In this document: positions 1 to 51,902 of the stretch, in pieces
Numbering within the stretch: the stretch's first letter is position 1
Layout: every line of letters starts with the position of its first letter
Assembly (NCBI GenBank): GCA_023249105.1
Contig: JAHFDG010000025.1
Coordinates: 1-51,902 of the forward strand
Length of the DNA stretch: 51,902 nucleotides
Origin: Candidatus Methanoperedens sp.
GTDB lineage: Archaea; Halobacteriota; Methanosarcinia; Methanosarcinales; Methanoperedenaceae
Reading direction: 5' to 3'
Notes under the pieces: model-generated
Told to the model about the DNA's origin: nothing
What the model saw: the letters and a program-made list of their open reading frames with translations, nothing else
Databases searched by the model: none
Translations under genes and position numbers: made by a program

Positions 1-67
1 CCACTTGGAGATTTTTCCCTTCCCTATGGTTATTGTTCCAAAAAAAATAATGGATAATCAAAATGTC

Positions 68-96
68 TTGACAATAATCAAAAAGTCGAGTATTAT
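68..96 (+). promoter_or_regulatory. Sigma70-type promoter for the HNH gene
   Basis: TTGACA (68-73), a 17-base spacer and TATTAT (91-96) make a near-consensus promoter. The -10 box ends 7 bases before the ATG at 104, so the transcript would begin at or next to that ATG and be leaderless. The same geometry recurs at 41603-41638. No Shine-Dalgarno sequence lies in front of 104. Confidence 0.6.
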
Positions 97-103
97 TGCC
101 TCC

Positions 104-391
104 ATGCAGAAATTAAATTCAATTCCCCAGCGTATTTTACCTGTTGATCTTCGCAGAGGCGCCCCTGCCATACGGCGTATTGTCGGGAGGCACTTAACCA
201 AGATAAGAGAGCGGATAATACTTAGGGACGGTGCGGCGTGTCGGAAGTGCGGGAAGATGGTGGGGAGGTTGGAGGTGGATCATATTGTACCCCTTGCGCT
301 GGGGGGGCAGGAGTCGGATTTGAATAGACAATTGTTATGTATTGCCTGCCATAAGTTGAAATCTGATCAGGAAGGGAAGGAACGCCAATGA
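104..391 (+). CDS. HNH endonuclease
   Basis: HNH family nuclease, probably the packaging-associated type often encoded beside phage terminases. The C-terminal half has the ββα-metal signature: CRKC, then LEVDHIVPLALGG, an N in DLNRQ, and CIAC. The frame is open upstream to a TTG at 5, but 104 is preferred because a near-consensus promoter (68-96) sits inside the upstream part and predicts transcription starting at 104. The 95-aa length suits small phage HNH proteins. It overlaps the downstream methyltransferase by four bases (ATGA), implying translational coupling. HNH proteins near terS/terL commonly support terminase cleavage in cos and pac phages; that role here is inferred from position. 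Confidence 0.82.
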   Translation: MQKLNSIPQRILPVDLRRGAPAIRRIVGRHLTKIRERIILRDGAACRKCGKMVGRLEVDHIVPLALGGQESDLNRQLLCIACHKLKSDQEGKERQ

Positions 392-1629
392 CCAAGCAAA
401 TTAAAGACCTTTGCCCCGCTCCATATAATCCCAGGATCATAACGGACAAGCAGCTATCCATGCTCAAAAAATCCATGCAGGAGTTCGGTGATTTGTCGGG
501 GATTGTTGTGAATGTGAAAACAGGGAACATGGTTGGAGGCCACCAGAGGGCAAAGCATTTTGATCCCTCATGGAAGATCGTCAAAGAAAAACATACCGAC
601 AAGGTGGGTACGGTTGCCATCGGCTATGCAGAAACTCCCTATGGCCGGTGGACGTATAGAGAAGTCGATTGGACGGAGGAGAAAGAGGCAGCGGGGAACA
701 TTGCTGCTAATCAGCACGGCGGTGATTTCGACATGCCAAAGCTGAAGGATATTATTATCACGCTCGACACCGGCGACTTGGATATGGAACTTTTGGGATT
801 CAATTCTCACGAGTTAGAGTTGATGATGACGGCGATACATTCTGATGAACCTGCCGACGCCGAACCGCAGATTGACCGGGCGGAGGAACTCAACAAAATT
901 TGGGGCGTGAAGATGGGTGATTTATTCACCATCGGCGACCATCGCATTTTGTGCGGCGATTCAACGAAGGCCGAGGACGTGGCGCGGGTGATGGGCGGAG
1001 AGAAGGCGGATGTCTTGTTTACTGATCCACCTTACGGGATAACCCTTATTCCAGGCAAACGGGGGAAGGTTGGCGGTGGCACGAAAGAATATCCGACAAC
1101 GACCTTTCAGGCGATTCAGGGTGACGACAAGCCGTTTGACCCCTCGCCGCTTTTAGGGATTGCGCCTGTCACGATTATTTGGGGCGGGAATTACTTCGCC
1201 GATAAATTGCCTGTCTCCCGGTGTTGGTTTATCTGGAATAAAAATCACGTGACCGACCGGACGTTTGCCGGGTGCGAGCTGGCATGGACAAACCTCGACC
1301 GTCATGCAAAGGTTTTCGATTGCACGTGGGATGGATGGACTAAGCAAGGCGAGAGTGGATCAAAAGTTCATCCATCGCAAAAGCCGGTTAAACTTTGCAC
1401 GGATATTCTTGCCGAGGTTCCTGGCGACATAATCGCCGACCCCTTCCTCGGATCGGGAACCAGTCTTATAGCATGCGAAAACTTAAAGAGACGTTGTTTT
1501 GGCATTGAGATTTCGCCTGCCTACGTTGCGGTTTGCCTTCAGCGTTTTGAAGATGCTTTTGGAATTAAAGGGACGCTTGTTCAGGACGCCTTCCCCGGCA
1601 TAGAAATCAAGAAGATCGAAAAGGAGTAA
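388..1629 (+). CDS. ParB-like/DNA adenine-or-cytosine-N4 methyltransferase
   Basis: Two-domain protein of 413 aa. Residues 1-130 resemble a ParB/Srx N-terminal domain (NPR near 14-16 and VGGHQRAK near 49-56). Residues 180-390 are a beta-class amino-methyltransferase: catalytic DPPYG at 213-217, HPSQKP at 328-333 and the SAM-binding DPFLGSGT at 351-358, in the motif order typical of N6-adenine or N4-cytosine enzymes. The product would methylate phage DNA, for protection from host restriction or to mark DNA for packaging. Its start overlaps the HNH stop. The gene looks more GC-rich than most of the window, consistent with separate acquisition. The recognition sequence cannot be read from the protein. 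Confidence 0.9.
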   Translation: MTKQIKDLCPAPYNPRIITDKQLSMLKKSMQEFGDLSGIVVNVKTGNMVGGHQRAKHFDPSWKIVKEKHTDKVGTVAIGYAETPYGRWTYREVDWTEEKEAAGNIAANQHGGDFDMPKLKDIIITLDTGDLDMELLGFNSHELELMMTAIHSDEPADAEPQIDRAEELNKIWGVKMGDLFTIGDHRILCGDSTKAEDVARVMGGEKADVLFTDPPYGITLIPGKRGKVGGGTKEYPTTTFQAIQGDDKPFDPSPLLGIAPVTIIWGGNYFADKLPVSRCWFIWNKNHVTDRTFAGCELAWTNLDRHAKVFDCTWDGWTKQGESGSKVHPSQKPVKLCTDILAEVPGDIIADPFLGSGTSLIACENLKRRCFGIEISPAYVAVCLQRFEDAFGIKGTLVQDAFPGIEIKKIEKE

Positions 1630-1632
1630 TCT

Positions 1633-2190
1633 ATGAAAGGCGGATATCGCCCGGGATCGGGAAGACCCTATGGGGCAAAAGATAGCAAGCCTCGGAAGAT
1701 GACAACTGCTGCTCTTAAAAAGACAGAGATGGAATCGGCGCGAATAAAAGATGAGCAGTGGGCAGCGCAAGTCGAGGCTGAACAAAATGAACAAGCTGAA
1801 CAAATAAAACAGCTTCTTACAATAGGCCAAAAGGCGAGGCTCAAGTTTTATCAGGAGTTCCTTATTAGGGCTGCCAATAAAGATAAGAAACAAAAGCCAT
1901 TATCCGTTATTGAAATGAGGATGATGGAAAAGATTGGGGAGGAATTAGCTGAGGCGACAAAGAAAGAGAAAGAGGAAATCACAACAAACAATCTCGAAGC
2001 CGGTGAGTATCTGTATCAAGTCTGGAATGATCCTAACATAGACCTCAATCTGCGTATTCGAGCTGCGGAAATTGTATTCAGGGTAGTTGGTGAAAAGAAA
2101 GGCAAGAAAGGTGAAGCGGGGGAGAAAGCGAAAAGTGCTGGTGCCGGAAAATTTAAAATGGGGAGATCCCCGTTGGCAGTAGTGAAATAG
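1633..2190 (+). CDS. Putative terminase small subunit
   Basis: 185-aa charged, mostly helical protein with AAGGAG upstream of its ATG. The N-terminal GGYRPGSGRPYGAKD segment is the basic glycine-arginine lead-in common to many phage terminase small subunits and other phage DNA-binding proteins. Residues 45-120 are predicted helical/coiled coil (EQNEQAEQIKQLL, KKEKEEI). The C-terminus is rich in Lys/Gly. Position between the HNH/methyltransferase pair and the large terminase supports a DNA-recognition role in packaging. Family assignment rests on context and the N-terminal motif, not on a full-length match. Confidence 0.6.
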   Translation: MKGGYRPGSGRPYGAKDSKPRKMTTAALKKTEMESARIKDEQWAAQVEAEQNEQAEQIKQLLTIGQKARLKFYQEFLIRAANKDKKQKPLSVIEMRMMEKIGEELAEATKKEKEEITTNNLEAGEYLYQVWNDPNIDLNLRIRAAEIVFRVVGEKKGKKGEAGEKAKSAGAGKFKMGRSPLAVVK

Positions 2191-2266
2191 ATGGGGAATA
2201 GTACCGCCAGCCATTATGGCAGATTGATAATTTAAGAAAATATAATTTTAACTATTTAACCAATAA

Positions 2267-2357
2267 TTTAACGCCACGCCTCACGCGCTGGCGCCACTAA
2301 AGTTGAAGAAAAAGTAACCAAGCCTGTCGCCAGTCGGCGTGCAGGCGTTAGTTAGCG
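2267..2357 (+). repeat. attC-like imperfect palindrome (copy A)
   Basis: About 90 bases starting TTTAACGCC and ending GCGTTAGTTAGCG. The two ends are imperfectly complementary (TAACGCC near 2269 pairs with GGCGTTA near 2344; CGCTGGCG pairs with CGCCAGTCGGCG), with a variable centre. It resembles copy D (42609-42697) in both arms (TAACGC...CGCTGG, CCAGTCGGYGT, GTTAGCG). It ends directly at the ribosome site of the next small gene. This is the organisation of an integron attC site, although GTTAGCG departs from the GTTRRRY core consensus. Confidence 0.5.
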
Positions 2358-2367
2358 GAGGGCAGAT

Positions 2368-2580
2368 ATGTACATCACCCTAGAATTGGTAGCCCGATTC
2401 GTTGATGAAAAGAAAATCATGAAAACGCTCAAGGCAGCATATTATGATCACAGCCTCCTTGGGGCTGCTGTAGCTACTTTGGAAATAGCTGGTGAACGAA
2501 TTCCGCTACGATTTTCAGGGGATGCCATCGAAACACATGAGATTCACTATAAGACTGCGCGCTACAGGTTGATCCGATAA
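2368..2580 (+). CDS. Small hypothetical protein between terS and terL
   Basis: 70 aa, no family recognised. ATG at 2368 follows GGAGG (2357-2361) that directly abuts the attC-like element. The sequence is a mix of helix and beta with no Cys and no membrane segment. Placement between the two terminase genes, with an attC-like palindrome in front, is what an inserted gene cassette would look like. Nothing in the sequence gives a function. Confidence 0.6.
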   Translation: MYITLELVARFVDEKKIMKTLKAAYYDHSLLGAAVATLEIAGERIPLRFSGDAIETHEIHYKTARYRLIR

Positions 2581-2654
2581 CGCGGAATTGAGCCTCGCAG
2601 TTAATAGGTCAATACCCGAACCAACATCATTCACCCTAAAGGATGCAAGATGCT

Positions 2655-4373
2655 ATGAAATGGAGTACGGCATGCCCGAATTGGCAAGAACGAATCTTTA
2701 CGGGCGAATCATTAATGCCATGCCCGCCATTGTTTCCAGATGAGGCCTCCGCTGCCCTTGCTGTTTTCAAAGAACTTCGCCTTGTCGATGTATTAGGCCG
2801 CCCGACGCTTGGAGAGGCCGGTCGTCAATGGCTATTCGACTTTGTCGCCTCTATCTTTGGTTCTTATGATGCTGATGCAGGAAGGAGACTGATATCAGAG
2901 TATTTTTTACTAATCAGCAAAAAAAATAGCAAATCAACCGGAGCAAGCGCCATCATGCTCACTGCGTTAGTCCTCAACTGGCGACAAAGTGCTGAATTTC
3001 TTATACTTTCTCCGACTGTAGAAATTGCCACAAATTCATTCAATCCCGCCCGCGACATGATTAAGGCAGACCAAGAATTATCTGACTTGATGCACGTACA
3101 GGATCATTTAAGAATGATCACTCATAGGGGGACAGGGGCAACGCTTAAGATTGTGGCAGCGGATTCTGAGACGGTCGGTGGGAAGAAGGCAACTGGCATC
3201 CTGATTGACGAGGCTTGGTTGCTTGGCAAGCGCAATAACGCCGAGAATATGCTCCGTGAAGCTTGCGGTGGTCTTGCCTCACGTCCTGAAGGATTTGTAA
3301 TCTGGCTTACCACTCAATCAGACGAGGCTCCGGCAGGAATATTCAAGCAGAAACTTGACTATGCAAGGGGTGTTAGAGATGGCATAATTAAAGATAATAG
3401 TTTCCTCCCAGTACTCTATGAATGGCCAAAAAAGATGTTGGATGAAAAAGCATATCTTGACCAGAAGTATTGGCATTTAACGAATCCGAATCTCGGGGCA
3501 TCTGTTGATGTGAAATTCTTAGAGAGGGAATTTTTTAAAGCGCAGGAAAGCGGTGAAGGTAGCATGCAGGGATTCCTCGCCAAACATCTTAACGTAGAGA
3601 TGGGTTTGTCTCTTAAATCACAGAGATGGGCAGGGGCTGACTTTTGGGAGGATGCAGGTGGGGATGTAACCTTAGACTCTATCCTTCAACGCTGCGAAGT
3701 AATTGAAATCGGGATCGATGGTGGCGGGCTGGACGATTTACTTGGGTTGGCTGTCTTAGGCAGGGAATCAGGTAATGGTAACTGGTTACTCTGGATACAT
3801 GCCTGGTGCCATAAGATAGCATTGGAACGACGGAAGTCCGAAGCACCCAAGTACCGCGACTTCGAGAAGGATGGCGACTTATCTATAATGGAGATGACCG
3901 AAGAGGGCATTAAGGAAGTTGGTGATATTGTTAGAAAGATTGATGCTTCAGGGTTGCTTGACCGGATTGGAGTTGATCCTTCCGGAATTGGGCTTATAGC
4001 TGATGAATTAGAGGCCGGTGACGAACAAGGTAACGGTAAAATAGAACATGATCGGATAGTCGGCATCCCGCAAGGATGGCGATTAAATGGGGCTATCAAG
4101 ACAATGGAAGTCAAGGTAGCTGGTAAAAGTATCATTCACGGCAATCAGCGGTTAATGGCGTGGTGTGTGGGCAATGCGAGGGTAGAGCCACGAGGAAATG
4201 CTATATCTATCACCAAGCAAGCGAGCGGTACAGGGAAGATTGACCCAGTGATGGCTTCACTGAACTGTTGTGCCTTGCTTGGAATGAATCCCGAAGCCAA
4301 GAATAATAGATCTAAGTTTACCGGTCAGTCTGAGGCGGAAATGTTAGAAGGAATGGTGATAGGAAGGATGTGA
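2655..4373 (+). CDS. terL: Terminase large subunit
   Basis: DNA-packaging motor with ATPase and nuclease domains. Numbered from the upstream ATG at 2643: an atypical Walker A, SKKNSKSTG (92-100); Walker B, GILIDEAW (185-192); a WLTTQS coupling motif near 221; and the RNase H-like nuclease with acidic IGIDGGGLDD (about 357-366) and IGVDPSG (about 442-448). Length (572-576 aa) is normal for the Terminase_1/YmfN-like family. AAAGG at 2638-2642 touches the ATG at 2643, so the in-frame ATG at 2655 has the more usual spacing and is used here; 2643 remains possible. It anchors the start of the head module. Confidence 0.95.
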   Translation: MKWSTACPNWQERIFTGESLMPCPPLFPDEASAALAVFKELRLVDVLGRPTLGEAGRQWLFDFVASIFGSYDADAGRRLISEYFLLISKKNSKSTGASAIMLTALVLNWRQSAEFLILSPTVEIATNSFNPARDMIKADQELSDLMHVQDHLRMITHRGTGATLKIVAADSETVGGKKATGILIDEAWLLGKRNNAENMLREACGGLASRPEGFVIWLTTQSDEAPAGIFKQKLDYARGVRDGIIKDNSFLPVLYEWPKKMLDEKAYLDQKYWHLTNPNLGASVDVKFLEREFFKAQESGEGSMQGFLAKHLNVEMGLSLKSQRWAGADFWEDAGGDVTLDSILQRCEVIEIGIDGGGLDDLLGLAVLGRESGNGNWLLWIHAWCHKIALERRKSEAPKYRDFEKDGDLSIMEMTEEGIKEVGDIVRKIDASGLLDRIGVDPSGIGLIADELEAGDEQGNGKIEHDRIVGIPQGWRLNGAIKTMEVKVAGKSIIHGNQRLMAWCVGNARVEPRGNAISITKQASGTGKIDPVMASLNCCALLGMNPEAKNNRSKFTGQSEAEMLEGMVIGRM

Positions 4374-4406
4374 TTTTAACCATTTAACCAAAAAGGAGAA
4401 TTAATC

Positions 4407-4661
4407 ATGGGAGAAGCAGCAAGACGAATGAAGTTAGGTCAATATCCGAACCAGCATCACGCACCACAACCTCAGCAGATTCAAGTTGACCTGAAAGATG
4501 CTACCCCGAAATTATGTTCATGTGGCGGTAAGTTCTTCCAATCGGCAATTGTGTGTTATACTGTGTCGGCATTGATATCGCCAACCGGCCAGGAATTGTT
4601 AGCTCAGCAGCCGGTTCTCATGTGCGTAGACTGCCATAAAGTAATGGAAATAGGTAAATAA
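4407..4661 (+). CDS. Small zinc-binding phage protein
   Basis: 84 aa, preceded by AAAAAGGAG. The N-terminal 30 residues are Gln/His/Pro-rich and probably disordered. The rest carries CSCGG (about 38-42) and CVDCHK (about 74-79), a plausible four-Cys zinc ribbon. Proteins of this type are common as unnamed genes near phage terminases. No enzymatic motif is visible. Confidence 0.7.
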   Translation: MGEAARRMKLGQYPNQHHAPQPQQIQVDLKDATPKLCSCGGKFFQSAIVCYTVSALISPTGQELLAQQPVLMCVDCHKVMEIGK

Positions 4662-4671
4662 AAAGGGGATT

Positions 4672-4890
4672 ATGCGAAAAGGGATAGTTAATATATCAAA
4701 ACATTTCTTACAAAATTGTCTTGGTTTTCCACCAGATTGGAATATTGAATCAATGGAATTAAATAAACGAGGGGATGTATTTATTGCGGTTATATCTGGT
4801 TCTGATTTTCCCGAAGCAATCCCGATGAAAGAATGTAGTTTGATATATCATAAAGAATCATTTCATGTTGAAGTTAAGGCAAGAGAATAG
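4672..4890 (+). CDS. Hypothetical protein
   Basis: 72 aa starting 10 bases after the previous stop, with AAAAGGGG as ribosome site. Predicted alpha/beta, with one Cys near residue 16 and one near 54. No family recognised. Same operon as the flanking small genes. Confidence 0.6.
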   Translation: MRKGIVNISKHFLQNCLGFPPDWNIESMELNKRGDVFIAVISGSDFPEAIPMKECSLIYHKESFHVEVKARE

Positions 4891-4928
4891 GTAAATAACC
4901 ACAATAATTACCAAAAAAGGAGAGTAAA

Positions 4929-5222
4929 ATGGCATCAAAACCGTCTATTGCATCACCTATTACAAAGCCCACCCCTGTTCCAGACCCCGTTGTTGCCACT
5001 GATCCTCCTGTTACTGATCCCCCCTCTGTTACCGACCTTCCTACCAAGAAACTCTTGCGTGTAAGCGAGGCCGCTCAATATTTTGGCGTTCACGAACGTA
5101 CCATTCGCCTTTGGATTGAACATGGACATTTACAAGCGGAGAAACCAGTGGGAACGGTGTTCATATCAAGGGAGAGTATTAAGAATTTCCGGTTGATGGG
5201 GAGAAGAGTGGTGGAAGATTAA
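4929..5222 (+). CDS. HTH excisionase/MerR-like DNA-binding protein
   Basis: 97 aa with AAAAAGGAG upstream. Residues 1-40 form a Pro/Thr/Asp-rich repeat (PVVATDPPVTDPPSVTDLP) that is probably an unstructured arm. Residues 42-90 are a winged helix-turn-helix of the HTH_17 type: LRVSEAAQYFGVHERTIRLW, then a wing GTVFISRESI. This fold occurs in phage excisionases and regulators. No integrase is seen nearby, so a regulatory or packaging-recognition role is more likely than excision. Confidence 0.75.
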   Translation: MASKPSIASPITKPTPVPDPVVATDPPVTDPPSVTDLPTKKLLRVSEAAQYFGVHERTIRLWIEHGHLQAEKPVGTVFISRESIKNFRLMGRRVVED

Positions 5223-5293
5223 AATAAACGTTGGAGAGTGGTTAATAAAAATATATCAAGACTAAAAAGATTGAATCCAGCCTAAAATAATTC

Positions 5294-5322
5294 TTGACAA
5301 ATCATTATTACCTATGATAGGT
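5294..5322 (+). promoter_or_regulatory. Promoter with overlapping palindromic operator
   Basis: TTGACA (5294-5299) is followed by a perfect 13-base palindrome ACCTATGATAGGT (5310-5322), which covers the expected -10 region; the -10 itself (GATAGG or ATAGGT, at 16-17 bases) is weak. A protein dimer bound to the palindrome would block RNA polymerase. It sits 8 bases before the small zinc-ribbon gene that leads the tas-like unit. Confidence 0.5.
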
Positions 5323-5330
5323 AACAAACC

Positions 5331-5447
5331 ATGAGGAAATTGAAATGTATTAAATGTGGTTATGAATGGACACCAAGGGTGGATGAAGTTAAACGCTGCC
5401 CACGGTGCAAGACGCATTATTGGAGGATAGAGAAAGAAAAGAAGTAA
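5331..5447 (+). CDS. Small zinc-ribbon protein, first gene of the tas-like unit
   Basis: 38-aa ORF: ATG 5331, TAA 5445-5447. CIKCGYEW (6-13) and CPRCK (23-27) form a rubredoxin-like CxxC...CxxC zinc ribbon of the kind seen in tiny phage nucleic-acid-binding proteins. It lies between an apparently regulated promoter and the tas-like gene (33-base gap), so the two are probably co-transcribed. No clear Shine-Dalgarno is visible, and the start lies close to the predicted transcript start. It could regulate the unit or assist guide-RNA binding; neither is shown. Confidence 0.6.
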   Translation: MRKLKCIKCGYEWTPRVDEVKRCPRCKTHYWRIEKEKK

Positions 5448-5479
5448 AAACAATTTAATAAGAAAAGGAAGGTGTCGAG

Positions 5480-6337
5480 ATGACAAACGAAGAGCAAGTA
5501 CAGTATTTGAATTTCTTAGTAAAAGAGTACATCGGTGTAACCAAACTAATCGCATCCACCAAGCAGAGATTGCAATCACTCCCCGGAGAAGACCGAGATG
5601 CAGAGTTTGATACTTTGCTTAAAGGTCAGAACCACGAAACTGGCCTCGAAACCATCAAAGGCCGTATCAACCGTGAGTTAGAGAAGGAGATCAAGTCATG
5701 GGATGTGTGGGAACTCTGGGCAAAGAACATCCCAGGAATCGGTGCCTACATCGCAGCCCAGTTGATTATTCTGTTCTACTATCGGTTTGTGCCGGTTTGC
5801 AAGGATTGTGGTGGTTCACTGGTCAAGGGTGATAAGGAAACCGAAACCGGTAAGGTAATCAAAACGCTTATCTGCTCCAAGTGCAACAAGGTCGCCAAGG
5901 AAGGGCTGCTCAATCACAAACTCGAATATAAGGATTTCCCTACAATCTCAAAATGGTGGGCATACATGGGGCGGCATACGGTTGATGGTGTCATGCCTAA
6001 GCGTAAGGCCGGGGTTGTGTCTAATTGGTCAACGGTAGGCCGGACATTAGGTTTCCATATTGGCGACCAGTTTAACCGGCAACAGGATGACCACCCCTAC
6101 AAAGCAATTCTTAACACCCGCAAACTCAAACGGCAGAAAGACCACCCCGAATGGTCGAAGGGGCATGTTCATAATGCCGCCAAGAACGAGACGGTGAAAA
6201 TATTCCTGACTCACTGGTGGACAGTGGCGAGGACGTTGGAAGGTAAACCGGTATCAGAACCTTACGTGGGTGCGTTGATGGGGCATACAAATATTATTAA
6301 GCCTTTTTATTGGAATGGTGTTGATGGGGACAAGTAG
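5480..6337 (+). CDS. tasA: TIGR-associated (Tas) protein, nuclease-less TasA type; IS110 Transposase_20-related
   Basis: 285 aa. Residues 1-80 are helical and charged. NIPGIGAYIAAQLI (83-96) is the helix-hairpin-helix that opens the IS110 C-terminal (Transposase_20) domain. FPTISKWWAYMGRH (153-166), KAGVVSNWSTVGRTLGFHIGDQF (interrupted reading, about 176-198) and HVHNAAKNETVKIFLTHWW (229-247) continue that domain. A four-Cys zinc ribbon (C107, C110, C132, C135) is inserted between helices. The IS110 N-terminal DEDD/RuvC-like domain is absent, and there is no HNH or RuvC, so this is not a complete transposase. Tas proteins are known to combine a Nop/IS110-like guide-RNA-binding domain with an optional nuclease; TasA lacks the nuclease. 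The 36-bp TIGR-like array begins 12 bases after the stop codon. Likely role: RNA-guided DNA binding without cleavage. The Tas assignment is inference from domain plus array; the IS110-like domain itself is clear. Confidence 0.8.
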   Translation: MTNEEQVQYLNFLVKEYIGVTKLIASTKQRLQSLPGEDRDAEFDTLLKGQNHETGLETIKGRINRELEKEIKSWDVWELWAKNIPGIGAYIAAQLIILFYYRFVPVCKDCGGSLVKGDKETETGKVIKTLICSKCNKVAKEGLLNHKLEYKDFPTISKWWAYMGRHTVDGVMPKRKAGVVSNWSTVGRTLGFHIGDQFNRQQDDHPYKAILNTRKLKRQKDHPEWSKGHVHNAAKNETVKIFLTHWWTVARTLEGKPVSEPYVGALMGHTNIIKPFYWNGVDGDK

Positions 6338-6349
6338 CGAGATTCCTTC

Positions 6350-6646
6350 TGAAACCCAATTGACGATTGCGAGCGAATGTGAACCTGAAACCCATTGAAC
6401 TGGTGTGAACGATAATCCGGCTGAAACCCAGAAGGTCAGTGTGAACGAACCTTAATCTGAAACCCATCGGGCGGGTGTGAACGAGAACCACGTTGGAACC
6501 CATATGTGTAATGTGAACGAAATGTTCGGTGAATCCCATGAATCCGCTGTGAACGAGGCAAGCGCTGAAACCCAAGATCCGGTTGTGAACGAAAGAAAGG
6601 ATGAAACCCAGTTTGCAGTTGTGAGTGAGAAAATTATTTAACCCCA
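6350..6646 (+). repeat. TIGR-like array: eight 36-bp units with paired 9-nt spacers
   Basis: Eight consecutive units begin at 6350, 6386, 6422, 6458, 6494, 6530, 6566 and 6602, all exactly 36 bp. Each unit is TGAAACCCA, 9 variable bases, TGTGAACGA, 9 variable bases. Five of seven internal first blocks and six of six internal second blocks are perfect. The end units are degenerate (TGCGAGCGA in unit 1, TGTGAGTGA in unit 8), and a half-repeat TTAACCCCA (6638-6646) closes the array. All sixteen spacers differ. Example pairs: ttgaactgg/taatccggc and tcgggcggg/gaaccacgt. Conservation includes wobble positions of every reading frame and the forward frame has stops, so this is not protein-coding. 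A 36-nt unit with two guides of about 9 nt is the signature of tigRNA arrays. TGTGAACGA and (C)TGA recall box C and box D. Confidence 0.88.
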
Positions 6647-6704
6647 ATGTTATGATGCGTAACTTATTAACCCTTTAACTATTACCCTAAAAGGAGAGAT
6701 TCCT

Positions 6705-7367
6705 ATGAAAGCACCAGCAAAGCCAGCAGTTAAAGTTCCAACTAAGTACGATGCCCTCACAATAGCTGAACTTGAAGGCAGCGTAGAAAAGATGTTCACC
6801 CTATCCCGTGAGTCGCAGAAGGAAATGTATTGCGTTCTTGAGTATCTCCGTACCTCCAACCGGTTCAAGGAGAATACTCGCTACAAGAAATCATCCTTCT
6901 GGGAATACCTCGAAGATCGGTTCACTATCCGGCAGGGAACCTACCGTGAAAACGTGCGAGCATTTGTAAAATTCCCTGATTTTGCGGTAGAGTACGGAAC
7001 CGGCCTTGTAACTGCTATCGAAGGCAAGTGCGGCAATCTAAAAACCGCCAAGGTAATTGCCGAGATAATCAAGGAAGAAGCAGCCCACAAGAAGCCCCTT
7101 AACCGGATGGCAATTCAATCCATCATCGACAAACACGCCAAGCCGCGTATCGAAAAAGTAATTACCGATTGGAAAGCGATGTTTGAATCTGAATCTGCTC
7201 GGCATGAGATAACCAAAAACAACCTCAAGATAGCATTGGCGGAAATCAAAGAGTTGCATGAACAGGTTGAAAAACTCAAGGCCACTGCGCAGAAGTTTGG
7301 TGAGATGCGTGATTTGTTTGCTAAACATGATTGGGCGATAGCGGGAGATCGTAGTTTGCAAGTATAG
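6705..7367 (+). CDS. Helical coiled-coil protein downstream of the TIGR-like array
   Basis: 220 aa, ATG after AAAAGGAG. Residues 1-15 are Ala/Lys/Pro-rich. Residues 20-110 are helical with a possible DNA-binding helix-turn-helix (SSFWEYLEDRF...GTYRENVRAFVKF). Residues 160-205 form a clear coiled coil (ALAEIKELHEQVEKLKATAQ). It shares the expression direction of the tas-like gene and lies 59 bases beyond the end of the array, with no visible terminator between them. Family not recognised; it vaguely resembles phage proteins of the DUF3102/ParB-helper kind. It may be a partner of the array or simply the next phage gene. Confidence 0.75.
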   Translation: MKAPAKPAVKVPTKYDALTIAELEGSVEKMFTLSRESQKEMYCVLEYLRTSNRFKENTRYKKSSFWEYLEDRFTIRQGTYRENVRAFVKFPDFAVEYGTGLVTAIEGKCGNLKTAKVIAEIIKEEAAHKKPLNRMAIQSIIDKHAKPRIEKVITDWKAMFESESARHEITKNNLKIALAEIKELHEQVEKLKATAQKFGEMRDLFAKHDWAIAGDRSLQV

Positions 7368-7390
7368 AAAATGAATAGCGACTTTACGTT

Positions 7391-7410
7391 TGAACCCCAA
7401 TGAACCCCAA
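7391..7410 (+). repeat. Tandem TGAACCCCAA, possible relic half-repeats of the array
   Basis: Two perfect, adjacent copies of TGAACCCCAA (7391-7400, 7401-7410) lie just after the coiled-coil gene. Eight of nine bases match the TGAAACCCA block of the array 750 bases upstream, and the array's own closing half-repeat is TTAACCCCA. The rest of this gap (7411-7529) is AT-rich with no gene seen. Confidence 0.45.
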
Positions 7411-7529
7411 GAGAACAATGTGTTATTTTATAGAACGAATATATTGCAATTTACCCTAATTTCACAATTTAGCCAACTATTTGATTTCTCTACCTTTTTA
7501 ACCTTGTAATTTTATACTTTTTACCATTA

Positions 7530-7577
7530 CAATTGAGCCACGATTAACATATTTCTATGTTTATGGTGGCTTAATTG
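7530..7577. repeat. Long inverted repeat before the portal operon
   Basis: Two 22-base arms (7530-7551 and 7556-7577) around a 4-base loop pair with three mismatches (CAATTGAGCCACGATTAACATA against its partner). RNA from either strand would form a strong hairpin. There is no T-run after it, so it is not a classic terminator. It may separate the tas unit from the head operon or act as a protein-binding site. Confidence 0.55.
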
Positions 7578-7835
7578 CAACTATTCCCTACATTTTCTAA
7601 GCTAAAATCACTTAAATCATTATTAATATCCCTATTGTCTTGGGATGTTTCCAATTCAAAAAACATTATCTCTATCCTATGGAATGTATTTGATCTCCGC
7701 GACTTACTTGTTTTTGGTGGATTGCTGTCCGTTAGTTATGGTTTTTATCTTATTGCTCCATGTTTTGGATGGATAGGGCTTGGTTTATTATCAATGCTTC
7801 TTGGCCTTGGGTGGATTATTAGGAGGCCTAAGTGA
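7575..7835 (+). CDS. Small membrane protein upstream of portal
   Basis: Up to 86 aa from a TTG at 7575. There is no ATG in frame and the TTG lies in a hairpin arm, so the true start is uncertain. The C-terminal half contains two hydrophobic helices (LLVFGGLLSVSYGFYLIAP and WIGLGLLSMLLGLGWII) ending in RRPK, as in small inner-membrane proteins often placed just before phage portals. Its stop overlaps the portal start by four bases, and the portal ribosome site (AGGAGG) lies inside its last codons, so the two are translationally coupled. Function unknown. Confidence 0.5.
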   Translation: MQLFPTFSKLKSLKSLLISLLSWDVSNSKNIISILWNVFDLRDLLVFGGLLSVSYGFYLIAPCFGWIGLGLLSMLLGLGWIIRRPK

Positions 7836-9112
7836 GTATTCTTAGTAAGGTTGAAAAACGAATATATAATGACTTGTCTTTATCAAATCCAAAAGCATGG
7901 AATCCCCAGCTTTGGCAGTTTGCCGGTTCGCAATCGGTATCCGGGGAGAATGTAACCGAATCATCTGCATTAACTTACAGTGCTGTGTGGGACGCCGTTG
8001 GCCAGATCTCCGCTACCATATCCACACTCCCCCTTCACCTGCTCCGTTCTGATGCCAATAAAACCATCCAAGCCACTGAAAAACGTCTATTTCGTGTCAT
8101 GCACAGTGAATTTAATAAGTACATGACCGCTCAGATAGGCAGGGAAGTATTAGCCGCTCATGTCTTAACTTGGGGCAATGCTTACGCTGAGAAAGTCTAT
8201 AATGGCTATGGCGACATTATCGAACTCTGGCCTATCGCTCCAAATCGGGTACGAATGGATATGGAAGATGGTGAATTAATTTACTATATCCGTGTTGGTA
8301 GCGAAGATATACCGTTGTCCCGTTCTCAAATTCTCCATATCCCCGGCTTAGGATTCGATGGATTCCAAGGTTATTCAGTAATTTCAATGGCTGCTAAGTC
8401 AATCGGTCTTGGCATGGCTTTAGAAACTTTCGGAGCTATGTACTTTGGCAATGGAACCCACCCAGGCACAATAGTTTCGCATCCCATGAAACTTGGTCCA
8501 GAAACTAGAGCTAACCTTCAGAATACGCTAACCACTGCTTATAGCGGCCTTGGCCAATCTCATCGCTTAATGTTGCTTGAAGAAGGGATGAAGATAGAAC
8601 AGATAGGAATTCCTCCTAATGATTCGCAATTCCTCGAATCCCGCACCTTCCAGATTTCCGATATTGCAAGGTGGTTCCACATCCCAGTCCATAAACTAAA
8701 AAACATGGAACGGGCGACTAACAACAATATAGAATCAGAGCAGGCATCTTATTATATCGACTGCATACTTCCTTGGCTAATCCGGATTGAGCAATGTTAT
8801 GGCCAGCAATTATTGTCTGAATCAGAAAAATGGAAGCAAAAGCTCTATTTTAGGCACAATGTAGATGGTCTGTTGCGTGGGAATTCCAAGGATCGTGCCG
8901 AATATTATAAAATCATGTCTGGAATTGGCGGGATGACGATCAATGATATTCGTCGCAAAGAGAATATGGATCCCTTCCCCGATCAATATGCCGACGAGCC
9001 GTTCATAGCTATCAACAACATGATTCCATTAAGCAAAGTAGATGAATGGTTGGCTAATCAAGCAAAATCAGTACAAGCATCAAACACAGCACCAAAGGAG
9101 GTTGTCTCATGA
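7832..9112 (+). CDS. Portal protein, HK97 family
   Basis: 426 aa, GTG start with AGGAGG 5 bases upstream. Portal proteins form the dodecameric ring at the capsid vertex through which DNA enters and to which the connector binds. Family hallmarks visible: AVWDAVGQISATISTLPLHL (about 50-70), the conserved LTWGNAYAE (about 111-119), PNRVRM, the clip region ILHIPGLGFDGFQG (about 165-180), YFGNGTHPG, and the terminal FRHNVDGLLRGNSKDRAEYY (about 345-365) followed by NDIRRKENM. Normal length. Its stop overlaps the protease start (ATGA). Confidence 0.95.
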   Translation: MSILSKVEKRIYNDLSLSNPKAWNPQLWQFAGSQSVSGENVTESSALTYSAVWDAVGQISATISTLPLHLLRSDANKTIQATEKRLFRVMHSEFNKYMTAQIGREVLAAHVLTWGNAYAEKVYNGYGDIIELWPIAPNRVRMDMEDGELIYYIRVGSEDIPLSRSQILHIPGLGFDGFQGYSVISMAAKSIGLGMALETFGAMYFGNGTHPGTIVSHPMKLGPETRANLQNTLTTAYSGLGQSHRLMLLEEGMKIEQIGIPPNDSQFLESRTFQISDIARWFHIPVHKLKNMERATNNNIESEQASYYIDCILPWLIRIEQCYGQQLLSESEKWKQKLYFRHNVDGLLRGNSKDRAEYYKIMSGIGGMTINDIRRKENMDPFPDQYADEPFIAINNMIPLSKVDEWLANQAKSVQASNTAPKEVVS

Positions 9113-10011
9113 AGAAATGGTTTAACATAATCAACAAGTCCGACCGATCTGAGATTTGGATTTACGAGCAAATAGGTGAAGATTTCTGGTCTGGCGGTGG
9201 AATAACAGCTAAGTCATTCCAGAAAGAGTTGGCGGCTATCAAATCACCACAGATAGACCTCCATATCAACAGCCCTGGAGGTGAAGTCTTCGATGGTATC
9301 ACGATATACAATCTCATCAAGCAGCATCCGGCCAATGTGACTACCTACATCGACGGGTTAGCGGCTTCAATAGCCTCTGTAGTCGCTATGGCAGGCGATG
9401 AAATCTATATGGCTGAAAATGCCCTCTTCATGATCCATAATCCGTGGGGAATGGCAATGGGAGATTCCACAGAAATGCGCAAGACCGCCGATTTACTTGA
9501 TAAAATAAAAGGGTCAATAATTCTTGCTTACAATTCTAAATCAGGCCTGAAAGAAGAAGAAATTCAAGACTTAATGTCTGCGGAATCATGGATGTCGTCT
9601 CAGGAAGCAATGGATTATGGGTTTGTAGATAACGTAACCGAATCAATGGACTTAGCTGCATGTGCTAAATTTGTTCCAATTATGCAGAAGGCGAAATTTA
9701 AACATATTCCAGAAACATTGGCATTAGAGAATCCATTGCCAACTATTAGAGAAATAGAAAAAGCCCTACGTAATACAGGGTTAAGCAATAAGCAAGCAAA
9801 AGATATTCTTCGTGAAGGATATAAGAAAGAAGAAGGTGAAGTGCATCGGGATGATGCCCTTCCGCAACCGGGGGTTGTTGATTCTTCTGTTCCTATTATC
9901 CACGATCCGGTGAAAATTCATCAGGATGATGAACCGAAGCCGATAAAAAAGAAAGACCGGGTTGCTGATCTATTATGTCGTGCAGAAAGATTAGCACCAA
10001 CAACAACTTAA
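9109..10011 (+). CDS. ClpP-like head maturation protease (S14)
   Basis: 300-aa prohead protease that would trim the capsid scaffold domain. ClpP fold signatures: HINSPGGEVFDGITIYNLI (about 52-70), catalytic Ser87 in DGLAASIAS, catalytic His110 in FMIHNPWG, and the conserved SWMSSQEAMDYGFVD (about 160-174). The C-terminal extension (about 210-300) is charged and Pro/Lys-rich, and may work as a scaffold. It starts inside the portal stop and is followed 25 bases later by the capsid gene, the standard HK97 order. Confidence 0.94.
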   Translation: MKKWFNIINKSDRSEIWIYEQIGEDFWSGGGITAKSFQKELAAIKSPQIDLHINSPGGEVFDGITIYNLIKQHPANVTTYIDGLAASIASVVAMAGDEIYMAENALFMIHNPWGMAMGDSTEMRKTADLLDKIKGSIILAYNSKSGLKEEEIQDLMSAESWMSSQEAMDYGFVDNVTESMDLAACAKFVPIMQKAKFKHIPETLALENPLPTIREIEKALRNTGLSNKQAKDILREGYKKEEGEVHRDDALPQPGVVDSSVPIIHDPVKIHQDDEPKPIKKKDRVADLLCRAERLAPTTT

Positions 10012-10036
10012 ACTAAAATTAAAAGGAGTAATAATT

Positions 10037-11350
10037 ATGAAAACCGTAAGTCAGTATAAAGAGGATATTAAATCCTTAATGAAGAAAGTAGCAGATATGG
10101 ATGCACAGGCAATAGCCGAAAACCGCGATCCCAATGGGAGTGAAGTCACCCTCAAAAATGAAATCTTAGATACCGTTGATGAGCTGAATAGGACTGTCAA
10201 GACCCTTGAACGGCAGGAAAGAGTGTCAAATTCTCTGGAAGCGTCTGTCGGCAGCGTTACCATGCCTCGTCCAACTACCGATATCCCCTCTGCTCGCGAC
10301 AAAAAAGACAAGTTCCAGTCCCTCGGTCAGCAGATGGTAGCGGTAGTCAATGCCGGTCGGCCTGGTGGCGGGATTGATCCCCGTTTGTATAACGCCGCAG
10401 CTTCCGGTCTTTCAGAAACCGTACAGTCGGATGGTGGGTTTTTAGTCCAGCAGGATTTCGTAAATGATCTGCTTCAGGGCATGGTGTCTCAGGCTGTTTT
10501 GGCCCCCAAGTGCCGTCCTCAGCCGATTTCCGCCAACGCCAACTCCATCAAGATCAACGGTGTAGACGAAACTTCCCGCGCAACCGGTTCTCGTCAGGGT
10601 GGAATCCAGGCTTATTGGGCAGATGAAGCCGATGAGAAAACGAAATCTAAACCGAAGTTCCGTAAGATCGAACTGAACCTCCATAAGCTGATCGGCCTTT
10701 GCTATGCTACTGATGAACTGCTTGCCGATGCCGCTGCCTTGGAAGGCTTTATTCGCGCCGCGTTCCCTGCTGAGTTCGCATTTGTTGTTGATGATGCGAT
10801 TCTCCGTGGGACAGGGGCCGGGCAGCCGATGGGTATCCTCAACGCTGGTTGTTTAGTTACGGTTGCCAAAGAAACGGGGCAGGCCGCAGACACCATCGTT
10901 GCGGAAAATGTGATCAATATGTCAAGTCGCATATTTGCCAGTTCGTATCTCAATTCCAATTGGTACGTTAATCAAATGTGCTTACCCCAACTCTATACCA
11001 TGAGTATCGCAGTGGGAACTGGCGGACAGTTGATTTACATGCCGCCTGGTGGAATTTCTGGCGCGCCTTATGGCTCACTGCTTGGCCGTCCGGTTATCCC
11101 GATTGAACAGGCTTCCGCATTGGGCGATGTTGGTGATATCATCCTTGCCAATTTCGGTGGGTACATCCTGGCGCAGAAAGGTGGAGTTCAGTCTGATGTC
11201 TCAATACATGTAAGGTTCATCTACGATGAGCAAGTTTTCCGTTTTGTGCTTCGTATCGATGGACAGCCGGTACGTGCAAGCGCATTGACTCCATATAAAG
11301 GCGGGGCAACGGCAACTCAGTCTGACTTCATCACATTGGCTGCAAGGTAG
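10037..11350 (+). CDS. Major capsid protein, HK97 fold
   Basis: 437 aa, ATG after AAAAGGAG. Residues 1-70 are a charged coiled-coil delta (scaffold) domain likely removed by the upstream protease. The mature part probably begins between residues 70 and 110 and contains the typical SDGGFLVQQDFVNDLLQGM (about 131-149), the E-loop/A-domain segment YATDELLADAAALEGFI and the GTGAGQPMGIL motif (about 258-268) of HK97-like capsids. Builds the icosahedral head. A gap of 82 bases with no feature follows. Confidence 0.95.
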   Translation: MKTVSQYKEDIKSLMKKVADMDAQAIAENRDPNGSEVTLKNEILDTVDELNRTVKTLERQERVSNSLEASVGSVTMPRPTTDIPSARDKKDKFQSLGQQMVAVVNAGRPGGGIDPRLYNAAASGLSETVQSDGGFLVQQDFVNDLLQGMVSQAVLAPKCRPQPISANANSIKINGVDETSRATGSRQGGIQAYWADEADEKTKSKPKFRKIELNLHKLIGLCYATDELLADAAALEGFIRAAFPAEFAFVVDDAILRGTGAGQPMGILNAGCLVTVAKETGQAADTIVAENVINMSSRIFASSYLNSNWYVNQMCLPQLYTMSIAVGTGGQLIYMPPGGISGAPYGSLLGRPVIPIEQASALGDVGDIILANFGGYILAQKGGVQSDVSIHVRFIYDEQVFRFVLRIDGQPVRASALTPYKGGATATQSDFITLAAR

Positions 11351-11432
11351 TAGGTATTAATAGTTAATTTAGCCATTTAATAGAGAAGGGTGATCCTTCC
11401 TATAACAAGAACAAACTTAAAGGAGAATTATC

Positions 11433-11927
11433 ATGAAAGTTAAATTAGAAGACATCCACTTGGTTAATTTGTATACTCCGGTAGACATTGACGGGTTAGC
11501 GGCAGCTAAATCGCCGGTAGTGTGTTTGATGAAAAACTTCGATCATGCATTGATTGTGGTGAGTTTCGGTGTTCCTCGTGCCGCCGCTGTGATTACGGTT
11601 GAGTCGTGCGATGACATTGTCCCAACCACGGCAACCCAGATTATGTTCCCGTATTACAGGTATGAAACCTCGCTGATCCTTGCCAATGGCGATGTCCACG
11701 GTGCCCGCACCTGGACGACTACGGCTGCTGCTGGATTGATCCCGGTTGCGACTGGTACTCCGGTGATCTACGTGATTGATCTGAAAGCGTCCATGCTGAA
11801 TGCGGATGATATCGGGTTTAGGCTGTGCATCGCCGATCCGGGAGCTGCATCGGTTGGATACGCTTTGGCGATCCTTTCCGGTGGGAGATTCCAGGATTCA
11901 AACTTGACCGCGCAGGCTGTCATTTAA
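11433..11927 (+). CDS. Head-associated structural protein (possible decoration)
   Basis: 164 aa after AAAGGAG, directly behind the capsid gene. Predicted all-beta, rich in Ala/Val/Thr, no signal peptide and no coiled coil. Size and position suit a capsid decoration or head-completion protein; no family recognised. Similar composition and beta content recur in the proteins at 12202 and 12841, suggesting a related set. Confidence 0.7.
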   Translation: MKVKLEDIHLVNLYTPVDIDGLAAAKSPVVCLMKNFDHALIVVSFGVPRAAAVITVESCDDIVPTTATQIMFPYYRYETSLILANGDVHGARTWTTTAAAGLIPVATGTPVIYVIDLKASMLNADDIGFRLCIADPGAASVGYALAILSGGRFQDSNLTAQAVI

Positions 11928-11983
11928 CCTTATAACTGGGGCGGCCTGAAAATGGTCGCTCTATCCCTTGAGGAGGTAGAGTA

Positions 11984-12151
11984 ATGTTGAAAGAAGAAAT
12001 CGCTTTAGTGCGGGAAATTATAAAAGAGGAAATAAAGCTGGCATTCGGAAATGCTACTCCATTAGCCAAGCAGCTTGCAAAGGAAGAAGCGGCAAAGGAA
12101 AAGGAAGAGGCCGTTGCAGAGGGCATAAAAGCCAAAGCCGCGAAGAAATAA
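11984..12151 (+). CDS. Small charged coiled-coil protein
   Basis: 55-aa ORF with a strong GAGGAGG ribosome site. Almost entirely helical and charged: EEIALVREIIKEEIKLAF then a Lys/Glu/Ala-rich tail (KEEAAKEKEEAVAEGIKAK). Located between two beta-rich structural genes. Short hairpin-forming sequences lie on both sides (about 11938-11970 and 12162-12187), each next to a ribosome site. Function unknown; such small helical proteins in head operons can be assembly helpers. Confidence 0.6.
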   Translation: MLKEEIALVREIIKEEIKLAFGNATPLAKQLAKEEAAKEKEEAVAEGIKAKAAKK

Positions 12152-12201
12152 ACTATAACTAGGGTGGCATCCGAACAGGATGAGCCCAAAGGAGAATGAA
12201 A

Positions 12202-12723
12202 ATGAATTATTCACCGAGTACGATAGCCAGAATAGGCGACATCAACAATGGTTTGCTTGTTCAATCGGCCAAGGAAGTTAGTTATGCGACCTGGGGTGTT
12301 TCGCAAACGGAAATGTTCACTGTCTACAATCGCATCAGAATTCTCGGTCTTTGGATAGAAGTTGGCGCAACGACACTTGTTGGGGCAGGAGCCTTGATAA
12401 TATTTAATTGGACTTCATCGGTACCTGTTATCGCAGTGCAGCCCATATCAGCAGCCAGCACGACAATTCACGGATTCGTCCGGGGACGCAGGATTTCATT
12501 GGTAGGAAATGGACTGACCGCCCTAAGCGTTGTCGGCACTGCCGGGATATCGGTTGATATGATCACATCGATGATTGTCGGAGTTGCACCTTCGGCGGCT
12601 GTTGATCCGAGCATAAGCACAATCGGATGTCTAACTTCGGTTGCAGTATTGACAGCAGGAACGGCTCAATTCTCAATCCTGTATACTCCGATTGATCCGG
12701 GCGCTTATGTGGTGGCTTTATAA
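12202..12723 (+). CDS. Structural protein, beta-rich
   Basis: 173 aa from the ATG at 12202 (AAAGGAG at 12188-12194 gives 7-base spacing; the in-frame ATG at 12196 is only one base away from it). Predicted beta-sandwich, with repeated Ala/Thr/Val strands and no charged N-terminal helix. Probably a virion surface or head protein. It is the last gene before a strong terminator. Confidence 0.7.
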   Translation: MNYSPSTIARIGDINNGLLVQSAKEVSYATWGVSQTEMFTVYNRIRILGLWIEVGATTLVGAGALIIFNWTSSVPVIAVQPISAASTTIHGFVRGRRISLVGNGLTALSVVGTAGISVDMITSMIVGVAPSAAVDPSISTIGCLTSVAVLTAGTAQFSILYTPIDPGAYVVAL

Positions 12724-12732
12724 CCTAACCCC

Positions 12733-12764
12733 ACGGGGGATACATTCACGTCCCCCGTTTTTTT
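12733..12764 (+). terminator. Rho-independent terminator after the head genes
   Basis: Perfect 8-bp stem ACGGGGGA/TCCCCCGT (12733-12740 and 12751-12758) with a 10-base loop followed by a run of seven T. It ends the transcript of the head module. The gap 12765-12840 holds no recognised promoter. Confidence 0.9.
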
Positions 12765-12840
12765 AATTTAACCCCTTTTAGGCGGGTGTCCATTTAATCA
12801 TCTCCTTCGATGGCCCTGCCTTTTCTTAGAGGACTGAATT

Positions 12841-13653
12841 ATGATACAAAATATCAAACCATCACGATACAAGGTATCCAATAATTATCATTGGCTTGGT
12901 CAACCAGCTACTGCACAAAACGTCATTCCTTCTTCGGCAGGGGTAGCGGTATCAACTTCGGCAATCATGCGGGTCTACCTTCAAAACATTTCAGCAGGAA
13001 CCGTGTCTATGTGTGTTGCTGGTTTATTCCCCGATAGCGCATGGACAGCAGGTCAATGGGTAGCGGTAGGAACCACTCTAACGGACGATACTGTTGACGC
13101 TCAGGATGCTGGTACCAACGACTTTCCTATCAACACCACAACTATCAATGACGGCCATATTATCGGGTGCGACTATCCTTTTGGTCTTGTTTCCTATGAC
13201 ATCACCACAGCCACAATCGGTGCAGCTCTTGAAGGGATCCTTGAATACTGGAATGGCACTGCATGGACGGCTATCGCTGCAACACAGATGTTGGTTGACA
13301 TCCCTCGTTCTGCCGGAGTTCAGTGGGCAACCGGTGAACTTATTATCATGTTTAACCCCCCGATTGATTGGGCTGTAGGCGGGACAGGCACCGGAGTCAG
13401 CCAGACTAAATACAATTTACGATATTCATCCAGTGTAGCAGGGACTACGGCAGGATTAGCGAGGCGGATTTACGTAGGTGTCCCTATAACTTCATGGCGG
13501 AATATTGCCACTTTAACCGAAGCGCCTGTTCGTGAATATATGCCAAGCGGTTTGTCAATCCCCGATGGTGTGGTGAGAATTGGGTGCGCTGCGAATCTTG
13601 CGGTAGGGACGGTTAGCACTGTTGTTGCCTCGGAACTTGAGCTTGTGTATTAA
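12841..13653 (+). CDS. Structural protein, beta-rich
   Basis: 270 aa, ATG after AGAGGA. Sequence dominated by beta strands and Thr/Ala/Gly turns. The segment ILEYWNGTAWTAI (about 137-149) resembles a carbohydrate-contact or phage-fibre beta motif. No membrane segment. Probably a virion surface protein; no family identified. Confidence 0.65.
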   Translation: MIQNIKPSRYKVSNNYHWLGQPATAQNVIPSSAGVAVSTSAIMRVYLQNISAGTVSMCVAGLFPDSAWTAGQWVAVGTTLTDDTVDAQDAGTNDFPINTTTINDGHIIGCDYPFGLVSYDITTATIGAALEGILEYWNGTAWTAIAATQMLVDIPRSAGVQWATGELIIMFNPPIDWAVGGTGTGVSQTKYNLRYSSSVAGTTAGLARRIYVGVPITSWRNIATLTEAPVREYMPSGLSIPDGVVRIGCAANLAVGTVSTVVASELELVY

Positions 13654-13675
13654 CTGTTATAAGGAGGAGGAATCC

Positions 13676-14068
13676 ATGAAGAAGCAATTTAGGAAAATAG
13701 TAGTTGAAGTGTTAATGTTGTTGTTAGTCATCAATGTGTATATTGAATTTACTGAAAAGAGTCTGACAGTAAACTGGCAGGCTGAAACACCCGCTGACTC
13801 TGCTGGATTCAAGATTTACAACAATGCGGAAGAACTAATAGCCGATATTCCAGATCCTTCTATAAGGAATTATAAAGGGAAGATTGTTACCACTTTTGGT
13901 GGCATTAGTACTACCTTACCGAAAGAAGGTGAGAATGTAATAACAGTGAGGCAGTATGATAAGGATGGGAACATTAGTCCTGATTCTTTACCTGCAACAG
14001 TTTTAATTATTGATACTGTGTCTCTACCAGCACCGACAAAGGTGATGACACTTATTGAGAATTTGTGA
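13676..14068 (+). CDS. Membrane-anchored or secreted Ig/FnIII-like protein
   Basis: 130 aa from ATG 13676, chosen because AAGGAGGAGG precedes it; the frame is open upstream to 13622 but overlaps the previous gene. Residues 1-12 are basic (KKQFRKIVVE), residues 10-24 hydrophobic (VLMLLLVINVYIEF): a signal anchor. Residues 28-125 look like a fibronectin type III/Ig sandwich (LTVNWQAETPADSAGFKIYN...GENVITVRQYDKDGNIS). It could be displayed on the virion or the host envelope. Confidence 0.65.
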   Translation: MKKQFRKIVVEVLMLLLVINVYIEFTEKSLTVNWQAETPADSAGFKIYNNAEELIADIPDPSIRNYKGKIVTTFGGISTTLPKEGENVITVRQYDKDGNISPDSLPATVLIIDTVSLPAPTKVMTLIENL

Positions 14069-14069
14069 C

Positions 14070-14294
14070 GTGAAAAAGAAAAAGCATTCTGAGATTTGTA
14101 GTTTTAAAGGATTACCGGCAGAGGACTGCCATGTTTGCGGTAAAATTGATCCTTACCTCGAAGAAAAACAGGCGAAACAGATGAAAAATCTGATTGCGAA
14201 TATGAGAAAGAAAGTTAATAAGAATTTTGCTAAAGAAAAGGATTTGTTCACTCCTATATTTGAGGAAATGAAAAGATTAATTTTGAGCGAGTGA
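14070..14294 (+). CDS. Small Cys-containing hypothetical protein
   Basis: 74 aa from a GTG at 14070 one base after the previous stop; a TTG at 14055 is the alternative start. An early Cys (CSFKGLPAEDCHVCGK) resembles a zinc knuckle, followed by a helical basic tail. Weak ribosome site; probably translated by coupling with the preceding gene. Confidence 0.5.
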   Translation: MKKKKHSEICSFKGLPAEDCHVCGKIDPYLEEKQAKQMKNLIANMRKKVNKNFAKEKDLFTPIFEEMKRLILSE

Positions 14295-14295
14295 A

Positions 14296-14496
14296 ATGAA
14301 AGAAAAACCTTGCCAATTTGAAGATAACAATTTTTGCACTGCTTTTGTTTGTTTCAGCAGTCAGGAATGTTCTGCGAGGGGAGAAAGAGGAGAGCCTCTT
14401 TACTCAGAGTATAAAAGCATGGATGATGTTAAACTACCAAAGGAACTTGATGGGTCTGATATTGTAATTGGAATTAAGAAGTATGAAGGAGAATAG
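14296..14496 (+). CDS. Small Cys-rich hypothetical protein
   Basis: 66 aa, ATG one base after the previous stop. Four Cys in the first 26 residues (CQFEDNNFCTAFVCFSSQEC) suggest a small metal site. The rest is acidic. No family recognised. Together with the 14070 gene it forms a pair of coupled mini-genes before a fibre gene. Confidence 0.55.
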   Translation: MKEKPCQFEDNNFCTAFVCFSSQECSARGERGEPLYSEYKSMDDVKLPKELDGSDIVIGIKKYEGE

Positions 14497-14509
14497 GAGG
14501 CTTATCTAA

Positions 14510-15916
14510 ATGGCACTGAACATATACGGAGGAACAGCATTAACAGGTGGTGGAACAGGGGCTATTGATAGAGCTGAGATAGATGGAAATAACTTAGCTG
14601 ACAAAGATCCTTTTATTACAATAGTTCAAAATGATGCAGTCTATTTTCATGCTCTTGATGCTGATTCCGCTGCTGCTGAAGCAAGCCCTGCTGTTATCGC
14701 TCCTGATACTAATCCTGGAAATAAAAGGCACATATTGCAAGGTGTTGTTAGAATACCGAATGGCGCAACCTTACCTACAAATCCGATTAAAGGAGAAGCG
14801 TTCTTACATACTCCAACTGGCCGTAGTATCTATATGGTTTATAACGGTACGAGTTGGGTTGGTATACAGTCAATGTCCTCTATGACTATTTATGTTGATA
14901 AAACAGATGGGACTGATTCAGTTAATCAGGGGACTGGTGTTGATTCCGCAGCATATAAAACAATTCAATACGCTGTTAATTCTATCCCAGGGGTTAACAG
15001 TGGCAATGTAGTAATTAATATTAATAACGAAAATTATTCTGAGAGTGTTACAGTTCAAGGGAAAAATTTTACTGGTAATTATACAATAACATTTCAAGGG
15101 ACTTTATCAGTGGTTTCTGGGCCAACAGCACAGACAAGTAGTGTTCAAGGAACTGGGGCAACACAAGGGAGTATAACTAATACTGTTGGGACTCCATTTA
15201 CTGGGAATGCAAATAAGCTTTTATATTCAAGTAACAATGCTGAATATAGAGTCATCGATTCGGTGACAAGTACTGCTGGAACAATTTGTGGATGTTGGAC
15301 AGCCGCACCAACAGGGAATTATACTATTTATGACTGGGCGACAATTATTACTGGTACTTTTCTTATAAAATCTGGACAATTAGGAATAGTATGTAACGAT
15401 ATAAAATTCTTTACTTCAAGTCTATCTTCTTGTGTTTATACTGAAGCTAATTCATTATTAACATTAATGAGATGTTGGGTAACAGGAACGACTACGGCTG
15501 CATATTTATTTTTTGCGCTTGGAGATTTTACAACAGATACATGTCTCTTCACATCATCAGATGCTAATACATATTATCATATCGTTGGATATGCTAGTAT
15601 TTTTTCTATAGTAAGAACAAAATTTTTAGGTGGTTATGCTGTTGGGATAATATTCCAAGGGGCTTATGGTGGGTTTGGCGCTGGTAGTATTATTGATAAT
15701 TGTGATATGGCAGAGGGAGGTCTTTTAGTAGAAACTACCTCTGTCTGTAGGTTTTCGTCCACTACTGCGGTAGGATACCCAAGAATAAGGAATTGCACTT
15801 TAGGCGTTGGGGCAAGAATGGGAGGGCAGGTAACGGAAAATTCATTGGTACAATATTCAAGCAACACAACAAATTACACTGCTACGGCAGCAACTTATGG
15901 ATCTATTGCTTCTTAA
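14510..15916 (+). CDS. Tail-fibre/tailspike-like protein with parallel beta-helix
   Basis: 468 aa, ATG after AGGAGG (13 bases upstream). Residues 1-125 are an attachment-type N-terminus (LTGGGTGAIDRAEID) plus a phage-fibre segment GRSIYMVYNGTSWVGI. From about 127 a pectate-lyase-like beta-helix begins: TIYVDKTDGTDSVNQGTG, AYKTIQYAVNSIPG, then short N/G/T-rich rungs to about 445. Such spikes bind or degrade surface polysaccharide. Lower GC than the neighbouring head genes, typical of exchanged receptor-binding modules. No catalytic residues can be assigned by eye. Confidence 0.75.
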   Translation: MALNIYGGTALTGGGTGAIDRAEIDGNNLADKDPFITIVQNDAVYFHALDADSAAAEASPAVIAPDTNPGNKRHILQGVVRIPNGATLPTNPIKGEAFLHTPTGRSIYMVYNGTSWVGIQSMSSMTIYVDKTDGTDSVNQGTGVDSAAYKTIQYAVNSIPGVNSGNVVININNENYSESVTVQGKNFTGNYTITFQGTLSVVSGPTAQTSSVQGTGATQGSITNTVGTPFTGNANKLLYSSNNAEYRVIDSVTSTAGTICGCWTAAPTGNYTIYDWATIITGTFLIKSGQLGIVCNDIKFFTSSLSSCVYTEANSLLTLMRCWVTGTTTAAYLFFALGDFTTDTCLFTSSDANTYYHIVGYASIFSIVRTKFLGGYAVGIIFQGAYGGFGAGSIIDNCDMAEGGLLVETTSVCRFSSTTAVGYPRIRNCTLGVGARMGGQVTENSLVQYSSNTTNYTATAATYGSIAS

Positions 15917-15931
15917 ATTGGAGGTTAAGAT

Positions 15932-16213
15932 ATGAAAGTATTATTCGATTCAACAACTGGTAAGATTTATTATGCAATTCCTGATAAGAGTTGGTTTATG
16001 TTTCATCACTCAACGAACATTCCTTTAACAGAGTTTGAGATTGAGGAAATACTACCTAACAATCAAGGTGTTGCTATTGATTTAGTGGCAAAGCTGGGGA
16101 AGGTAGATTCTATCGGAGATCCTAAATATTATATGTTCAATAATGCTGGAACATGGGAATTACATTTAAAAGATGGATGGGAAGAATTTATTCCCCCGTT
16201 ACCTAATTTATAG
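15932..16213 (+). CDS. Hypothetical protein downstream of fibre
   Basis: 93 aa, GGAGG ribosome site. Alpha/beta, with aromatic residues early (IYYAIPDKSWFMFHHS). No family recognised. Close spacing with the fibre-like gene suggests a fibre-assembly or tip accessory protein. Confidence 0.6.
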   Translation: MKVLFDSTTGKIYYAIPDKSWFMFHHSTNIPLTEFEIEEILPNNQGVAIDLVAKLGKVDSIGDPKYYMFNNAGTWELHLKDGWEEFIPPLPNL

Positions 16214-16222
16214 GAGATAATA

Positions 16223-16411
16223 ATGAAAGCTAATTTAGCAACAAATCAAGAAAAGGCTGATTTAAGTGCAGCAGTTCAACAAGCGATAGAAGATTTAAAT
16301 CAGATTATAAATAACTATTCTACATTAACAACAGCACAAATTAAACAAGCTCTTTTAGTACTCGCACAGAATCAAAAAAGAATAATAAAACGGCTTGTAC
16401 AGATAGGATAA
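16223..16411 (+). CDS. Small helical hypothetical protein
   Basis: 62 aa, ATG after AGGAGA. Helical throughout (AVQQAIEDLNQIINNYS, QIKQALLVLAQNQKRIIKRL); could form a trimeric coiled-coil or chaperone. No family recognised. Confidence 0.55.
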   Translation: MKANLATNQEKADLSAAVQQAIEDLNQIINNYSTLTTAQIKQALLVLAQNQKRIIKRLVQIG

Positions 16412-16414
16412 CAA

Positions 16415-16573
16415 ATGCCTGACGTTGAGTATAAAGATACTGGGGATGTAGTATGGAAAGACACTACTGATGTTGCGTGGGATGATGCAGTAGCAGCAGG
16501 AAGCTCTATTGTTGTGATGGTAATGCAACAATCTAATCAATTTACTGGTGGAACTATTGATTTTAACGAATAG
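16415..16573 (+). CDS. Small acidic hypothetical protein
   Basis: 52-aa ORF. ATG 16415 starts 4 bases after the previous stop with AGGATA upstream; TAG at 16571. It contains an internal repeat (YKDTGDVVWKD / DTTDVAWDD), suggesting a duplicated strand, then VAAGSSIVVMVMQQ. No function assigned. Confidence 0.5.
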   Translation: MPDVEYKDTGDVVWKDTTDVAWDDAVAAGSSIVVMVMQQSNQFTGGTIDFNE

Positions 16574-16585
16574 AGGTTTATAAAC

Positions 16586-17551
16586 ATGAGACCAATAAAA
16601 AAAGGATCAACCGACCAATCTGTAATAGTGCGGGTTATTGATTCTACAGATGGGACACCAGAAACCGCAGTTGCCTATAATACTGCTGGCGTTGATCTTT
16701 GGTATAGAAGAGAAGGTGGGCTTGAAGTAAGTATAACCGAAGCTACTCTTGCTGCCGCAGATTCCGCCCATTCAGATGGTGGTTTCATCCATATTAGTGA
16801 TGGGTATTGCAGACTTGACCTCCCAGACGCTGCCGTTGCGACAGGTGCAAATGGTGTTATGGTAGGTGGCACATTCACAGGTATGATAGTGATTGGATGC
16901 TATGTTCCACTCGTTGATTATGATCCTTATGCTGCACTGGCAACGCCAACCAATATCACGGCTGCTACTGGCATTACGGTATCGGCAATAGGGGCGAATG
17001 TTATAACCGCAGCGTCAATCGCAGACGCAGCTATAGATAATGCCACCTTCGCTGCTGATGTTGGCAGTACCGCATACGCCACTAATATTATTGCTCTTGC
17101 AGCGGATAAAGCTATCCTTAATTATGATGCGCCAACTAATACAGAGTTTATAGCAAGGAGCTTACCTACGGCTGATTACACAATCGTTGCAGACCTTGGG
17201 GTAGTCCAAACAGCAGATCATACAGCCAGTATTGCAGCTATCCTTGATGATACAGGTACGGCAGGAGTTGTAGTTGCAGCCGCAAGTAAGACTGGTTATT
17301 CCTTATCCAGACCGACTGGTTCTGTTGTAGCTGACGCAGGCAATTCTGCAACAGATTTTAAGACAGATTTGACCTCAGCAGTCAATAATTTTTGGAGTAA
17401 CGGCCCTTGGGTAAGAATAACTTCTGGTACTTTGTTGGGGCAGGTAAGGAAGGTATCCGCCTATGATGGTACGACAAAGTTTATAACGGTATCACCAGGA
17501 TTTACGGCAACTCCTGCGGATGGAGTGACCTTTAGTTTGGTGAATGAGTAA
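16586..17551 (+). CDS. Structural protein (fibre/baseplate-like)
   Basis: 321 aa, ATG after AGAGG. Residues 1-110 resemble a BppU-like or upper-fibre N-domain common in phages (VIVRVIDSTDGTPETAVAY...VDLWYRREGG...HISDGYCRLDLPD). The middle is an Ala/Thr-rich low-complexity stalk. The C-terminus (VRITSGTLLGQVRKVSAYDG) is a small beta domain found at phage-protein ends. Probably a virion surface protein. Confidence 0.7.
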   Translation: MRPIKKGSTDQSVIVRVIDSTDGTPETAVAYNTAGVDLWYRREGGLEVSITEATLAAADSAHSDGGFIHISDGYCRLDLPDAAVATGANGVMVGGTFTGMIVIGCYVPLVDYDPYAALATPTNITAATGITVSAIGANVITAASIADAAIDNATFAADVGSTAYATNIIALAADKAILNYDAPTNTEFIARSLPTADYTIVADLGVVQTADHTASIAAILDDTGTAGVVVAAASKTGYSLSRPTGSVVADAGNSATDFKTDLTSAVNNFWSNGPWVRITSGTLLGQVRKVSAYDGTTKFITVSPGFTATPADGVTFSLVNE

Positions 17552-17589
17552 ATGTTAATTTAAATAACGTTTCGATCAAGGAGGATGTT

Positions 17590-18027
17590 ATGGCAAGAGG
17601 AGATGTAGTAGTTTTTAATGAAGCAAAAGGTAAAATGCTGGATGGTGATTGGGCAAGTACAGACCACTTTTATTGTGCGATTTGTGATAACACTGCGACT
17701 CCGACAGCAGCAACAGTAACTCCTGTATTAGGAGATTTTACAGAGGTTGGAACAGCGGGAACTTATGTGGCTGGAGGGACTGATCTTGGTGCTTTGTCTG
17801 CCCTTGTAACTGTCGCCGGCGGAGTTATGACTTTTGATTCTACCACTAATCCGACATGGGCGCAGAATGCCGCGAATGATGTAGATGCCTATTGGGGTAT
17901 CATCTACAATTACACTGACGCTGGTAAAGATGCAGTGGCTTATGTTGATTTGGGCGGGCCAGTTGATATGACTGCTGGGGATTTGACCATAACATGGTCA
18001 GCTTCCGGAATATTTACTATAACGTAG
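17590..18027 (+). CDS. Structural protein
   Basis: 145 aa after AAGGAGG. Beta-rich with aromatic residues, no Lys-rich segments: FNEAKGKMLDGDW, GVMTFDSTTNPTW, and a terminal DMTAGDLTITWSASGIF. Proteins of this outline occur beside fibre genes in other siphoviruses. Exact role unknown. Confidence 0.65.
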   Translation: MARGDVVVFNEAKGKMLDGDWASTDHFYCAICDNTATPTAATVTPVLGDFTEVGTAGTYVAGGTDLGALSALVTVAGGVMTFDSTTNPTWAQNAANDVDAYWGIIYNYTDAGKDAVAYVDLGGPVDMTAGDLTITWSASGIFTIT

Positions 18028-18051
18028 TGGGTTAGAATAATAGGCAATTAA

Positions 18052-19260
18052 ATGAGTTTAATCCTCCTTGAATCTAAGAGAGATACAAATGTTGCCACCA
18101 CACTCAAACAAATGGGAATGGTGGCCTTTTCTGCTGTTATTGGTCTTTCGCTAAACATTCAAGTCTCAACAGCATCTCTGACTTCCGCTCCGCAAGTGGC
18201 AACGGTAAAAGCCGATACGAACGTGTCTGCTGGGTGTGATGGACTATCCATTGTAGGCAACGTTGCTACGATTAAGGCGGATACGAGTATTCAGGCCGGT
18301 GTTGATACTTTAACCGTTGCGCCTCAAGCAGCCAATATCAGTGCCTCAATCAACGTGGTAGCTGATACGGATAGCCTTGCAATTACGGCAAATCCGGCCA
18401 GCCTGAACGTAGCAACGAATATCAATACCAACTATGATGCACTTGCTCTTGTCGCTTATCCGGCGTCTCTGGGGCAAAGTGTCAATGTATCAGCAACAGT
18501 TGATAATCTCACACTTACCGAGAATAATGCCACCATTAAAGTAGATAGTAATGTTCTCGCAGGCATTGATTCCCTTGTGTTGGCAGAAAATGCAGCTACG
18601 GTAAATGCCGGGGTTAATATTCAGGCTGGGAAAGACGATCTTGTTATTACAGAAAATCCAGCAAATGTAAATGCTGGCATCAACATCCTTGCGAATGCCG
18701 ATGCTCTGGTTTTGGCCTTATATCCAAGCACTGTCAATGTAACTGGCAGTGTTGATGTTCAGGCAATCGTTGCAACCCTATCTATTACCGAGAATTCAGC
18801 AGACATTGCCTTTGATCGAAATGTGCTGGCAGGGGTAGATGCTCTTTCCATTACCGAGAATGCCGCGACTGTAGGGATTGGGATCAATGTTCAGGCGGGT
18901 ACAGATGCTTTATTGATATCCGCTTACCCACCCACAATAAAGGTTAGCACTAACATCCTTGCCTTTGTGGATACTCTTGTTATTATCGGAAACTCTGCCA
19001 ATATCAGTGCAGGGCTAAATATATCCACAAGTGTTGCTCCATTAATTTTAACCACTTCCAATGCCACAATCGGAACCGGAGCTATTAATGTTTACGCAAC
19101 ACTTGATACTCTTGCAATTACAAGTTATAAAAGTGTTGTAACAAATTATCCTGTTGTAGATTCGGGGAACCAAGTTATATCGGTATCTTCGATAGATGTT
19201 GTTTATTCGCAGTCAGGCGTTCAAGTAGTAACTTCAGAATCAGGAATAACGGGGGTTTAA
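18052..19260 (+). CDS. Repeat protein with about fourteen 22-aa beta repeats
   Basis: 402 aa. From about residue 35 to 375 it is built of 22-residue units of the form A-x-(I/V)-(N/K)-x-(G/D)-x-N-(I/V)-x-A-x-x-D-x-L-x-(I/L)-x-x-(N/Y). Examples: VNAGVNIQAGKDDLVITEN and VGIGINVQAGTDALLISAY. Alternating hydrophobic residues predict a beta-solenoid or fibre shaft. The N-terminus has a moderately hydrophobic segment (MGMVAFSAVIGLSLNI). No clear Shine-Dalgarno sequence. Likely a tail fibre or adhesin-like virion protein. Confidence 0.65.
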   Translation: MSLILLESKRDTNVATTLKQMGMVAFSAVIGLSLNIQVSTASLTSAPQVATVKADTNVSAGCDGLSIVGNVATIKADTSIQAGVDTLTVAPQAANISASINVVADTDSLAITANPASLNVATNINTNYDALALVAYPASLGQSVNVSATVDNLTLTENNATIKVDSNVLAGIDSLVLAENAATVNAGVNIQAGKDDLVITENPANVNAGINILANADALVLALYPSTVNVTGSVDVQAIVATLSITENSADIAFDRNVLAGVDALSITENAATVGIGINVQAGTDALLISAYPPTIKVSTNILAFVDTLVIIGNSANISAGLNISTSVAPLILTTSNATIGTGAINVYATLDTLAITSYKSVVTNYPVVDSGNQVISVSSIDVVYSQSGVQVVTSESGITGV

Positions 19261-19261
19261 G

Positions 19262-20542
19262 ATGTCAGTAACATTCCGGTCAAAACAGCCCGCCGAGAAA
19301 TGGGCAATAAGTTTCGATTTTGCCGCTGTACTTGGGGTAAATACCATTGCATCTGTGACTTCTATTATTGCACTTGACGAACTCGATAATTCCGATGTCT
19401 CAACAACGGTTCTTGATAGCACTCTACAAACTAATACGACGATGGTTGTTTATACCTATGTAAGAGCAGGAACATCGGGGCACAGATATATTATTACCTG
19501 TATTATAGCTGGAAGTGATGGGTCAATTCATGAGTTAGAAGGCATCCTTCCTGTTGCAGCAACCCCTACTTCTGTTAGCGGTGGGACAAGGTGTGTCACT
19601 GAGCCTACTTTAGAACCTGTCACCCTCGCGGAACTTCGCACAGCACTTGGCATAGATTCAGGTACAATAGCAACTGATTCTACTTTATATACTTCTATTG
19701 CAGCCGGATCGCATGGTGTGGTGGCTGCATATACCCTCCTTGGCACTGCTATTGATGTTCTTGGCCATACTGCTGTTGTCTACCTTACCCCGGTGGATAA
19801 TGGCACAGGTGGCACGGTAGATGTGAAGATTCAAGAAGCTGATGCCCTTGCTGGCCCCTATACTGATTGGGCAACAGGTGGGTTTACGCAGATCACAGAG
19901 GCCAATGATACCGTAATTCAGGAGAAAGCCTATACAGGCGCTAAGAAATATATTCGCACCGTTGCCAAGACTCTTGTGGCCGCTTGCGAGTTCGGGACTT
20001 CCATCATGGTTTGGGAGCCGAATGTAAGCGATGATGACATGCTGACAGCATTAATTGAGACAGCACGTAGGGATGTTGAAAATGATACTTCCAGACGTTT
20101 CATCACACAAACTTGGGATTATTGTCCGAAGTCATGGCCGTCCGGGAGCCGAATTAAATTGCCGTGGGGGAATTTGCAATCGGTTACAAGCGTAAAGTGG
20201 AAAGACACTGATGGCACTGAAACGACCCTTGTTGAAAATACAGATTATGTAGTAGTGACGAACGGTAATCAGTGTGGGTTTATTGGACTTTTGTACGGAG
20301 GAACGTGGCCTTCAGGTGAACTTTATCCTCATAACCCTATAACTATCCGTTTTATTTGTGGTTATGGCTCAACGGCGGCTTCAGTCCCGATCACCGCAAG
20401 GCAGGCTATAAAGGCTCGTTGCGTCAACCTCTATGCTAACCGTGGGGATGATGTAGTAGGACAACAAGTAACTTCTGACAAGACATATGATCGTTTAGTG
20501 AACAATATCGGGCGTTTGCACGATATGGACTTTGACCTATGA
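19262..20542 (+). CDS. Head-tail connector (gp6-like) with an inserted beta domain
   Basis: 426 aa. The gp6-like connector domain appears in two pieces: PVTLAELRTALGID (about 119-133) and SDDDMLTALIETARRDVEND with TSRRFITQTWDY (about 255-286), followed by LPWGNLQSVTSVKW and ITARQAIKARCVNLYANRG (about 395). The pieces are separated by about 120 residues of a beta domain (HTAVVYLTPVDNGTGGTVDV...GAKKYIRTVAKT) otherwise seen as a stand-alone phage virion protein. Residues 1-115 are another beta domain. It connects portal to neck. Position after the fibre-like genes is unusual; connectors normally follow the capsid. Confidence 0.8.
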   Translation: MSVTFRSKQPAEKWAISFDFAAVLGVNTIASVTSIIALDELDNSDVSTTVLDSTLQTNTTMVVYTYVRAGTSGHRYIITCIIAGSDGSIHELEGILPVAATPTSVSGGTRCVTEPTLEPVTLAELRTALGIDSGTIATDSTLYTSIAAGSHGVVAAYTLLGTAIDVLGHTAVVYLTPVDNGTGGTVDVKIQEADALAGPYTDWATGGFTQITEANDTVIQEKAYTGAKKYIRTVAKTLVAACEFGTSIMVWEPNVSDDDMLTALIETARRDVENDTSRRFITQTWDYCPKSWPSGSRIKLPWGNLQSVTSVKWKDTDGTETTLVENTDYVVVTNGNQCGFIGLLYGGTWPSGELYPHNPITIRFICGYGSTAASVPITARQAIKARCVNLYANRGDDVVGQQVTSDKTYDRLVNNIGRLHDMDFDL

Positions 20543-20841
20543 GAACTGGAGACTTAAATCGTACGTTGACATTCCAGGCCCCCTCCGGCAGCCCCGTGGT
20601 GTGGACTACCATCTTCACCTGCAAGGGTGCGGTGTGGCCATTGAATAGTAATGAGTCTATGCAAGCATTGGCTATGGGGGGCACTATCACCGGTAAAATC
20701 CGTATTCGCTACCGGCCTGTATCTATTAAGCCAATGTGGAGGGTTCTGTGTGGGAGTACGATTTATTCTATTGTTGGCCCACCAATTAACTTAGGTGGTT
20801 CAAACACATTCCTTGAGATTAAAATAAAGGAAAACGTATAA
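20539..20841 (+). CDS. Head-tail adaptor (head closure)
   Basis: 100 aa, overlaps the connector stop by four bases. Matches the Phage_H_T_join outline: start MRTGDLNRTLTFQ, a central VWTTIFTCKGAVWP, KIRIRYRPVSIKPMWRV and a final LEIKIKENV. Small beta-barrel that plugs the connector after packaging. Confidence 0.82.
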   Translation: MRTGDLNRTLTFQAPSGSPVVWTTIFTCKGAVWPLNSNESMQALAMGGTITGKIRIRYRPVSIKPMWRVLCGSTIYSIVGPPINLGGSNTFLEIKIKENV

Positions 20842-21257
20842 TGCTCGAACTCAAAAACGCCATCGATGCAAAAATCCTTGATTCTACTGTCTATTGGACG
20901 GTGGGTGGGAGAGTCTACTATAATTCCGCTCCCACTGATGAATATCCCAGGATTGTCTACTCTCGCGTATCCGGGGTGCCCGATAATGCTTTTGCAAAGA
21001 CAGGCGAATCAGTACTTATCCAATTTGACCTTTTTTCAATGGTGTCAGCAGGGGGGATAGAAATATTAACAATGGAGTCTCAGCTAAAATCACTGTTGGA
21101 TGATTGTGTATTGACCATATCCGGGCAACTTTGTGTAGGCTTCCAAAGGAAGAATATCGTCGGGGATATGGTTGAGGATTTATCGGCGTTGCAGGACGGG
21201 AGTTCACTTGTCACACATACAGCAATTGATTACGAATGTACCTATCAAGCAGTATAA
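20841..21257 (+). CDS. Tail completion/terminator protein (DUF3168-like)
   Basis: 138 aa, start shares one base with the previous stop. Outline of DUF3168 or lambda gpU-like tail terminators: N-terminal helix LELKNAIDAKIL, VYYNSAPTDEYPRIVYS, QFDLFS near 66-71, then helix MESQLKSLLDD, and the final TAIDYECTYQ. It would cap the tail tube where it joins the head. Assignment from fold outline and position. Confidence 0.7.
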   Translation: MLELKNAIDAKILDSTVYWTVGGRVYYNSAPTDEYPRIVYSRVSGVPDNAFAKTGESVLIQFDLFSMVSAGGIEILTMESQLKSLLDDCVLTISGQLCVGFQRKNIVGDMVEDLSALQDGSSLVTHTAIDYECTYQAV

Positions 21258-21270
21258 AGAAAGGAGTTTT

Positions 21271-21486
21271 ATGGAAAAAAGGTTAGAGGACATCACGCGC
21301 AAGGATTGGGTAGCCTACCGGTGGATTGAAATCCCCCCTACGATGGGTGACGATGACGAAAGAGTATTCCGATCCGCTGGCAAACGAACTCCTGATGAAG
21401 CGTATCAGGCGATGGAAGAGTGGGAAATTACCGCAGAAGATCGTGGAGTTATCGAACCTGAGCCAGAGAAAGGAATTGCCCAGTGA
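21271..21486 (+). CDS. Small acidic hypothetical protein
   Basis: 71 aa. ATG 21271 chosen because GAAAGGAG lies just upstream; the open frame extends back to 21172 inside the previous gene. Acidic (PPTMGDDDERVF, EPEPEKGI), probably a small regulatory or structural accessory. Overlaps the next start by four bases. Confidence 0.6.
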   Translation: MEKRLEDITRKDWVAYRWIEIPPTMGDDDERVFRSAGKRTPDEAYQAMEEWEITAEDRGVIEPEPEKGIAQ

Positions 21487-22175
21487 ATAACAAGAACATC
21501 ATAGTAGTCCAGAACCTCATAAGAACCATTGATGTGGCGAGCCTGAAGAACTTTGAAGTCGTGGCGAACCTCGTTAGAGCCTTTGGCATAGTTCATTGGG
21601 GCGCACCTGTATTTGGGGATGACGAACCATTTAAGAATCCCACTCCTAACATGGCGGGGATTTATCAGACCCCGAATCAGATTGCCAAAGCCCTTGTTTA
21701 TCTGTCTGACTTCAAAATTGAATCTTACCTGGAGGTGGGTGTCTTTCAGGGTGGCAACTTCCTCTTTGTCTCCGAATACCTGAAAAGGTTCAACCCTTCC
21801 ATAAGGTGTATCGGAATTGACCCTACGGGCTACATGAATCCTGAGATAATGCAGATAATCGAAAAGGAAATCTGGATCTCCTTCAAGTCAATTACGAGCG
21901 ACTACATTTTAGGGCAGGAGTTTGACCTTGTTTTCATCGACGGTGACCACTCAGCCGAATGGGTCAATAAGGATTGGAATAACGTAGGCTCAAAAGCCAA
22001 AATCTGTCTGATCCACGACATTCAGGAATCGTCATGCCCGGATATTATAGCTTTTTGGAATAAGCTGAAGGTCAAAAAGAAGACGGTTGAATTTCTGGAT
22101 TACAGCGGCAAGGAGCCTTCGCAGGGGATCGGAATTATTCATAATGAAGTTGCAAAGAAAGGAGGCGAAGCATGA
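21483..22175 (+). CDS. SAM-dependent methyltransferase (class I)
   Basis: 230 aa, GTG start inside the preceding stop. Rossmann methyltransferase: motif I YLEVGVFQGGNFLF (about 82-95), acidic loop IGIDPTG (about 113-119), motif IV FDLVFIDGDHSAEWV (about 146-160). This layout is that of the cephalosporin hydroxylase/Methyltransf_24 group, which modifies sugars or small molecules. Coupled to the following glycosyltransferase, so the pair may glycosylate and methylate virion protein or host surface. Not a DNA methyltransferase: no DPPY or PCQ motif. Confidence 0.72.
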   Translation: MNNKNIIVVQNLIRTIDVASLKNFEVVANLVRAFGIVHWGAPVFGDDEPFKNPTPNMAGIYQTPNQIAKALVYLSDFKIESYLEVGVFQGGNFLFVSEYLKRFNPSIRCIGIDPTGYMNPEIMQIIEKEIWISFKSITSDYILGQEFDLVFIDGDHSAEWVNKDWNNVGSKAKICLIHDIQESSCPDIIAFWNKLKVKKKTVEFLDYSGKEPSQGIGIIHNEVAKKGGEA

Positions 22176-23530
22176 AGCAGATTCATTGTATCGTCCCCTT
22201 TTCCAGACCTGAGAATAAGGATAAACTCATTGAGGCTTACCGGCCAATGGGGGTGATTCTACACCCGATTATGTTTGAGGATGAGATTGTTGATTTCCCG
22301 AATGAGTCGTGGATTCAGCCCCATGTTATCGGCTTTATGCTTACCGATGAATGCAAGGCCATGATGCCGGGATGCTTTAAGCGCAATCGTTTTATTCAAT
22401 ATGCCACAATCATCCCCGACGACTATTATGTAACCGTTGACGATGACGATATGTATGAACCGAACGTCATGGACGAGATCCGCAAGATGGATGACGACAT
22501 AGTAATAATCAGCATGAAGCGCGGTCATCGTATACCTAAGACTGCATTGCCACCCCGTGACTATCCCACTAATACACTATACGCCGCACCTGAGCATGTA
22601 GAATTAGGTGAGATAAGCGCCCAGCAGTCATTCGTTAAGGGGAAGATATTTAAGCAGCATCTCCACGATGAATCGGTTCACTATTGGGATGGGGAGTTAG
22701 CAATCCATCATAAGGAATCCGGTGAGCAGATCGCCTACCGCCCAGATTTATTCGCATTATTCAATTACTATGAACCTACCCGCTGGGATCATAATCAACC
22801 CAAAGTAGTATTTGGTTGCATGATTAATGACACCCAACGTTTCAATATGGTGCTTCGGCAATCACAAATCAATAGTCCATTGATGTACGTTTCAAATCCT
22901 GAATCAGCCACCAAGGGGTTGAATATACTCTTAGAGAAGGCTGAATTGGAAAGCGCCGATATCACGGTATTATGTCATCAGGATGTATATTTTAGGAATG
23001 GATGGGTAGATCAGCTTCGTTCCCAGATTGCTATGTTACCTGCTGATTGGTGCGTGGCGGGAGTTATCGGCAAAGATGCTACTGGTCTCGTGTGTGGCAA
23101 GTTCCACGATATGCGAATTCCAGATCACTTTAACACCTCTGATATTCACTCATTCCCGCACGAGGTTTGCTGTTTTGACGAGGCGGTAATAATTGTCAAT
23201 ATGAAGAAGAAGTTCCGCTTTGATGAAACACTCGATTCGTTTGACCTCTACGGTACGCTTTGTGTGCTCCAATCTTGGGAAATGGGTTTAAAGGCGTATG
23301 TACTTGATTTGTTTACAGAACATTACTGTATGAGGCCATTTAGTTGGGTTCCTTCTCAGCGTTTTATCGAGAATTATAAATGGCTTCATGACCGATATAG
23401 CGAACACTGGAAGTTAGACTCTACGGCTTTAGGACTATCCCCTGATGCAGAAGAACGATTGGAACAAATTAGAAAATTCATGACTTCAGCGTCACCGTTT
23501 GATGAGAAACAAGTAAAGGAAGTAGCATGA
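22172..23530 (+). CDS. Glycosyltransferase, probably two GT-A domains
   Basis: 452 aa, overlaps the methyltransferase stop. N-terminal domain: IHCIVPFSRPENKDKLI, then the metal-binding acidic cluster VTVDDDDMYEP (about 87-97). The C-terminal domain (from about 210) has a second GT2-type outline: VVFGCMINDTQRFN, LLEKAELESADITVLCHQDVYF (DV near 273) and WEMGLKAYVLD. Likely transfers sugars to virion or surface components; acceptor unknown. The end overlaps a 30-aa ORF. It sits between connectors and the tail tube, a common accessory insertion site. Confidence 0.72.
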   Translation: MKQIHCIVPFSRPENKDKLIEAYRPMGVILHPIMFEDEIVDFPNESWIQPHVIGFMLTDECKAMMPGCFKRNRFIQYATIIPDDYYVTVDDDDMYEPNVMDEIRKMDDDIVIISMKRGHRIPKTALPPRDYPTNTLYAAPEHVELGEISAQQSFVKGKIFKQHLHDESVHYWDGELAIHHKESGEQIAYRPDLFALFNYYEPTRWDHNQPKVVFGCMINDTQRFNMVLRQSQINSPLMYVSNPESATKGLNILLEKAELESADITVLCHQDVYFRNGWVDQLRSQIAMLPADWCVAGVIGKDATGLVCGKFHDMRIPDHFNTSDIHSFPHEVCCFDEAVIIVNMKKKFRFDETLDSFDLYGTLCVLQSWEMGLKAYVLDLFTEHYCMRPFSWVPSQRFIENYKWLHDRYSEHWKLDSTALGLSPDAEERLEQIRKFMTSASPFDEKQVKEVA

Positions 23531-23619
23531 GTGAAGATGGGAAAAAAATCTGCCAAGCAATCATCCGAGCTGCAAAAATGTTGATAAAATTGCTTGAAGA
23601 TTTAATGAAAGGGAAGTAG
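23527..23619 (+). CDS. Tiny helical ORF
   Basis: 30 aa: ATG 23527 overlaps the glycosyltransferase stop, TAG 23617. Amphipathic helix (ICQAIIRAAKMLIKLLEDLM). Too short to classify; ATGA coupling and an AAGGAAG site support translation. A terminator follows at 23697. Confidence 0.4.
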   Translation: MSEDGKKICQAIIRAAKMLIKLLEDLMKGK

Positions 23620-23696
23620 AATGAAATCGTAACAAACATAGCTTTCAGGTTGTCCCTCGAAAGACGCACAATCTGGATAGTCGGTCGCTGCTACCA

Positions 23697-23745
23697 AGCC
23701 CCACCGAGGTTAGAATTTAACAATCTAATTTCGGGGGGCTTTTTT
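23697..23745 (+). terminator. Rho-independent terminator before the tail tube gene
   Basis: Interrupted stem AGCCCCACCGAGGTTAGA pairing with TCTAATTTCGGGGGGCT around a 9-base loop, followed by a run of T. Upstream sequence 23620-23696 is non-coding, and no promoter could be recognised there or in 23746-23777. Confidence 0.8.
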
Positions 23746-23777
23746 ATTGCCTCCAAAACAAACAAGGAGGATTTACA

Positions 23778-24209
23778 ATGGGCAAAATAGCGGGTGTCAA
23801 TGGTAAGGTGATGTATGGAAGTACAGTCATAGCCAACATGGTTTCGTGGTCAATGAGCGGATTTAGTCTTCCTGTAACATCTGCTCCTACCGCATTTGGA
23901 GACACAGGAACGAAGGTTTACGAAGTGGCAGAATTGGGAGAGGCTGGGACGATTGAGTTTACCGGCAACTACGATCCAGCGGATTCCACGGGGCAACTAG
24001 TGCTTAACACGGTTTGCCAGGCTGGTACGCACCTGACGAATCTCTATCTCTACGCCAATACCTCGACATTTTGGCGGGTGGCATCGGGGGGATACATAAT
24101 TGTTACAAAGGCGAATGCGGTCACCTTGCCTCGCAACAATTTCGGCACTATTTCCTTCAGTGGGCAGGTGTCCAGCCAGGCGATGGAGCAGGTCGGTACG
24201 GGGACGTAA
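23778..24209 (+). CDS. Major tail tube protein
   Basis: 143 aa after AAGGAGG. Outline of a siphovirus tail-tube protein: NGKVMYGSTVIANMVSWSMSG, EVAELGEAGTIEFTGNYDP, and a C-terminal NFGTISFSGQVSSQAME. Position directly before the chaperone pair and the tape measure is diagnostic. It polymerises around the tape measure to form the tail. Confidence 0.82.
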   Translation: MGKIAGVNGKVMYGSTVIANMVSWSMSGFSLPVTSAPTAFGDTGTKVYEVAELGEAGTIEFTGNYDPADSTGQLVLNTVCQAGTHLTNLYLYANTSTFWRVASGGYIIVTKANAVTLPRNNFGTISFSGQVSSQAMEQVGTGT

Positions 24210-24286
24210 TTTAACTCGGGAGACTCAGTAATTGTGCAGGGTCTCCTATAATTACCCATCGGGTAGAAAGAAAAGGGTGTAGAGGC

Positions 24287-24766
24287 ATGTATTTAAATAT
24301 GGAAAGAAGTAACGGCGATTGGTTCCCTTTCAGAATGTCGATTATTGACCAAAATACAGGGGAAATAGTTTGGGACAATGAACCGTTAGAAGGGCATAGA
24401 GTTAAAATCCGTAGCATGAGGCAGTTCTTTGATGAGAGGATTACCAAAAGAGAACGTATTACGGAGTGGAAAATCAATCCCAAAACAAAGGTAAATGAGA
24501 AGCATACCAACTTTAAGGAACTGTCAATAGAAGAGATTAAGGCTGAAAGGGACGATGCTTACGATTATGCCATCGTTGGTCTTGAGGGGTTTAAGGATAA
24601 GGCAACTCGGAAACCTCTTGAGTGTGTGAGAGAGGTAAAACTTATGTTGATGGGGTATGATTTTTTTGAGCGCTTCTTTAACGATTGTCAGCAGATACTT
24701 GATGTTTCAAGTATCGAGATGGAGACTAAAGAACAGGAAAATTTTCCGAGTGGGGCAGCTATATAA
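24287..24766 (+). CDS. Tail assembly chaperone G
   Basis: 159 aa, ATG after AGAGGC. Soluble alpha/beta protein; the C-terminal half (EIKAERDDAYDYAIVGLEGF) is helical. It occupies the lambda gpG position between tail tube and tape measure. The end of the gene contains a slippery heptamer and a stem-loop that would let a fraction of ribosomes continue into the next frame, as in lambda G/GT. The chaperones bind the tape measure during tail assembly. Confidence 0.8.
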   Translation: MYLNMERSNGDWFPFRMSIIDQNTGEIVWDNEPLEGHRVKIRSMRQFFDERITKRERITEWKINPKTKVNEKHTNFKELSIEEIKAERDDAYDYAIVGLEGFKDKATRKPLECVREVKLMLMGYDFFERFFNDCQQILDVSSIEMETKEQENFPSGAAI

Positions 24767-24804
24767 CTTTATACGGGGGGGCTGACCCCATTTACTGCCC
24801 CACT
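24739..24804 (+). promoter_or_regulatory. Programmed -1 frameshift site (A AAT TTT plus stem-loop)
   Basis: In the G frame the heptamer A AAT TTT (24739-24745) fits the X XXY YYZ rule. The -1 frame has no stop from 24730 through the T ORF. Three bases after the heptamer a perfect 10-bp stem forms, AGTGGGGCAG (24749-24758) with CTGCCCCACT (24795-24804), enclosing the G stop codon and a second possible pairing of the G-run at 24775 with CCCC at 24786. Confidence 0.85.
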
Positions 24805-25116
24805 GTATGTACAGCAATGTTTGCAGCCCGCAACCCTCCACAAGAGGCTCCGTGCGATACCTGTACGGATGAACGGAAATTGGTGGAGTTGCTACCGGAG
24901 AATGAGCAGGCGTCTAAGATCTTTTTAATGTGTTATAACCAGTGCGAAACCCGATGGAATGGCGAGCAGGATATAGAAATCGACCTTAACCATGTAGCTC
25001 TTTGGAAGGCGATTGAGAAGTTTCCAGGCGGGGTGAAGGACGAGTGGGGAACATTCCAAAAAGTAAACAGAGCGTGGCATTTTTCTCAGCAGAAAAAAAG
25101 GGAGAGAGAGGGTTGA
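24745..25116 (+). CDS. Tail chaperone T extension (GT fusion by -1 frameshift)
   Basis: Read in the -1 frame after slippage at 24745, giving a predicted 276-aa GT protein (153 residues of G plus 123). The part from 24817 also begins with an ATG, but that ATG lacks a ribosome site. Contains a CDTC motif (about residue 13 after the ATG) and CYNQCETRWNGEQD, then FPGGVKDEWGTFQKVNRAW. In lambda-type phages GT recruits tail tube subunits to the tape measure. Confidence 0.75.
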   Translation, partial: SEWGSYITLYGGADPIYCPTVCTAMFAARNPPQEAPCDTCTDERKLVELLPENEQASKIFLMCYNQCETRWNGEQDIEIDLNHVALWKAIEKFPGGVKDEWGTFQKVNRAWHFSQQKKREREG

Positions 25117-25117
25117 G

Positions 25118-25588
25118 ATGCGGGTTGAGGGTGTTAAAATTAAAGAGGTCTTCCAGAATATAATGGATCTTGCCATTATCGGCGCAAATAAGGTCATGTC
25201 CGATGTTGCTGTTGATGCTAAGAGGCGTTGCCCAACCAAGAAGGGTGTCCCTGTAGGAACTGTTTACCGAGCTTATGGTCGCGTGATGAAAGATGTCATG
25301 TTCACAACAAAACGGGGGAAGGATGTAAATTTCATTGCCGACACTGAGATGGGACGCACAGCAGGAAATTTAAGGGCTACCATTAGGAAGGTTGAGAAGG
25401 ATTCAAGGCCAGGTAATATTAGGGTTTACGTAGGTAATCGCGATGTGTGGTACGGAAGGTTTGTGGAATATGGGACTTCGCATTCAAGAAAACAACCATT
25501 CATGCGGCCGTCTTTTCATGCACTCAAGCCAACGATGCAGGCACGCATTGAAGAAGAAATGCGCAAAGAACCGGAAATGAAGAGGTAA
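25118..25588 (+). CDS. HK97 gp10-like neck/tail-completion protein
   Basis: 156 aa starting one base after the T stop. Family outline: N-terminal helix VMSDVAVDAKRRCPTKKGV, central LRATIRKVEKDSRPGNIRVYVGN, and the hallmark WYGRFVEYGTSHSRKQPFMRPSF (interrupted quotation, about 114-136). Members of the gp10/minor capsid-neck family join head and tail. Usually encoded before the tail tube; here it lies after the chaperones. Confidence 0.85.
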   Translation: MRVEGVKIKEVFQNIMDLAIIGANKVMSDVAVDAKRRCPTKKGVPVGTVYRAYGRVMKDVMFTTKRGKDVNFIADTEMGRTAGNLRATIRKVEKDSRPGNIRVYVGNRDVWYGRFVEYGTSHSRKQPFMRPSFHALKPTMQARIEEEMRKEPEMKR

Positions 25589-25591
25589 GCA

Positions 25592-28500
25592 ATGGCAATT
25601 GCGACGCTCTATACAGAGTTGGATTTAGATTTATCAAAATTCCAAGCCAAGCAAAAGAAACTCCTTGAAGATATCAAGAAGGTAGGCACTGCTTCAGAGA
25701 CCGCATTACAACGTGGGTTTACAAATCTTGGCATTACCTCTGATGGCGTCTATAAACTGATGGTGGAGAAGGCCAGAGTATCCTATGAGAGAATAGCCCA
25801 ATCTGCGAAAAAGAGTGCGGATGAACAGTTTCGTGCTCAGTCCGCAATGGTTGCCAAGGTCAATTCTCTCAATCAACAAATGACAGCCAACCCTCTTTAT
25901 GAAACTCTTGGTATCAAATCTCAGGCAGCATATAAAGCTCAAGAAGCTGCAATTATGGCTTCATATAACACAATTAAAAACTCAGGAATGGCATCTTCAG
26001 AAGATCTGATTCGTATTGAACGTGCCAAGAACGCCAAGTTGAAAGAACTCAATAATGAGATGGTTGGCAACCATGAGATGTCAATGGCGTCCATGACGAG
26101 AGCTGTGTTGAGCTTCTATGCGGCTTATTATGTAATCTCCAGTGTGGTTAGGGGAATTAGCGACTTATTTCTGGGCGGTGTTAAGACTATTGATGAAATG
26201 AAGATATCCGCTATTTCTGTTGCTGCTCAAATAACATCCATGCAGGGAACAAGCGGAGATGTAACAGAGAATTTCAGAAAGAATCTTATTTATACGAAGG
26301 CACTTGTCCCTGTATTGATGGAGATCGATGCTTCATCGTTTGCGAATCTTGATAATCTCCAAAAAATGACAATGGCAATGTCTGTCCAGGGTGTTATTCT
26401 TGATATAAACAAGAAGAAACAGATAGATGCTGTAACCGATTTAAGCAATACCATCGCTTTATTTACCGCAAATTCGACTAACCAACAACATCAATTCTCA
26501 CAAGAAGTAAAGGCGCTCTTTAGTGGTCAAATAAGGCCTGGAATAGATATGGTTGCAACCGCAATGGATCAGTTAATAAAAAGACAGGGTGTCTATGCTG
26601 ATGGTCTAAAGGGGTTGTTATCTTATGCCAAGGAAAACAATATAAGCCCACTTGAATTAATGGAACCTTATTTAATTGGCATGAGGGAGGCAAACAAAGA
26701 AATTGAAGGTTTATGGGCGACTGTTAGTTCATCAATAAAGACTTCATGGATGCTTCTTCAACAAGGATTGTTTGCTGATTTTCATAAGAGTCTTGTTGAA
26801 AATGGAAGAAAAATGAATGAATGGTTAAGAAAGAACGCAGATGATATTGTTAAGTCAATCAGCGACATAGCTTCAGGATTGAAGTACGCAACAGAGGCCG
26901 CATTACTGTTTTTAGGGATAACTGTTGGGCTACAAGTGGCAACTGCGGCGTGGATGGCTTTAAGTGCTGCATGGGCGGCAGGAACGATAGTAATAACGCT
27001 ACAACTTGCTGCATTGGCCGCATGGGAGTTTTTTGTTACTGGGTCATTGATTAAGAGCGTTTCAACTCTTGGTGGTGCAATGAAAGCAACTGCCGGTGTT
27101 TTTGCCGCTTTTTTCATTGGATGGGAAATTGGTGGTTGGCTCAATAATTTTGAATGGATTCGCAAGGCCGGTGTCCATATGGTTTATGGGATTGTTGACG
27201 CATGGGCTTATTTTGTAAAGGTTACAGAAAAATCATGGGCACTTATTCAGTCAGTAGCAGAAAAATCAAAAGCTATTTTTACTGATACGAAATTTGCTGA
27301 TATTGATAAACAACTTTTTGCTAATTTTAAAGCTATTGAGGAAACATATAAAAAAGAAAAAGCTTTGCGTGCTGGGATGAAAAAGGAGCAGTTATACGAT
27401 GTTTCAGATGTGGCCATAGCTAAAGCCAAGGCAGCAGAAAAAGCAGCAAAGGATAAGATTGAGACCCCTGAAATTAAAGGCGCAGCAGGGGGCGCATCTG
27501 AAGAAATGCAGAAAAGCATTGACGCGGCAAAGCGTTTGGCTGAATCATGGAAAGACATGAAAAGGACTTTGGAAAATAAAATTGCAATGGAGGGGTTAAG
27601 TGATCTTGAAAAGGAATTATTTAATATAAGGTTTGAGGCAGAAAAACTAATTGAAGACTATAAATCAAAACCAGGAGCCGTAACACTGATTAAAAAAGTT
27701 CAGGTTATGGAAGAAGGTACTGTTAAAAGAAAAGCCGAAGAAGCAAAATATAAAGACATTCTTGCAGACATAAAAAATGCTGAATTTGAGCTTGCCAATA
27801 TTGGTAAAACACAATTAGAAAAAGACCTTGCAGTTATAAAACAAAAATCTGATGCGTTTAGATCTGAAAAGATAGATGAAGTTACCATAACAAAATGGGC
27901 GGAATTGCAAAAACAGATCGCAGAGAACCAAGCAGAAAAAAAAGCGAAAGAAGACAGCGAGAAGTTCGCAAAAGATAAAGCTGATGCATACAGAACCATG
28001 TATGGCGATATGAAGGATCAAACGCAGGAATATTATAATTTCCAGGTAGATGCGCTTCAAAAGGAAGCTGAAAATTATATAAAATTAACCAACGATAAGG
28101 TTTTAGTTGATAAATGGTATTTAAAAAAGAAAAAGGAATTAGACCAGGAACTTGCAATCAGCGGCGATAATTTTTATGAAGGTGCAAAAGCACAATATGA
28201 GCAGATGACTGAAGACCTGTTAACATGGGGTAAAGTTGGCGCTACTACGATGGAAGACATGAGTTCAAATATGCAGCAAACTTTCTCTACTATTTTTATG
28301 GATGTTTGGGATCAAAAACTAAAAACTGCTGAAGATTATTTTATGGCATTTAAACGGTCTATTGCACAAGCATGGGCAGACTTAATGAGTGAAATGATCA
28401 CTCAATGGATACGGCAACAGGTTATAACAGGGCTTTTAACTTTGGCCAGTGCTGGGGCAGGTGGTGGTGCTGGTGCTGGTTTTGCAGCTCTTGGTGCTTC

Positions 28501-28900
28501 TGGCGGAAGTGGAATGGGGGTAGGAGCGCAAAGCGGTGGGTTCACATCGGCGTTCTTAAACCATGGCGGCTGGGCAGCAGACGATTATGCACCAACAAGA
28601 AATGTACCATTAAGAATCTTTGACAATGCACAAAGATATCATGAGGGCATTGGCCCCGATGAACGACCTGCGATAATAAGAAAAGACGAAGGCGTTTTTA
28701 CACAAGGTCAAATGAAAGCAATAGGGGGAAATTTAAGTAAAAAAGAGACCCAAAAAACAGAAGTAAGAGTTGATATTGCCAATATCAATTCACCTGAAAT
28801 GTTTGATGCTTATATGGCATCACCAAGGGGTAAAAATTCCGTTTTAAATATTTTGTCAAGCAACCCCGGTAAAGTTAGCAGAATCATTAGGGCAGCGTGA
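25592..28900 (+). CDS. Tape measure protein
   Basis: 1102 aa. Long helical protein whose length sets tail length. Residues 1-160 coiled coil; residues 165-190 hydrophobic (SMTRAVLSFYAAYYVISSVV); residues 430-520 several hydrophobic helices (LFLGITVGLQVATAAWMAL, LAALAAWEFFV); residues 590-870 Lys/Glu coiled coil; the C-terminal 150 residues have a Gly-rich stretch (GAGGGAGAGF) and IIRKDEGVF as in lambda-type tape measures. At a typical 1.5 angstrom per residue the tail would be about 165 nm. Confidence 0.93.
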   Translation: MAIATLYTELDLDLSKFQAKQKKLLEDIKKVGTASETALQRGFTNLGITSDGVYKLMVEKARVSYERIAQSAKKSADEQFRAQSAMVAKVNSLNQQMTANPLYETLGIKSQAAYKAQEAAIMASYNTIKNSGMASSEDLIRIERAKNAKLKELNNEMVGNHEMSMASMTRAVLSFYAAYYVISSVVRGISDLFLGGVKTIDEMKISAISVAAQITSMQGTSGDVTENFRKNLIYTKALVPVLMEIDASSFANLDNLQKMTMAMSVQGVILDINKKKQIDAVTDLSNTIALFTANSTNQQHQFSQEVKALFSGQIRPGIDMVATAMDQLIKRQGVYADGLKGLLSYAKENNISPLELMEPYLIGMREANKEIEGLWATVSSSIKTSWMLLQQGLFADFHKSLVENGRKMNEWLRKNADDIVKSISDIASGLKYATEAALLFLGITVGLQVATAAWMALSAAWAAGTIVITLQLAALAAWEFFVTGSLIKSVSTLGGAMKATAGVFAAFFIGWEIGGWLNNFEWIRKAGVHMVYGIVDAWAYFVKVTEKSWALIQSVAEKSKAIFTDTKFADIDKQLFANFKAIEETYKKEKALRAGMKKEQLYDVSDVAIAKAKAAEKAAKDKIETPEIKGAAGGASEEMQKSIDAAKRLAESWKDMKRTLENKIAMEGLSDLEKELFNIRFEAEKLIEDYKSKPGAVTLIKKVQVMEEGTVKRKAEEAKYKDILADIKNAEFELANIGKTQLEKDLAVIKQKSDAFRSEKIDEVTITKWAELQKQIAENQAEKKAKEDSEKFAKDKADAYRTMYGDMKDQTQEYYNFQVDALQKEAENYIKLTNDKVLVDKWYLKKKKELDQELAISGDNFYEGAKAQYEQMTEDLLTWGKVGATTMEDMSSNMQQTFSTIFMDVWDQKLKTAEDYFMAFKRSIAQAWADLMSEMITQWIRQQVITGLLTLASAGAGGGAGAGFAALGASGGSGMGVGAQSGGFTSAFLNHGGWAADDYAPTRNVPLRIFDNAQRYHEGIGPDERPAIIRKDEGVFTQGQMKAIGGNLSKKETQKTEVRVDIANINSPEMFDAYMASPRGKNSVLNILSSNPGKVSRIIRAA

Positions 28901-30096
28901 TGGCTGATGTTAATCTAACAATAAGGCCACAATCGTTTAAGTTATCGCATGTATGGAGAACCTCTATACAAAATGCATATAACGGCAATGAAAAAAGAAC
29001 CATGCTTTATACATGGCCGAGGGTCATTCTTGACGTTGAATATATATTATCTCAAAATGATCGAATTAACTGGTTTAAAAGAAATCTAATACAAAAAGAC
29101 ACTTTAACATGGGCTGCTCCAATCTGGTCTGACGAAACAACACTTACATCACAGGCTGCAAGTGGGCAAAAAATACTTGCTGTTGGAAGTACAGATACCA
29201 GACATTTTTATAATGGCAGACAATGTATAATAATAAGCGCAAGCAGTTTTTTATCATATGAAATTGGCACTATTGCAAGTTTTACTTCTACTGAAATAAC
29301 GCTTGTTGATAATTTAGTATCAACATGGGGGGCAGGATCAATAGTTGCTCCTTGGTACGATTTCAGGCTGGAAGATGAACAGGAAATTGGTGCACTTTTT
29401 CAGAAACTACAGAAGATTGAATTAAAATTAACCGAAGAGTTTAAAACATTAAGAACATTTTCATATACGGTTCCGGCATCAGCAGCACCAACATACTTAA
29501 CGTATGATTTATTTTTGTATAAAGCAGCAAACCCTATCCAGTATAATTATAAACGTCCATATGAAGGTGGGCAGTTTTTGGGGCTTGGTTATTATACGGA
29601 TCAATTCGCTTCCGGCAAAAACTTATTAAAAATGAAAACGTCTTTAGTGCGCACAAGCAGAGCAGACATATGGTCGTTGCTTTCTTTCTTTGATTCTAAA
29701 ATGGGCAGGTTTAATCCGTTTTGGATACCGACCTGGAGCAAGGATATTATAGCAACAACGGCTATTTTATCATCAGACACAATAATTAATATTGAGGATA
29801 TATCCTATACCACCTTTTATTTGCTAAATGAAATTATCGGTCGGTACGTTTATATACGATTCCCAAATTCAACATATGTATGCAGAAAAATAACAGATGC
29901 ATCAGCTTCCACTATAACCCTTAGTTCGGCCATTGGAACAGCAGTGGCGCTGGCTGATTTATCTAATTTATTAATCAGTTTTTTAATGTTGTGCCGATTT
30001 GATATTGATACCATAGAAATTGATTACCAAACAAAAACATTTGCAACCTCAGATTTATTTTTTGCAGGTTTATTAGACAATACAATTATCACTTAA
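28900..30096 (+). CDS. Minor tail protein (distal tail-like)
   Basis: 398 aa from the ATG at 28900 (a GTG at 28897 is possible), overlapping the tape measure stop. Beta-rich with aromatic positions: KLSHVWRTSIQNAYNGNEKR, then internal WAAPIWSDETTL and two similar segments with CIIISA/VCRKITDASASTITL. Position between the tape measure and the BR0599-like protein corresponds to the distal tail/tail-tip hub. No family name can be given with certainty. Confidence 0.7.
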   Translation: MADVNLTIRPQSFKLSHVWRTSIQNAYNGNEKRTMLYTWPRVILDVEYILSQNDRINWFKRNLIQKDTLTWAAPIWSDETTLTSQAASGQKILAVGSTDTRHFYNGRQCIIISASSFLSYEIGTIASFTSTEITLVDNLVSTWGAGSIVAPWYDFRLEDEQEIGALFQKLQKIELKLTEEFKTLRTFSYTVPASAAPTYLTYDLFLYKAANPIQYNYKRPYEGGQFLGLGYYTDQFASGKNLLKMKTSLVRTSRADIWSLLSFFDSKMGRFNPFWIPTWSKDIIATTAILSSDTIINIEDISYTTFYLLNEIIGRYVYIRFPNSTYVCRKITDASASTITLSSAIGTAVALADLSNLLISFLMLCRFDIDTIEIDYQTKTFATSDLFFAGLLDNTIIT

Positions 30097-30111
30097 TGAA
30101 AGGTATATAAA

Positions 30112-30924
30112 TTGCCAACCTCAGCATACATAGCAAAGGAAGAAGCTCTTACCCGTAAACCGGTTGAATTATACCATATATGGCGTGATGGCGGCGTTCA
30201 CTGGTATTATACCAGCGGGGACGTTAGCGTTGTGTTTGATACCAATACATATGTTCCTGCAACTATAAAAAGAGGGATGGTAGAGAAAAACAGCGATTTA
30301 GATGTTTCAACTTTGTCGATACAAGCATTTAATCTTGGGACTCCTATATCAGACTTTTTTGCGATTAATCCGGTAGAGGTTTTATGGATTTCAGTTTCAA
30401 AGCTTCACAGAGAACAATCGCCTCTTGAAGCCAATGTTATTTTTCTTGGGCAAATTAAGAATGTAGCGTTTTCCGGAGTTTCTGCTGAAATACATTGTGT
30501 AGGGTTTGAGCAGTTTTTAAAAATGCCTGTTCCGCAATGGAGATTCCAGGTTACATGCAATCATAAAGTATTTGATACTAATTGTAAACTTACAAAAGCA
30601 AGTTATAAAACAACAACAGCCATTACTCTTGATGCAACAAAAACACAGCTTACAAGTGCTGCATTTGATGCATTGGCAGACGGCTATTTTACAGGCGGGG
30701 AAGTTGCTTTTCAAGATGAACACAGAGGTATTATAGCGCATGTGGGTAATTTAGTTACCCTTGCATACCCAATGAAAAATCTTGTTTCAACCAATACGGT
30801 TGACGCATATCCTGGATGCGATGGCAGACCTGAAACATGCAGAGATAAGTTTAATAATGTAATCAATAGTTTGTGGTTTAAGTATATTCCTATTGATAAT
30901 CCGACTCAGAGGACAACAATATAA
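30112..30924 (+). CDS. Tail-tip protein, DUF2163/BR0599 type
   Basis: 270 aa, TTG start with AAAGG upstream. N-terminal part has the DUF2163 outline (VELYHIWRDGGVHWYYTSGD, then TIKRGMVEKNSDLDVSTLSI). The C-terminal part shows the Cys signature of phage BR0599: CNHKVFDTNC (about 158-167) and YPGCDGRPETCRDKFNNVIN (about 232-251), which in gene transfer agents and siphoviruses forms an iron-sulfur-containing baseplate hub. It shares one base with the start of the tip protein. Confidence 0.85.
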   Translation: MPTSAYIAKEEALTRKPVELYHIWRDGGVHWYYTSGDVSVVFDTNTYVPATIKRGMVEKNSDLDVSTLSIQAFNLGTPISDFFAINPVEVLWISVSKLHREQSPLEANVIFLGQIKNVAFSGVSAEIHCVGFEQFLKMPVPQWRFQVTCNHKVFDTNCKLTKASYKTTTAITLDATKTQLTSAAFDALADGYFTGGEVAFQDEHRGIIAHVGNLVTLAYPMKNLVSTNTVDAYPGCDGRPETCRDKFNNVINSLWFKYIPIDNPTQRTTI

Positions 30925-33900
30925 TGGGTACTTTAAGGGATTTTGTTAATTTTGGTACGTCTCCTTGGGCGCTTTTATTCCCGCCATTATATATTGCTGC
31001 CTGGTCTATTTCTCTTTTTTTACCTCCCGATATAAAACCGCCTGGAACACCTGCTCCTGAACTTCAATTAACTCAGAATGAAATAGGTGCGTTAATCCCT
31101 GACTTACTTGGCACTGCTAAAATGGCTGGAAATTTATTATTTTATGGGAATGAGTACGCCATCAAACGTGGAAGTGGTAGTACAAAAAGATATTGGTACA
31201 TAATGACCTGGGGGCTTGGTTTTTTTGTAGGAGAGGGCGAAACTTTATACACAATTTTTTTAGATGAAAAAGTCTTATGGAAAGGCACACTCAATAAGCC
31301 GGGTTCAGGTGGGAAACAATCAATTACTGGGTTAAGTGGGTTTACTGATTCAGGGTATCATTCAGGATCGATTGATGTTTATTTTGGTACTTCCGATCAG
31401 GTTGCAGATGCAGCAATAGGCACAATGAATGGGGACGCAACTTTAAATTCCCCATATCGTGGATTGTTTTATATGATATTTAAAAATTGTTTTATCGGCG
31501 TTAATTCAAAACGAATGCCGAATATCAGCATAGTTGTAAGAAAATCTCCTGTATATGCATTTAATGCCAAAAACACAGTTGGCATATACGATTATAACCC
31601 TATGCACGCCATCTGGCATATAATGACAAAGCTTACTGGTCTACCTTCGACATGGCTTGATACAACTGACTTTTCTGCGGTTGCTGATGCTCTTGGTGAT
31701 GATATGCCAAGTGGATTTGTTTTAAAGGCAAGTAATGGAGCTTATGGGTATATATACAGCCCTATAGATTTTAATGGTAGTTTATATGCTGGTTGCCAAA
31801 CTGGTCAATTATTAAAATGGAACGGTGTTGATGCATGGGTTGTAATGGCAGCTCCTTATTCAGGATGGACGGCAAACCATTACATGCAATCAATTATAGA
31901 ATTTAATGGGAAGATATATGGGGGGGTTGGTGGTGGAAGTAACGCTGCTCCGCTTGGGTGCGCATTACTTGAATGGAATGGACTTGATGCATGGGTTATG
32001 GTTGCTCCGCAAACAACTATAGGGGATGGTTATGATGGACAGGCTTTAAATGTAATAATTGAATTTGATGGAACAATTTTTGGAGGAGACAGATTCGGAA
32101 ATCTTGTAAGATGGAATTTAGTAGACGCATGGCAAAGGGTTGCTTTAAGAATATTACCACCTGAGGAAATAATGTCTCTTGAAGTTTATAATAATGAACT
32201 TTATGGGGGTACATACAAAGCACGTCTTTTTAAATATATTGAAGGTTCAGGATGGGCATTAGCGGCTCCTCAAATAGATGGTACTACTTACCAAATGCGC
32301 TCTATGAAATCATTTAATGGGAAATTGTATGGAGCAACACGATACGGGCATTTACTTGAATGGAATGGAGTAGATGCATGGTCTATCCGTCTGCCTGATA
32401 CTGCATTTAATGAGACATACCAATGGAATATGATTATATACCAAGGGTCGTTATATGTAGGGGCATGGGGTGGGGATGGTTATAGATGGGATGGTAGTTC
32501 GGATGCATGGGAAAATGCAATTACAAGAGCAGTAACTTATAATAGTTATAATGGAATGGTAGTTTTTAATAATAAAATTTATGCAACAACACAAGGAGGT
32601 GGGTTAGTTGAATGGTACATAGCTGTGGGTTGTGGTATAAGTGTATTATTAGCCAATCAGGACGAAGCATTAAATTACATATCAACAATATTACTTCATA
32701 TAAAAGGTATCTTACAGTTTCAAAGTGATGGTAAGTTTCACCCTAAACTAATCAGAAATGATTATGATGCTGGTACATTACAATTATTAGATGAAAACGA
32801 TTTAATTGAACCCCCTGTATTCAAAAGAAAACACTGGATTGATACGTTAAATGAGATTAAGGTGCAATATTCTTTCCTTGACAGAAATGCAGCTGTAATC
32901 GACTTGAGGCAATCAACGGCTGACCCTGTGGCAGTCGATATGGGTAATTATAATGTACAAGGTAGAACCGTATCAAAAACAATTCAGTACGCTTTATTTA
33001 CCACAAATAAAAATGCTGTATGGGCAGGAAGATTAGATTTGCTCGCAGCATCTTATCCGTTTGCAGTATTACAATTTAAAGTAAACAGAAACATGTTCCA
33101 ACTTCTGCCAGGAGATTGTTTTAAGTTTTCCTATGCCGCCAATGGAATTTCAAACATGATTTGCAGAGTGTTAAATATATCTGAAGAGGAACTTGAATCG
33201 GAAGACATCACAATAGACGCTTCGGAAGATTTTTACTCTATTTCAAGCGCAATCACTGAATACACAGACCCAACAACACCATCTGTTGTTTTGCCTGATT
33301 ATACAATAGTATATTATACATATCAAAAAGTTATGGAAACGCCTTATGACATGGTTGTGGATCCTGCAATAATAGAAGTGCTGCCTGTAGCATGCCCAAC
33401 ATCAAGCCTTGATCAAGGATTCGAGTTTGATATCAGTCTTGATGGAGGCGCATCATACACCATGATTGATGACATGGAAAATCTTGTCCCATGCGGAACT
33501 CTTGTGGCGGAATATCCATCAACTACTTATACAATTGATAATATAACTGGGTTTACTATTGATTTTGAATATGGGGCTTTTCAGATAATGAGCTGTGCAT
33601 TTTCTCAAGCCATTTCTGGGTCTGTAAATGTTGGTTTGCTTGGCAATGAGATTATATTTTTTCAAAATATAACGCTTGTATCGGGAACACAATATAAAAT
33701 AGATGTTGTTTTCCGTGGCCGTATGGATACTGCTAAACAAACTCATGCCATTGGAACAGTATTTTATTTTCTTGGTGTTAATTCAGAAAGCGTAACAACT
33801 TCCGGCCTTATTGCAGGCGTAACTCGTGGGTTTAAGTTAATTCCATATAACGATTTATTTTACGGAACTGTGGCGGGGGCAACCAATATTAACCTTGCAT

Positions 33901-34283
33901 TAACAGGGCGGGCGCAAATCCCATATCCGCCTGTGAATTTAACTGCTAACTCCGAAGGTATCCTGCCTACATATACAGCCGATATTGTTCTTGCATGGTC
34001 TCCAAGAAAAAGAGGTTACGGCGCAGGCACAGGCATCCCAGGAACGATCTTGCCCGATGGTACATGGGAAGGGTTATTTGAAGTTGAAATATGGGTGTCA
34101 GGAACGCTAAAACGAACCACAAGCGCCATCAATGCAATTACGTGGACTTACACGTCTGCGATGAACACATCGGATAACGGATCGCTTGCGGCAAGTGTCT
34201 TGTGTAAAGTGTTGAATTATCGTACAGTCGATGCCGTGAATTATGAATCAACGCAAGCTGAAATTACTTGCAAAAAGGTTTAA
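30924..34283 (+). CDS. J-like tail tip/receptor-binding protein with inserted beta-propeller
   Basis: 1119 aa. Residues 10-45 are hydrophobic (WALLFPPLYIAAWSISLF), as in many tip-attachment proteins. About 55-262 and 563-720 make up the lambda J-like core: YNPMHAIWHIMTKLTGLPS, FSAVADALGDDMPSGF, then GCGISVLLANQDEALNYIST and LLHIKGILQFQSDGKFHP. Between them lie about seven repeats of the kind FNGKLYGATRYGHLLEWNG-(V/L)-DAW, which predict a propeller. The C-terminal third has FnIII-like segments. It closes the tail and contacts the receptor; the propeller probably determines host range. Confidence 0.85.
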   Translation: MGTLRDFVNFGTSPWALLFPPLYIAAWSISLFLPPDIKPPGTPAPELQLTQNEIGALIPDLLGTAKMAGNLLFYGNEYAIKRGSGSTKRYWYIMTWGLGFFVGEGETLYTIFLDEKVLWKGTLNKPGSGGKQSITGLSGFTDSGYHSGSIDVYFGTSDQVADAAIGTMNGDATLNSPYRGLFYMIFKNCFIGVNSKRMPNISIVVRKSPVYAFNAKNTVGIYDYNPMHAIWHIMTKLTGLPSTWLDTTDFSAVADALGDDMPSGFVLKASNGAYGYIYSPIDFNGSLYAGCQTGQLLKWNGVDAWVVMAAPYSGWTANHYMQSIIEFNGKIYGGVGGGSNAAPLGCALLEWNGLDAWVMVAPQTTIGDGYDGQALNVIIEFDGTIFGGDRFGNLVRWNLVDAWQRVALRILPPEEIMSLEVYNNELYGGTYKARLFKYIEGSGWALAAPQIDGTTYQMRSMKSFNGKLYGATRYGHLLEWNGVDAWSIRLPDTAFNETYQWNMIIYQGSLYVGAWGGDGYRWDGSSDAWENAITRAVTYNSYNGMVVFNNKIYATTQGGGLVEWYIAVGCGISVLLANQDEALNYISTILLHIKGILQFQSDGKFHPKLIRNDYDAGTLQLLDENDLIEPPVFKRKHWIDTLNEIKVQYSFLDRNAAVIDLRQSTADPVAVDMGNYNVQGRTVSKTIQYALFTTNKNAVWAGRLDLLAASYPFAVLQFKVNRNMFQLLPGDCFKFSYAANGISNMICRVLNISEEELESEDITIDASEDFYSISSAITEYTDPTTPSVVLPDYTIVYYTYQKVMETPYDMVVDPAIIEVLPVACPTSSLDQGFEFDISLDGGASYTMIDDMENLVPCGTLVAEYPSTTYTIDNITGFTIDFEYGAFQIMSCAFSQAISGSVNVGLLGNEIIFFQNITLVSGTQYKIDVVFRGRMDTAKQTHAIGTVFYFLGVNSESVTTSGLIAGVTRGFKLIPYNDLFYGTVAGATNINLALTGRAQIPYPPVNLTANSEGILPTYTADIVLAWSPRKRGYGAGTGIPGTILPDGTWEGLFEVEIWVSGTLKRTTSAINAITWTYTSAMNTSDNGSLAASVLCKVLNYRTVDAVNYESTQAEITCKKV

Positions 34284-34301
34284 AGGGGGTAAAATAAAAC
34301 T

Positions 34302-35114
34302 ATGACAACCACAAATTTCGGCTTGCACACAGTTGACTACGGAGTCACAGGATGGGACACAATCATGACAACCGATATGGAAATATTGGACGCTCAAGTG
34401 CCAACCAGAATAACAGGAACGCTTGGGGAAACTGTATCTGCATATCAAGCAGTGTATTTTAAAGCCTCTGACAGCAAATGGTATAAGGCAAAAGCTGATG
34501 GCTTTCTACAAGGGACAATTGCGATAGCCATCGAAGCAGGAGTCTTAAACGATGTTATCAGGCTTCACCGTATGGGGAAGATAACAAATGCCGGATGGAG
34601 TTGGTCTTCTCTCGGCGATCCCATATATCTTGATCCTTCTACAGCAGGATCTTTAACACAGACTCAACCTCCTATCAATGCTCAAATAGTGGGTTATGCG
34701 ATCGCCGCAACCATTATATTGGTGCATATCCAAAATGTTCCATTTTTAAAACAGCAAGCAACTCCGACTGCCAAAACAACAGCAGTAACTTTAACCATTG
34801 CTGAATTGCTTACAAAAATAATTACAGGCACACATACAGCAGGCGCAACCGCAGCATATACATTGCCCACAGGTACTCTTTGTGAGGGGGGGATGACATT
34901 TAAAGTTGATGATTGTTTTGATTGGTCTTTGATTAATCTTTCTGCTGCTGCGATTGATACAATAACTCTAACTGCCGGAACAGGGCATACCATTGTTGGT
35001 AATCCAATAGTGCAATCAGCTCATTCTACAACGGGTGGAATATATGGCAATTCTGCCATATTTAGAACAAGAAAAACTGCAACAAATACGTTTGTTACAT
35101 ACAGAATTTCGTGA
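34302..35114 (+). CDS. Virion protein of the tail tip/fibre region
   Basis: 270 aa, preceded by AAAGGGGG with 9-base spacing. The first half resembles a capsid or fibre decoration domain: TLGETVSAYQAVYFKASDSKWYKAKADG, a motif seen in phage structural proteins with DUF2190-like strands. The second half is a Thr/Ala-rich beta domain. Closest to the J-like gene; probably a fibre or tip accessory. Confidence 0.65.
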   Translation: MTTTNFGLHTVDYGVTGWDTIMTTDMEILDAQVPTRITGTLGETVSAYQAVYFKASDSKWYKAKADGFLQGTIAIAIEAGVLNDVIRLHRMGKITNAGWSWSSLGDPIYLDPSTAGSLTQTQPPINAQIVGYAIAATIILVHIQNVPFLKQQATPTAKTTAVTLTIAELLTKIITGTHTAGATAAYTLPTGTLCEGGMTFKVDDCFDWSLINLSAAAIDTITLTAGTGHTIVGNPIVQSAHSTTGGIYGNSAIFRTRKTATNTFVTYRIS

Positions 35115-35129
35115 AAAAGGCGGCTTTTT

Positions 35130-35306
35130 ATGAATAAAGAAATCACAACAGTTTATAAAGAGGTTCGCAAGTTAAAAAAACTCGCAAGAGAGCTTTTTCC
35201 TGATAAAAAAGATCAGGAATTGATTGAGCCAATTATTCAAGAATTTAAAAAGGTGATTTTAGAAAATCAAGGCTATACATTACCATTAGTTTCAAAAGAT
35301 CGTTGA
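35130..35306 (+). CDS. Small helical hypothetical protein
   Basis: 58 aa: ATG 35130, TGA 35304, with AAGGCGG upstream. Basic-acidic helical protein (VYKEVRKLKKLARELFPDKK, IIQEFKKVILE). Located between tip and lysis genes. 35307-35392 follows with an imperfect hairpin near 35364-35390 and no gene. Confidence 0.5.
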   Translation: MNKEITTVYKEVRKLKKLARELFPDKKDQELIEPIIQEFKKVILENQGYTLPLVSKDR

Positions 35307-35404
35307 ACGTGGTTGATTTGGCGAAGTCATAGGATAGAATGCACGGCTGACAAGGGTTTTCAAGGTTATATATACTGAAATATAACTTTAAGATGGAGTG
35401 GAAT

Positions 35405-35794
35405 ATGAAAATTGGATGCCCCGATCCTGAGTGTCATAGAAATCTTAATTGTTTGAGGGAAGAAATGAAAACTTTACAAACAGGCATATCAAATTTAAGA
35501 CCATGTATATCAAAAAGAGTGAAGCGTTGGGAGTTGTGGCTTATTGCGGCTGCTTTTCTGTCTATTGCTGCTCCAATTACATATGGGATAGCCAAAGATT
35601 CCATAAAAGACAATAGAATTAGAGATTCCAAGATTGCTGACTTGGATAAAAAAGCTGATGTTGCAATAGAAGCATATAATAAGGATATCGCAAGCATTAA
35701 AGAAAAGATTTGTCTTATACAAGAGCAACAAAAAAATTTACCAACAATAGTATATGAAGCAGTAAAACAGGCCATAAGAAATGAAAAAGATTAA
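35405..35794 (+). CDS. Single-pass membrane protein, holin/spanin-like position
   Basis: 129 aa from the ATG at 35405 (GGAGTGG upstream; an in-frame ATG at 35393 also exists). Residues 1-35 are Cys-rich (CPDPECHRNLNC); residues 44-62 are one transmembrane helix (LWLIAAAFLSIAAPITYGI); residues 65-125 form a coiled coil. Immediately precedes the amidase. Topology fits a lysis accessory such as an i-spanin or pinholin; the exact class is uncertain. Confidence 0.6.
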   Translation: MKIGCPDPECHRNLNCLREEMKTLQTGISNLRPCISKRVKRWELWLIAAAFLSIAAPITYGIAKDSIKDNRIRDSKIADLDKKADVAIEAYNKDIASIKEKICLIQEQQKNLPTIVYEAVKQAIRNEKD

Positions 35795-35802
35795 GGAGAC
35801 TT

Positions 35803-35874
35803 ATGAAACATTCAGTTTGTATAGATCCAGGGCATGGGGGGGGTTTTTTTCTTTCTCATATGTTTTATATTTAA
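35803..35874 (+). pseudogene. N-terminal fragment of an N-acetylmuramoyl-L-alanine amidase
   Basis: ATG after AAGGAGA. Only 23 codons: MKHSVCIDPGHGG is the first strand and first zinc-His motif (DPGHGG) of Amidase_3 enzymes, after which the frame runs into sequence belonging to the antisense HNH cassette. A G8 run (35836-35843) marks the junction. A second amidase start lies at 36390. This fragment cannot be active alone. Confidence 0.7.
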
Positions 35875-36299
35875 TATACGGTTATCTATTTTGCAATGGC
35901 AAGCCCTACAAACAGGAAGTAAATTTTCTATATTATTATCGGTTCGGTCTTTGTTAATATGATGAGTCTCAATATTTTTTGTTGTACCGCAACATTTACA
36001 GATTTTTGGAAAATGATTAAAGGTAATTTTAGAATAAATTCCAATGCCATTTTTCCAGGAAGGGTTATTCTCCCCATTTTGATTCGGGGGGGAAGGTTTT
36101 GATCAGGCTTGATAAACCTGCCATACCTATCACGAATAGTAGATTGCCTGTTTGTGCGTGAAAGATTATGCTTTTTAATTTGATTGCTTATGGCTGATTT
36201 CGATGCACCTATTAATGGAGATATATCTCTTGACGAAAGTTTTTTATTAATATAGAAATCAATCAATTGCTTTATGTTTATTTTGCTTTTTGGCGGCAT
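35812..36299 (-). pseudogene. HNH homing-type endonuclease, frameshifted at a C-run
   Basis: ATG at 36299 with AAAGGGGA upstream and its own near-consensus promoter. N-terminal half: DNA-binding helix-turn-helix LIDFYINKKLSSRDISPLIG with SKSAISNQIKKH. After a run of seven G on the plus strand (36086-36092) the frame must shift by -1 to continue as NPSWKNGIGIYSK, CKCCGTTKNIETHHINKDRT, NNIENLLPVCRACH: a clear HNH nuclease with two CxxC pairs. One more base in the run would restore the full gene. It may be a sequencing error, a frameshift on the C-run, or decay. It lies antisense inside the amidase region and its end overlaps the amidase fragment. Confidence 0.75.
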
Positions 36300-36330
36300 G
36301 TTTTTCCCCTTTATTTATTTATTTTTTTAT

Positions 36331-36359
36331 ATAATAATAGATACGGGACACGGTGTCAA
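36331..36359 (-). promoter_or_regulatory. Sigma70 promoter of the antisense HNH gene
   Basis: On the minus strand TTGACA (complement of 36354-36359), 17 bases, TATTAT (complement of 36331-36336). The HNH start is 32 bases downstream. An independent promoter is typical of self-contained homing-endonuclease insertions. Confidence 0.7.
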
Positions 36360-36389
36360 ATAAAATTACAAAAATAGGAGGTGGTTTTT

Positions 36390-36954
36390 ATGCCTGGAAT
36401 CAAGATTATGCTTGATCCTGGCCATTGACGGTGGAGTAGATAATGGAGCATCATATGGATTTGTTGATGAAGACGAAACCAATTTAATAATCGGGTATCT
36501 TCTCGATTATGAATTATGCTCACTCGGAATGACAACCTACATGACACGGGAGAAAGACGAGTATATATCCCTACAACAAAGAGTTTTGACTGCCAATATA
36601 AAGCAGGCTGATATCTTTGTTTCACTTCACTGTGACGCATTCCACAATGAGACTTCCAAAGGGATGTCGGTTCATATCTCTGAAAATCATTATTCTAAAA
36701 AAGCGTTGTTGTTAGCAGAATCCATAAACAATAATCTTATTATACAATTCCCGGATCATCAGCATAGAGGGGTTAAAAAATCAAATTTTTATGTGTTGAA
36801 TAAAACAACCATGCCTGCTGTTCTTGTCGAGTGTGAGTTCCTTTCAAACCCTGATACGAGGTCTTTTTTAAAGAAGCCGGAGAACCAAAGAAGGCTGGCT
36901 CGGTCTATATGCACTAGCATTATTTATTACTTTAAAAGCGTGGAGACATTATGA
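36390..36954 (+). pseudogene. N-acetylmuramoyl-L-alanine amidase (endolysin), one-base frameshift
   Basis: ATG 36390 after AGGAGGTGG. The first 12 codons read MPGIKIMLDPGH and then hit TGA (36426). Skipping one base continues as DGGVDNGASYGFVDEDETN through TTYMTREKDEYISLQQRV, QADIFVSLHCDAFHN (second zinc His), to PAVLVECEFLSNPDTRSFL (catalytic Glu) and LARSICTSIIYYF. All Amidase_3 motifs are present once the extra T near 36425-36426 is ignored. About 187 aa when restored, normal for a one-domain phage lysin that cleaves the peptide from muramic acid. As read, lysis by this protein would fail, so a sequencing error should be excluded first. Confidence 0.82.
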
Positions 36955-37346
36955 CCTGGTTCGGTGAAATGCCTAAAACGCAGCTTATAGATGAAAAGTA
37001 TTCTCAATTACTTGATGATTTTATATTTATTAGCGATGTTGCTAATGAACTCATGGGGACAAAAGGGGATCTTTCTGTAATACCAAAAGGCTTTGTTATG
37101 GATTGGGAAAGCGTTCCCTTTTTCCGTGGGACTTGCCATGTCGGAGGTTTGATACATGATTATTACAGCAGGAAAAACTCAATTCCTGTAGTTACAAAAA
37201 AGCAGGCGGCAGAGATTTACTTTGAGTTTTTAGAATATAGAAAAGCTTCGTGGTGGAGAAAATATTTAAAGTACTGGGTTGTAAGGACCTTGCCTGACTT
37301 TGTTTATTTCCACAAGCTGGATGTGGAGTGGGATGGGAAGAGCTAA
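36951..37346 (+). CDS. DUF1353 family protein
   Basis: 131 aa, overlaps the amidase stop by four bases. Family signature: IPKGFVMDWESVPFFRG (about 45-61), GLIHDYYSRKNS (about 67-78), QAAEIYFEFLEYR, and WVVRTLPDF near the end. DUF1353 proteins are common in phage lysis/tail regions and of unknown function; the HD pair and D/W residues suggest a metal site. Last gene of the rightward late block; 37347-37403 holds no gene and no clear terminator. Confidence 0.85.
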   Translation: MTWFGEMPKTQLIDEKYSQLLDDFIFISDVANELMGTKGDLSVIPKGFVMDWESVPFFRGTCHVGGLIHDYYSRKNSIPVVTKKQAAEIYFEFLEYRKASWWRKYLKYWVVRTLPDFVYFHKLDVEWDGKS

Positions 37347-37403
37347 TCTTGGTTATGCCCAAACGGCTCAGTCCCTTAATAGATTTTTTCTGTCTAATAT
37401 ATG

Positions 37404-37577
37404 TTAGGCATTTACAATCTTCTCGTTCAACGCCCTCAACATCCAGTACGCCTGTTGTATCATAGCGGCATCAGCTTCCGCTACACGAACTTGCCATGTC
37501 TCAAGTGGGTCTCGTGGCATGATGTTTGCCATAGACCGATTTCCGTTTATCCATTCAATCGCCTCTTCGTGTGTCAT
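37404..37577 (-). CDS. Small hypothetical protein
   Basis: 57 aa from ATG 37577 with AGGAGGAG upstream (a longer frame reaches 37604). Helical; THEEAIEWINGNRSMANIMP and EADAAMIQQAYWMLRALNE. First gene on the left of a long leftward block, converging with the late genes. Its ribosome site abuts an attC-like palindrome. Confidence 0.65.
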   Translation of the reverse strand: MTHEEAIEWINGNRSMANIMPRDPLETWQVRVAEADAAMIQQAYWMLRALNEKIVNA

Positions 37578-37580
37578 AAA

Positions 37581-37674
37581 ATCTCCTCCTAACCAGTCAA
37601 TCAACCCGACGCCGGGATCGGGCTGTGGTATCCCCGCTTATCCTCAGCGGCGCGGGTTATTTCTACGTTATCTT
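37581..37674 (-). repeat. attC-like imperfect palindrome (copy B)
   Basis: Read on the minus strand it begins GATAACG, which contains the stop codon of the upstream gene, and ends at GGTTAGGAGG, the ribosome site of the next gene. Inner arms AACCCGCGCCG and CGGCGTCGGGTT pair with a one-base bulge. Same gene-palindrome-gene arrangement as copies A and D, but the sequence is less similar to them. Confidence 0.4.
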
Positions 37675-37835
37675 TCCAAAAGCTCCCAAAAATTGTCATC
37701 TACCACCTTCTGAAATTCAGGAGGCAAATCTTTCTGATTACTTATAAACTTTTCTGTAAACTCTTTTAAGATTTTTGCCTCTTTCCATTGCCGTTGCTTT
37801 TCAGGTGTTAGGTTTTCTTCGTCTTCTATGTTCAT
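37668..37835 (-). CDS. Small hypothetical protein
   Basis: 55 aa: ATG 37835, TAA 37668-37670, GGGGGGAG upstream. Helical and charged (NLTPEKQRQWKEAKILKEF, PPEFQKVVDDNFWELLER). No family recognised. Its stop is embedded in the attC-like element. Confidence 0.6.
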   Translation of the reverse strand: MNIEDEENLTPEKQRQWKEAKILKEFTEKFISNQKDLPPEFQKVVDDNFWELLER

Positions 37836-37871
37836 TTGACACTCCCCCCAAATAAAAAGATAACCAAACGC

Positions 37872-38027
37872 TCAAAAATGCCTCTGCTTCCCATCAATTT
37901 GAATATTTCGTACTGCGTAAAATGTATTTCCACCTCTTATTGCATGCCATTTGAAGCGACATAGACACTCAAAATCTTCGTCGTCAACCAAAGCCGCCTT
38001 CCCTTGCGTTAATTGAATTTGTCTCAC
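37872..38027 (-). pseudogene. Truncated HNH endonuclease N-terminus
   Basis: 51 codons from a GTG at 38027 after GAGGAGG. The sequence RQIQLTQGKAALVDDEDFEC, then FKWHAIRGG, YAVRNIQIDGKQRHF matches the standard N-terminus of AP2/HNH-type homing endonucleases (LTQGK-ALVDDEDFE-L-KW). It stops exactly where MHR and the HNH core normally follow, so the nuclease domain is missing. Confidence 0.6.
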
Positions 38028-38044
38028 ACACCCTCCTCACACCC

Positions 38045-39316
38045 TTACTTGTTTCCTTCTTGGATTTCATCGTGACAGATTATAAACCTCTCATAGTCTT
38101 CATCAGTCTTCAAATCCATCACTCCTACCGATACCATTGTAGAATTATATAATGTCCGGTCGTTCGCCATAAGATCCTCAACGAATTTCTTTTTTTGTGA
38201 AGATATCCCTTCTGTTGGTGGCTCTGGTGGTGGATCTGATGTAGGTTCATCCTTAGATTTAGCTTTGGGTTCAGTTTTCTTGGTTGTTTTTTTCGGAGTC
38301 GTTTTTTCCATCCATATCGTGAATTGCTTTAGAAAATCAGGTATGTCGTTCTGCGCTATGCTCTTGATCTCGTCTTCTGTTTTCCCAAGTGTTTTTGCGG
38401 ATAGAGATAAAAATTCAGCCAGCTTTTTTTTATCAATAATGATTTCTGTTTCTCTGTCGAATATGCTGGTATCAATATTTCCTTTATCATTACCATCCGA
38501 AGCATCAACTATATAGTCAGCCCATGTGCTTTCGCCGTCTCTTATCGACTGATAAACAGCCCTTAAGCTCACCAGTTCAGCGGGCGATATTGTATCAAGC
38601 GTATGCCGGATATATTTCTGTACCTCTTTCGGGCTTATTCCAATACTTGAAAATGAATCAAGAACCCTTTTCTTTTCTCCTTCTGGGTCTTTTGTCGCCC
38701 GATCCGCAACTGTTTTTCTTGCTTCCGCCATACCCTCTTCGATGATATCGGTCGGAATCAAGCGCAACCCCTCATTTCTTAATACTTTTGATACCCATGC
38801 GCTTTCTTTTGTGTGCATTTCTTCATCAGTAGCCCTTAAAATATAGACGGTCTCACCATAAGAGTTTTTGCGCTCTGAGATAAAATCATCTTCTCGCCCC
38901 TTTTTACTTCTACGCTCAATAGTTTTCTTGATCTGAATATCCCTTGTAAACTGGGCGTTTGTTTCAAGATCAAGAACCGATACTCTCACCCTTCGTATTC
39001 CATCATCTTCATACAACGTTGTTACTTCTGTCATAATATTCCCCCACTCCCTTAATGCGAGTTCGGCAAACCTGACAGACGGGCCTTTGATAAATTTTGA
39101 GCCAACCGGCTTTGAATATTCGGCCTTCCCCGCGAATTCTGACCGCTTACAAGCTTTTAAAATTCTGTCTCTTGATTCCATGTCATCACGGGGTTTCTGA
39201 TATGCCATAATGTATGCCGACTGAATCCTTGCCTTTGCTGCTTCTCCCGCTGCTACTGATGCAGGGTCTATGGTCATCATCGGCAATGCCGACTTTTTCG
39301 TGAGAGATAATTCCAT
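38045..39316 (-). CDS. Putative recombination/annealing protein of the recombination cassette
   Basis: 423 aa, GGAGGATC upstream of ATG 39316. Residues 20-215 match a widespread phage family characterised by KACKRSEFAGKAEYSKPVGS, FIKGPSVRFAELALREWGNI, VSVLDLETNAQFTRDIQI and KVLRNEGLRLIPTDIIEEGM. The family keeps company with exonucleases and may be a single-strand annealing protein, though I know of no proof. The C-terminal part contains a Lys/Pro/Glu-rich linker (KKTTKKTEPKAKSKDEPTSD) and a small helical tail domain. Downstream of a nuclease and coiled-coil gene, as in RecE/RecT-like pairs. Confidence 0.55.
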   Translation of the reverse strand: MELSLTKKSALPMMTIDPASVAAGEAAKARIQSAYIMAYQKPRDDMESRDRILKACKRSEFAGKAEYSKPVGSKFIKGPSVRFAELALREWGNIMTEVTTLYEDDGIRRVRVSVLDLETNAQFTRDIQIKKTIERRSKKGREDDFISERKNSYGETVYILRATDEEMHTKESAWVSKVLRNEGLRLIPTDIIEEGMAEARKTVADRATKDPEGEKKRVLDSFSSIGISPKEVQKYIRHTLDTISPAELVSLRAVYQSIRDGESTWADYIVDASDGNDKGNIDTSIFDRETEIIIDKKKLAEFLSLSAKTLGKTEDEIKSIAQNDIPDFLKQFTIWMEKTTPKKTTKKTEPKAKSKDEPTSDPPPEPPTEGISSQKKKFVEDLMANDRTLYNSTMVSVGVMDLKTDEDYERFIICHDEIQEGNK

Positions 39317-39331
39317 TTTTGATCCTCCTTT

Positions 39332-40246
39332 TTAAAACTTCTCGAATGTTTTGTAATCACGTTTTGTAGCAGTCTTTAATTTCGCCACTTTAAAAATGCG
39401 TACTCCTGATATTTCTCTTATCCCATTTTTTACCTGAGAAGATACCCAAGGTTTCATCGCCGCTATAACCTGTTCACGCCGTATCTTAAATGCTGATTCA
39501 GGCAACATCATTGGATTTAATATTTCAAAATCCCAACTTTCGGCCAATTTGGCTGACCCAGCATCGGTATTTATTTTCAGTTCAGCAGGAGCTTCCATAA
39601 CAATCGTAGGCGCATCCTCAACAAGAGCCGCCGCATGTTTCGCTTCTGCTTCGGCCTGCTTTTTTGTTTTACCTTCCTCAATAGCCTTTAATCTGGCTTC
39701 CTCTGCTGCCTTCTCACGCTCAATACGGGCTTTTTCGTCAAGCTCGGCCTGTAACCTCGCCGCTTCTTCTTTGGCCTTTCTCTCGGCCTCCCTGCGTTCG
39801 TTCTCTTTTTTTGCCAGATATTGTGTTATTGGTAAATTGAAACGCTGCCGGATCTGCTGAATCCGTTTTGCAAGTCCGCCGATATTGCCGTCAATATAAT
39901 CCGTCATTTTTTTGTACGGGGCTTTTTCTTTAACCCTTGTTTTCTCAAGTGCGTTGTAAAGCTGCCCGGCCTGCCCTTCCATGAGCGTAGCGATGTGGCA
40001 ACTGGCGTCATCTATGACTACTATGCTTTGCGCTTTTTGAGCCATCTTGTCTACTTCATCATGGAAGTTTTTGAGTAAATCATCAATTCTTGCGGGATCA
40101 AATGGATCATGAATAACAAGCTCTTGTTCCGTTATTGGTTCTCCTGAGATTTTATCAAGAGCGGCTACTCCTTCGTAATAGATATCGTCATATCTTGGCT
40201 CAGTAAATTTCTTTTTTTCTTCCGGTTCTGGGTTTAAAAAATCCAT
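39332..40246 (-). CDS. Coiled-coil recombination-associated protein (DUF1351-like outline)
   Basis: 304 aa. Residues 60-135 are helical (DDLLKNFHDEVDKMAQKAQS; RVKEKAPYKKMTDYIDGNIG), residues 150-215 a highly charged coiled coil (KKENERREAERKAKEEAARL), and the C-terminal 80 residues an alpha/beta domain (FEILNPMMLPESAFKIRREQ; GVRIFKVAKLKT). This layout and its place between the nuclease and the annealing-type gene resemble phage DUF1351 proteins. Likely helps in recombination or replication; not an enzyme by motif. Confidence 0.65.
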   Translation of the reverse strand: MDFLNPEPEEKKKFTEPRYDDIYYEGVAALDKISGEPITEQELVIHDPFDPARIDDLLKNFHDEVDKMAQKAQSIVVIDDASCHIATLMEGQAGQLYNALEKTRVKEKAPYKKMTDYIDGNIGGLAKRIQQIRQRFNLPITQYLAKKENERREAERKAKEEAARLQAELDEKARIEREKAAEEARLKAIEEGKTKKQAEAEAKHAAALVEDAPTIVMEAPAELKINTDAGSAKLAESWDFEILNPMMLPESAFKIRREQVIAAMKPWVSSQVKNGIREISGVRIFKVAKLKTATKRDYKTFEKF

Positions 40247-40259
40247 TTATGTCTCCTAT

Positions 40260-40802
40260 TTATAATAAAAAATATTTATATGAATTAAGAATCCCAATAA
40301 ATATATTAAATTCCTTCTGGTAATTCGACTGGTACTCGGCTATAATCGCACCCGATCCGTCAGGCTTTAACCGGACTGTCATGCCGGACTGAATCATAAT
40401 CCCATTTTCTTTCGCCAAGTTGCGATATGCTGCATTCTGAATTCGGAAAGGCTTTAACTCCTGCTGACCGGTCTTAAAATCAATCATAGTGTTGGAATGT
40501 CGTCCCTTCAATACAGCGATAAGATCGGGTTTGCCGCAATATTTCAAGCGTTCGTCTATGAGCCGCTTTTCGACAAGAACGACTTCGACCACGCAATCAT
40601 CGATCCAGCGTTTCATTGAATCGACGTAACCCTGATATTCCGGGTCCACCGGAGGTGAAAACAGGCCAAGCAAATAAGAGGCGGCGGCGGCATGAACAAT
40701 TTCCCCACGAATCTTGGGCTCATCAGTGAACCACTGCTTGTCCACATAAACAGCTAATATGTCAGATACGCTCGGATAGCCGGTTGAGTTCTCATAAGCC
40801 AT
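40260..40802 (-). CDS. PD-(D/E)XK exonuclease (RecB/Cas4-like)
   Basis: 180 aa, ATG 40802. Nuclease motifs: helix with GEIVHAAAASYL (about 34-45), GKPDLIAVLKG (Asp about 92), MIDFKTGQQ (D-x-K about 107-109), then QNAAYRNLA (about 122-130, the Q-x3-Y motif typical of RecB-family exonucleases). Would resect DNA ends for recombination together with the two following genes. SD AGGATAA upstream. Confidence 0.82.
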   Translation of the reverse strand: MAYENSTGYPSVSDILAVYVDKQWFTDEPKIRGEIVHAAAASYLLGLFSPPVDPEYQGYVDSMKRWIDDCVVEVVLVEKRLIDERLKYCGKPDLIAVLKGRHSNTMIDFKTGQQELKPFRIQNAAYRNLAKENGIMIQSGMTVRLKPDGSGAIIAEYQSNYQKEFNIFIGILNSYKYFLL

Positions 40803-40880
40803 TCAGATTATCCTCCTCAATGTGGCATAGGTAGCATTGTTTTATTTTTAACTGATGTAACATAGGTCTCCTCCTTAGAA

Positions 40881-41174
40881 TTAACCGGAAGGCAGTTTTC
40901 CTGCCCGGTTTAATGATTTGTTAGCAACCTTCAGACCTCTTATTCTACCAGCCAAAGAAAGAGGAAAATGTGGCGCATTTCTCTGGTTTCTCGGCAAACC
41001 TATATTATCAAGTTCCCTATGTGCACGTTCTATATCCCCCAATGCTATTCTACACTTAGTTAACTCTTCCATATAGAGATGTTCTATTTCACGTGATATA
41101 AACAAAGAAACAGCTCTTTCTTTTTTTGAAACATATCTGCCATAAAAAGAATTGTAATCTGATATTGGTGTCAT
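40881..41174 (-). CDS. Small hypothetical protein
   Basis: 97 aa from ATG 41174, preferred over a TTG at 41192 because CGGAGAATAAG precedes it. Basic, helical: KKERAVSLFISREIEHLYME, ALGDIERAHRELDNIG. No family recognised. Confidence 0.6.
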   Translation of the reverse strand: MTPISDYNSFYGRYVSKKERAVSLFISREIEHLYMEELTKCRIALGDIERAHRELDNIGLPRNQRNAPHFPLSLAGRIRGLKVANKSLNRAGKLPSG

Positions 41175-41192
41175 CTTATTCTCCGTTAGCAA

Positions 41193-41336
41193 TCAGTCGC
41201 AATCCGTAGGCGCTGGCATCCAGTCGCAATTATCACATTGCCATTGATTACCTTGCTTAGGGTCTTTGGTAATATCCCCGCCACATTCGCATGGGTAAGA
41301 CAATTCTCTATCTTCTGGCACATCTTCTTGGGGCAT
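41193..41336 (-). CDS. Small zinc-ribbon protein
   Basis: 47 aa: ATG 41336 with AAAGGAG upstream, TGA at 41193. LSYPCECGGDIT and WQCDNCDWMPAP give a CxC...CxxC zinc ribbon. First gene of the leftward recombination operon, immediately downstream of an attC-like palindrome. Confidence 0.65.
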   Translation of the reverse strand: MPQEDVPEDRELSYPCECGGDITKDPKQGNQWQCDNCDWMPAPTDCD

Positions 41337-41356
41337 AAATTCACTCCTTTGTAGGC

Positions 41357-41498
41357 TTGCTAACAAGTCGCTCCACTATACGTTTTGCTCTCTACACAAA
41401 TCAGATCGTGGTCTATGCACGCATCCTGATGTTTATGTTTAAGCAGGTCTTACAGCATCCACTTGCCTGCTGAGAGTTGCCGCCTTGCTCGTTAGACG
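41357..41498 (-). repeat. attC-like long palindrome (copy C)
   Basis: On the minus strand it begins GTCTAACGAGC and ends GCGACTTGTTAGCAAG just before the AAAGGAG of the zinc-ribbon gene. Ends are complementary around TAAC/GTTA. The right core on the plus strand, GTTAGAC (41491-41497), fits the attC consensus GTTRRRY. The centre (about 100 bases) is long, as in Vibrio-type attC sites. Similarity to copies A and D is limited to the ends. Confidence 0.35.
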
Positions 41499-41525
41499 TG
41501 GCAGGCAGCTTTAAGTTTTGAGCTG

Positions 41526-41554
41526 ATTATATCGTACATGAAAAACAATGTCAA
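41526..41554 (-). promoter_or_regulatory. Perfect-consensus leftward early promoter
   Basis: Minus strand TTGACA (complement of 41549-41554), 17 bases, TATAAT (complement of 41526-41531). The spacer contains TCATGTACGAT, which recurs as TCATGTATAAT in the divergent promoter at 41603-41630. It drives the leftward recombination operon through a leader of about 180 bases containing the attC-like element. Confidence 0.85.
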
Positions 41555-41602
41555 TATTTATTTTACATAGTACAAAAATAAATTAAATATAGTAAATATA
41601 TC

Positions 41603-41630
41603 TTGCTTTTTATAAATTATCATGTATAAT
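41603..41630 (+). promoter_or_regulatory. Promoter of the HTH regulator, leaderless geometry
   Basis: TTGCTT (41603-41608), 16 bases, TATAAT (41625-41630). The ATG at 41638 lies 7 bases after the -10 box, so transcription would start on or beside the start codon. Sequence between promoters (41555-41600) is nearly pure A/T and contains two related motifs, ACATAGTAC and ATATAGTAA, possible operators. Confidence 0.7.
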
Positions 41631-41637
41631 AGCAACC

Positions 41638-41913
41638 ATGGAAACTACAAAACCAACAAAAAAAACACAGGCAGAGGTGAGACAGATCATAAAGTTTTAC
41701 AGGTCTATCCCTAAGAAACTTGATAAAACCATGGCAATTAAAAAGGCGGCGAAGCGGCTTTGCTGCGGGGAAGGATGGTTATATGCTATCCTTCGTGGTG
41801 AACGTGTTCCTGGTGAGCTGCTGAAACGTGAAATTGCACGGACGGCTGCTGAGATTAAAAAGATGCCGGATAGCAACCATACCATGATGAAGGATGAATA
41901 TGATAATAAATAA
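41638..41913 (+). CDS. Helix-turn-helix regulator
   Basis: 91 aa. HTH about residues 31-58: TMAIKKAAKRLCCGEGWLYA then ILRGERVPGELLKREIARTA. No Shine-Dalgarno, and the promoter predicts a leaderless mRNA like lambda cI from PRM. Divergent from the recombination operon, so it probably controls the early genes on both sides. Could be repressor or Cro-like; no dimerisation or cleavage domain is visible, favouring Cro-like. Confidence 0.7.
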   Translation: METTKPTKKTQAEVRQIIKFYRSIPKKLDKTMAIKKAAKRLCCGEGWLYAILRGERVPGELLKREIARTAAEIKKMPDSNHTMMKDEYDNK

Positions 41914-42388
41914 ATACCCGACAGACAAAAATGAGTATGATGAAGACTCCGCCGAAGGTAAAGCTGAATCAAAATTGATAGCCATGCTATCTATTGCAAA
42001 TAAGCACATAAGGCGCATACATGCAATATTGACGAATGAAGTAGTTGAATATAAGTCTCAAAATGGTGATGTAATAGGTTATACAGCACAATTAGATCGA
42101 GAAACATTTAGAGATCTTTTTAATTCAAGCAATGGATTAGCTCACGACGAAGAGGTATATATGAAAAACCAAGCCGATTATTCCAAATATAAATGCCCGT
42201 ACTCTCACTTGGAAAAAGAATGTGGGCATGAATTAAAAGGCCCTGAAGGTTATGAGAACACATACGGCGTGTGGTGCGAGTGCGGATTTAGGGGGCCTGT
42301 GTTCTATCTTGACCCAGAAGAACTCAGGCTCAAGAAGAAGGCGGATAACGCTGCCTTAACCGGCGCACCGGAAACGAAGGAGAAATAG
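41900..42388 (+). CDS. Lar-like zinc protein (possible restriction-alleviation type)
   Basis: 162 aa from ATG 41900 (AAGG at 41890-41893; a start at 41894 is too close). It overlaps the regulator by 14 bases. N-terminal half acidic/helical. The C-terminal half CPYSHLEKECGHEL...YGVWCECGFRGPVFYLDPEE resembles the Lar zinc domain (two Cys pairs and GxxGP). Lar proteins moderate type I restriction; the relation here is a motif-level inference. Confidence 0.55.
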   Translation: MIINKYPTDKNEYDEDSAEGKAESKLIAMLSIANKHIRRIHAILTNEVVEYKSQNGDVIGYTAQLDRETFRDLFNSSNGLAHDEEVYMKNQADYSKYKCPYSHLEKECGHELKGPEGYENTYGVWCECGFRGPVFYLDPEELRLKKKADNAALTGAPETKEK

Positions 42389-42389
42389 T

Positions 42390-42614
42390 ATGAGTGACAT
42401 AGATATTTGCATAGCTGAGGGAAGTGAAGGGATCGCGGCAGCAGGTGCGTCCGAGTTGAAGGCATTGTTAGCCGACATTGTTGCTTGCAGGGACGAATGC
42501 CGTGGCGCAGAAAAAAACTTGCTCCCTGCCGCAGACCCACTAGGGGATGCCAGAATTGCATTTGGAACAGTGGCAAACCAACTCGATGCTTTGATTAAGC
42601 GTCATAGCGGCTAA
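42390..42614 (+). CDS. Small hypothetical protein, cassette-like
   Basis: 74 aa, starts one base after the Lar-like stop with AAGGAG in the preceding codons. Mostly helical, Ala/Glu/Asp-rich (GIAAAGASELKALLADIVAC). Its TAA lies inside GGCTAACG, the left end of an attC-like element, the arrangement seen in integron gene cassettes. Confidence 0.6.
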   Translation: MSDIDICIAEGSEGIAAAGASELKALLADIVACRDECRGAEKNLLPAADPLGDARIAFGTVANQLDALIKRHSG

Positions 42615-42697
42615 CGCTCCGGCTGACCCGCTGGGGCACGAAGTTCACCTTTAGCCAACCGAGCTATCACCAGTCGGTGTCGAGCCGGTTGTTAGCG
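42609..42697 (+). repeat. attC-like imperfect palindrome (copy D)
   Basis: 89 bases: GGCTAACGCTCCGGCTGACC at the left, GTCGAGCCGGTTGTTAGCG at the right. GCTAAC/GTTAGC and CCGGCT/AGCCGG pair. Resembles copy A (2267-2357) in both arms and in patches of the centre (AAGTT, AACC, CCAGTCGG). Left end holds the upstream stop codon; right end abuts AAAGGAG of the next gene. Confidence 0.55.
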
Positions 42698-42710
42698 AAA
42701 GGAGTTTTGT

Positions 42711-42893
42711 ATGACAAACATGGCTCATTGTCGTTTTGAAAACACATTGAAAGATTTAAAGGACTGCTATAATAATTTCGATGAGAATATTAGCGAACAC
42801 GAGGAAAAAGCTCGTTTAAAAATGATAAAGTTGTGTTGTTTTATTGCTCTTAAATACGGGGATGAATGTGATATGAAAATTAAAATTCCTTGA
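42711..42893 (+). CDS. Small hypothetical protein
   Basis: 60 aa, ATG after AAAGGAG that follows the attC-like element. Helical with three Cys (HCRFENTLKDLKDCYNNFDE; LCCFIALKYGDEC). No family recognised. Confidence 0.6.
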   Translation: MTNMAHCRFENTLKDLKDCYNNFDENISEHEEKARLKMIKLCCFIALKYGDECDMKIKIP

Positions 42894-42918
42894 CATGCAT
42901 ATAAATAAATAATATAAA
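42890..42918 (+). promoter_or_regulatory. Sigma70 promoter for the structured RNA/replication genes
   Basis: TTGACA (42890-42895), 17 bases, TATAAA (42913-42918). It overlaps the end of the preceding ORF and would start an RNA near 42925, ahead of the structured element and the primase operon. Confidence 0.75.
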
Positions 42919-42924
42919 AATATC

Positions 42925-43041
42925 ATGCGAACTGTAACGATGAAAAATTCTTTTGATAATAGAAAAAGCTCTTGGAGTCCTGACAAGGTAACTTGTCGGG
43001 GGGTTGTTACAGACCCGCAAAACTCCAAGGGCTTTTTGTGT
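42925..43041 (+). ncRNA. Structured leader or small RNA ending in a terminator-like stem
   Basis: A 16-bp outer stem (42963-42978 with 43022-43037; one G-T pair) closes on two inner hairpins: a 9-bp stem 42979-42987/42992-43000 with a GUAA tetraloop, and GGGT/ACCC (43001-43004/43013-43016). The outer stem's 3' side ends in GGGCTTTTT. This three-way RNA lies between the 42890 promoter and the primase operon. It may be a stand-alone small RNA or an attenuator/antiterminator target controlling replication genes. Confidence 0.6.
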
Positions 43042-43058
43042 TATTGAGAGGTTGTTTG

Positions 43059-43226
43059 ATGAAAACAGAAAACCAGTTAAGGTTAGAATCTTTAATCAAC
43101 CAGCGTGATAAAATTCTAAACACCCCCTATCCCGAATCATATAATGAAACAAAAGAATCCTGTCTTAGAATATTAGGGAGGATGATTGACCGCAGGCAAA
43201 AAGAGGTTAGAGATGAAAATGCTTGA
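43059..43226 (+). CDS. Small helical hypothetical protein
   Basis: 55 aa from ATG 43059, GAGAGG upstream; the frame extends back into the hairpin but without a plausible start. Helical/basic (LRLESLINQRDKILN; SCLRILGRMIDRRQKEV). Overlaps the primase start by 14 bases. Confidence 0.6.
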   Translation: MKTENQLRLESLINQRDKILNTPYPESYNETKESCLRILGRMIDRRQKEVRDENA

Positions 43227-44904
43227 AGCTGCTATTTTTTATCTGGAAAAAATGAATTTTAGCGTTATTCCTGTTGGCCAGAATAAAAAAGCTTTAGTTA
43301 AATGGGTTGATTACCAAACCAGAAAGCCAACCAAAGATGAAATTAACGAGTGGTGGACAAAATGGCCGGAAGCAAATATTGGGATTGTAACGGGGGAGGT
43401 TTCAGGGGTTGACGTTGTTGATTGTGATAGTCTGAATGGTAAAAACACATTGAATGAGTTTCTTCCTGATACTTTTACTACTCCTGTATCAAAAACACCT
43501 AAAGGATGGCATTTTTTTTTTAAGACAAGGCCAGGTCTTTCAAACGGTGTTCGCATTATAAGGGATTGTGACCTAAGAACTACTGGAGGGTATGTTATTG
43601 CTCCACCATCAAAAAACGGCAGCGGGGTTGGTTATGAATGGTTGCCTGATTTAAAAATAAAGGATGTCGCATTCAGTGATATGCCGGATATGCTATTTGA
43701 TATATTGCAACAAGGGTCTTCATGCCAAGGCGAGCTCTCAAGCGAGCATATATATAATACTAATATCCTTAAGGGGGGGGTTGTAGGGGGGGGTACTGTA
43801 CGGGACGACATTTTAGCCTGTAACAAAGCTGTAACAAAAAGTAACAACTGTAACATAAGTTTTGAAAAGGGTGGTCGTGATAATACCCTTTTCCATCTTG
43901 CAAACCATCTTGTAAAGAGTGAAATGCCGCTTATAAATATTGAACAATACTTGGTTTTCTTTGGACGGCATTGCAATCCGCCATTCCCTGAAAGTGAAAT
44001 AAAACTTAAGATTAAGTCAGCTTTAGACCGAGTAAAAAAAAGAAGTTTTAGTGTGATGGATGATCTAAGGGAGCTTATTTCTGTAACAAGCGGTAACATT
44101 TCTGTAACAGACCTGTATCAAGCTGTAACAAGTGTAACAAGATCGGAAAAGGCTGCCGTAAGAATGGCGGTAAAGAGGTTTGTAAATGAAAAATTACTTG
44201 AGAAAACAGGCAATAGGGCTGGGGAATATAGGATTGTTGATAGGACCTGTTCACCTGAAGACTGGAAAAACTCTAATATTGAAAATATAAAATTATGGCT
44301 GCCGTTTGAACTCGATACGATGATTGAGATACCTGCCGGTAGCATTATTCTTTTTGCCGGAGCGCAGGATGCAGGGAAAAGCGCAATTATGATGAACATC
44401 GCAAAAGAGAATATGGAAAAATGGAACACACATTATTTTTCAAGCGAGTTAAGCGCCGCATCGTTTAAAAATAGATTGAGCAAATTTGACAATATGCAGG
44501 TTGAGGATTGGAATATTAATTTTTATTCAAGAGGTAGTAACTTCGCTGATGTTATTAAATGCGGGAAGAACGATCTTAATATTATTGATTATCTTGAAAT
44601 ACATGATCAATTTTATAAAGTTTCAGGGTACCTTGATGATATTTACAAGAAAATGGACGGGAAGGGCGTTACGGTTGTTGCCATACAAAAAGACCCTTAC
44701 AAAGAGTTTGGACGTGGTGGATCGTTTATTGAAGAAAAACCTGTGTTATCAATATCCTTAGATAGGGGCGGCATTGCTAAAATTAATAAGTTTAAGGGCG
44801 AGTGGTGGGGGGAGAACCCCAGAGGCAAGCAATATAAATTTAAAATTATTAATGGCAGCAGGTTGAAGATGGTTCATCATTGGCATGAACCTGCACCAAA
44901 GTAG
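43213..44904 (+). CDS. Primase-polymerase fused to RecA-like ATPase
   Basis: 563 aa from ATG 43213 (AAGAGG upstream; the open frame starts at 43186). Residues 1-160: bifunctional DNA primase/polymerase (prim-pol) with NFSVIPVGQNKKALVKW, catalytic VDVVDCDS (about 66-73) and TTGGYVIAPPSKNGSG (about 122-137). Residues 215-280 resemble the PriCT domain (GRDNTLFHLANHLVKS). Residues 290-350 include a winged-helix part. Residues 375-550: RecA/DnaB-like ATPase with Walker A FAGAQDAGKSA and a hydrophobic Walker B-like GVTVVAIQKDP. It should unwind and prime phage DNA, and is the replication initiator candidate. Two clusters of GTAACA sites lie within its gene. Confidence 0.85.
   Translation: MKMLEAAIFYLEKMNFSVIPVGQNKKALVKWVDYQTRKPTKDEINEWWTKWPEANIGIVTGEVSGVDVVDCDSLNGKNTLNEFLPDTFTTPVSKTPKGWHFFFKTRPGLSNGVRIIRDCDLRTTGGYVIAPPSKNGSGVGYEWLPDLKIKDVAFSDMPDMLFDILQQGSSCQGELSSEHIYNTNILKGGVVGGGTVRDDILACNKAVTKSNNCNISFEKGGRDNTLFHLANHLVKSEMPLINIEQYLVFFGRHCNPPFPESEIKLKIKSALDRVKKRSFSVMDDLRELISVTSGNISVTDLYQAVTSVTRSEKAAVRMAVKRFVNEKLLEKTGNRAGEYRIVDRTCSPEDWKNSNIENIKLWLPFELDTMIEIPAGSIILFAGAQDAGKSAIMMNIAKENMEKWNTHYFSSELSAASFKNRLSKFDNMQVEDWNINFYSRGSNFADVIKCGKNDLNIIDYLEIHDQFYKVSGYLDDIYKKMDGKGVTVVAIQKDPYKEFGRGGSFIEEKPVLSISLDRGGIAKINKFKGEWWGENPRGKQYKFKIINGSRLKMVHHWHEPAPK
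43820..44139 (+). repeat. GTAACA iteron-like sites inside the primase gene
   Basis: GTAACA at 43820, 43831, 43841, 43850 and at 44083, 44093, 44104, 44125, 44134, plus GTATCA at 44115. Spacing within each cluster is 9-11 bases, one helical turn. The copies fall in more than one reading frame (Cys-Asn, Val-Thr, Ser-Asn), so the repetition is at the DNA level. This is how replication-origin iterons look when placed inside an initiator gene. Confidence 0.55.
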
Positions 44905-44912
44905 GTGAAATA

Positions 44913-45452
44913 ATTAAACACCTTGATTTATTTTCAGGTATAGGCGGCTTTTCTTTAGCTGCTCAATGGGTATGGGGGGATGACCACAAAGTACACGCCT
45001 TTGTTGAAATGGATAAATTTTGCCAAAAGGTACTTAATAAACATTGGCCTGAAGTGCCAATCATAGAGGATGTAAAGGAATATCAACATGACGGAACAAC
45101 TATCGATCTTCTCACAGGCGGGTTCCCCTGCCAACCATTTATTATTCCAGCTTGTGCCGTCAACGCCCCGCACAGAAGGGACAGAATATGGCTTATCGCC
45201 AACTCCAATAGCAAGCGAGGGGGAAGGAATGTTGTCAATAAAACTAACAGATGTTATAGAGGGCTGCAGATATACAAAGAATGGGAAGATAGAAAACCCT
45301 ATCCTGACTGGATTAAAACTTCAACCAGAATTTGTAGAGTTAATGATGGGATACCCAATAGGGTGGACAGACTTAAATCACTTGGAAACGCAATAGTCCC
45401 ACAGGTGGGGGCACAAATAATGTTAGCTATAAAAGAGGTTTCAAATGGTTAA
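44913..45452 (+). CDS. DNA (cytosine-5)-methyltransferase with internal deletion
   Basis: Begins HLDLFSGIGGFSLAAQ (SAM motif I), then VEMDKFCQKVLNKHWP, GGFPCQPF (catalytic PCQ), but jumps to IIPACAVNAPHRRDRIWLIA, and ends with RICRVNDGIPNRVDRLKSLG and NAIVPQVGAQI. In related phage enzymes about 60-70 residues containing the ENV motif separate PCQPF from QPFIIPACAV; here that block is missing, as if recombination joined two QPF codon runs. No ATG, GTG or TTG start is in frame before motif I: ATA 44910 or ATT 44913 would have to serve after AGGTGA. Probably inactive. Confidence 0.6.
   Translation: MKHLDLFSGIGGFSLAAQWVWGDDHKVHAFVEMDKFCQKVLNKHWPEVPIIEDVKEYQHDGTTIDLLTGGFPCQPFIIPACAVNAPHRRDRIWLIANSNSKRGGRNVVNKTNRCYRGLQIYKEWEDRKPYPDWIKTSTRICRVNDGIPNRVDRLKSLGNAIVPQVGAQIMLAIKEVSNG
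45088..45396 (+). CDS. Overlapping ORF in an alternative frame of the methyltransferase
   Basis: 102 aa starting ATG 45088. It reads the same DNA as the methyltransferase C-terminus but ends LQPEFVELMMGYPIGWTDLN, a sequence pattern I recall from phage proteins annotated as methylase-associated, with PSTPRTEGTEYGLSPTPIAS earlier. Either the two frames are both used, or this frame is a by-product of conserved nucleotides of the other. Ribosome site not visible. Confidence 0.35.
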   Translation: MTEQLSIFSQAGSPANHLLFQLVPSTPRTEGTEYGLSPTPIASEGEGMLSIKLTDVIEGCRYTKNGKIENPILTGLKLQPEFVELMMGYPIGWTDLNHLETQ

Positions 45453-45933
45453 AACATTATATTGCCAGAAATGCAAAAAGGAGGTGGAAATTGTTTTAAG
45501 TGAAGCGGGGCCGCATGTAAAAGCCTGTTGCAACGAGTGTAATTCGTATCTTAAATTTATTTCACAAACAGAATTAAAAGGAGAAACAACTATGTTAGAA
45601 ATATTTTATCGAATACCGGACAGCAAATATTTTGAGGGCGTATTCTTGGAAGAGTTTAGAGGCTGTATTCAGTTGGCAGCAGGAAAGGCAGGCAAGGAGG
45701 GGACGAACTATAAAAAGTGGGCCTTCCCCCAGGGTGCGGACAGGAAGCCAGGCGAGAAAGCCATCCCCGTATCTGTGAACCTTGGCCCCAGGCACACAGC
45801 TATTGAGATATTGGAGAAGATGCTTGCGGAGTTAAAAGGCAGCCACGGGAAGGAGGAGCCGCAGAAAAAAACGGTGGCGGAGCAAAAATCAATCGGGGGG
45901 ATGGATGAGCCGGATGGCGGAATCCCATTTTAA
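45445..45933 (+). CDS. Zinc-ribbon protein with SSB-like C-terminal tail
   Basis: 162 aa overlapping the methyltransferase end. Residues 1-45: zinc ribbon (CQKC...CCNEC). Residues 50-140: alpha/beta domain (MLEIFYRIPDSKYFEGVFLE; AIPVSVNLGPRHTAIEILEK). The last residues MDEPDGGIPF resemble the acidic DDDIPF tip of single-strand DNA-binding proteins that recruits replication partners. A strong internal AAAAGGAG (45576-45583) and ATG 45592 could also yield a 113-aa protein without the ribbon, suggesting two genes fused or alternative products. Likely a replication accessory. Confidence 0.6.
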   Translation: MVKTLYCQKCKKEVEIVLSEAGPHVKACCNECNSYLKFISQTELKGETTMLEIFYRIPDSKYFEGVFLEEFRGCIQLAAGKAGKEGTNYKKWAFPQGADRKPGEKAIPVSVNLGPRHTAIEILEKMLAELKGSHGKEEPQKKTVAEQKSIGGMDEPDGGIPF

Positions 45934-45979
45934 GAGGCTGGCAAGCCATAATCCTTAAAATTTCGGCACTTCTACTATA

Positions 45980-46001
45980 AACCCATACCGACCTATGGGT
46001 T
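45980..46001. repeat. Perfect short inverted repeat
   Basis: AACCCATA and TATGGGTT separated by six bases, in the 130-base gap before the next gene. No T-run follows. Could be a protein-binding site or mRNA stability hairpin. Confidence 0.45.
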
Positions 46002-46062
46002 AAGCACAATGAATCAATCCTGGCCGCTCTCAGGCGGGTTAAACCATAAGAAAGGTGGAAAA

Positions 46063-46227
46063 ATGAAAACACTTAATATCGATAATTGTGGGGGTTGTCC
46101 GCATTGTATAATAATTGAGGAGTGGGACTCCCAATATTGCGAAATAATGGAAAACAAGTACATAGATATTGAATATGAGGTGGCCATCCCCCCGTGGTGC
46201 CCGTTGCCGGAGACTGAAGGAATTTAA
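46063..46227 (+). CDS. Small Cys-rich hypothetical protein
   Basis: 54 aa from ATG 46063 with AAAGGTGG upstream (frame open from 46009). Cys arrangement CGGCPHC, then YCEI and WCPLPE: a compact metal-binding mini-protein of a type widespread in phages. Function unknown. Confidence 0.6.
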   Translation: MKTLNIDNCGGCPHCIIIEEWDSQYCEIMENKYIDIEYEVAIPPWCPLPETEGI

Positions 46228-46249
46228 TAGCGTAAAAAAAGGAGGTGTA

Positions 46250-46840
46250 ATGGACAAAATCGAAATAATCAAAACCGGAAAGACTAAAAAGTATAAGTAT
46301 CAAGATCAGGTATTCGATTCCAAAGAAGAGATTTATTTCAGTTTTTTCTGCGACGATCTGATAAAAAACGGGTATGCAGTAAGTGTGCAGAAAAACTGCC
46401 CAACTTATACGCTCATAGAAGAAGCAGAATATTATTGGATAAAAAAAGCAAGGCATGGGGAGTATAATGTTATAAGCAACCTTCTGCAAAGCGTTAAATA
46501 TACTCCTGATTTTATAATCACTTGGCATGATAAAGCGTTAGAAAAGTTCGTGTATATCTTGAACAAAGAGGATGTAAGTGCTTTATCTAAAAAGAGAAAT
46601 CCTTTTATTGCAGTAATAGACAAACATTATCCGAACGATAAACTTAAAACATATATTGATGTGAAAGGATCGTTCGGCCAGCACGGGGATGCAGTTAAGT
46701 TCCCGTTACTTCAAAAAATGATGTTTTCAACACACGGGATATATGTTCAAAAAGTTGTCCCGAAGCAGCTTTTTGAGAAAACATTCGTTCCGGAACGATA
46801 TAAATATACAGATGGGGGGACGAGGGGAAGGGTGTTATAA
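46250..46840 (+). CDS. PD-(D/E)XK nuclease (resolvase-like)
   Basis: 196 aa from ATG 46250 with AAAGGAGGTG. Motifs: SKEEIYFSFF (Glu26/27), KYTPDFII (Asp87), YIDVKGSF (Asp137-x-Lys139), FPLLQKMMFSTHGIYVQKV. This E...PD...DxK pattern is that of small phage endonucleases (T7 endonuclease I/Hjc-like or DUF1064-like). Probably processes recombination or replication intermediates. Its end overlaps the convergent gene at 46835. Confidence 0.72.
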   Translation: MDKIEIIKTGKTKKYKYQDQVFDSKEEIYFSFFCDDLIKNGYAVSVQKNCPTYTLIEEAEYYWIKKARHGEYNVISNLLQSVKYTPDFIITWHDKALEKFVYILNKEDVSALSKKRNPFIAVIDKHYPNDKLKTYIDVKGSFGQHGDAVKFPLLQKMMFSTHGIYVQKVVPKQLFEKTFVPERYKYTDGGTRGRVL

Positions 46841-47311
46841 ACATTCCCTTTTTTTCCGTTCTATACTAAGATGTACCCCTTCACCCCTTTTAGCAGCAGG
46901 GAAATTAAAGATTTTTTTCATGTACAAAAAAGTGCGCTCCGGTATGCCAAGCTCTTTAGCAATCCATTTGCGCACCTTCATGTGTTCGCACATATAATGT
47001 ATGATATCATTTAAAGACGCAAAATCAATACCATACAACTTTTTAGCCGCTTCCGATGCCTGCTCAAAATACTTTTCCTCATAATATTCTTTTGCTGGCA
47101 GTTTCTCCTTTTTCTCTGGAGGTGGTATAAGCTCGATCCCTACCTGATCCGGAGTTAGCTTTTTTAAATAAGCTAAAGACTCCGGATCCCCACTTATCGC
47201 CTGTATATACATTGTCCTTGCGTCGCATTTCATACAGGTATATTCATTTTTATTTCTTTTCTCAAATCTACACTGGTATGCGATGCAAGGGCTTACAAGT
47301 TTTTCGGTCAT
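46835..47311 (-). CDS. Zinc-finger and HTH protein, possible late regulator
   Basis: 158 aa. Residues 9-29 contain four Cys (PCIAYQCRF, YTCMKCDAR). C-terminal helix-turn-helix: VRKWIAKELGIPERTFLYMK (about 116-135). A DNA-binding protein at the distal end of the leftward mini-gene block. ATG 47311 overlaps the upstream stop. No known family by name. Confidence 0.6.
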   Translation of the reverse strand: MTEKLVSPCIAYQCRFEKRNKNEYTCMKCDARTMYIQAISGDPESLAYLKKLTPDQVGIELIPPPEKKEKLPAKEYYEEKYFEQASEAAKKLYGIDFASLNDIIHYMCEHMKVRKWIAKELGIPERTFLYMKKIFNFPAAKRGEGVHLSIERKKRECL

Positions 47312-47496
47312 AATCCTATCCTTAATTCTCTTATAGGCTGATGCACTTCTTTTATTTTATCGTTAATCCTCTCAATACATTGCTGCCGTGAGTTCAGCAT
47401 GTTGTTTATTATTAGGCGTAGTTCCTGATTCTCCTCTTTAAGCCGTTCCGATAATGATATAAAATAATCAAGCTGGACTCTTAGTTTAGTACACAT
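47308..47496 (-). CDS. Small coiled-coil protein
   Basis: 62 aa, starts at the shared leader AGGAGGCATACTATG. Long coiled coil (YFISLSERLKEENQELRLII). No family recognised. Confidence 0.6.
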   Translation of the reverse strand: MCTKLRVQLDYFISLSERLKEENQELRLIINNMLNSRQQCIERINDKIKEVHQPIRELRIGL

Positions 47497-47506
47497 AGTA
47501 TGCCTC

Positions 47507-47827
47507 CTATTTTATTTTATAACTTTTTTCATTCTCACCTCTTTTAATAATTGAGATATATTTATTAATAACAATGGGGGTTGTTGGTAATGTTATATCA
47601 CCACCTTCATCATTATTATATTTAACTAACTCAAGGAATTTTTGATCATTAATATTGGCTGTCATAAAATGTACTGGCCAGCCATCTAATTCTTTTATAT
47701 CGTAAAGATTACTAATTTCTGCTGATTCAGGATTTGAAATCAGTTCAAGATTCATTATTTCTCCTATATTTGTAATAAAATAAAAATATTTCATGTTTTT
47801 TATCCCCTTCAGTCTTAAATTTTCCAT
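47507..47827 (-). CDS. Hypothetical protein
   Basis: 106 aa, chosen start 47827 at the shared leader AGGAGGCATACCATG (frame open to 47848). Alpha/beta (MKYFYFITNIGEIMNLELIS; GWPVHFMTANINDQKFLELV). No family recognised. Confidence 0.6.
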   Translation of the reverse strand: MENLRLKGIKNMKYFYFITNIGEIMNLELISNPESAEISNLYDIKELDGWPVHFMTANINDQKFLELVKYNNDEGGDITLPTTPIVINKYISIIKRGENEKSYKIK

Positions 47828-47837
47828 GGTATGCCTC

Positions 47838-48044
47838 CTATTTTTCAATACCCCATCGTTTAAATATGTTTAGTTCTTTTTCAGGCAGTTCATCCCAATT
47901 TGCAACCACTAATTCAATACCCGCTTGTGTTTCTTCACCGTTCTTGTTAAACCATCCATAGTTTTCAAATTGGCTTATAGTCTTTAACAACTCAAGCCTT
48001 CTTTTGTAGTTGTAACTGTCCCAGTTTATAGATTCAATCATCAT
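47838..48044 (-). CDS. Hypothetical protein
   Basis: 68 aa from ATG 48044, leader ATAGGAGGAGCG, a variant of the common leader (frame open to 48068). Acidic alpha/beta (YNYKRRLELLKTISQFENYG; ELVVANWDELPEKELNIF). No family recognised. Confidence 0.55.
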   Translation of the reverse strand: MMIESINWDSYNYKRRLELLKTISQFENYGWFNKNGEETQAGIELVVANWDELPEKELNIFKRWGIEK

Positions 48045-48052
48045 CGCTCCTC

Positions 48053-48217
48053 CTATTTCAATAAACATAATCCATAAAATACGATAATAATGGCAACTAC
48101 TGTTAGTATTTCTCCTATAAAGTTATGTTTTTTAGATGGCGGGCACTCAACCCGCACATACCTACCACAAACCTTTTCATACGCTATATGCCCGTCCATT
48201 TTTCTTTTAATTTCCAT
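48053..48217 (-). CDS. Tail-anchored membrane mini-protein
   Basis: 54 aa: ATG 48217 with AAAGGAG, TAG 48053-48055. Basic N-terminus, Cys pair (CGRYVRVEC), then one transmembrane helix (IGEILTVVAIIIVFYGLCLL). Confidence 0.55.
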   Translation of the reverse strand: MEIKRKMDGHIAYEKVCGRYVRVECPPSKKHNFIGEILTVVAIIIVFYGLCLLK

Positions 48218-48233
48218 TTTATATACTCCTTTT

Positions 48234-48437
48234 TTATTTTATAATTTCTTTATCGTTTATAATAAGAGTACCGCTTTTAAAAATAACATCAAGTTGGTTT
48301 TGTTTTATATTGCAAAGAGCCTCGCTTTGCTTTTTAAGTTCTACTCTTGCAAAATCTGTGTATCTTGCGATATCAACAGCTATATATGCGATAAAAATTG
48401 CAATTATAAACAAAAGTATTTCAGATAGTTTTATCAT
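48234..48437 (-). CDS. Signal-anchored membrane mini-protein
   Basis: 67 aa, ATG 48437 overlapping the upstream ORF. Transmembrane helix at residues 6-24 (EILLFIIAIFIAYIAVDI), cytoplasmic or periplasmic helical tail. Pairs with the neighbouring tail-anchored protein; together they might act at the membrane, but no function is evident. Confidence 0.55.
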   Translation of the reverse strand: MIKLSEILLFIIAIFIAYIAVDIARYTDFARVELKKQSEALCNIKQNQLDVIFKSGTLIINDKEIIK

Positions 48438-48651
48438 TTTTAATTGTCTCCGATAAAGCTTCGTTTATTAACTGGATCTCCACAGCCGTCTCCATAGCTG
48501 CGTTCCAATCCGCTTCGGTCATTAAAGATTTTGCACACTGCTTTTTTAGCTTTTCTTCATATATTTTTTTCAATGCCCGCAAATGCGCTATCTCAAACTC
48601 ATTCGCTTTGCGCCCGTATTCCAAAGCCTGCTCTGTATTAGCAAAAAACAT
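48421..48651 (-). CDS. Small helical hypothetical protein
   Basis: 76 aa, ATG 48651 with GGGGTGATG. All helical, charged (EYGRKANEFEIAHLRALKKI; AMETAVEIQLINEALSETIK). No family recognised. Confidence 0.6.
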   Translation of the reverse strand: MFFANTEQALEYGRKANEFEIAHLRALKKIYEEKLKKQCAKSLMTEADWNAAMETAVEIQLINEALSETIKNDKTI

Positions 48652-48669
48652 CTACATCACCCCCCACGG

Positions 48670-48906
48670 TTATTCGCTAGTATGCGACAATTCTTTTAAT
48701 CTATCCATAGTAACGTAATTATAACCCCTTATCATTGTGGTACCTATTTTTTTACTATCAAATTTGCAGTTTGGGTTTACAAAATGGGTATAACTCCCGT
48801 ATGCTTCAACCCATGCTTTACACCCGCATGGGTAAACATCGATTATTCTTACTCCATATGTTTTTATAGATAACGGTATATATTCTTTTTCCATTGCTTT
48901 TTTCAT
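48670..48906 (-). CDS. Hypothetical protein
   Basis: 78 aa from ATG 48906 at a leader variant GGGGAGGCCATACCATG (frame open to 48951). Contains VYPCGCKAWVEAYG and VNPNCKF, a possible Cys-based metal site. The gap 48907-49051 holds no convincing gene. Confidence 0.6.
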   Translation of the reverse strand: MKKAMEKEYIPLSIKTYGVRIIDVYPCGCKAWVEAYGSYTHFVNPNCKFDSKKIGTTMIRGYNYVTMDRLKELSHTSE

Positions 48907-49051
48907 GGTATGGCCTCCCCTATTATGTGTTGTTATTCTATTTTTATACAAAAACCCGGTCTTTATACTCTCTATATATCAGCATACTTGGCCAACATTG
49001 AAATCTATCAAATATTGCTCTTTCATTAGATAAATCACACCCATATCTTTT

Positions 49052-49366
49052 CTAAATATCGCTCTTTATTCCATCTTCAATTTTTTTTGACATTTTTCTA
49101 CTTAAAATCAAATATTTAACTGTTATACCTGTTTTATCATAATCATATTCGTACATGTCTCTCATTGCATCAAATGCCCCGGCTTCATACTTATTCGTTA
49201 ATGATCGAATTTCCTTTTCCGTGGGGCCGTCTTCCCATTTAATCCGTACATCATCACCGCCTGCAAAACTTCTTGATGTCACCGAAAACTTTATAAGCGG
49301 GTATGCCTGCTTTAAATCTTTTCTTATTAATTTTCCCACTTGAGCATGTTCTGTAATTTTTTTCAT
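49052..49366 (-). CDS. LPD29-like domain protein
   Basis: 104 aa, leader GGAGGCATACCATG. Matches the outline I associate with large-polyvalent-protein-associated domain 29: GKLIRKDLKQAYPLIKFSV, SFAGGDDVRIKWEDGPTEKE, and FDAMRDMYEYD. Such domains occur in plasmid and phage antirestriction or ssDNA-transfer proteins; stand-alone function unknown. Confidence 0.55.
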   Translation of the reverse strand: MKKITEHAQVGKLIRKDLKQAYPLIKFSVTSRSFAGGDDVRIKWEDGPTEKEIRSLTNKYEAGAFDAMRDMYEYDYDKTGITVKYLILSRKMSKKIEDGIKSDI

Positions 49367-49384
49367 GGTATGCCTCCATTTAGT

Positions 49385-49597
49385 TTAATTTCTTTTTGTT
49401 CCATTAACTACATCTTTAATATGTTTTGATACGTGCGCTTTTGCGTTATCAAGATGGATCCCAAAGATGGCGCAAACCTCAAGCGCCACCTGATATGGAT
49501 ATATACCGCCTTTCCCTTCTTGTGATTTTTCTATCCATGCCATGATGTCATTTCTTATGTTTTCTGTTTTTTCACTTGGCCTATTATCTTTTATCAT
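49385..49597 (-). CDS. Small hypothetical protein
   Basis: 70 aa from ATG 49597 with AAGGAAC (a TTG at 49603 is possible). Helical (IRNDIMAWIEKSQEG; ALEVCAIFGIHLDNAKAHVS). Overlaps the end of the upstream gene. Confidence 0.55.
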   Translation of the reverse strand: MIKDNRPSEKTENIRNDIMAWIEKSQEGKGGIYPYQVALEVCAIFGIHLDNAKAHVSKHIKDVVNGTKRN

Positions 49598-49769
49598 TTT
49601 CAATAGTTCCTTTTTTAACGTGGAAGCTATACCCTATTGATCTATATTTAAACGCTGCCTTTGCTTGCGCCTGTTCTTTTGTTCCTGTTAATGATGTTTT
49701 AACCTGCCCTATCCTTATTTTAATCCCGTCCGGATCTTTCTGATATACCGTCCAGTTCTGTGTTTGCAT
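49584..49769 (-). CDS. Small hypothetical protein
   Basis: 61 aa, leader AATAGGAGGCATACCATG. Beta-alpha outline (WTVYQKDPDGIKIRIGQVKT; EQAQAKAAFKYRSIGYSFHV). No family recognised. Confidence 0.6.
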   Translation of the reverse strand: MQTQNWTVYQKDPDGIKIRIGQVKTSLTGTKEQAQAKAAFKYRSIGYSFHVKKGTIENDKR

Positions 49770-49779
49770 GGTATGCCTC

Positions 49780-49956
49780 CTATTCTTTCATTTCTTCTTC
49801 TGTTTTCGGCCTGGTAACAATATACCGGCCTGTTTCATATGGTGATGGTTCTATATACCATTTTTTACCGTCTTCTTTCTTAAGCCTACTTGCCAACGTT
49901 ATCGCTGATTGTTTAGTGTAGTCCCTGCCTGCCCATAATAGCCTGCCTGTATCCAT
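49780..49956 (-). CDS. Small hypothetical protein
   Basis: 58 aa from ATG 49956 at the shared leader AGGAGGCATACTATG (frame open to 50001). Beta-rich, Lys/Tyr-rich (LASRLKKEDGKKWYIEPSPY; GRYIVTRPKTEEE). No family recognised. Confidence 0.6.
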   Translation of the reverse strand: MDTGRLLWAGRDYTKQSAITLASRLKKEDGKKWYIEPSPYETGRYIVTRPKTEEEMKE

Positions 49957-49987
49957 AGTATGCCTCCTATGTTCGGTATGTGTTGAT

Positions 49988-50119
49988 TTAATAGTTTTCA
50001 AATATTGCTTTAAGTGTGTTTGTCTTATTATAATAAGTCAAAATTTTATCCATAGTATCAAGTTTGCTCCAATCAATACATGATTCTAATTCTTTTACTA
50101 ATCTTCTGGCCGCCGTCAT
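49988..50119 (-). CDS. Small hypothetical protein, start uncertain
   Basis: 43 aa from the only in-frame ATG (50119). The frame continues upstream without start codon for about 19 more codons (FSITHLKTGRCLKHRRV) until a stop next to the previous gene, and those residues look coding. Possibly the real gene begins upstream at a lost start, or a frameshift joins it to 50182-50361. Confidence 0.4.
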   Translation of the reverse strand: MTAARRLVKELESCIDWSKLDTMDKILTYYNKTNTLKAIFENY

Positions 50120-50181
50120 AACACGACGATGTTTAAGACATCTTCCTGTTTTTAAATGTGTTATCGAAAATTCATTTCAAG

Positions 50182-50361
50182 TTAATCAGATAATAAGTAA
50201 CAAATCTTAAAATATTCATGTTGTCCTAAAATCCCGCCAGAAAATATATAATCAATGTAATCATTGGATCGGGTAGCACGTGCCAGGTCGTCTGTTACAT
50301 GCCGTGATCCCGTTTGCCATGTTTTATATATGTTTGCTATACAATCCTGGTTGTTTTCCAT
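50182..50361 (-). CDS. Small hypothetical protein
   Basis: 59 aa: ATG 50361 with AAGGAGATC, TAA 50182-50184. Residues GSRHVTDDLARATRSNDYID and SGGILGQHEYFKICYLL; alpha-helical, two Cys. No family recognised. Confidence 0.55.
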   Translation of the reverse strand: MENNQDCIANIYKTWQTGSRHVTDDLARATRSNDYIDYIFSGGILGQHEYFKICYLLSD

Positions 50362-50391
50362 GTTTTTGATCTCCTTGATATGTATTATATT

Positions 50392-51006
50392 TTAATCCAT
50401 GATCTTTTTTTGAATTTCTTTCACTAAATATTGAGCATAGGAATAAGCGGTTTCCCCTAAATCATAGTTTCCTACATAATATACTGTTTTTTTTCCAGAT
50501 TCACGCATTCTCTTTTCGTGTAAGTCTTGTTGTTTTTGATCTGCCCTATTCCATTGTGTTCGTGTCATATTCTTGATAACATTCTCTTGAGCAGTATGTA
50601 ATTCAACGCCTTCGATAATCATTTCTTTTACTTTGTCTTTTATAGCCATAATCGTTCCATTAAATCTCATTTGCTTATTCAAAATAGAAATAACCTTCCC
50701 TTTTTGCATAGGGGACAAACCATCTGCAAACCCATCTATATTATCTCTTATAGCCTTCTGTTCTTTTTTAATTCTTTCCTTTTCGGCAAGATGTTGTAAA
50801 CGTTTTATATCTTCAGAATCCTTTTTACGATTAAAAACAACCTCTTCTTCGGCTTCTTCCTTGGTTTTAAATAACGTATCCCCAAACCCTTGGCCTGTTT
50901 TTCTATCCCTATCTGGGACTGCATATCTATCTTGTATTGATCCATCCGCCATTTTTATTTTTATTATATATATTTGATAATTCCCGTCATTTATATTTTC
51001 TTTCAT
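50392..51006 (-). CDS. Charged helical hypothetical protein
   Basis: 204 aa, AAAAAGGGGA upstream. Residues 1-55 alpha/beta (YQIYIIKIKMADGSIQDRYA), 55-90 a Lys/Glu coiled coil, then a helical domain (QKGKVISILNKQMRFNGTIM) and a terminal segment with TVYYVGNYDLGETAYSYAQY. Largest gene of the leftward mini-gene block. No family recognised. Confidence 0.65.
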   Translation of the reverse strand: MKENINDGNYQIYIIKIKMADGSIQDRYAVPDRDRKTGQGFGDTLFKTKEEAEEEVVFNRKKDSEDIKRLQHLAEKERIKKEQKAIRDNIDGFADGLSPMQKGKVISILNKQMRFNGTIMAIKDKVKEMIIEGVELHTAQENVIKNMTRTQWNRADQKQQDLHEKRMRESGKKTVYYVGNYDLGETAYSYAQYLVKEIQKKIMD

Positions 51007-51026
51007 TTTTTTATCCCCTTTTTAGT

Positions 51027-51104
51027 TTAGGCAGTTTTGTTTAATCTATAATCAATAACTGCATTGACATATTTTTTATATCTTAATCCTGTAATGTGCC
51101 ACAT
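51027..51104 (-). CDS. Tiny basic ORF
   Basis: 25 aa: ATG 51104 with AAGGGGATTGAG upstream, TAA 51027-51029. Sequence is basic and aromatic (WHITGLRYKKYVNAVIDYRL). Good ribosome site, but too short to be certain. Confidence 0.4.
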   Translation of the reverse strand: MWHITGLRYKKYVNAVIDYRLNKTA

Positions 51105-51129
51105 GTCTCAATCCCCTTATTATTAATAG

Positions 51130-51372
51130 TTATAAATTTTGTGCCCATTGCTCCAGCTTCATTTCTAAGTCACGGTAACAACTAAAAGCTGTTACGCCCG
51201 ATAACTTCACAAGCTCGGCCAAGATGTTATTCACTCCTGCTTGACTTGCCGCCACTTTGCACCCTAAAATATCTGATAATATCGCTCGGCGTAATTTCTT
51301 GTTTGCCTGCCCTGATAATTGATATACGTCACCTTTTATCAATTTAATTATGTTGATTGTGTTTGCGTTCAT
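51130..51372 (-). CDS. Small helical hypothetical protein, first gene of the leftward operon
   Basis: 80 aa, ATG 51372 with AGGAGC upstream. Helical, no motifs (NIIKLIKGDVYQLSGQANKK; NILAELVKLSGVTAFSCY). Nearest gene to the leftward promoter at 51416-51443. Confidence 0.6.
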   Translation of the reverse strand: MNANTINIIKLIKGDVYQLSGQANKKLRRAILSDILGCKVAASQAGVNNILAELVKLSGVTAFSCYRDLEMKLEQWAQNL

Positions 51373-51415
51373 TGTTTGCTCCTATTTAATGGTTGTTAAT
51401 TTGTTTTTAACTACG

Positions 51416-51443
51416 ATAATATATAGAGCAAGTTCAATGCCAA
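51416..51443 (-). promoter_or_regulatory. Leftward promoter of the mini-gene block
   Basis: Minus strand TTGGCA (complement of 51438-51443), 16 bases, TATTAT (complement of 51416-51421), a good sigma70 match. The same bases also contain GG-N10-GC within TTGGCATTGAACTTGCT (51427-51443), the sigma54 pattern. The sequence cannot decide between them. The first gene starts 44 bases downstream. Confidence 0.6.
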
Positions 51444-51459
51444 CCCTGATATTATTTTT

Positions 51460-51760
51460 AAAATATCTTATAACTATATAATATTATTATATATATATTT
51501 TTTATGTATCAAATAAAAAATTAAATTGATACAGATTTTAATGTTATAACTATTAAAAAAATTAATAGATTTAATGGCTTTTTTAAAAAAACATAATAAT
51601 ATCAACACATTAAAACTATAAAAACATTTAATAGAGTATTAAAAAAATTAATAGTTAAAAAGACAATAATATCATAGAGTTATAAAGCGTGGTGTTAAAA
51701 GATTTAATAGAGTATAATTGTATATAATTTATAGATTTTTAATTTTTTTATACAATAGAT
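51460..51760. repeat. Very AT-rich repeat region
   Basis: About 300 bases almost without G/C. Repeated words: TTAAAAAAATTAATAG twice (near 51550 and 51640), TTTAATAGAGTAT twice (near 51629 and 51702), and the palindrome CTATTAA-AAAAA-TTAATAG. No ORF. Could be an origin-unwinding or partition region, or a transcription-silencer-type AT tract. Confidence 0.5.
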
Positions 51761-51821
51761 GACGGTTCAAATCCTTATAAGGGATTCAATAATCATAGTA
51801 ATCTCTTTACGATGGAGTGCC

Positions 51822-51902
51822 ATGTCTGGACGCCAATTTTGTCAAGAATTTCAATACGATAGGGGGGGGATCGAATCTTTACAACAATATCAGCAGGTTA
51901 AC
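51822..51902 (+). CDS. ORF open at the window end (possible junction-spanning gene)
   Basis: ATG 51822 with GGAG upstream; 27 codons (SGRQFCQEFQYDRGGIESLQ...) open to the last base. If base 51902 joins base 1 the frame continues for 18 codons and stops at 55-57, giving 45 aa. An in-frame ATG at 51759 would give 66. No family recognised. Confidence 0.3.
   Translation, partial: MSGRQFCQEFQYDRGGIESLQQYQQVN

What the first reader, a model, noticed from the sequence alone, without database searches (positions are those of the whole stretch)
5480..6646. TIGR-Tas-like system: nuclease-less Tas protein beside an exact 36-bp paired-spacer array
Seen: eight units, every one 36 bp, built as 9 conserved + 9 variable + 9 conserved + 9 variable bases; all 16 spacers differ; terminal units are degenerate; the array starts 12 bases after a gene for an IS110 Transposase_20-like protein lacking the DEDD domain. 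Known: TIGR-Tas systems of phages and bacteria use 36-nt RNAs with two short guides and Tas proteins with a Nop/IS110-like RNA-binding domain, some without nuclease (TasA). Inference: this is an RNA-guided DNA-binding system of the phage, perhaps silencing host or rival phage genes. The zinc ribbon inside the Tas domain is a notable addition.
Basis: partly seen in the sequence, partly recalled or inferred. Interest (0 to 1): 0.97.

Follow-up and report, generated by a model that had tools for sequence, protein, structure and literature searches.

The report
Phage TIGR-Tas system with partner gene
This bacterial virus carries a recently described kind of RNA-guided DNA-binding system (TIGR-Tas, without a DNA-cutting part), and relatives show two features I did not find described: a zinc ribbon built into the RNA-binding protein and a conserved partner gene that almost always sits beside it, a concrete lead to what these nuclease-free systems do.

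Summary
Window 5480-6664 is a TIGR-TasA locus in a tailed-phage contig. The 285-aa protein matches NCBIfam TIGR_Tas (96.9 bits; cutoff 100), TasR in sequence (profile E 8e-43), and TasR and TasH in predicted fold; it has no nuclease domain. The array is exact (edge TGTGAACGA, loop TGAAACCCA, 9-nt spacers), begins one base after the tas stop codon, and has nine units rather than eight (to 6664, the last degenerate). All 22 related loci found have 36-periodic arrays with matching repeats. Relatives read TGCGAG where the window reads TGTGAA: a paired C-G to U-A change at the position that pairs in the TasR cryo-EM structure.

Silencing of host or rival genes is untested. No convincing target was found, so function rests on homology. 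Main doubt: the partner may be the published TasParB, though nothing here resembles ParB.

The parts
5480..6337 (+). tasA: 285-aa Nop-domain Tas protein without nuclease domain
   Evidence: NCBIfam NF052498 TIGR_Tas_endo 1.6e-27, 96.9 bits (cutoff 100), hit by 20/20 aligned sequences; profile vs TasR 9mty 8.1e-43 and TasH 21kl 2.4e-14; AF2 pLDDT 84, Foldseek top 10 all TasR/TasH, then IS621
5780..5929 (+). zinc-ribbon insert in TasA (residues 101-150; CxxC..CxxC at C107, C110, C132, C135), between the PGIGxxIAA motif and the ISKWWAYMG segment
   Evidence: cysteines invariant in 20/20 aligned sequences; four strands in the model; only 6-8 residues there in TasR/TasH; absent in Tas proteins of Mvi-JY20, Talia1610 and G076
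6338..6340 (+). 5'-truncated edge repeat (CGA), start of the TIGR array, directly after the tas stop codon
   Evidence: sequence; relatives also start with a truncated edge
6341..6664 (+). TIGR array: nine dual-spacer units (A spacer, loop TGAAACCCA, B spacer, edge TGTGAACGA), the ninth degenerate, ending in truncated edge TGCGTAACT
   Evidence: 36-nt periodicity in all related loci
6705..7367 (+). conserved partner gene, 220 aa, helical N-terminal domain plus about 60-aa C-terminal coiled coil
   Evidence: in 20 of 23 loci; independent scan of IMG/VR with the partner finds 11 contigs that also hold this tas and one 6.2-kb contig with an array beside it; no family match
388..1629 (+). context: ParB-like/DNA methyltransferase fusion
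   Evidence: PHROG 498 2.7e-76, PHROG 620 8e-29
2643..4373 (+). context: phage terminase large subunit
   Evidence: PHROG 9 6.7e-119
7832..9112 (+). context: phage portal protein
   Evidence: PF04860 6.6e-97

Best explanation
This is a TIGR-TasA system of a tailed phage, of a zinc-ribbon, partner-bearing subtype. Shown here: a nuclease-less Tas protein, a nine-unit dual-repeat array starting at its stop codon, and a conserved partner gene, all on one strand with no predicted terminator on that strand between them. Inferred from the TIGR-Tas literature: the array RNA is cut in the middle of each edge repeat into 36-nt tigRNAs; a TasA dimer binds box C/D-like motifs (UG...C.A) of edge and loop; spacer A pairs with one strand and spacer B with the other at an adjacent 18-bp site, which is unwound and bent; with no nuclease the complex occupies the site and blocks or marks it. 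Inferred more weakly: the partner acts with TasA, bridging or extending the bound complex through its coiled coil, and the zinc ribbon contacts nucleic acid or the partner. What is targeted is unknown.
For: Array geometry exact and far beyond chance. NCBIfam TIGR_Tas hits the window protein and all 19 aligned relatives. TasR/TasH are the best matches by sequence and fold. All related loci found carry 36-nt arrays with UG...C.A repeats. Edge half-sites that pair across a tigRNA in TasR are paired in 234/237 and 230/237 units (shuffle maximum 227 for both), with G6-C3 to A6-U3 in the window and C7-G2 to U7-A2 in L009. Spacer columns carry 1.8-2.0 bits each with no third-base pattern. The partner sits with tas in 20 of 23 loci in varied neighbourhoods: packaging, replication, recombination, RNA polymerase, and was found with this tas when searched for alone.
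Against: No RNA or binding data. The window protein scores 96.9 bits, just under the NCBIfam cutoff of 100. No target found. Box C differs between the repeats in the window (CGA edge, CCA loop), whereas in published arrays the two almost always covary. In some relatives the first array units are also read as the Tas C-terminus (L002, L003, L005, L012). A functional role for the partner is inferred from linkage only.
Confidence: 0.85

Rival explanations
1. The partner gene is the published TasParB, so this is an ordinary member of the known TasA-TasParB subtype rather than a new variant.
For: The paper reports a parB-like gene operonic with tasA, arrays upstream, downstream and between, and C-terminal dimerisation (PMC12045711); the layout here is the same.
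Against: No ParB Pfam match in 18 partner proteins; no ParB-like structure among Foldseek hits; profile comparison with four ParB proteins negative (shallow test); published loci have 10-nt repeats, here 9.
Confidence: 0.25
2. The array is a coding tandem repeat (12-residue unit), not guides.
For: 36 is a multiple of 3; a 116-aa ORF is open on the minus strand across the array; first units are read as the Tas C-terminus in some relatives.
Against: Spacer columns are close to maximal entropy with no third-base pattern, and in the window five of the six frames meet a stop in at least one of eight units, one of them in all eight; compensatory changes in edge repeats; same repeats beside Tas in every relative.
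Confidence: 0.03
3. An IS110-like RNA-guided transposase remnant.
For: PHROG 4285 is labelled transposase; weak IS621 fold match.
Against: No DEDD domain in 285 aa; TasR/TasH match far better; multi-unit array instead of one bridge RNA; no Rfam hit.
Confidence: 0.02
4. A degenerate, inactive TIGR locus.
For: The last unit is decayed; the edge repeat departs from its relatives.
Against: Intact tas and partner reading frames; the edge departure keeps pairing (6 A-U and 1 G-U of 7 window units); middle units nearly perfect.
Confidence: 0.05

Closest known systems
TIGR-TasA with dual-repeat arrays (Faure et al. 2025, PMC12045711)
   Same: solo-Nop Tas protein, alternating edge and loop repeats, 9-nt spacers, 36-nt unit, truncated edges at both array ends, phage-borne
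   Different: conserved zinc ribbon insert and conserved partner gene; 'zinc' does not occur in the paper's main text; no terminator found after the array, which lies between tas and the partner
TasA-TasParB loci (same paper)
   Same: second gene beside tasA, arrays before, between and after
TIGR-TasR (PDB 9mty) and TasH (PDB 21kl and others)
   Same: C-terminal Nop region, box C/D-like repeat motifs, edge pairing
   Different: no RuvC or HNH domain; zinc ribbon instead of a 6-8 residue loop
IS110/IS621 bridge-RNA recombinases (PDB 8wt6, 8wt9)
   Same: related RNA-binding fold
   Different: no DEDD domain, array instead of single bridge RNA

Membership tests
TIGR-Tas (TasA) | Nop-domain protein of the Tas family | tested here: met
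   NCBIfam NF052498 1.6e-27 though 3 bits under cutoff; TasR 8e-43 by profile; Foldseek TasR/TasH top 10
TIGR-Tas (TasA) | no nuclease domain | tested here: met
   285 aa; the N-terminal 100 aa are helices that align with the TasR region before its C-terminal part; no Pfam nuclease
TIGR-Tas (TasA) | two alternating 8-12-nt repeats with 9-nt spacers, 36-nt unit | tested here: met
TIGR-Tas (TasA) | UG (box D) and CCA-like (box C) motifs in both repeats | tested here: met
   TGAAACCCA and TGTGAACGA; box C reads CGA in the edge, a divergence
TIGR-Tas (TasA) | edge-repeat pairing supported by covariation | tested here: met
   234/237 and 230/237 units paired, changes on both sides in the window and L009
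TIGR-Tas (TasA) | array processed into 36-nt tigRNAs | not testable with these tools
   needs RNA data
TIGR-Tas (TasA) | tandem-spacer targeting of both DNA strands | tested here: inconclusive
   no convincing target; L002 and L005 share a pair with A and B swapped, 16/18, as symmetric use would allow
TIGR-Tas (TasA) | rho-independent terminator after the array (typical, not universal) | tested here: not met
   none found on + strand, array is followed by the partner gene
TasA-TasParB subtype | ParB-like partner gene | tested here: inconclusive
   partner present but no ParB signal in Pfam, Foldseek or a shallow hhalign test
IS110 transposase | DEDD catalytic domain | tested here: not met
   absent; fold match to IS621 weak
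IS110 transposase | single bridge RNA at element end | tested here: not met
   multi-unit array instead; no Rfam match

The most novel reading that the evidence does not exclude
The zinc-ribbon TasA and its helix-coiled-coil partner form a new TIGR subtype in which the partner is the dedicated effector of a nuclease-free system, so that RNA-guided binding by TasA recruits a second protein to silence or mark phage-chosen DNA.
Probability: 0.4. Interest if true: 0.8.

Novelty: new variant of a known kind. Interest (0 to 1): 0.62.

Why it matters
What TasA does without a nuclease is an open question in the founding paper, which calls its functions 'less apparent' and notes no clear protein associations apart from TasParB. 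A partner gene linked to tasA in about nine of ten loci gives that question a testable second component, and the zinc ribbon gives a discrete domain to mutate. The window array also shows a natural compensatory change in the edge repeat, independent support from sequence for the pairing seen in the TasR structure.

Tried and rejected
Targets: true spacer pairs against 1.82 Mb of the bin, 0.30 Mb of phage loci and the relatives' own loci, both geometries, gaps 0-2, gave no clear excess over mispaired controls. Exact searches of four pairs in 31 genomes of the genus found nothing, nor did three window pairs in IMG/VR. The swapped pair shared by L002 and L005 gave three IMG/VR contigs (two of one virus) with gap 1 or 2, too few to separate from chance, and no convincing site in the relatives' own records (one 3-mismatch hit lies in the array itself). 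Partner as ParB: hhalign against four ParB proteins and three DUF1016-like proteins negative, a shallow test. Paper supplements were not readable, so I cannot say whether this locus or its relatives are in the authors' table. Coding tandem repeat and IS110 remnant considered and rejected (see rivals).

Full report
Observation. The array is real. The core loop-N9-edge occurs eight times at exactly 36-bp spacing from 6350, against 0.05 expected in shuffled sequence. It starts at 6338 with a truncated edge directly after the tas stop codon and ends with a degenerate ninth unit and a truncated edge at 6656-6664. From these ends TGTGAACGA is the edge and TGAAACCCA the loop. The spacer pairs (A/B) are GATTCCTTC/ATTGACGAT, ATGTGAACC/TTGAACTGG, TAATCCGGC/GAAGGTCAG, ACCTTAATC/TCGGGCGGG, GAACCACGT/TATGTGTAA, AATGTTCGG/TGAATCCGC, GGCAAGCGC/AGATCCGGT, AAGAAAGGA/GTTTGCAGT and, degenerate, GAAAATTAT/ATGTTATGA.

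Protein. Pfam gives nothing above threshold, but NCBIfam TIGR_Tas_endo matches at 1.6e-27 (96.9 bits, cutoff 100) and matches all 20 aligned sequences. A profile of the 20 finds TasR (9mty) at 8e-43 and TasH (21kl) at 2e-14. The AlphaFold2 model (pLDDT 84) has TasR and TasH as its ten best PDB matches, then IS621. There is no nuclease domain, so this is TasA by the paper's scheme (PMC12045711).

Relatives. IMG/VR and one genome record gave 22 further loci with 41-80% identity, counting near-identical contigs once except L029/L030; every one has an adjacent 36-nt array with loop TGAAACCCA or a variant and edge TGCGAGC[GCT]A or a variant. In the TasR structure the 5' edge half and the 3' edge half of one tigRNA pair at two positions. 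Here these are paired in 234 of 237 and 230 of 237 units (shuffle mean 222.6, maximum 227 for both); control position pairs are mostly unpaired. The window replaces G6-C3 by A6-U3 in six units and G6-U3 in one; L009 replaces C7-G2 by U7-A2 or U7-G2. Units within a locus are not independent, so this amounts to a few evolutionary events, but each keeps the pair.

Zinc ribbon. C107, C110, C132 and C135 are invariant in 20 of 20 and lie in a four-stranded insert where TasR and TasH have six to eight residues. The more distant Tas proteins of Microcystis phage Mvi-JY20, Arthrobacter phage Talia1610 and genome G076 lack it. The word zinc is absent from the main text of the founding paper. Its function is unknown.

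Partner gene. The gene at 6705-7367 has relatives beside tas in 20 of 23 loci; L006, L012 and the fragment L033 lack one in the DNA held. Searching IMG/VR with the partner alone found 12 contigs: 11 carry this tas and the twelfth, 6.2 kb long, carries an array beside it. Arrays often follow the partner as well, and in L035 the order is array-partner-array-tas-array. Neighbourhoods differ: terminase or portal, primase or helicase, RecE, RNA polymerase, so the pair seems to move as a module. The partner has no credible Pfam, PHROG or PDB match (the hits are coiled-coil noise); its model (pLDDT 90) is an all-helical domain followed by a 60-residue coiled coil, with no PDB fold match and only weak matches to viral proteins. 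Among 393 genomes of the phylum only the window's own genome has it.

Context. The contig is a phage: terminase, portal, protease, major head protein, tail proteins, exonuclease and primase-polymerase. The bin holds four Phage_integrase matches, none on this contig, so whether it is a prophage, a free phage or a binning accident cannot be told.

Mechanism. Shown: the parts, their order and their conservation. Inferred from TasR/TasH work: 36-nt tigRNAs, a TasA dimer, tandem-spacer pairing with opposite strands of an 18-bp site, unwinding and bending. By my own derivation the paper's 8-nt 3' overhangs fit only the order A then reverse complement of B on one strand, so that geometry was used first in target searches and the other order as a second test. 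Inferred with less support: occupancy blocks or marks the site, and the partner helps.

Targets. None found. Spacers are not shared among relatives except a pair in L002 and L005 with A and B exchanged (16 of 18 letters, none expected) and one related pair in L028 and L029. The exchange is what symmetric use of the two spacers, reported for TasR, would allow.

Verdict. A genuine TIGR-TasA locus: a known kind of system, with a zinc ribbon and a linked partner gene that I judge a new variant, subject to comparison with TasParB.

Noticed in passing
window 5331-5447: A 38-codon ORF just upstream of tas (MRKLKCIKCGYEWTPRVDEVKRCPRCKTHYWRIEKEKK) reads as a small zinc-ribbon protein.
   Followed up: no
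L215 (PP438412.1 18709-25065): The isolated Microcystis phage Mvi-JY20 has a TasA (annotated hypothetical) followed by a 36-nt array with repeats near ACGAAACCCA/ATGCGAGCCA and shorter spacers; its host is known, so it is a good place to look for targets.
   Followed up: partly
L002 5894 and L005 5975: Two relatives carry nearly the same spacer pair with A and B swapped (GGAGGCCCA/TTACCGCCT and TTACCGTCT/GGAGGCCCC), suggesting a shared target read in either orientation.
   Followed up: partly
L212 1654-1672, L213 5780-5798, L214 1731-1750: Exact matches to the L002 pair with gaps of 1 or 2 in phage contigs, one inside a 200-aa gene and one across the start codon of a small HNH-like gene; may be chance.
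   Followed up: no
L002, L003, L005, L012: The Tas reading frame runs on into the first array units, so part of the array is also coding there.
   Followed up: no
arrays of 22 loci: Stop codons in the minus-strand frames of array units are somewhat rarer than in shuffled spacers (26 against 43 in one frame); positional base bias was not excluded.
   Followed up: no
window 388-1629: ParB-like domain fused to a DNA methyltransferase; related methyltransferase genes also lie near the arrays in L003, L006 and L020.
   Followed up: no
L201 (genome G076): A Tas gene without zinc ribbon with 36-nt periodicity right after it, and about 0.4 kb upstream a strong 30/45-bp tandem repeat.
   Followed up: no
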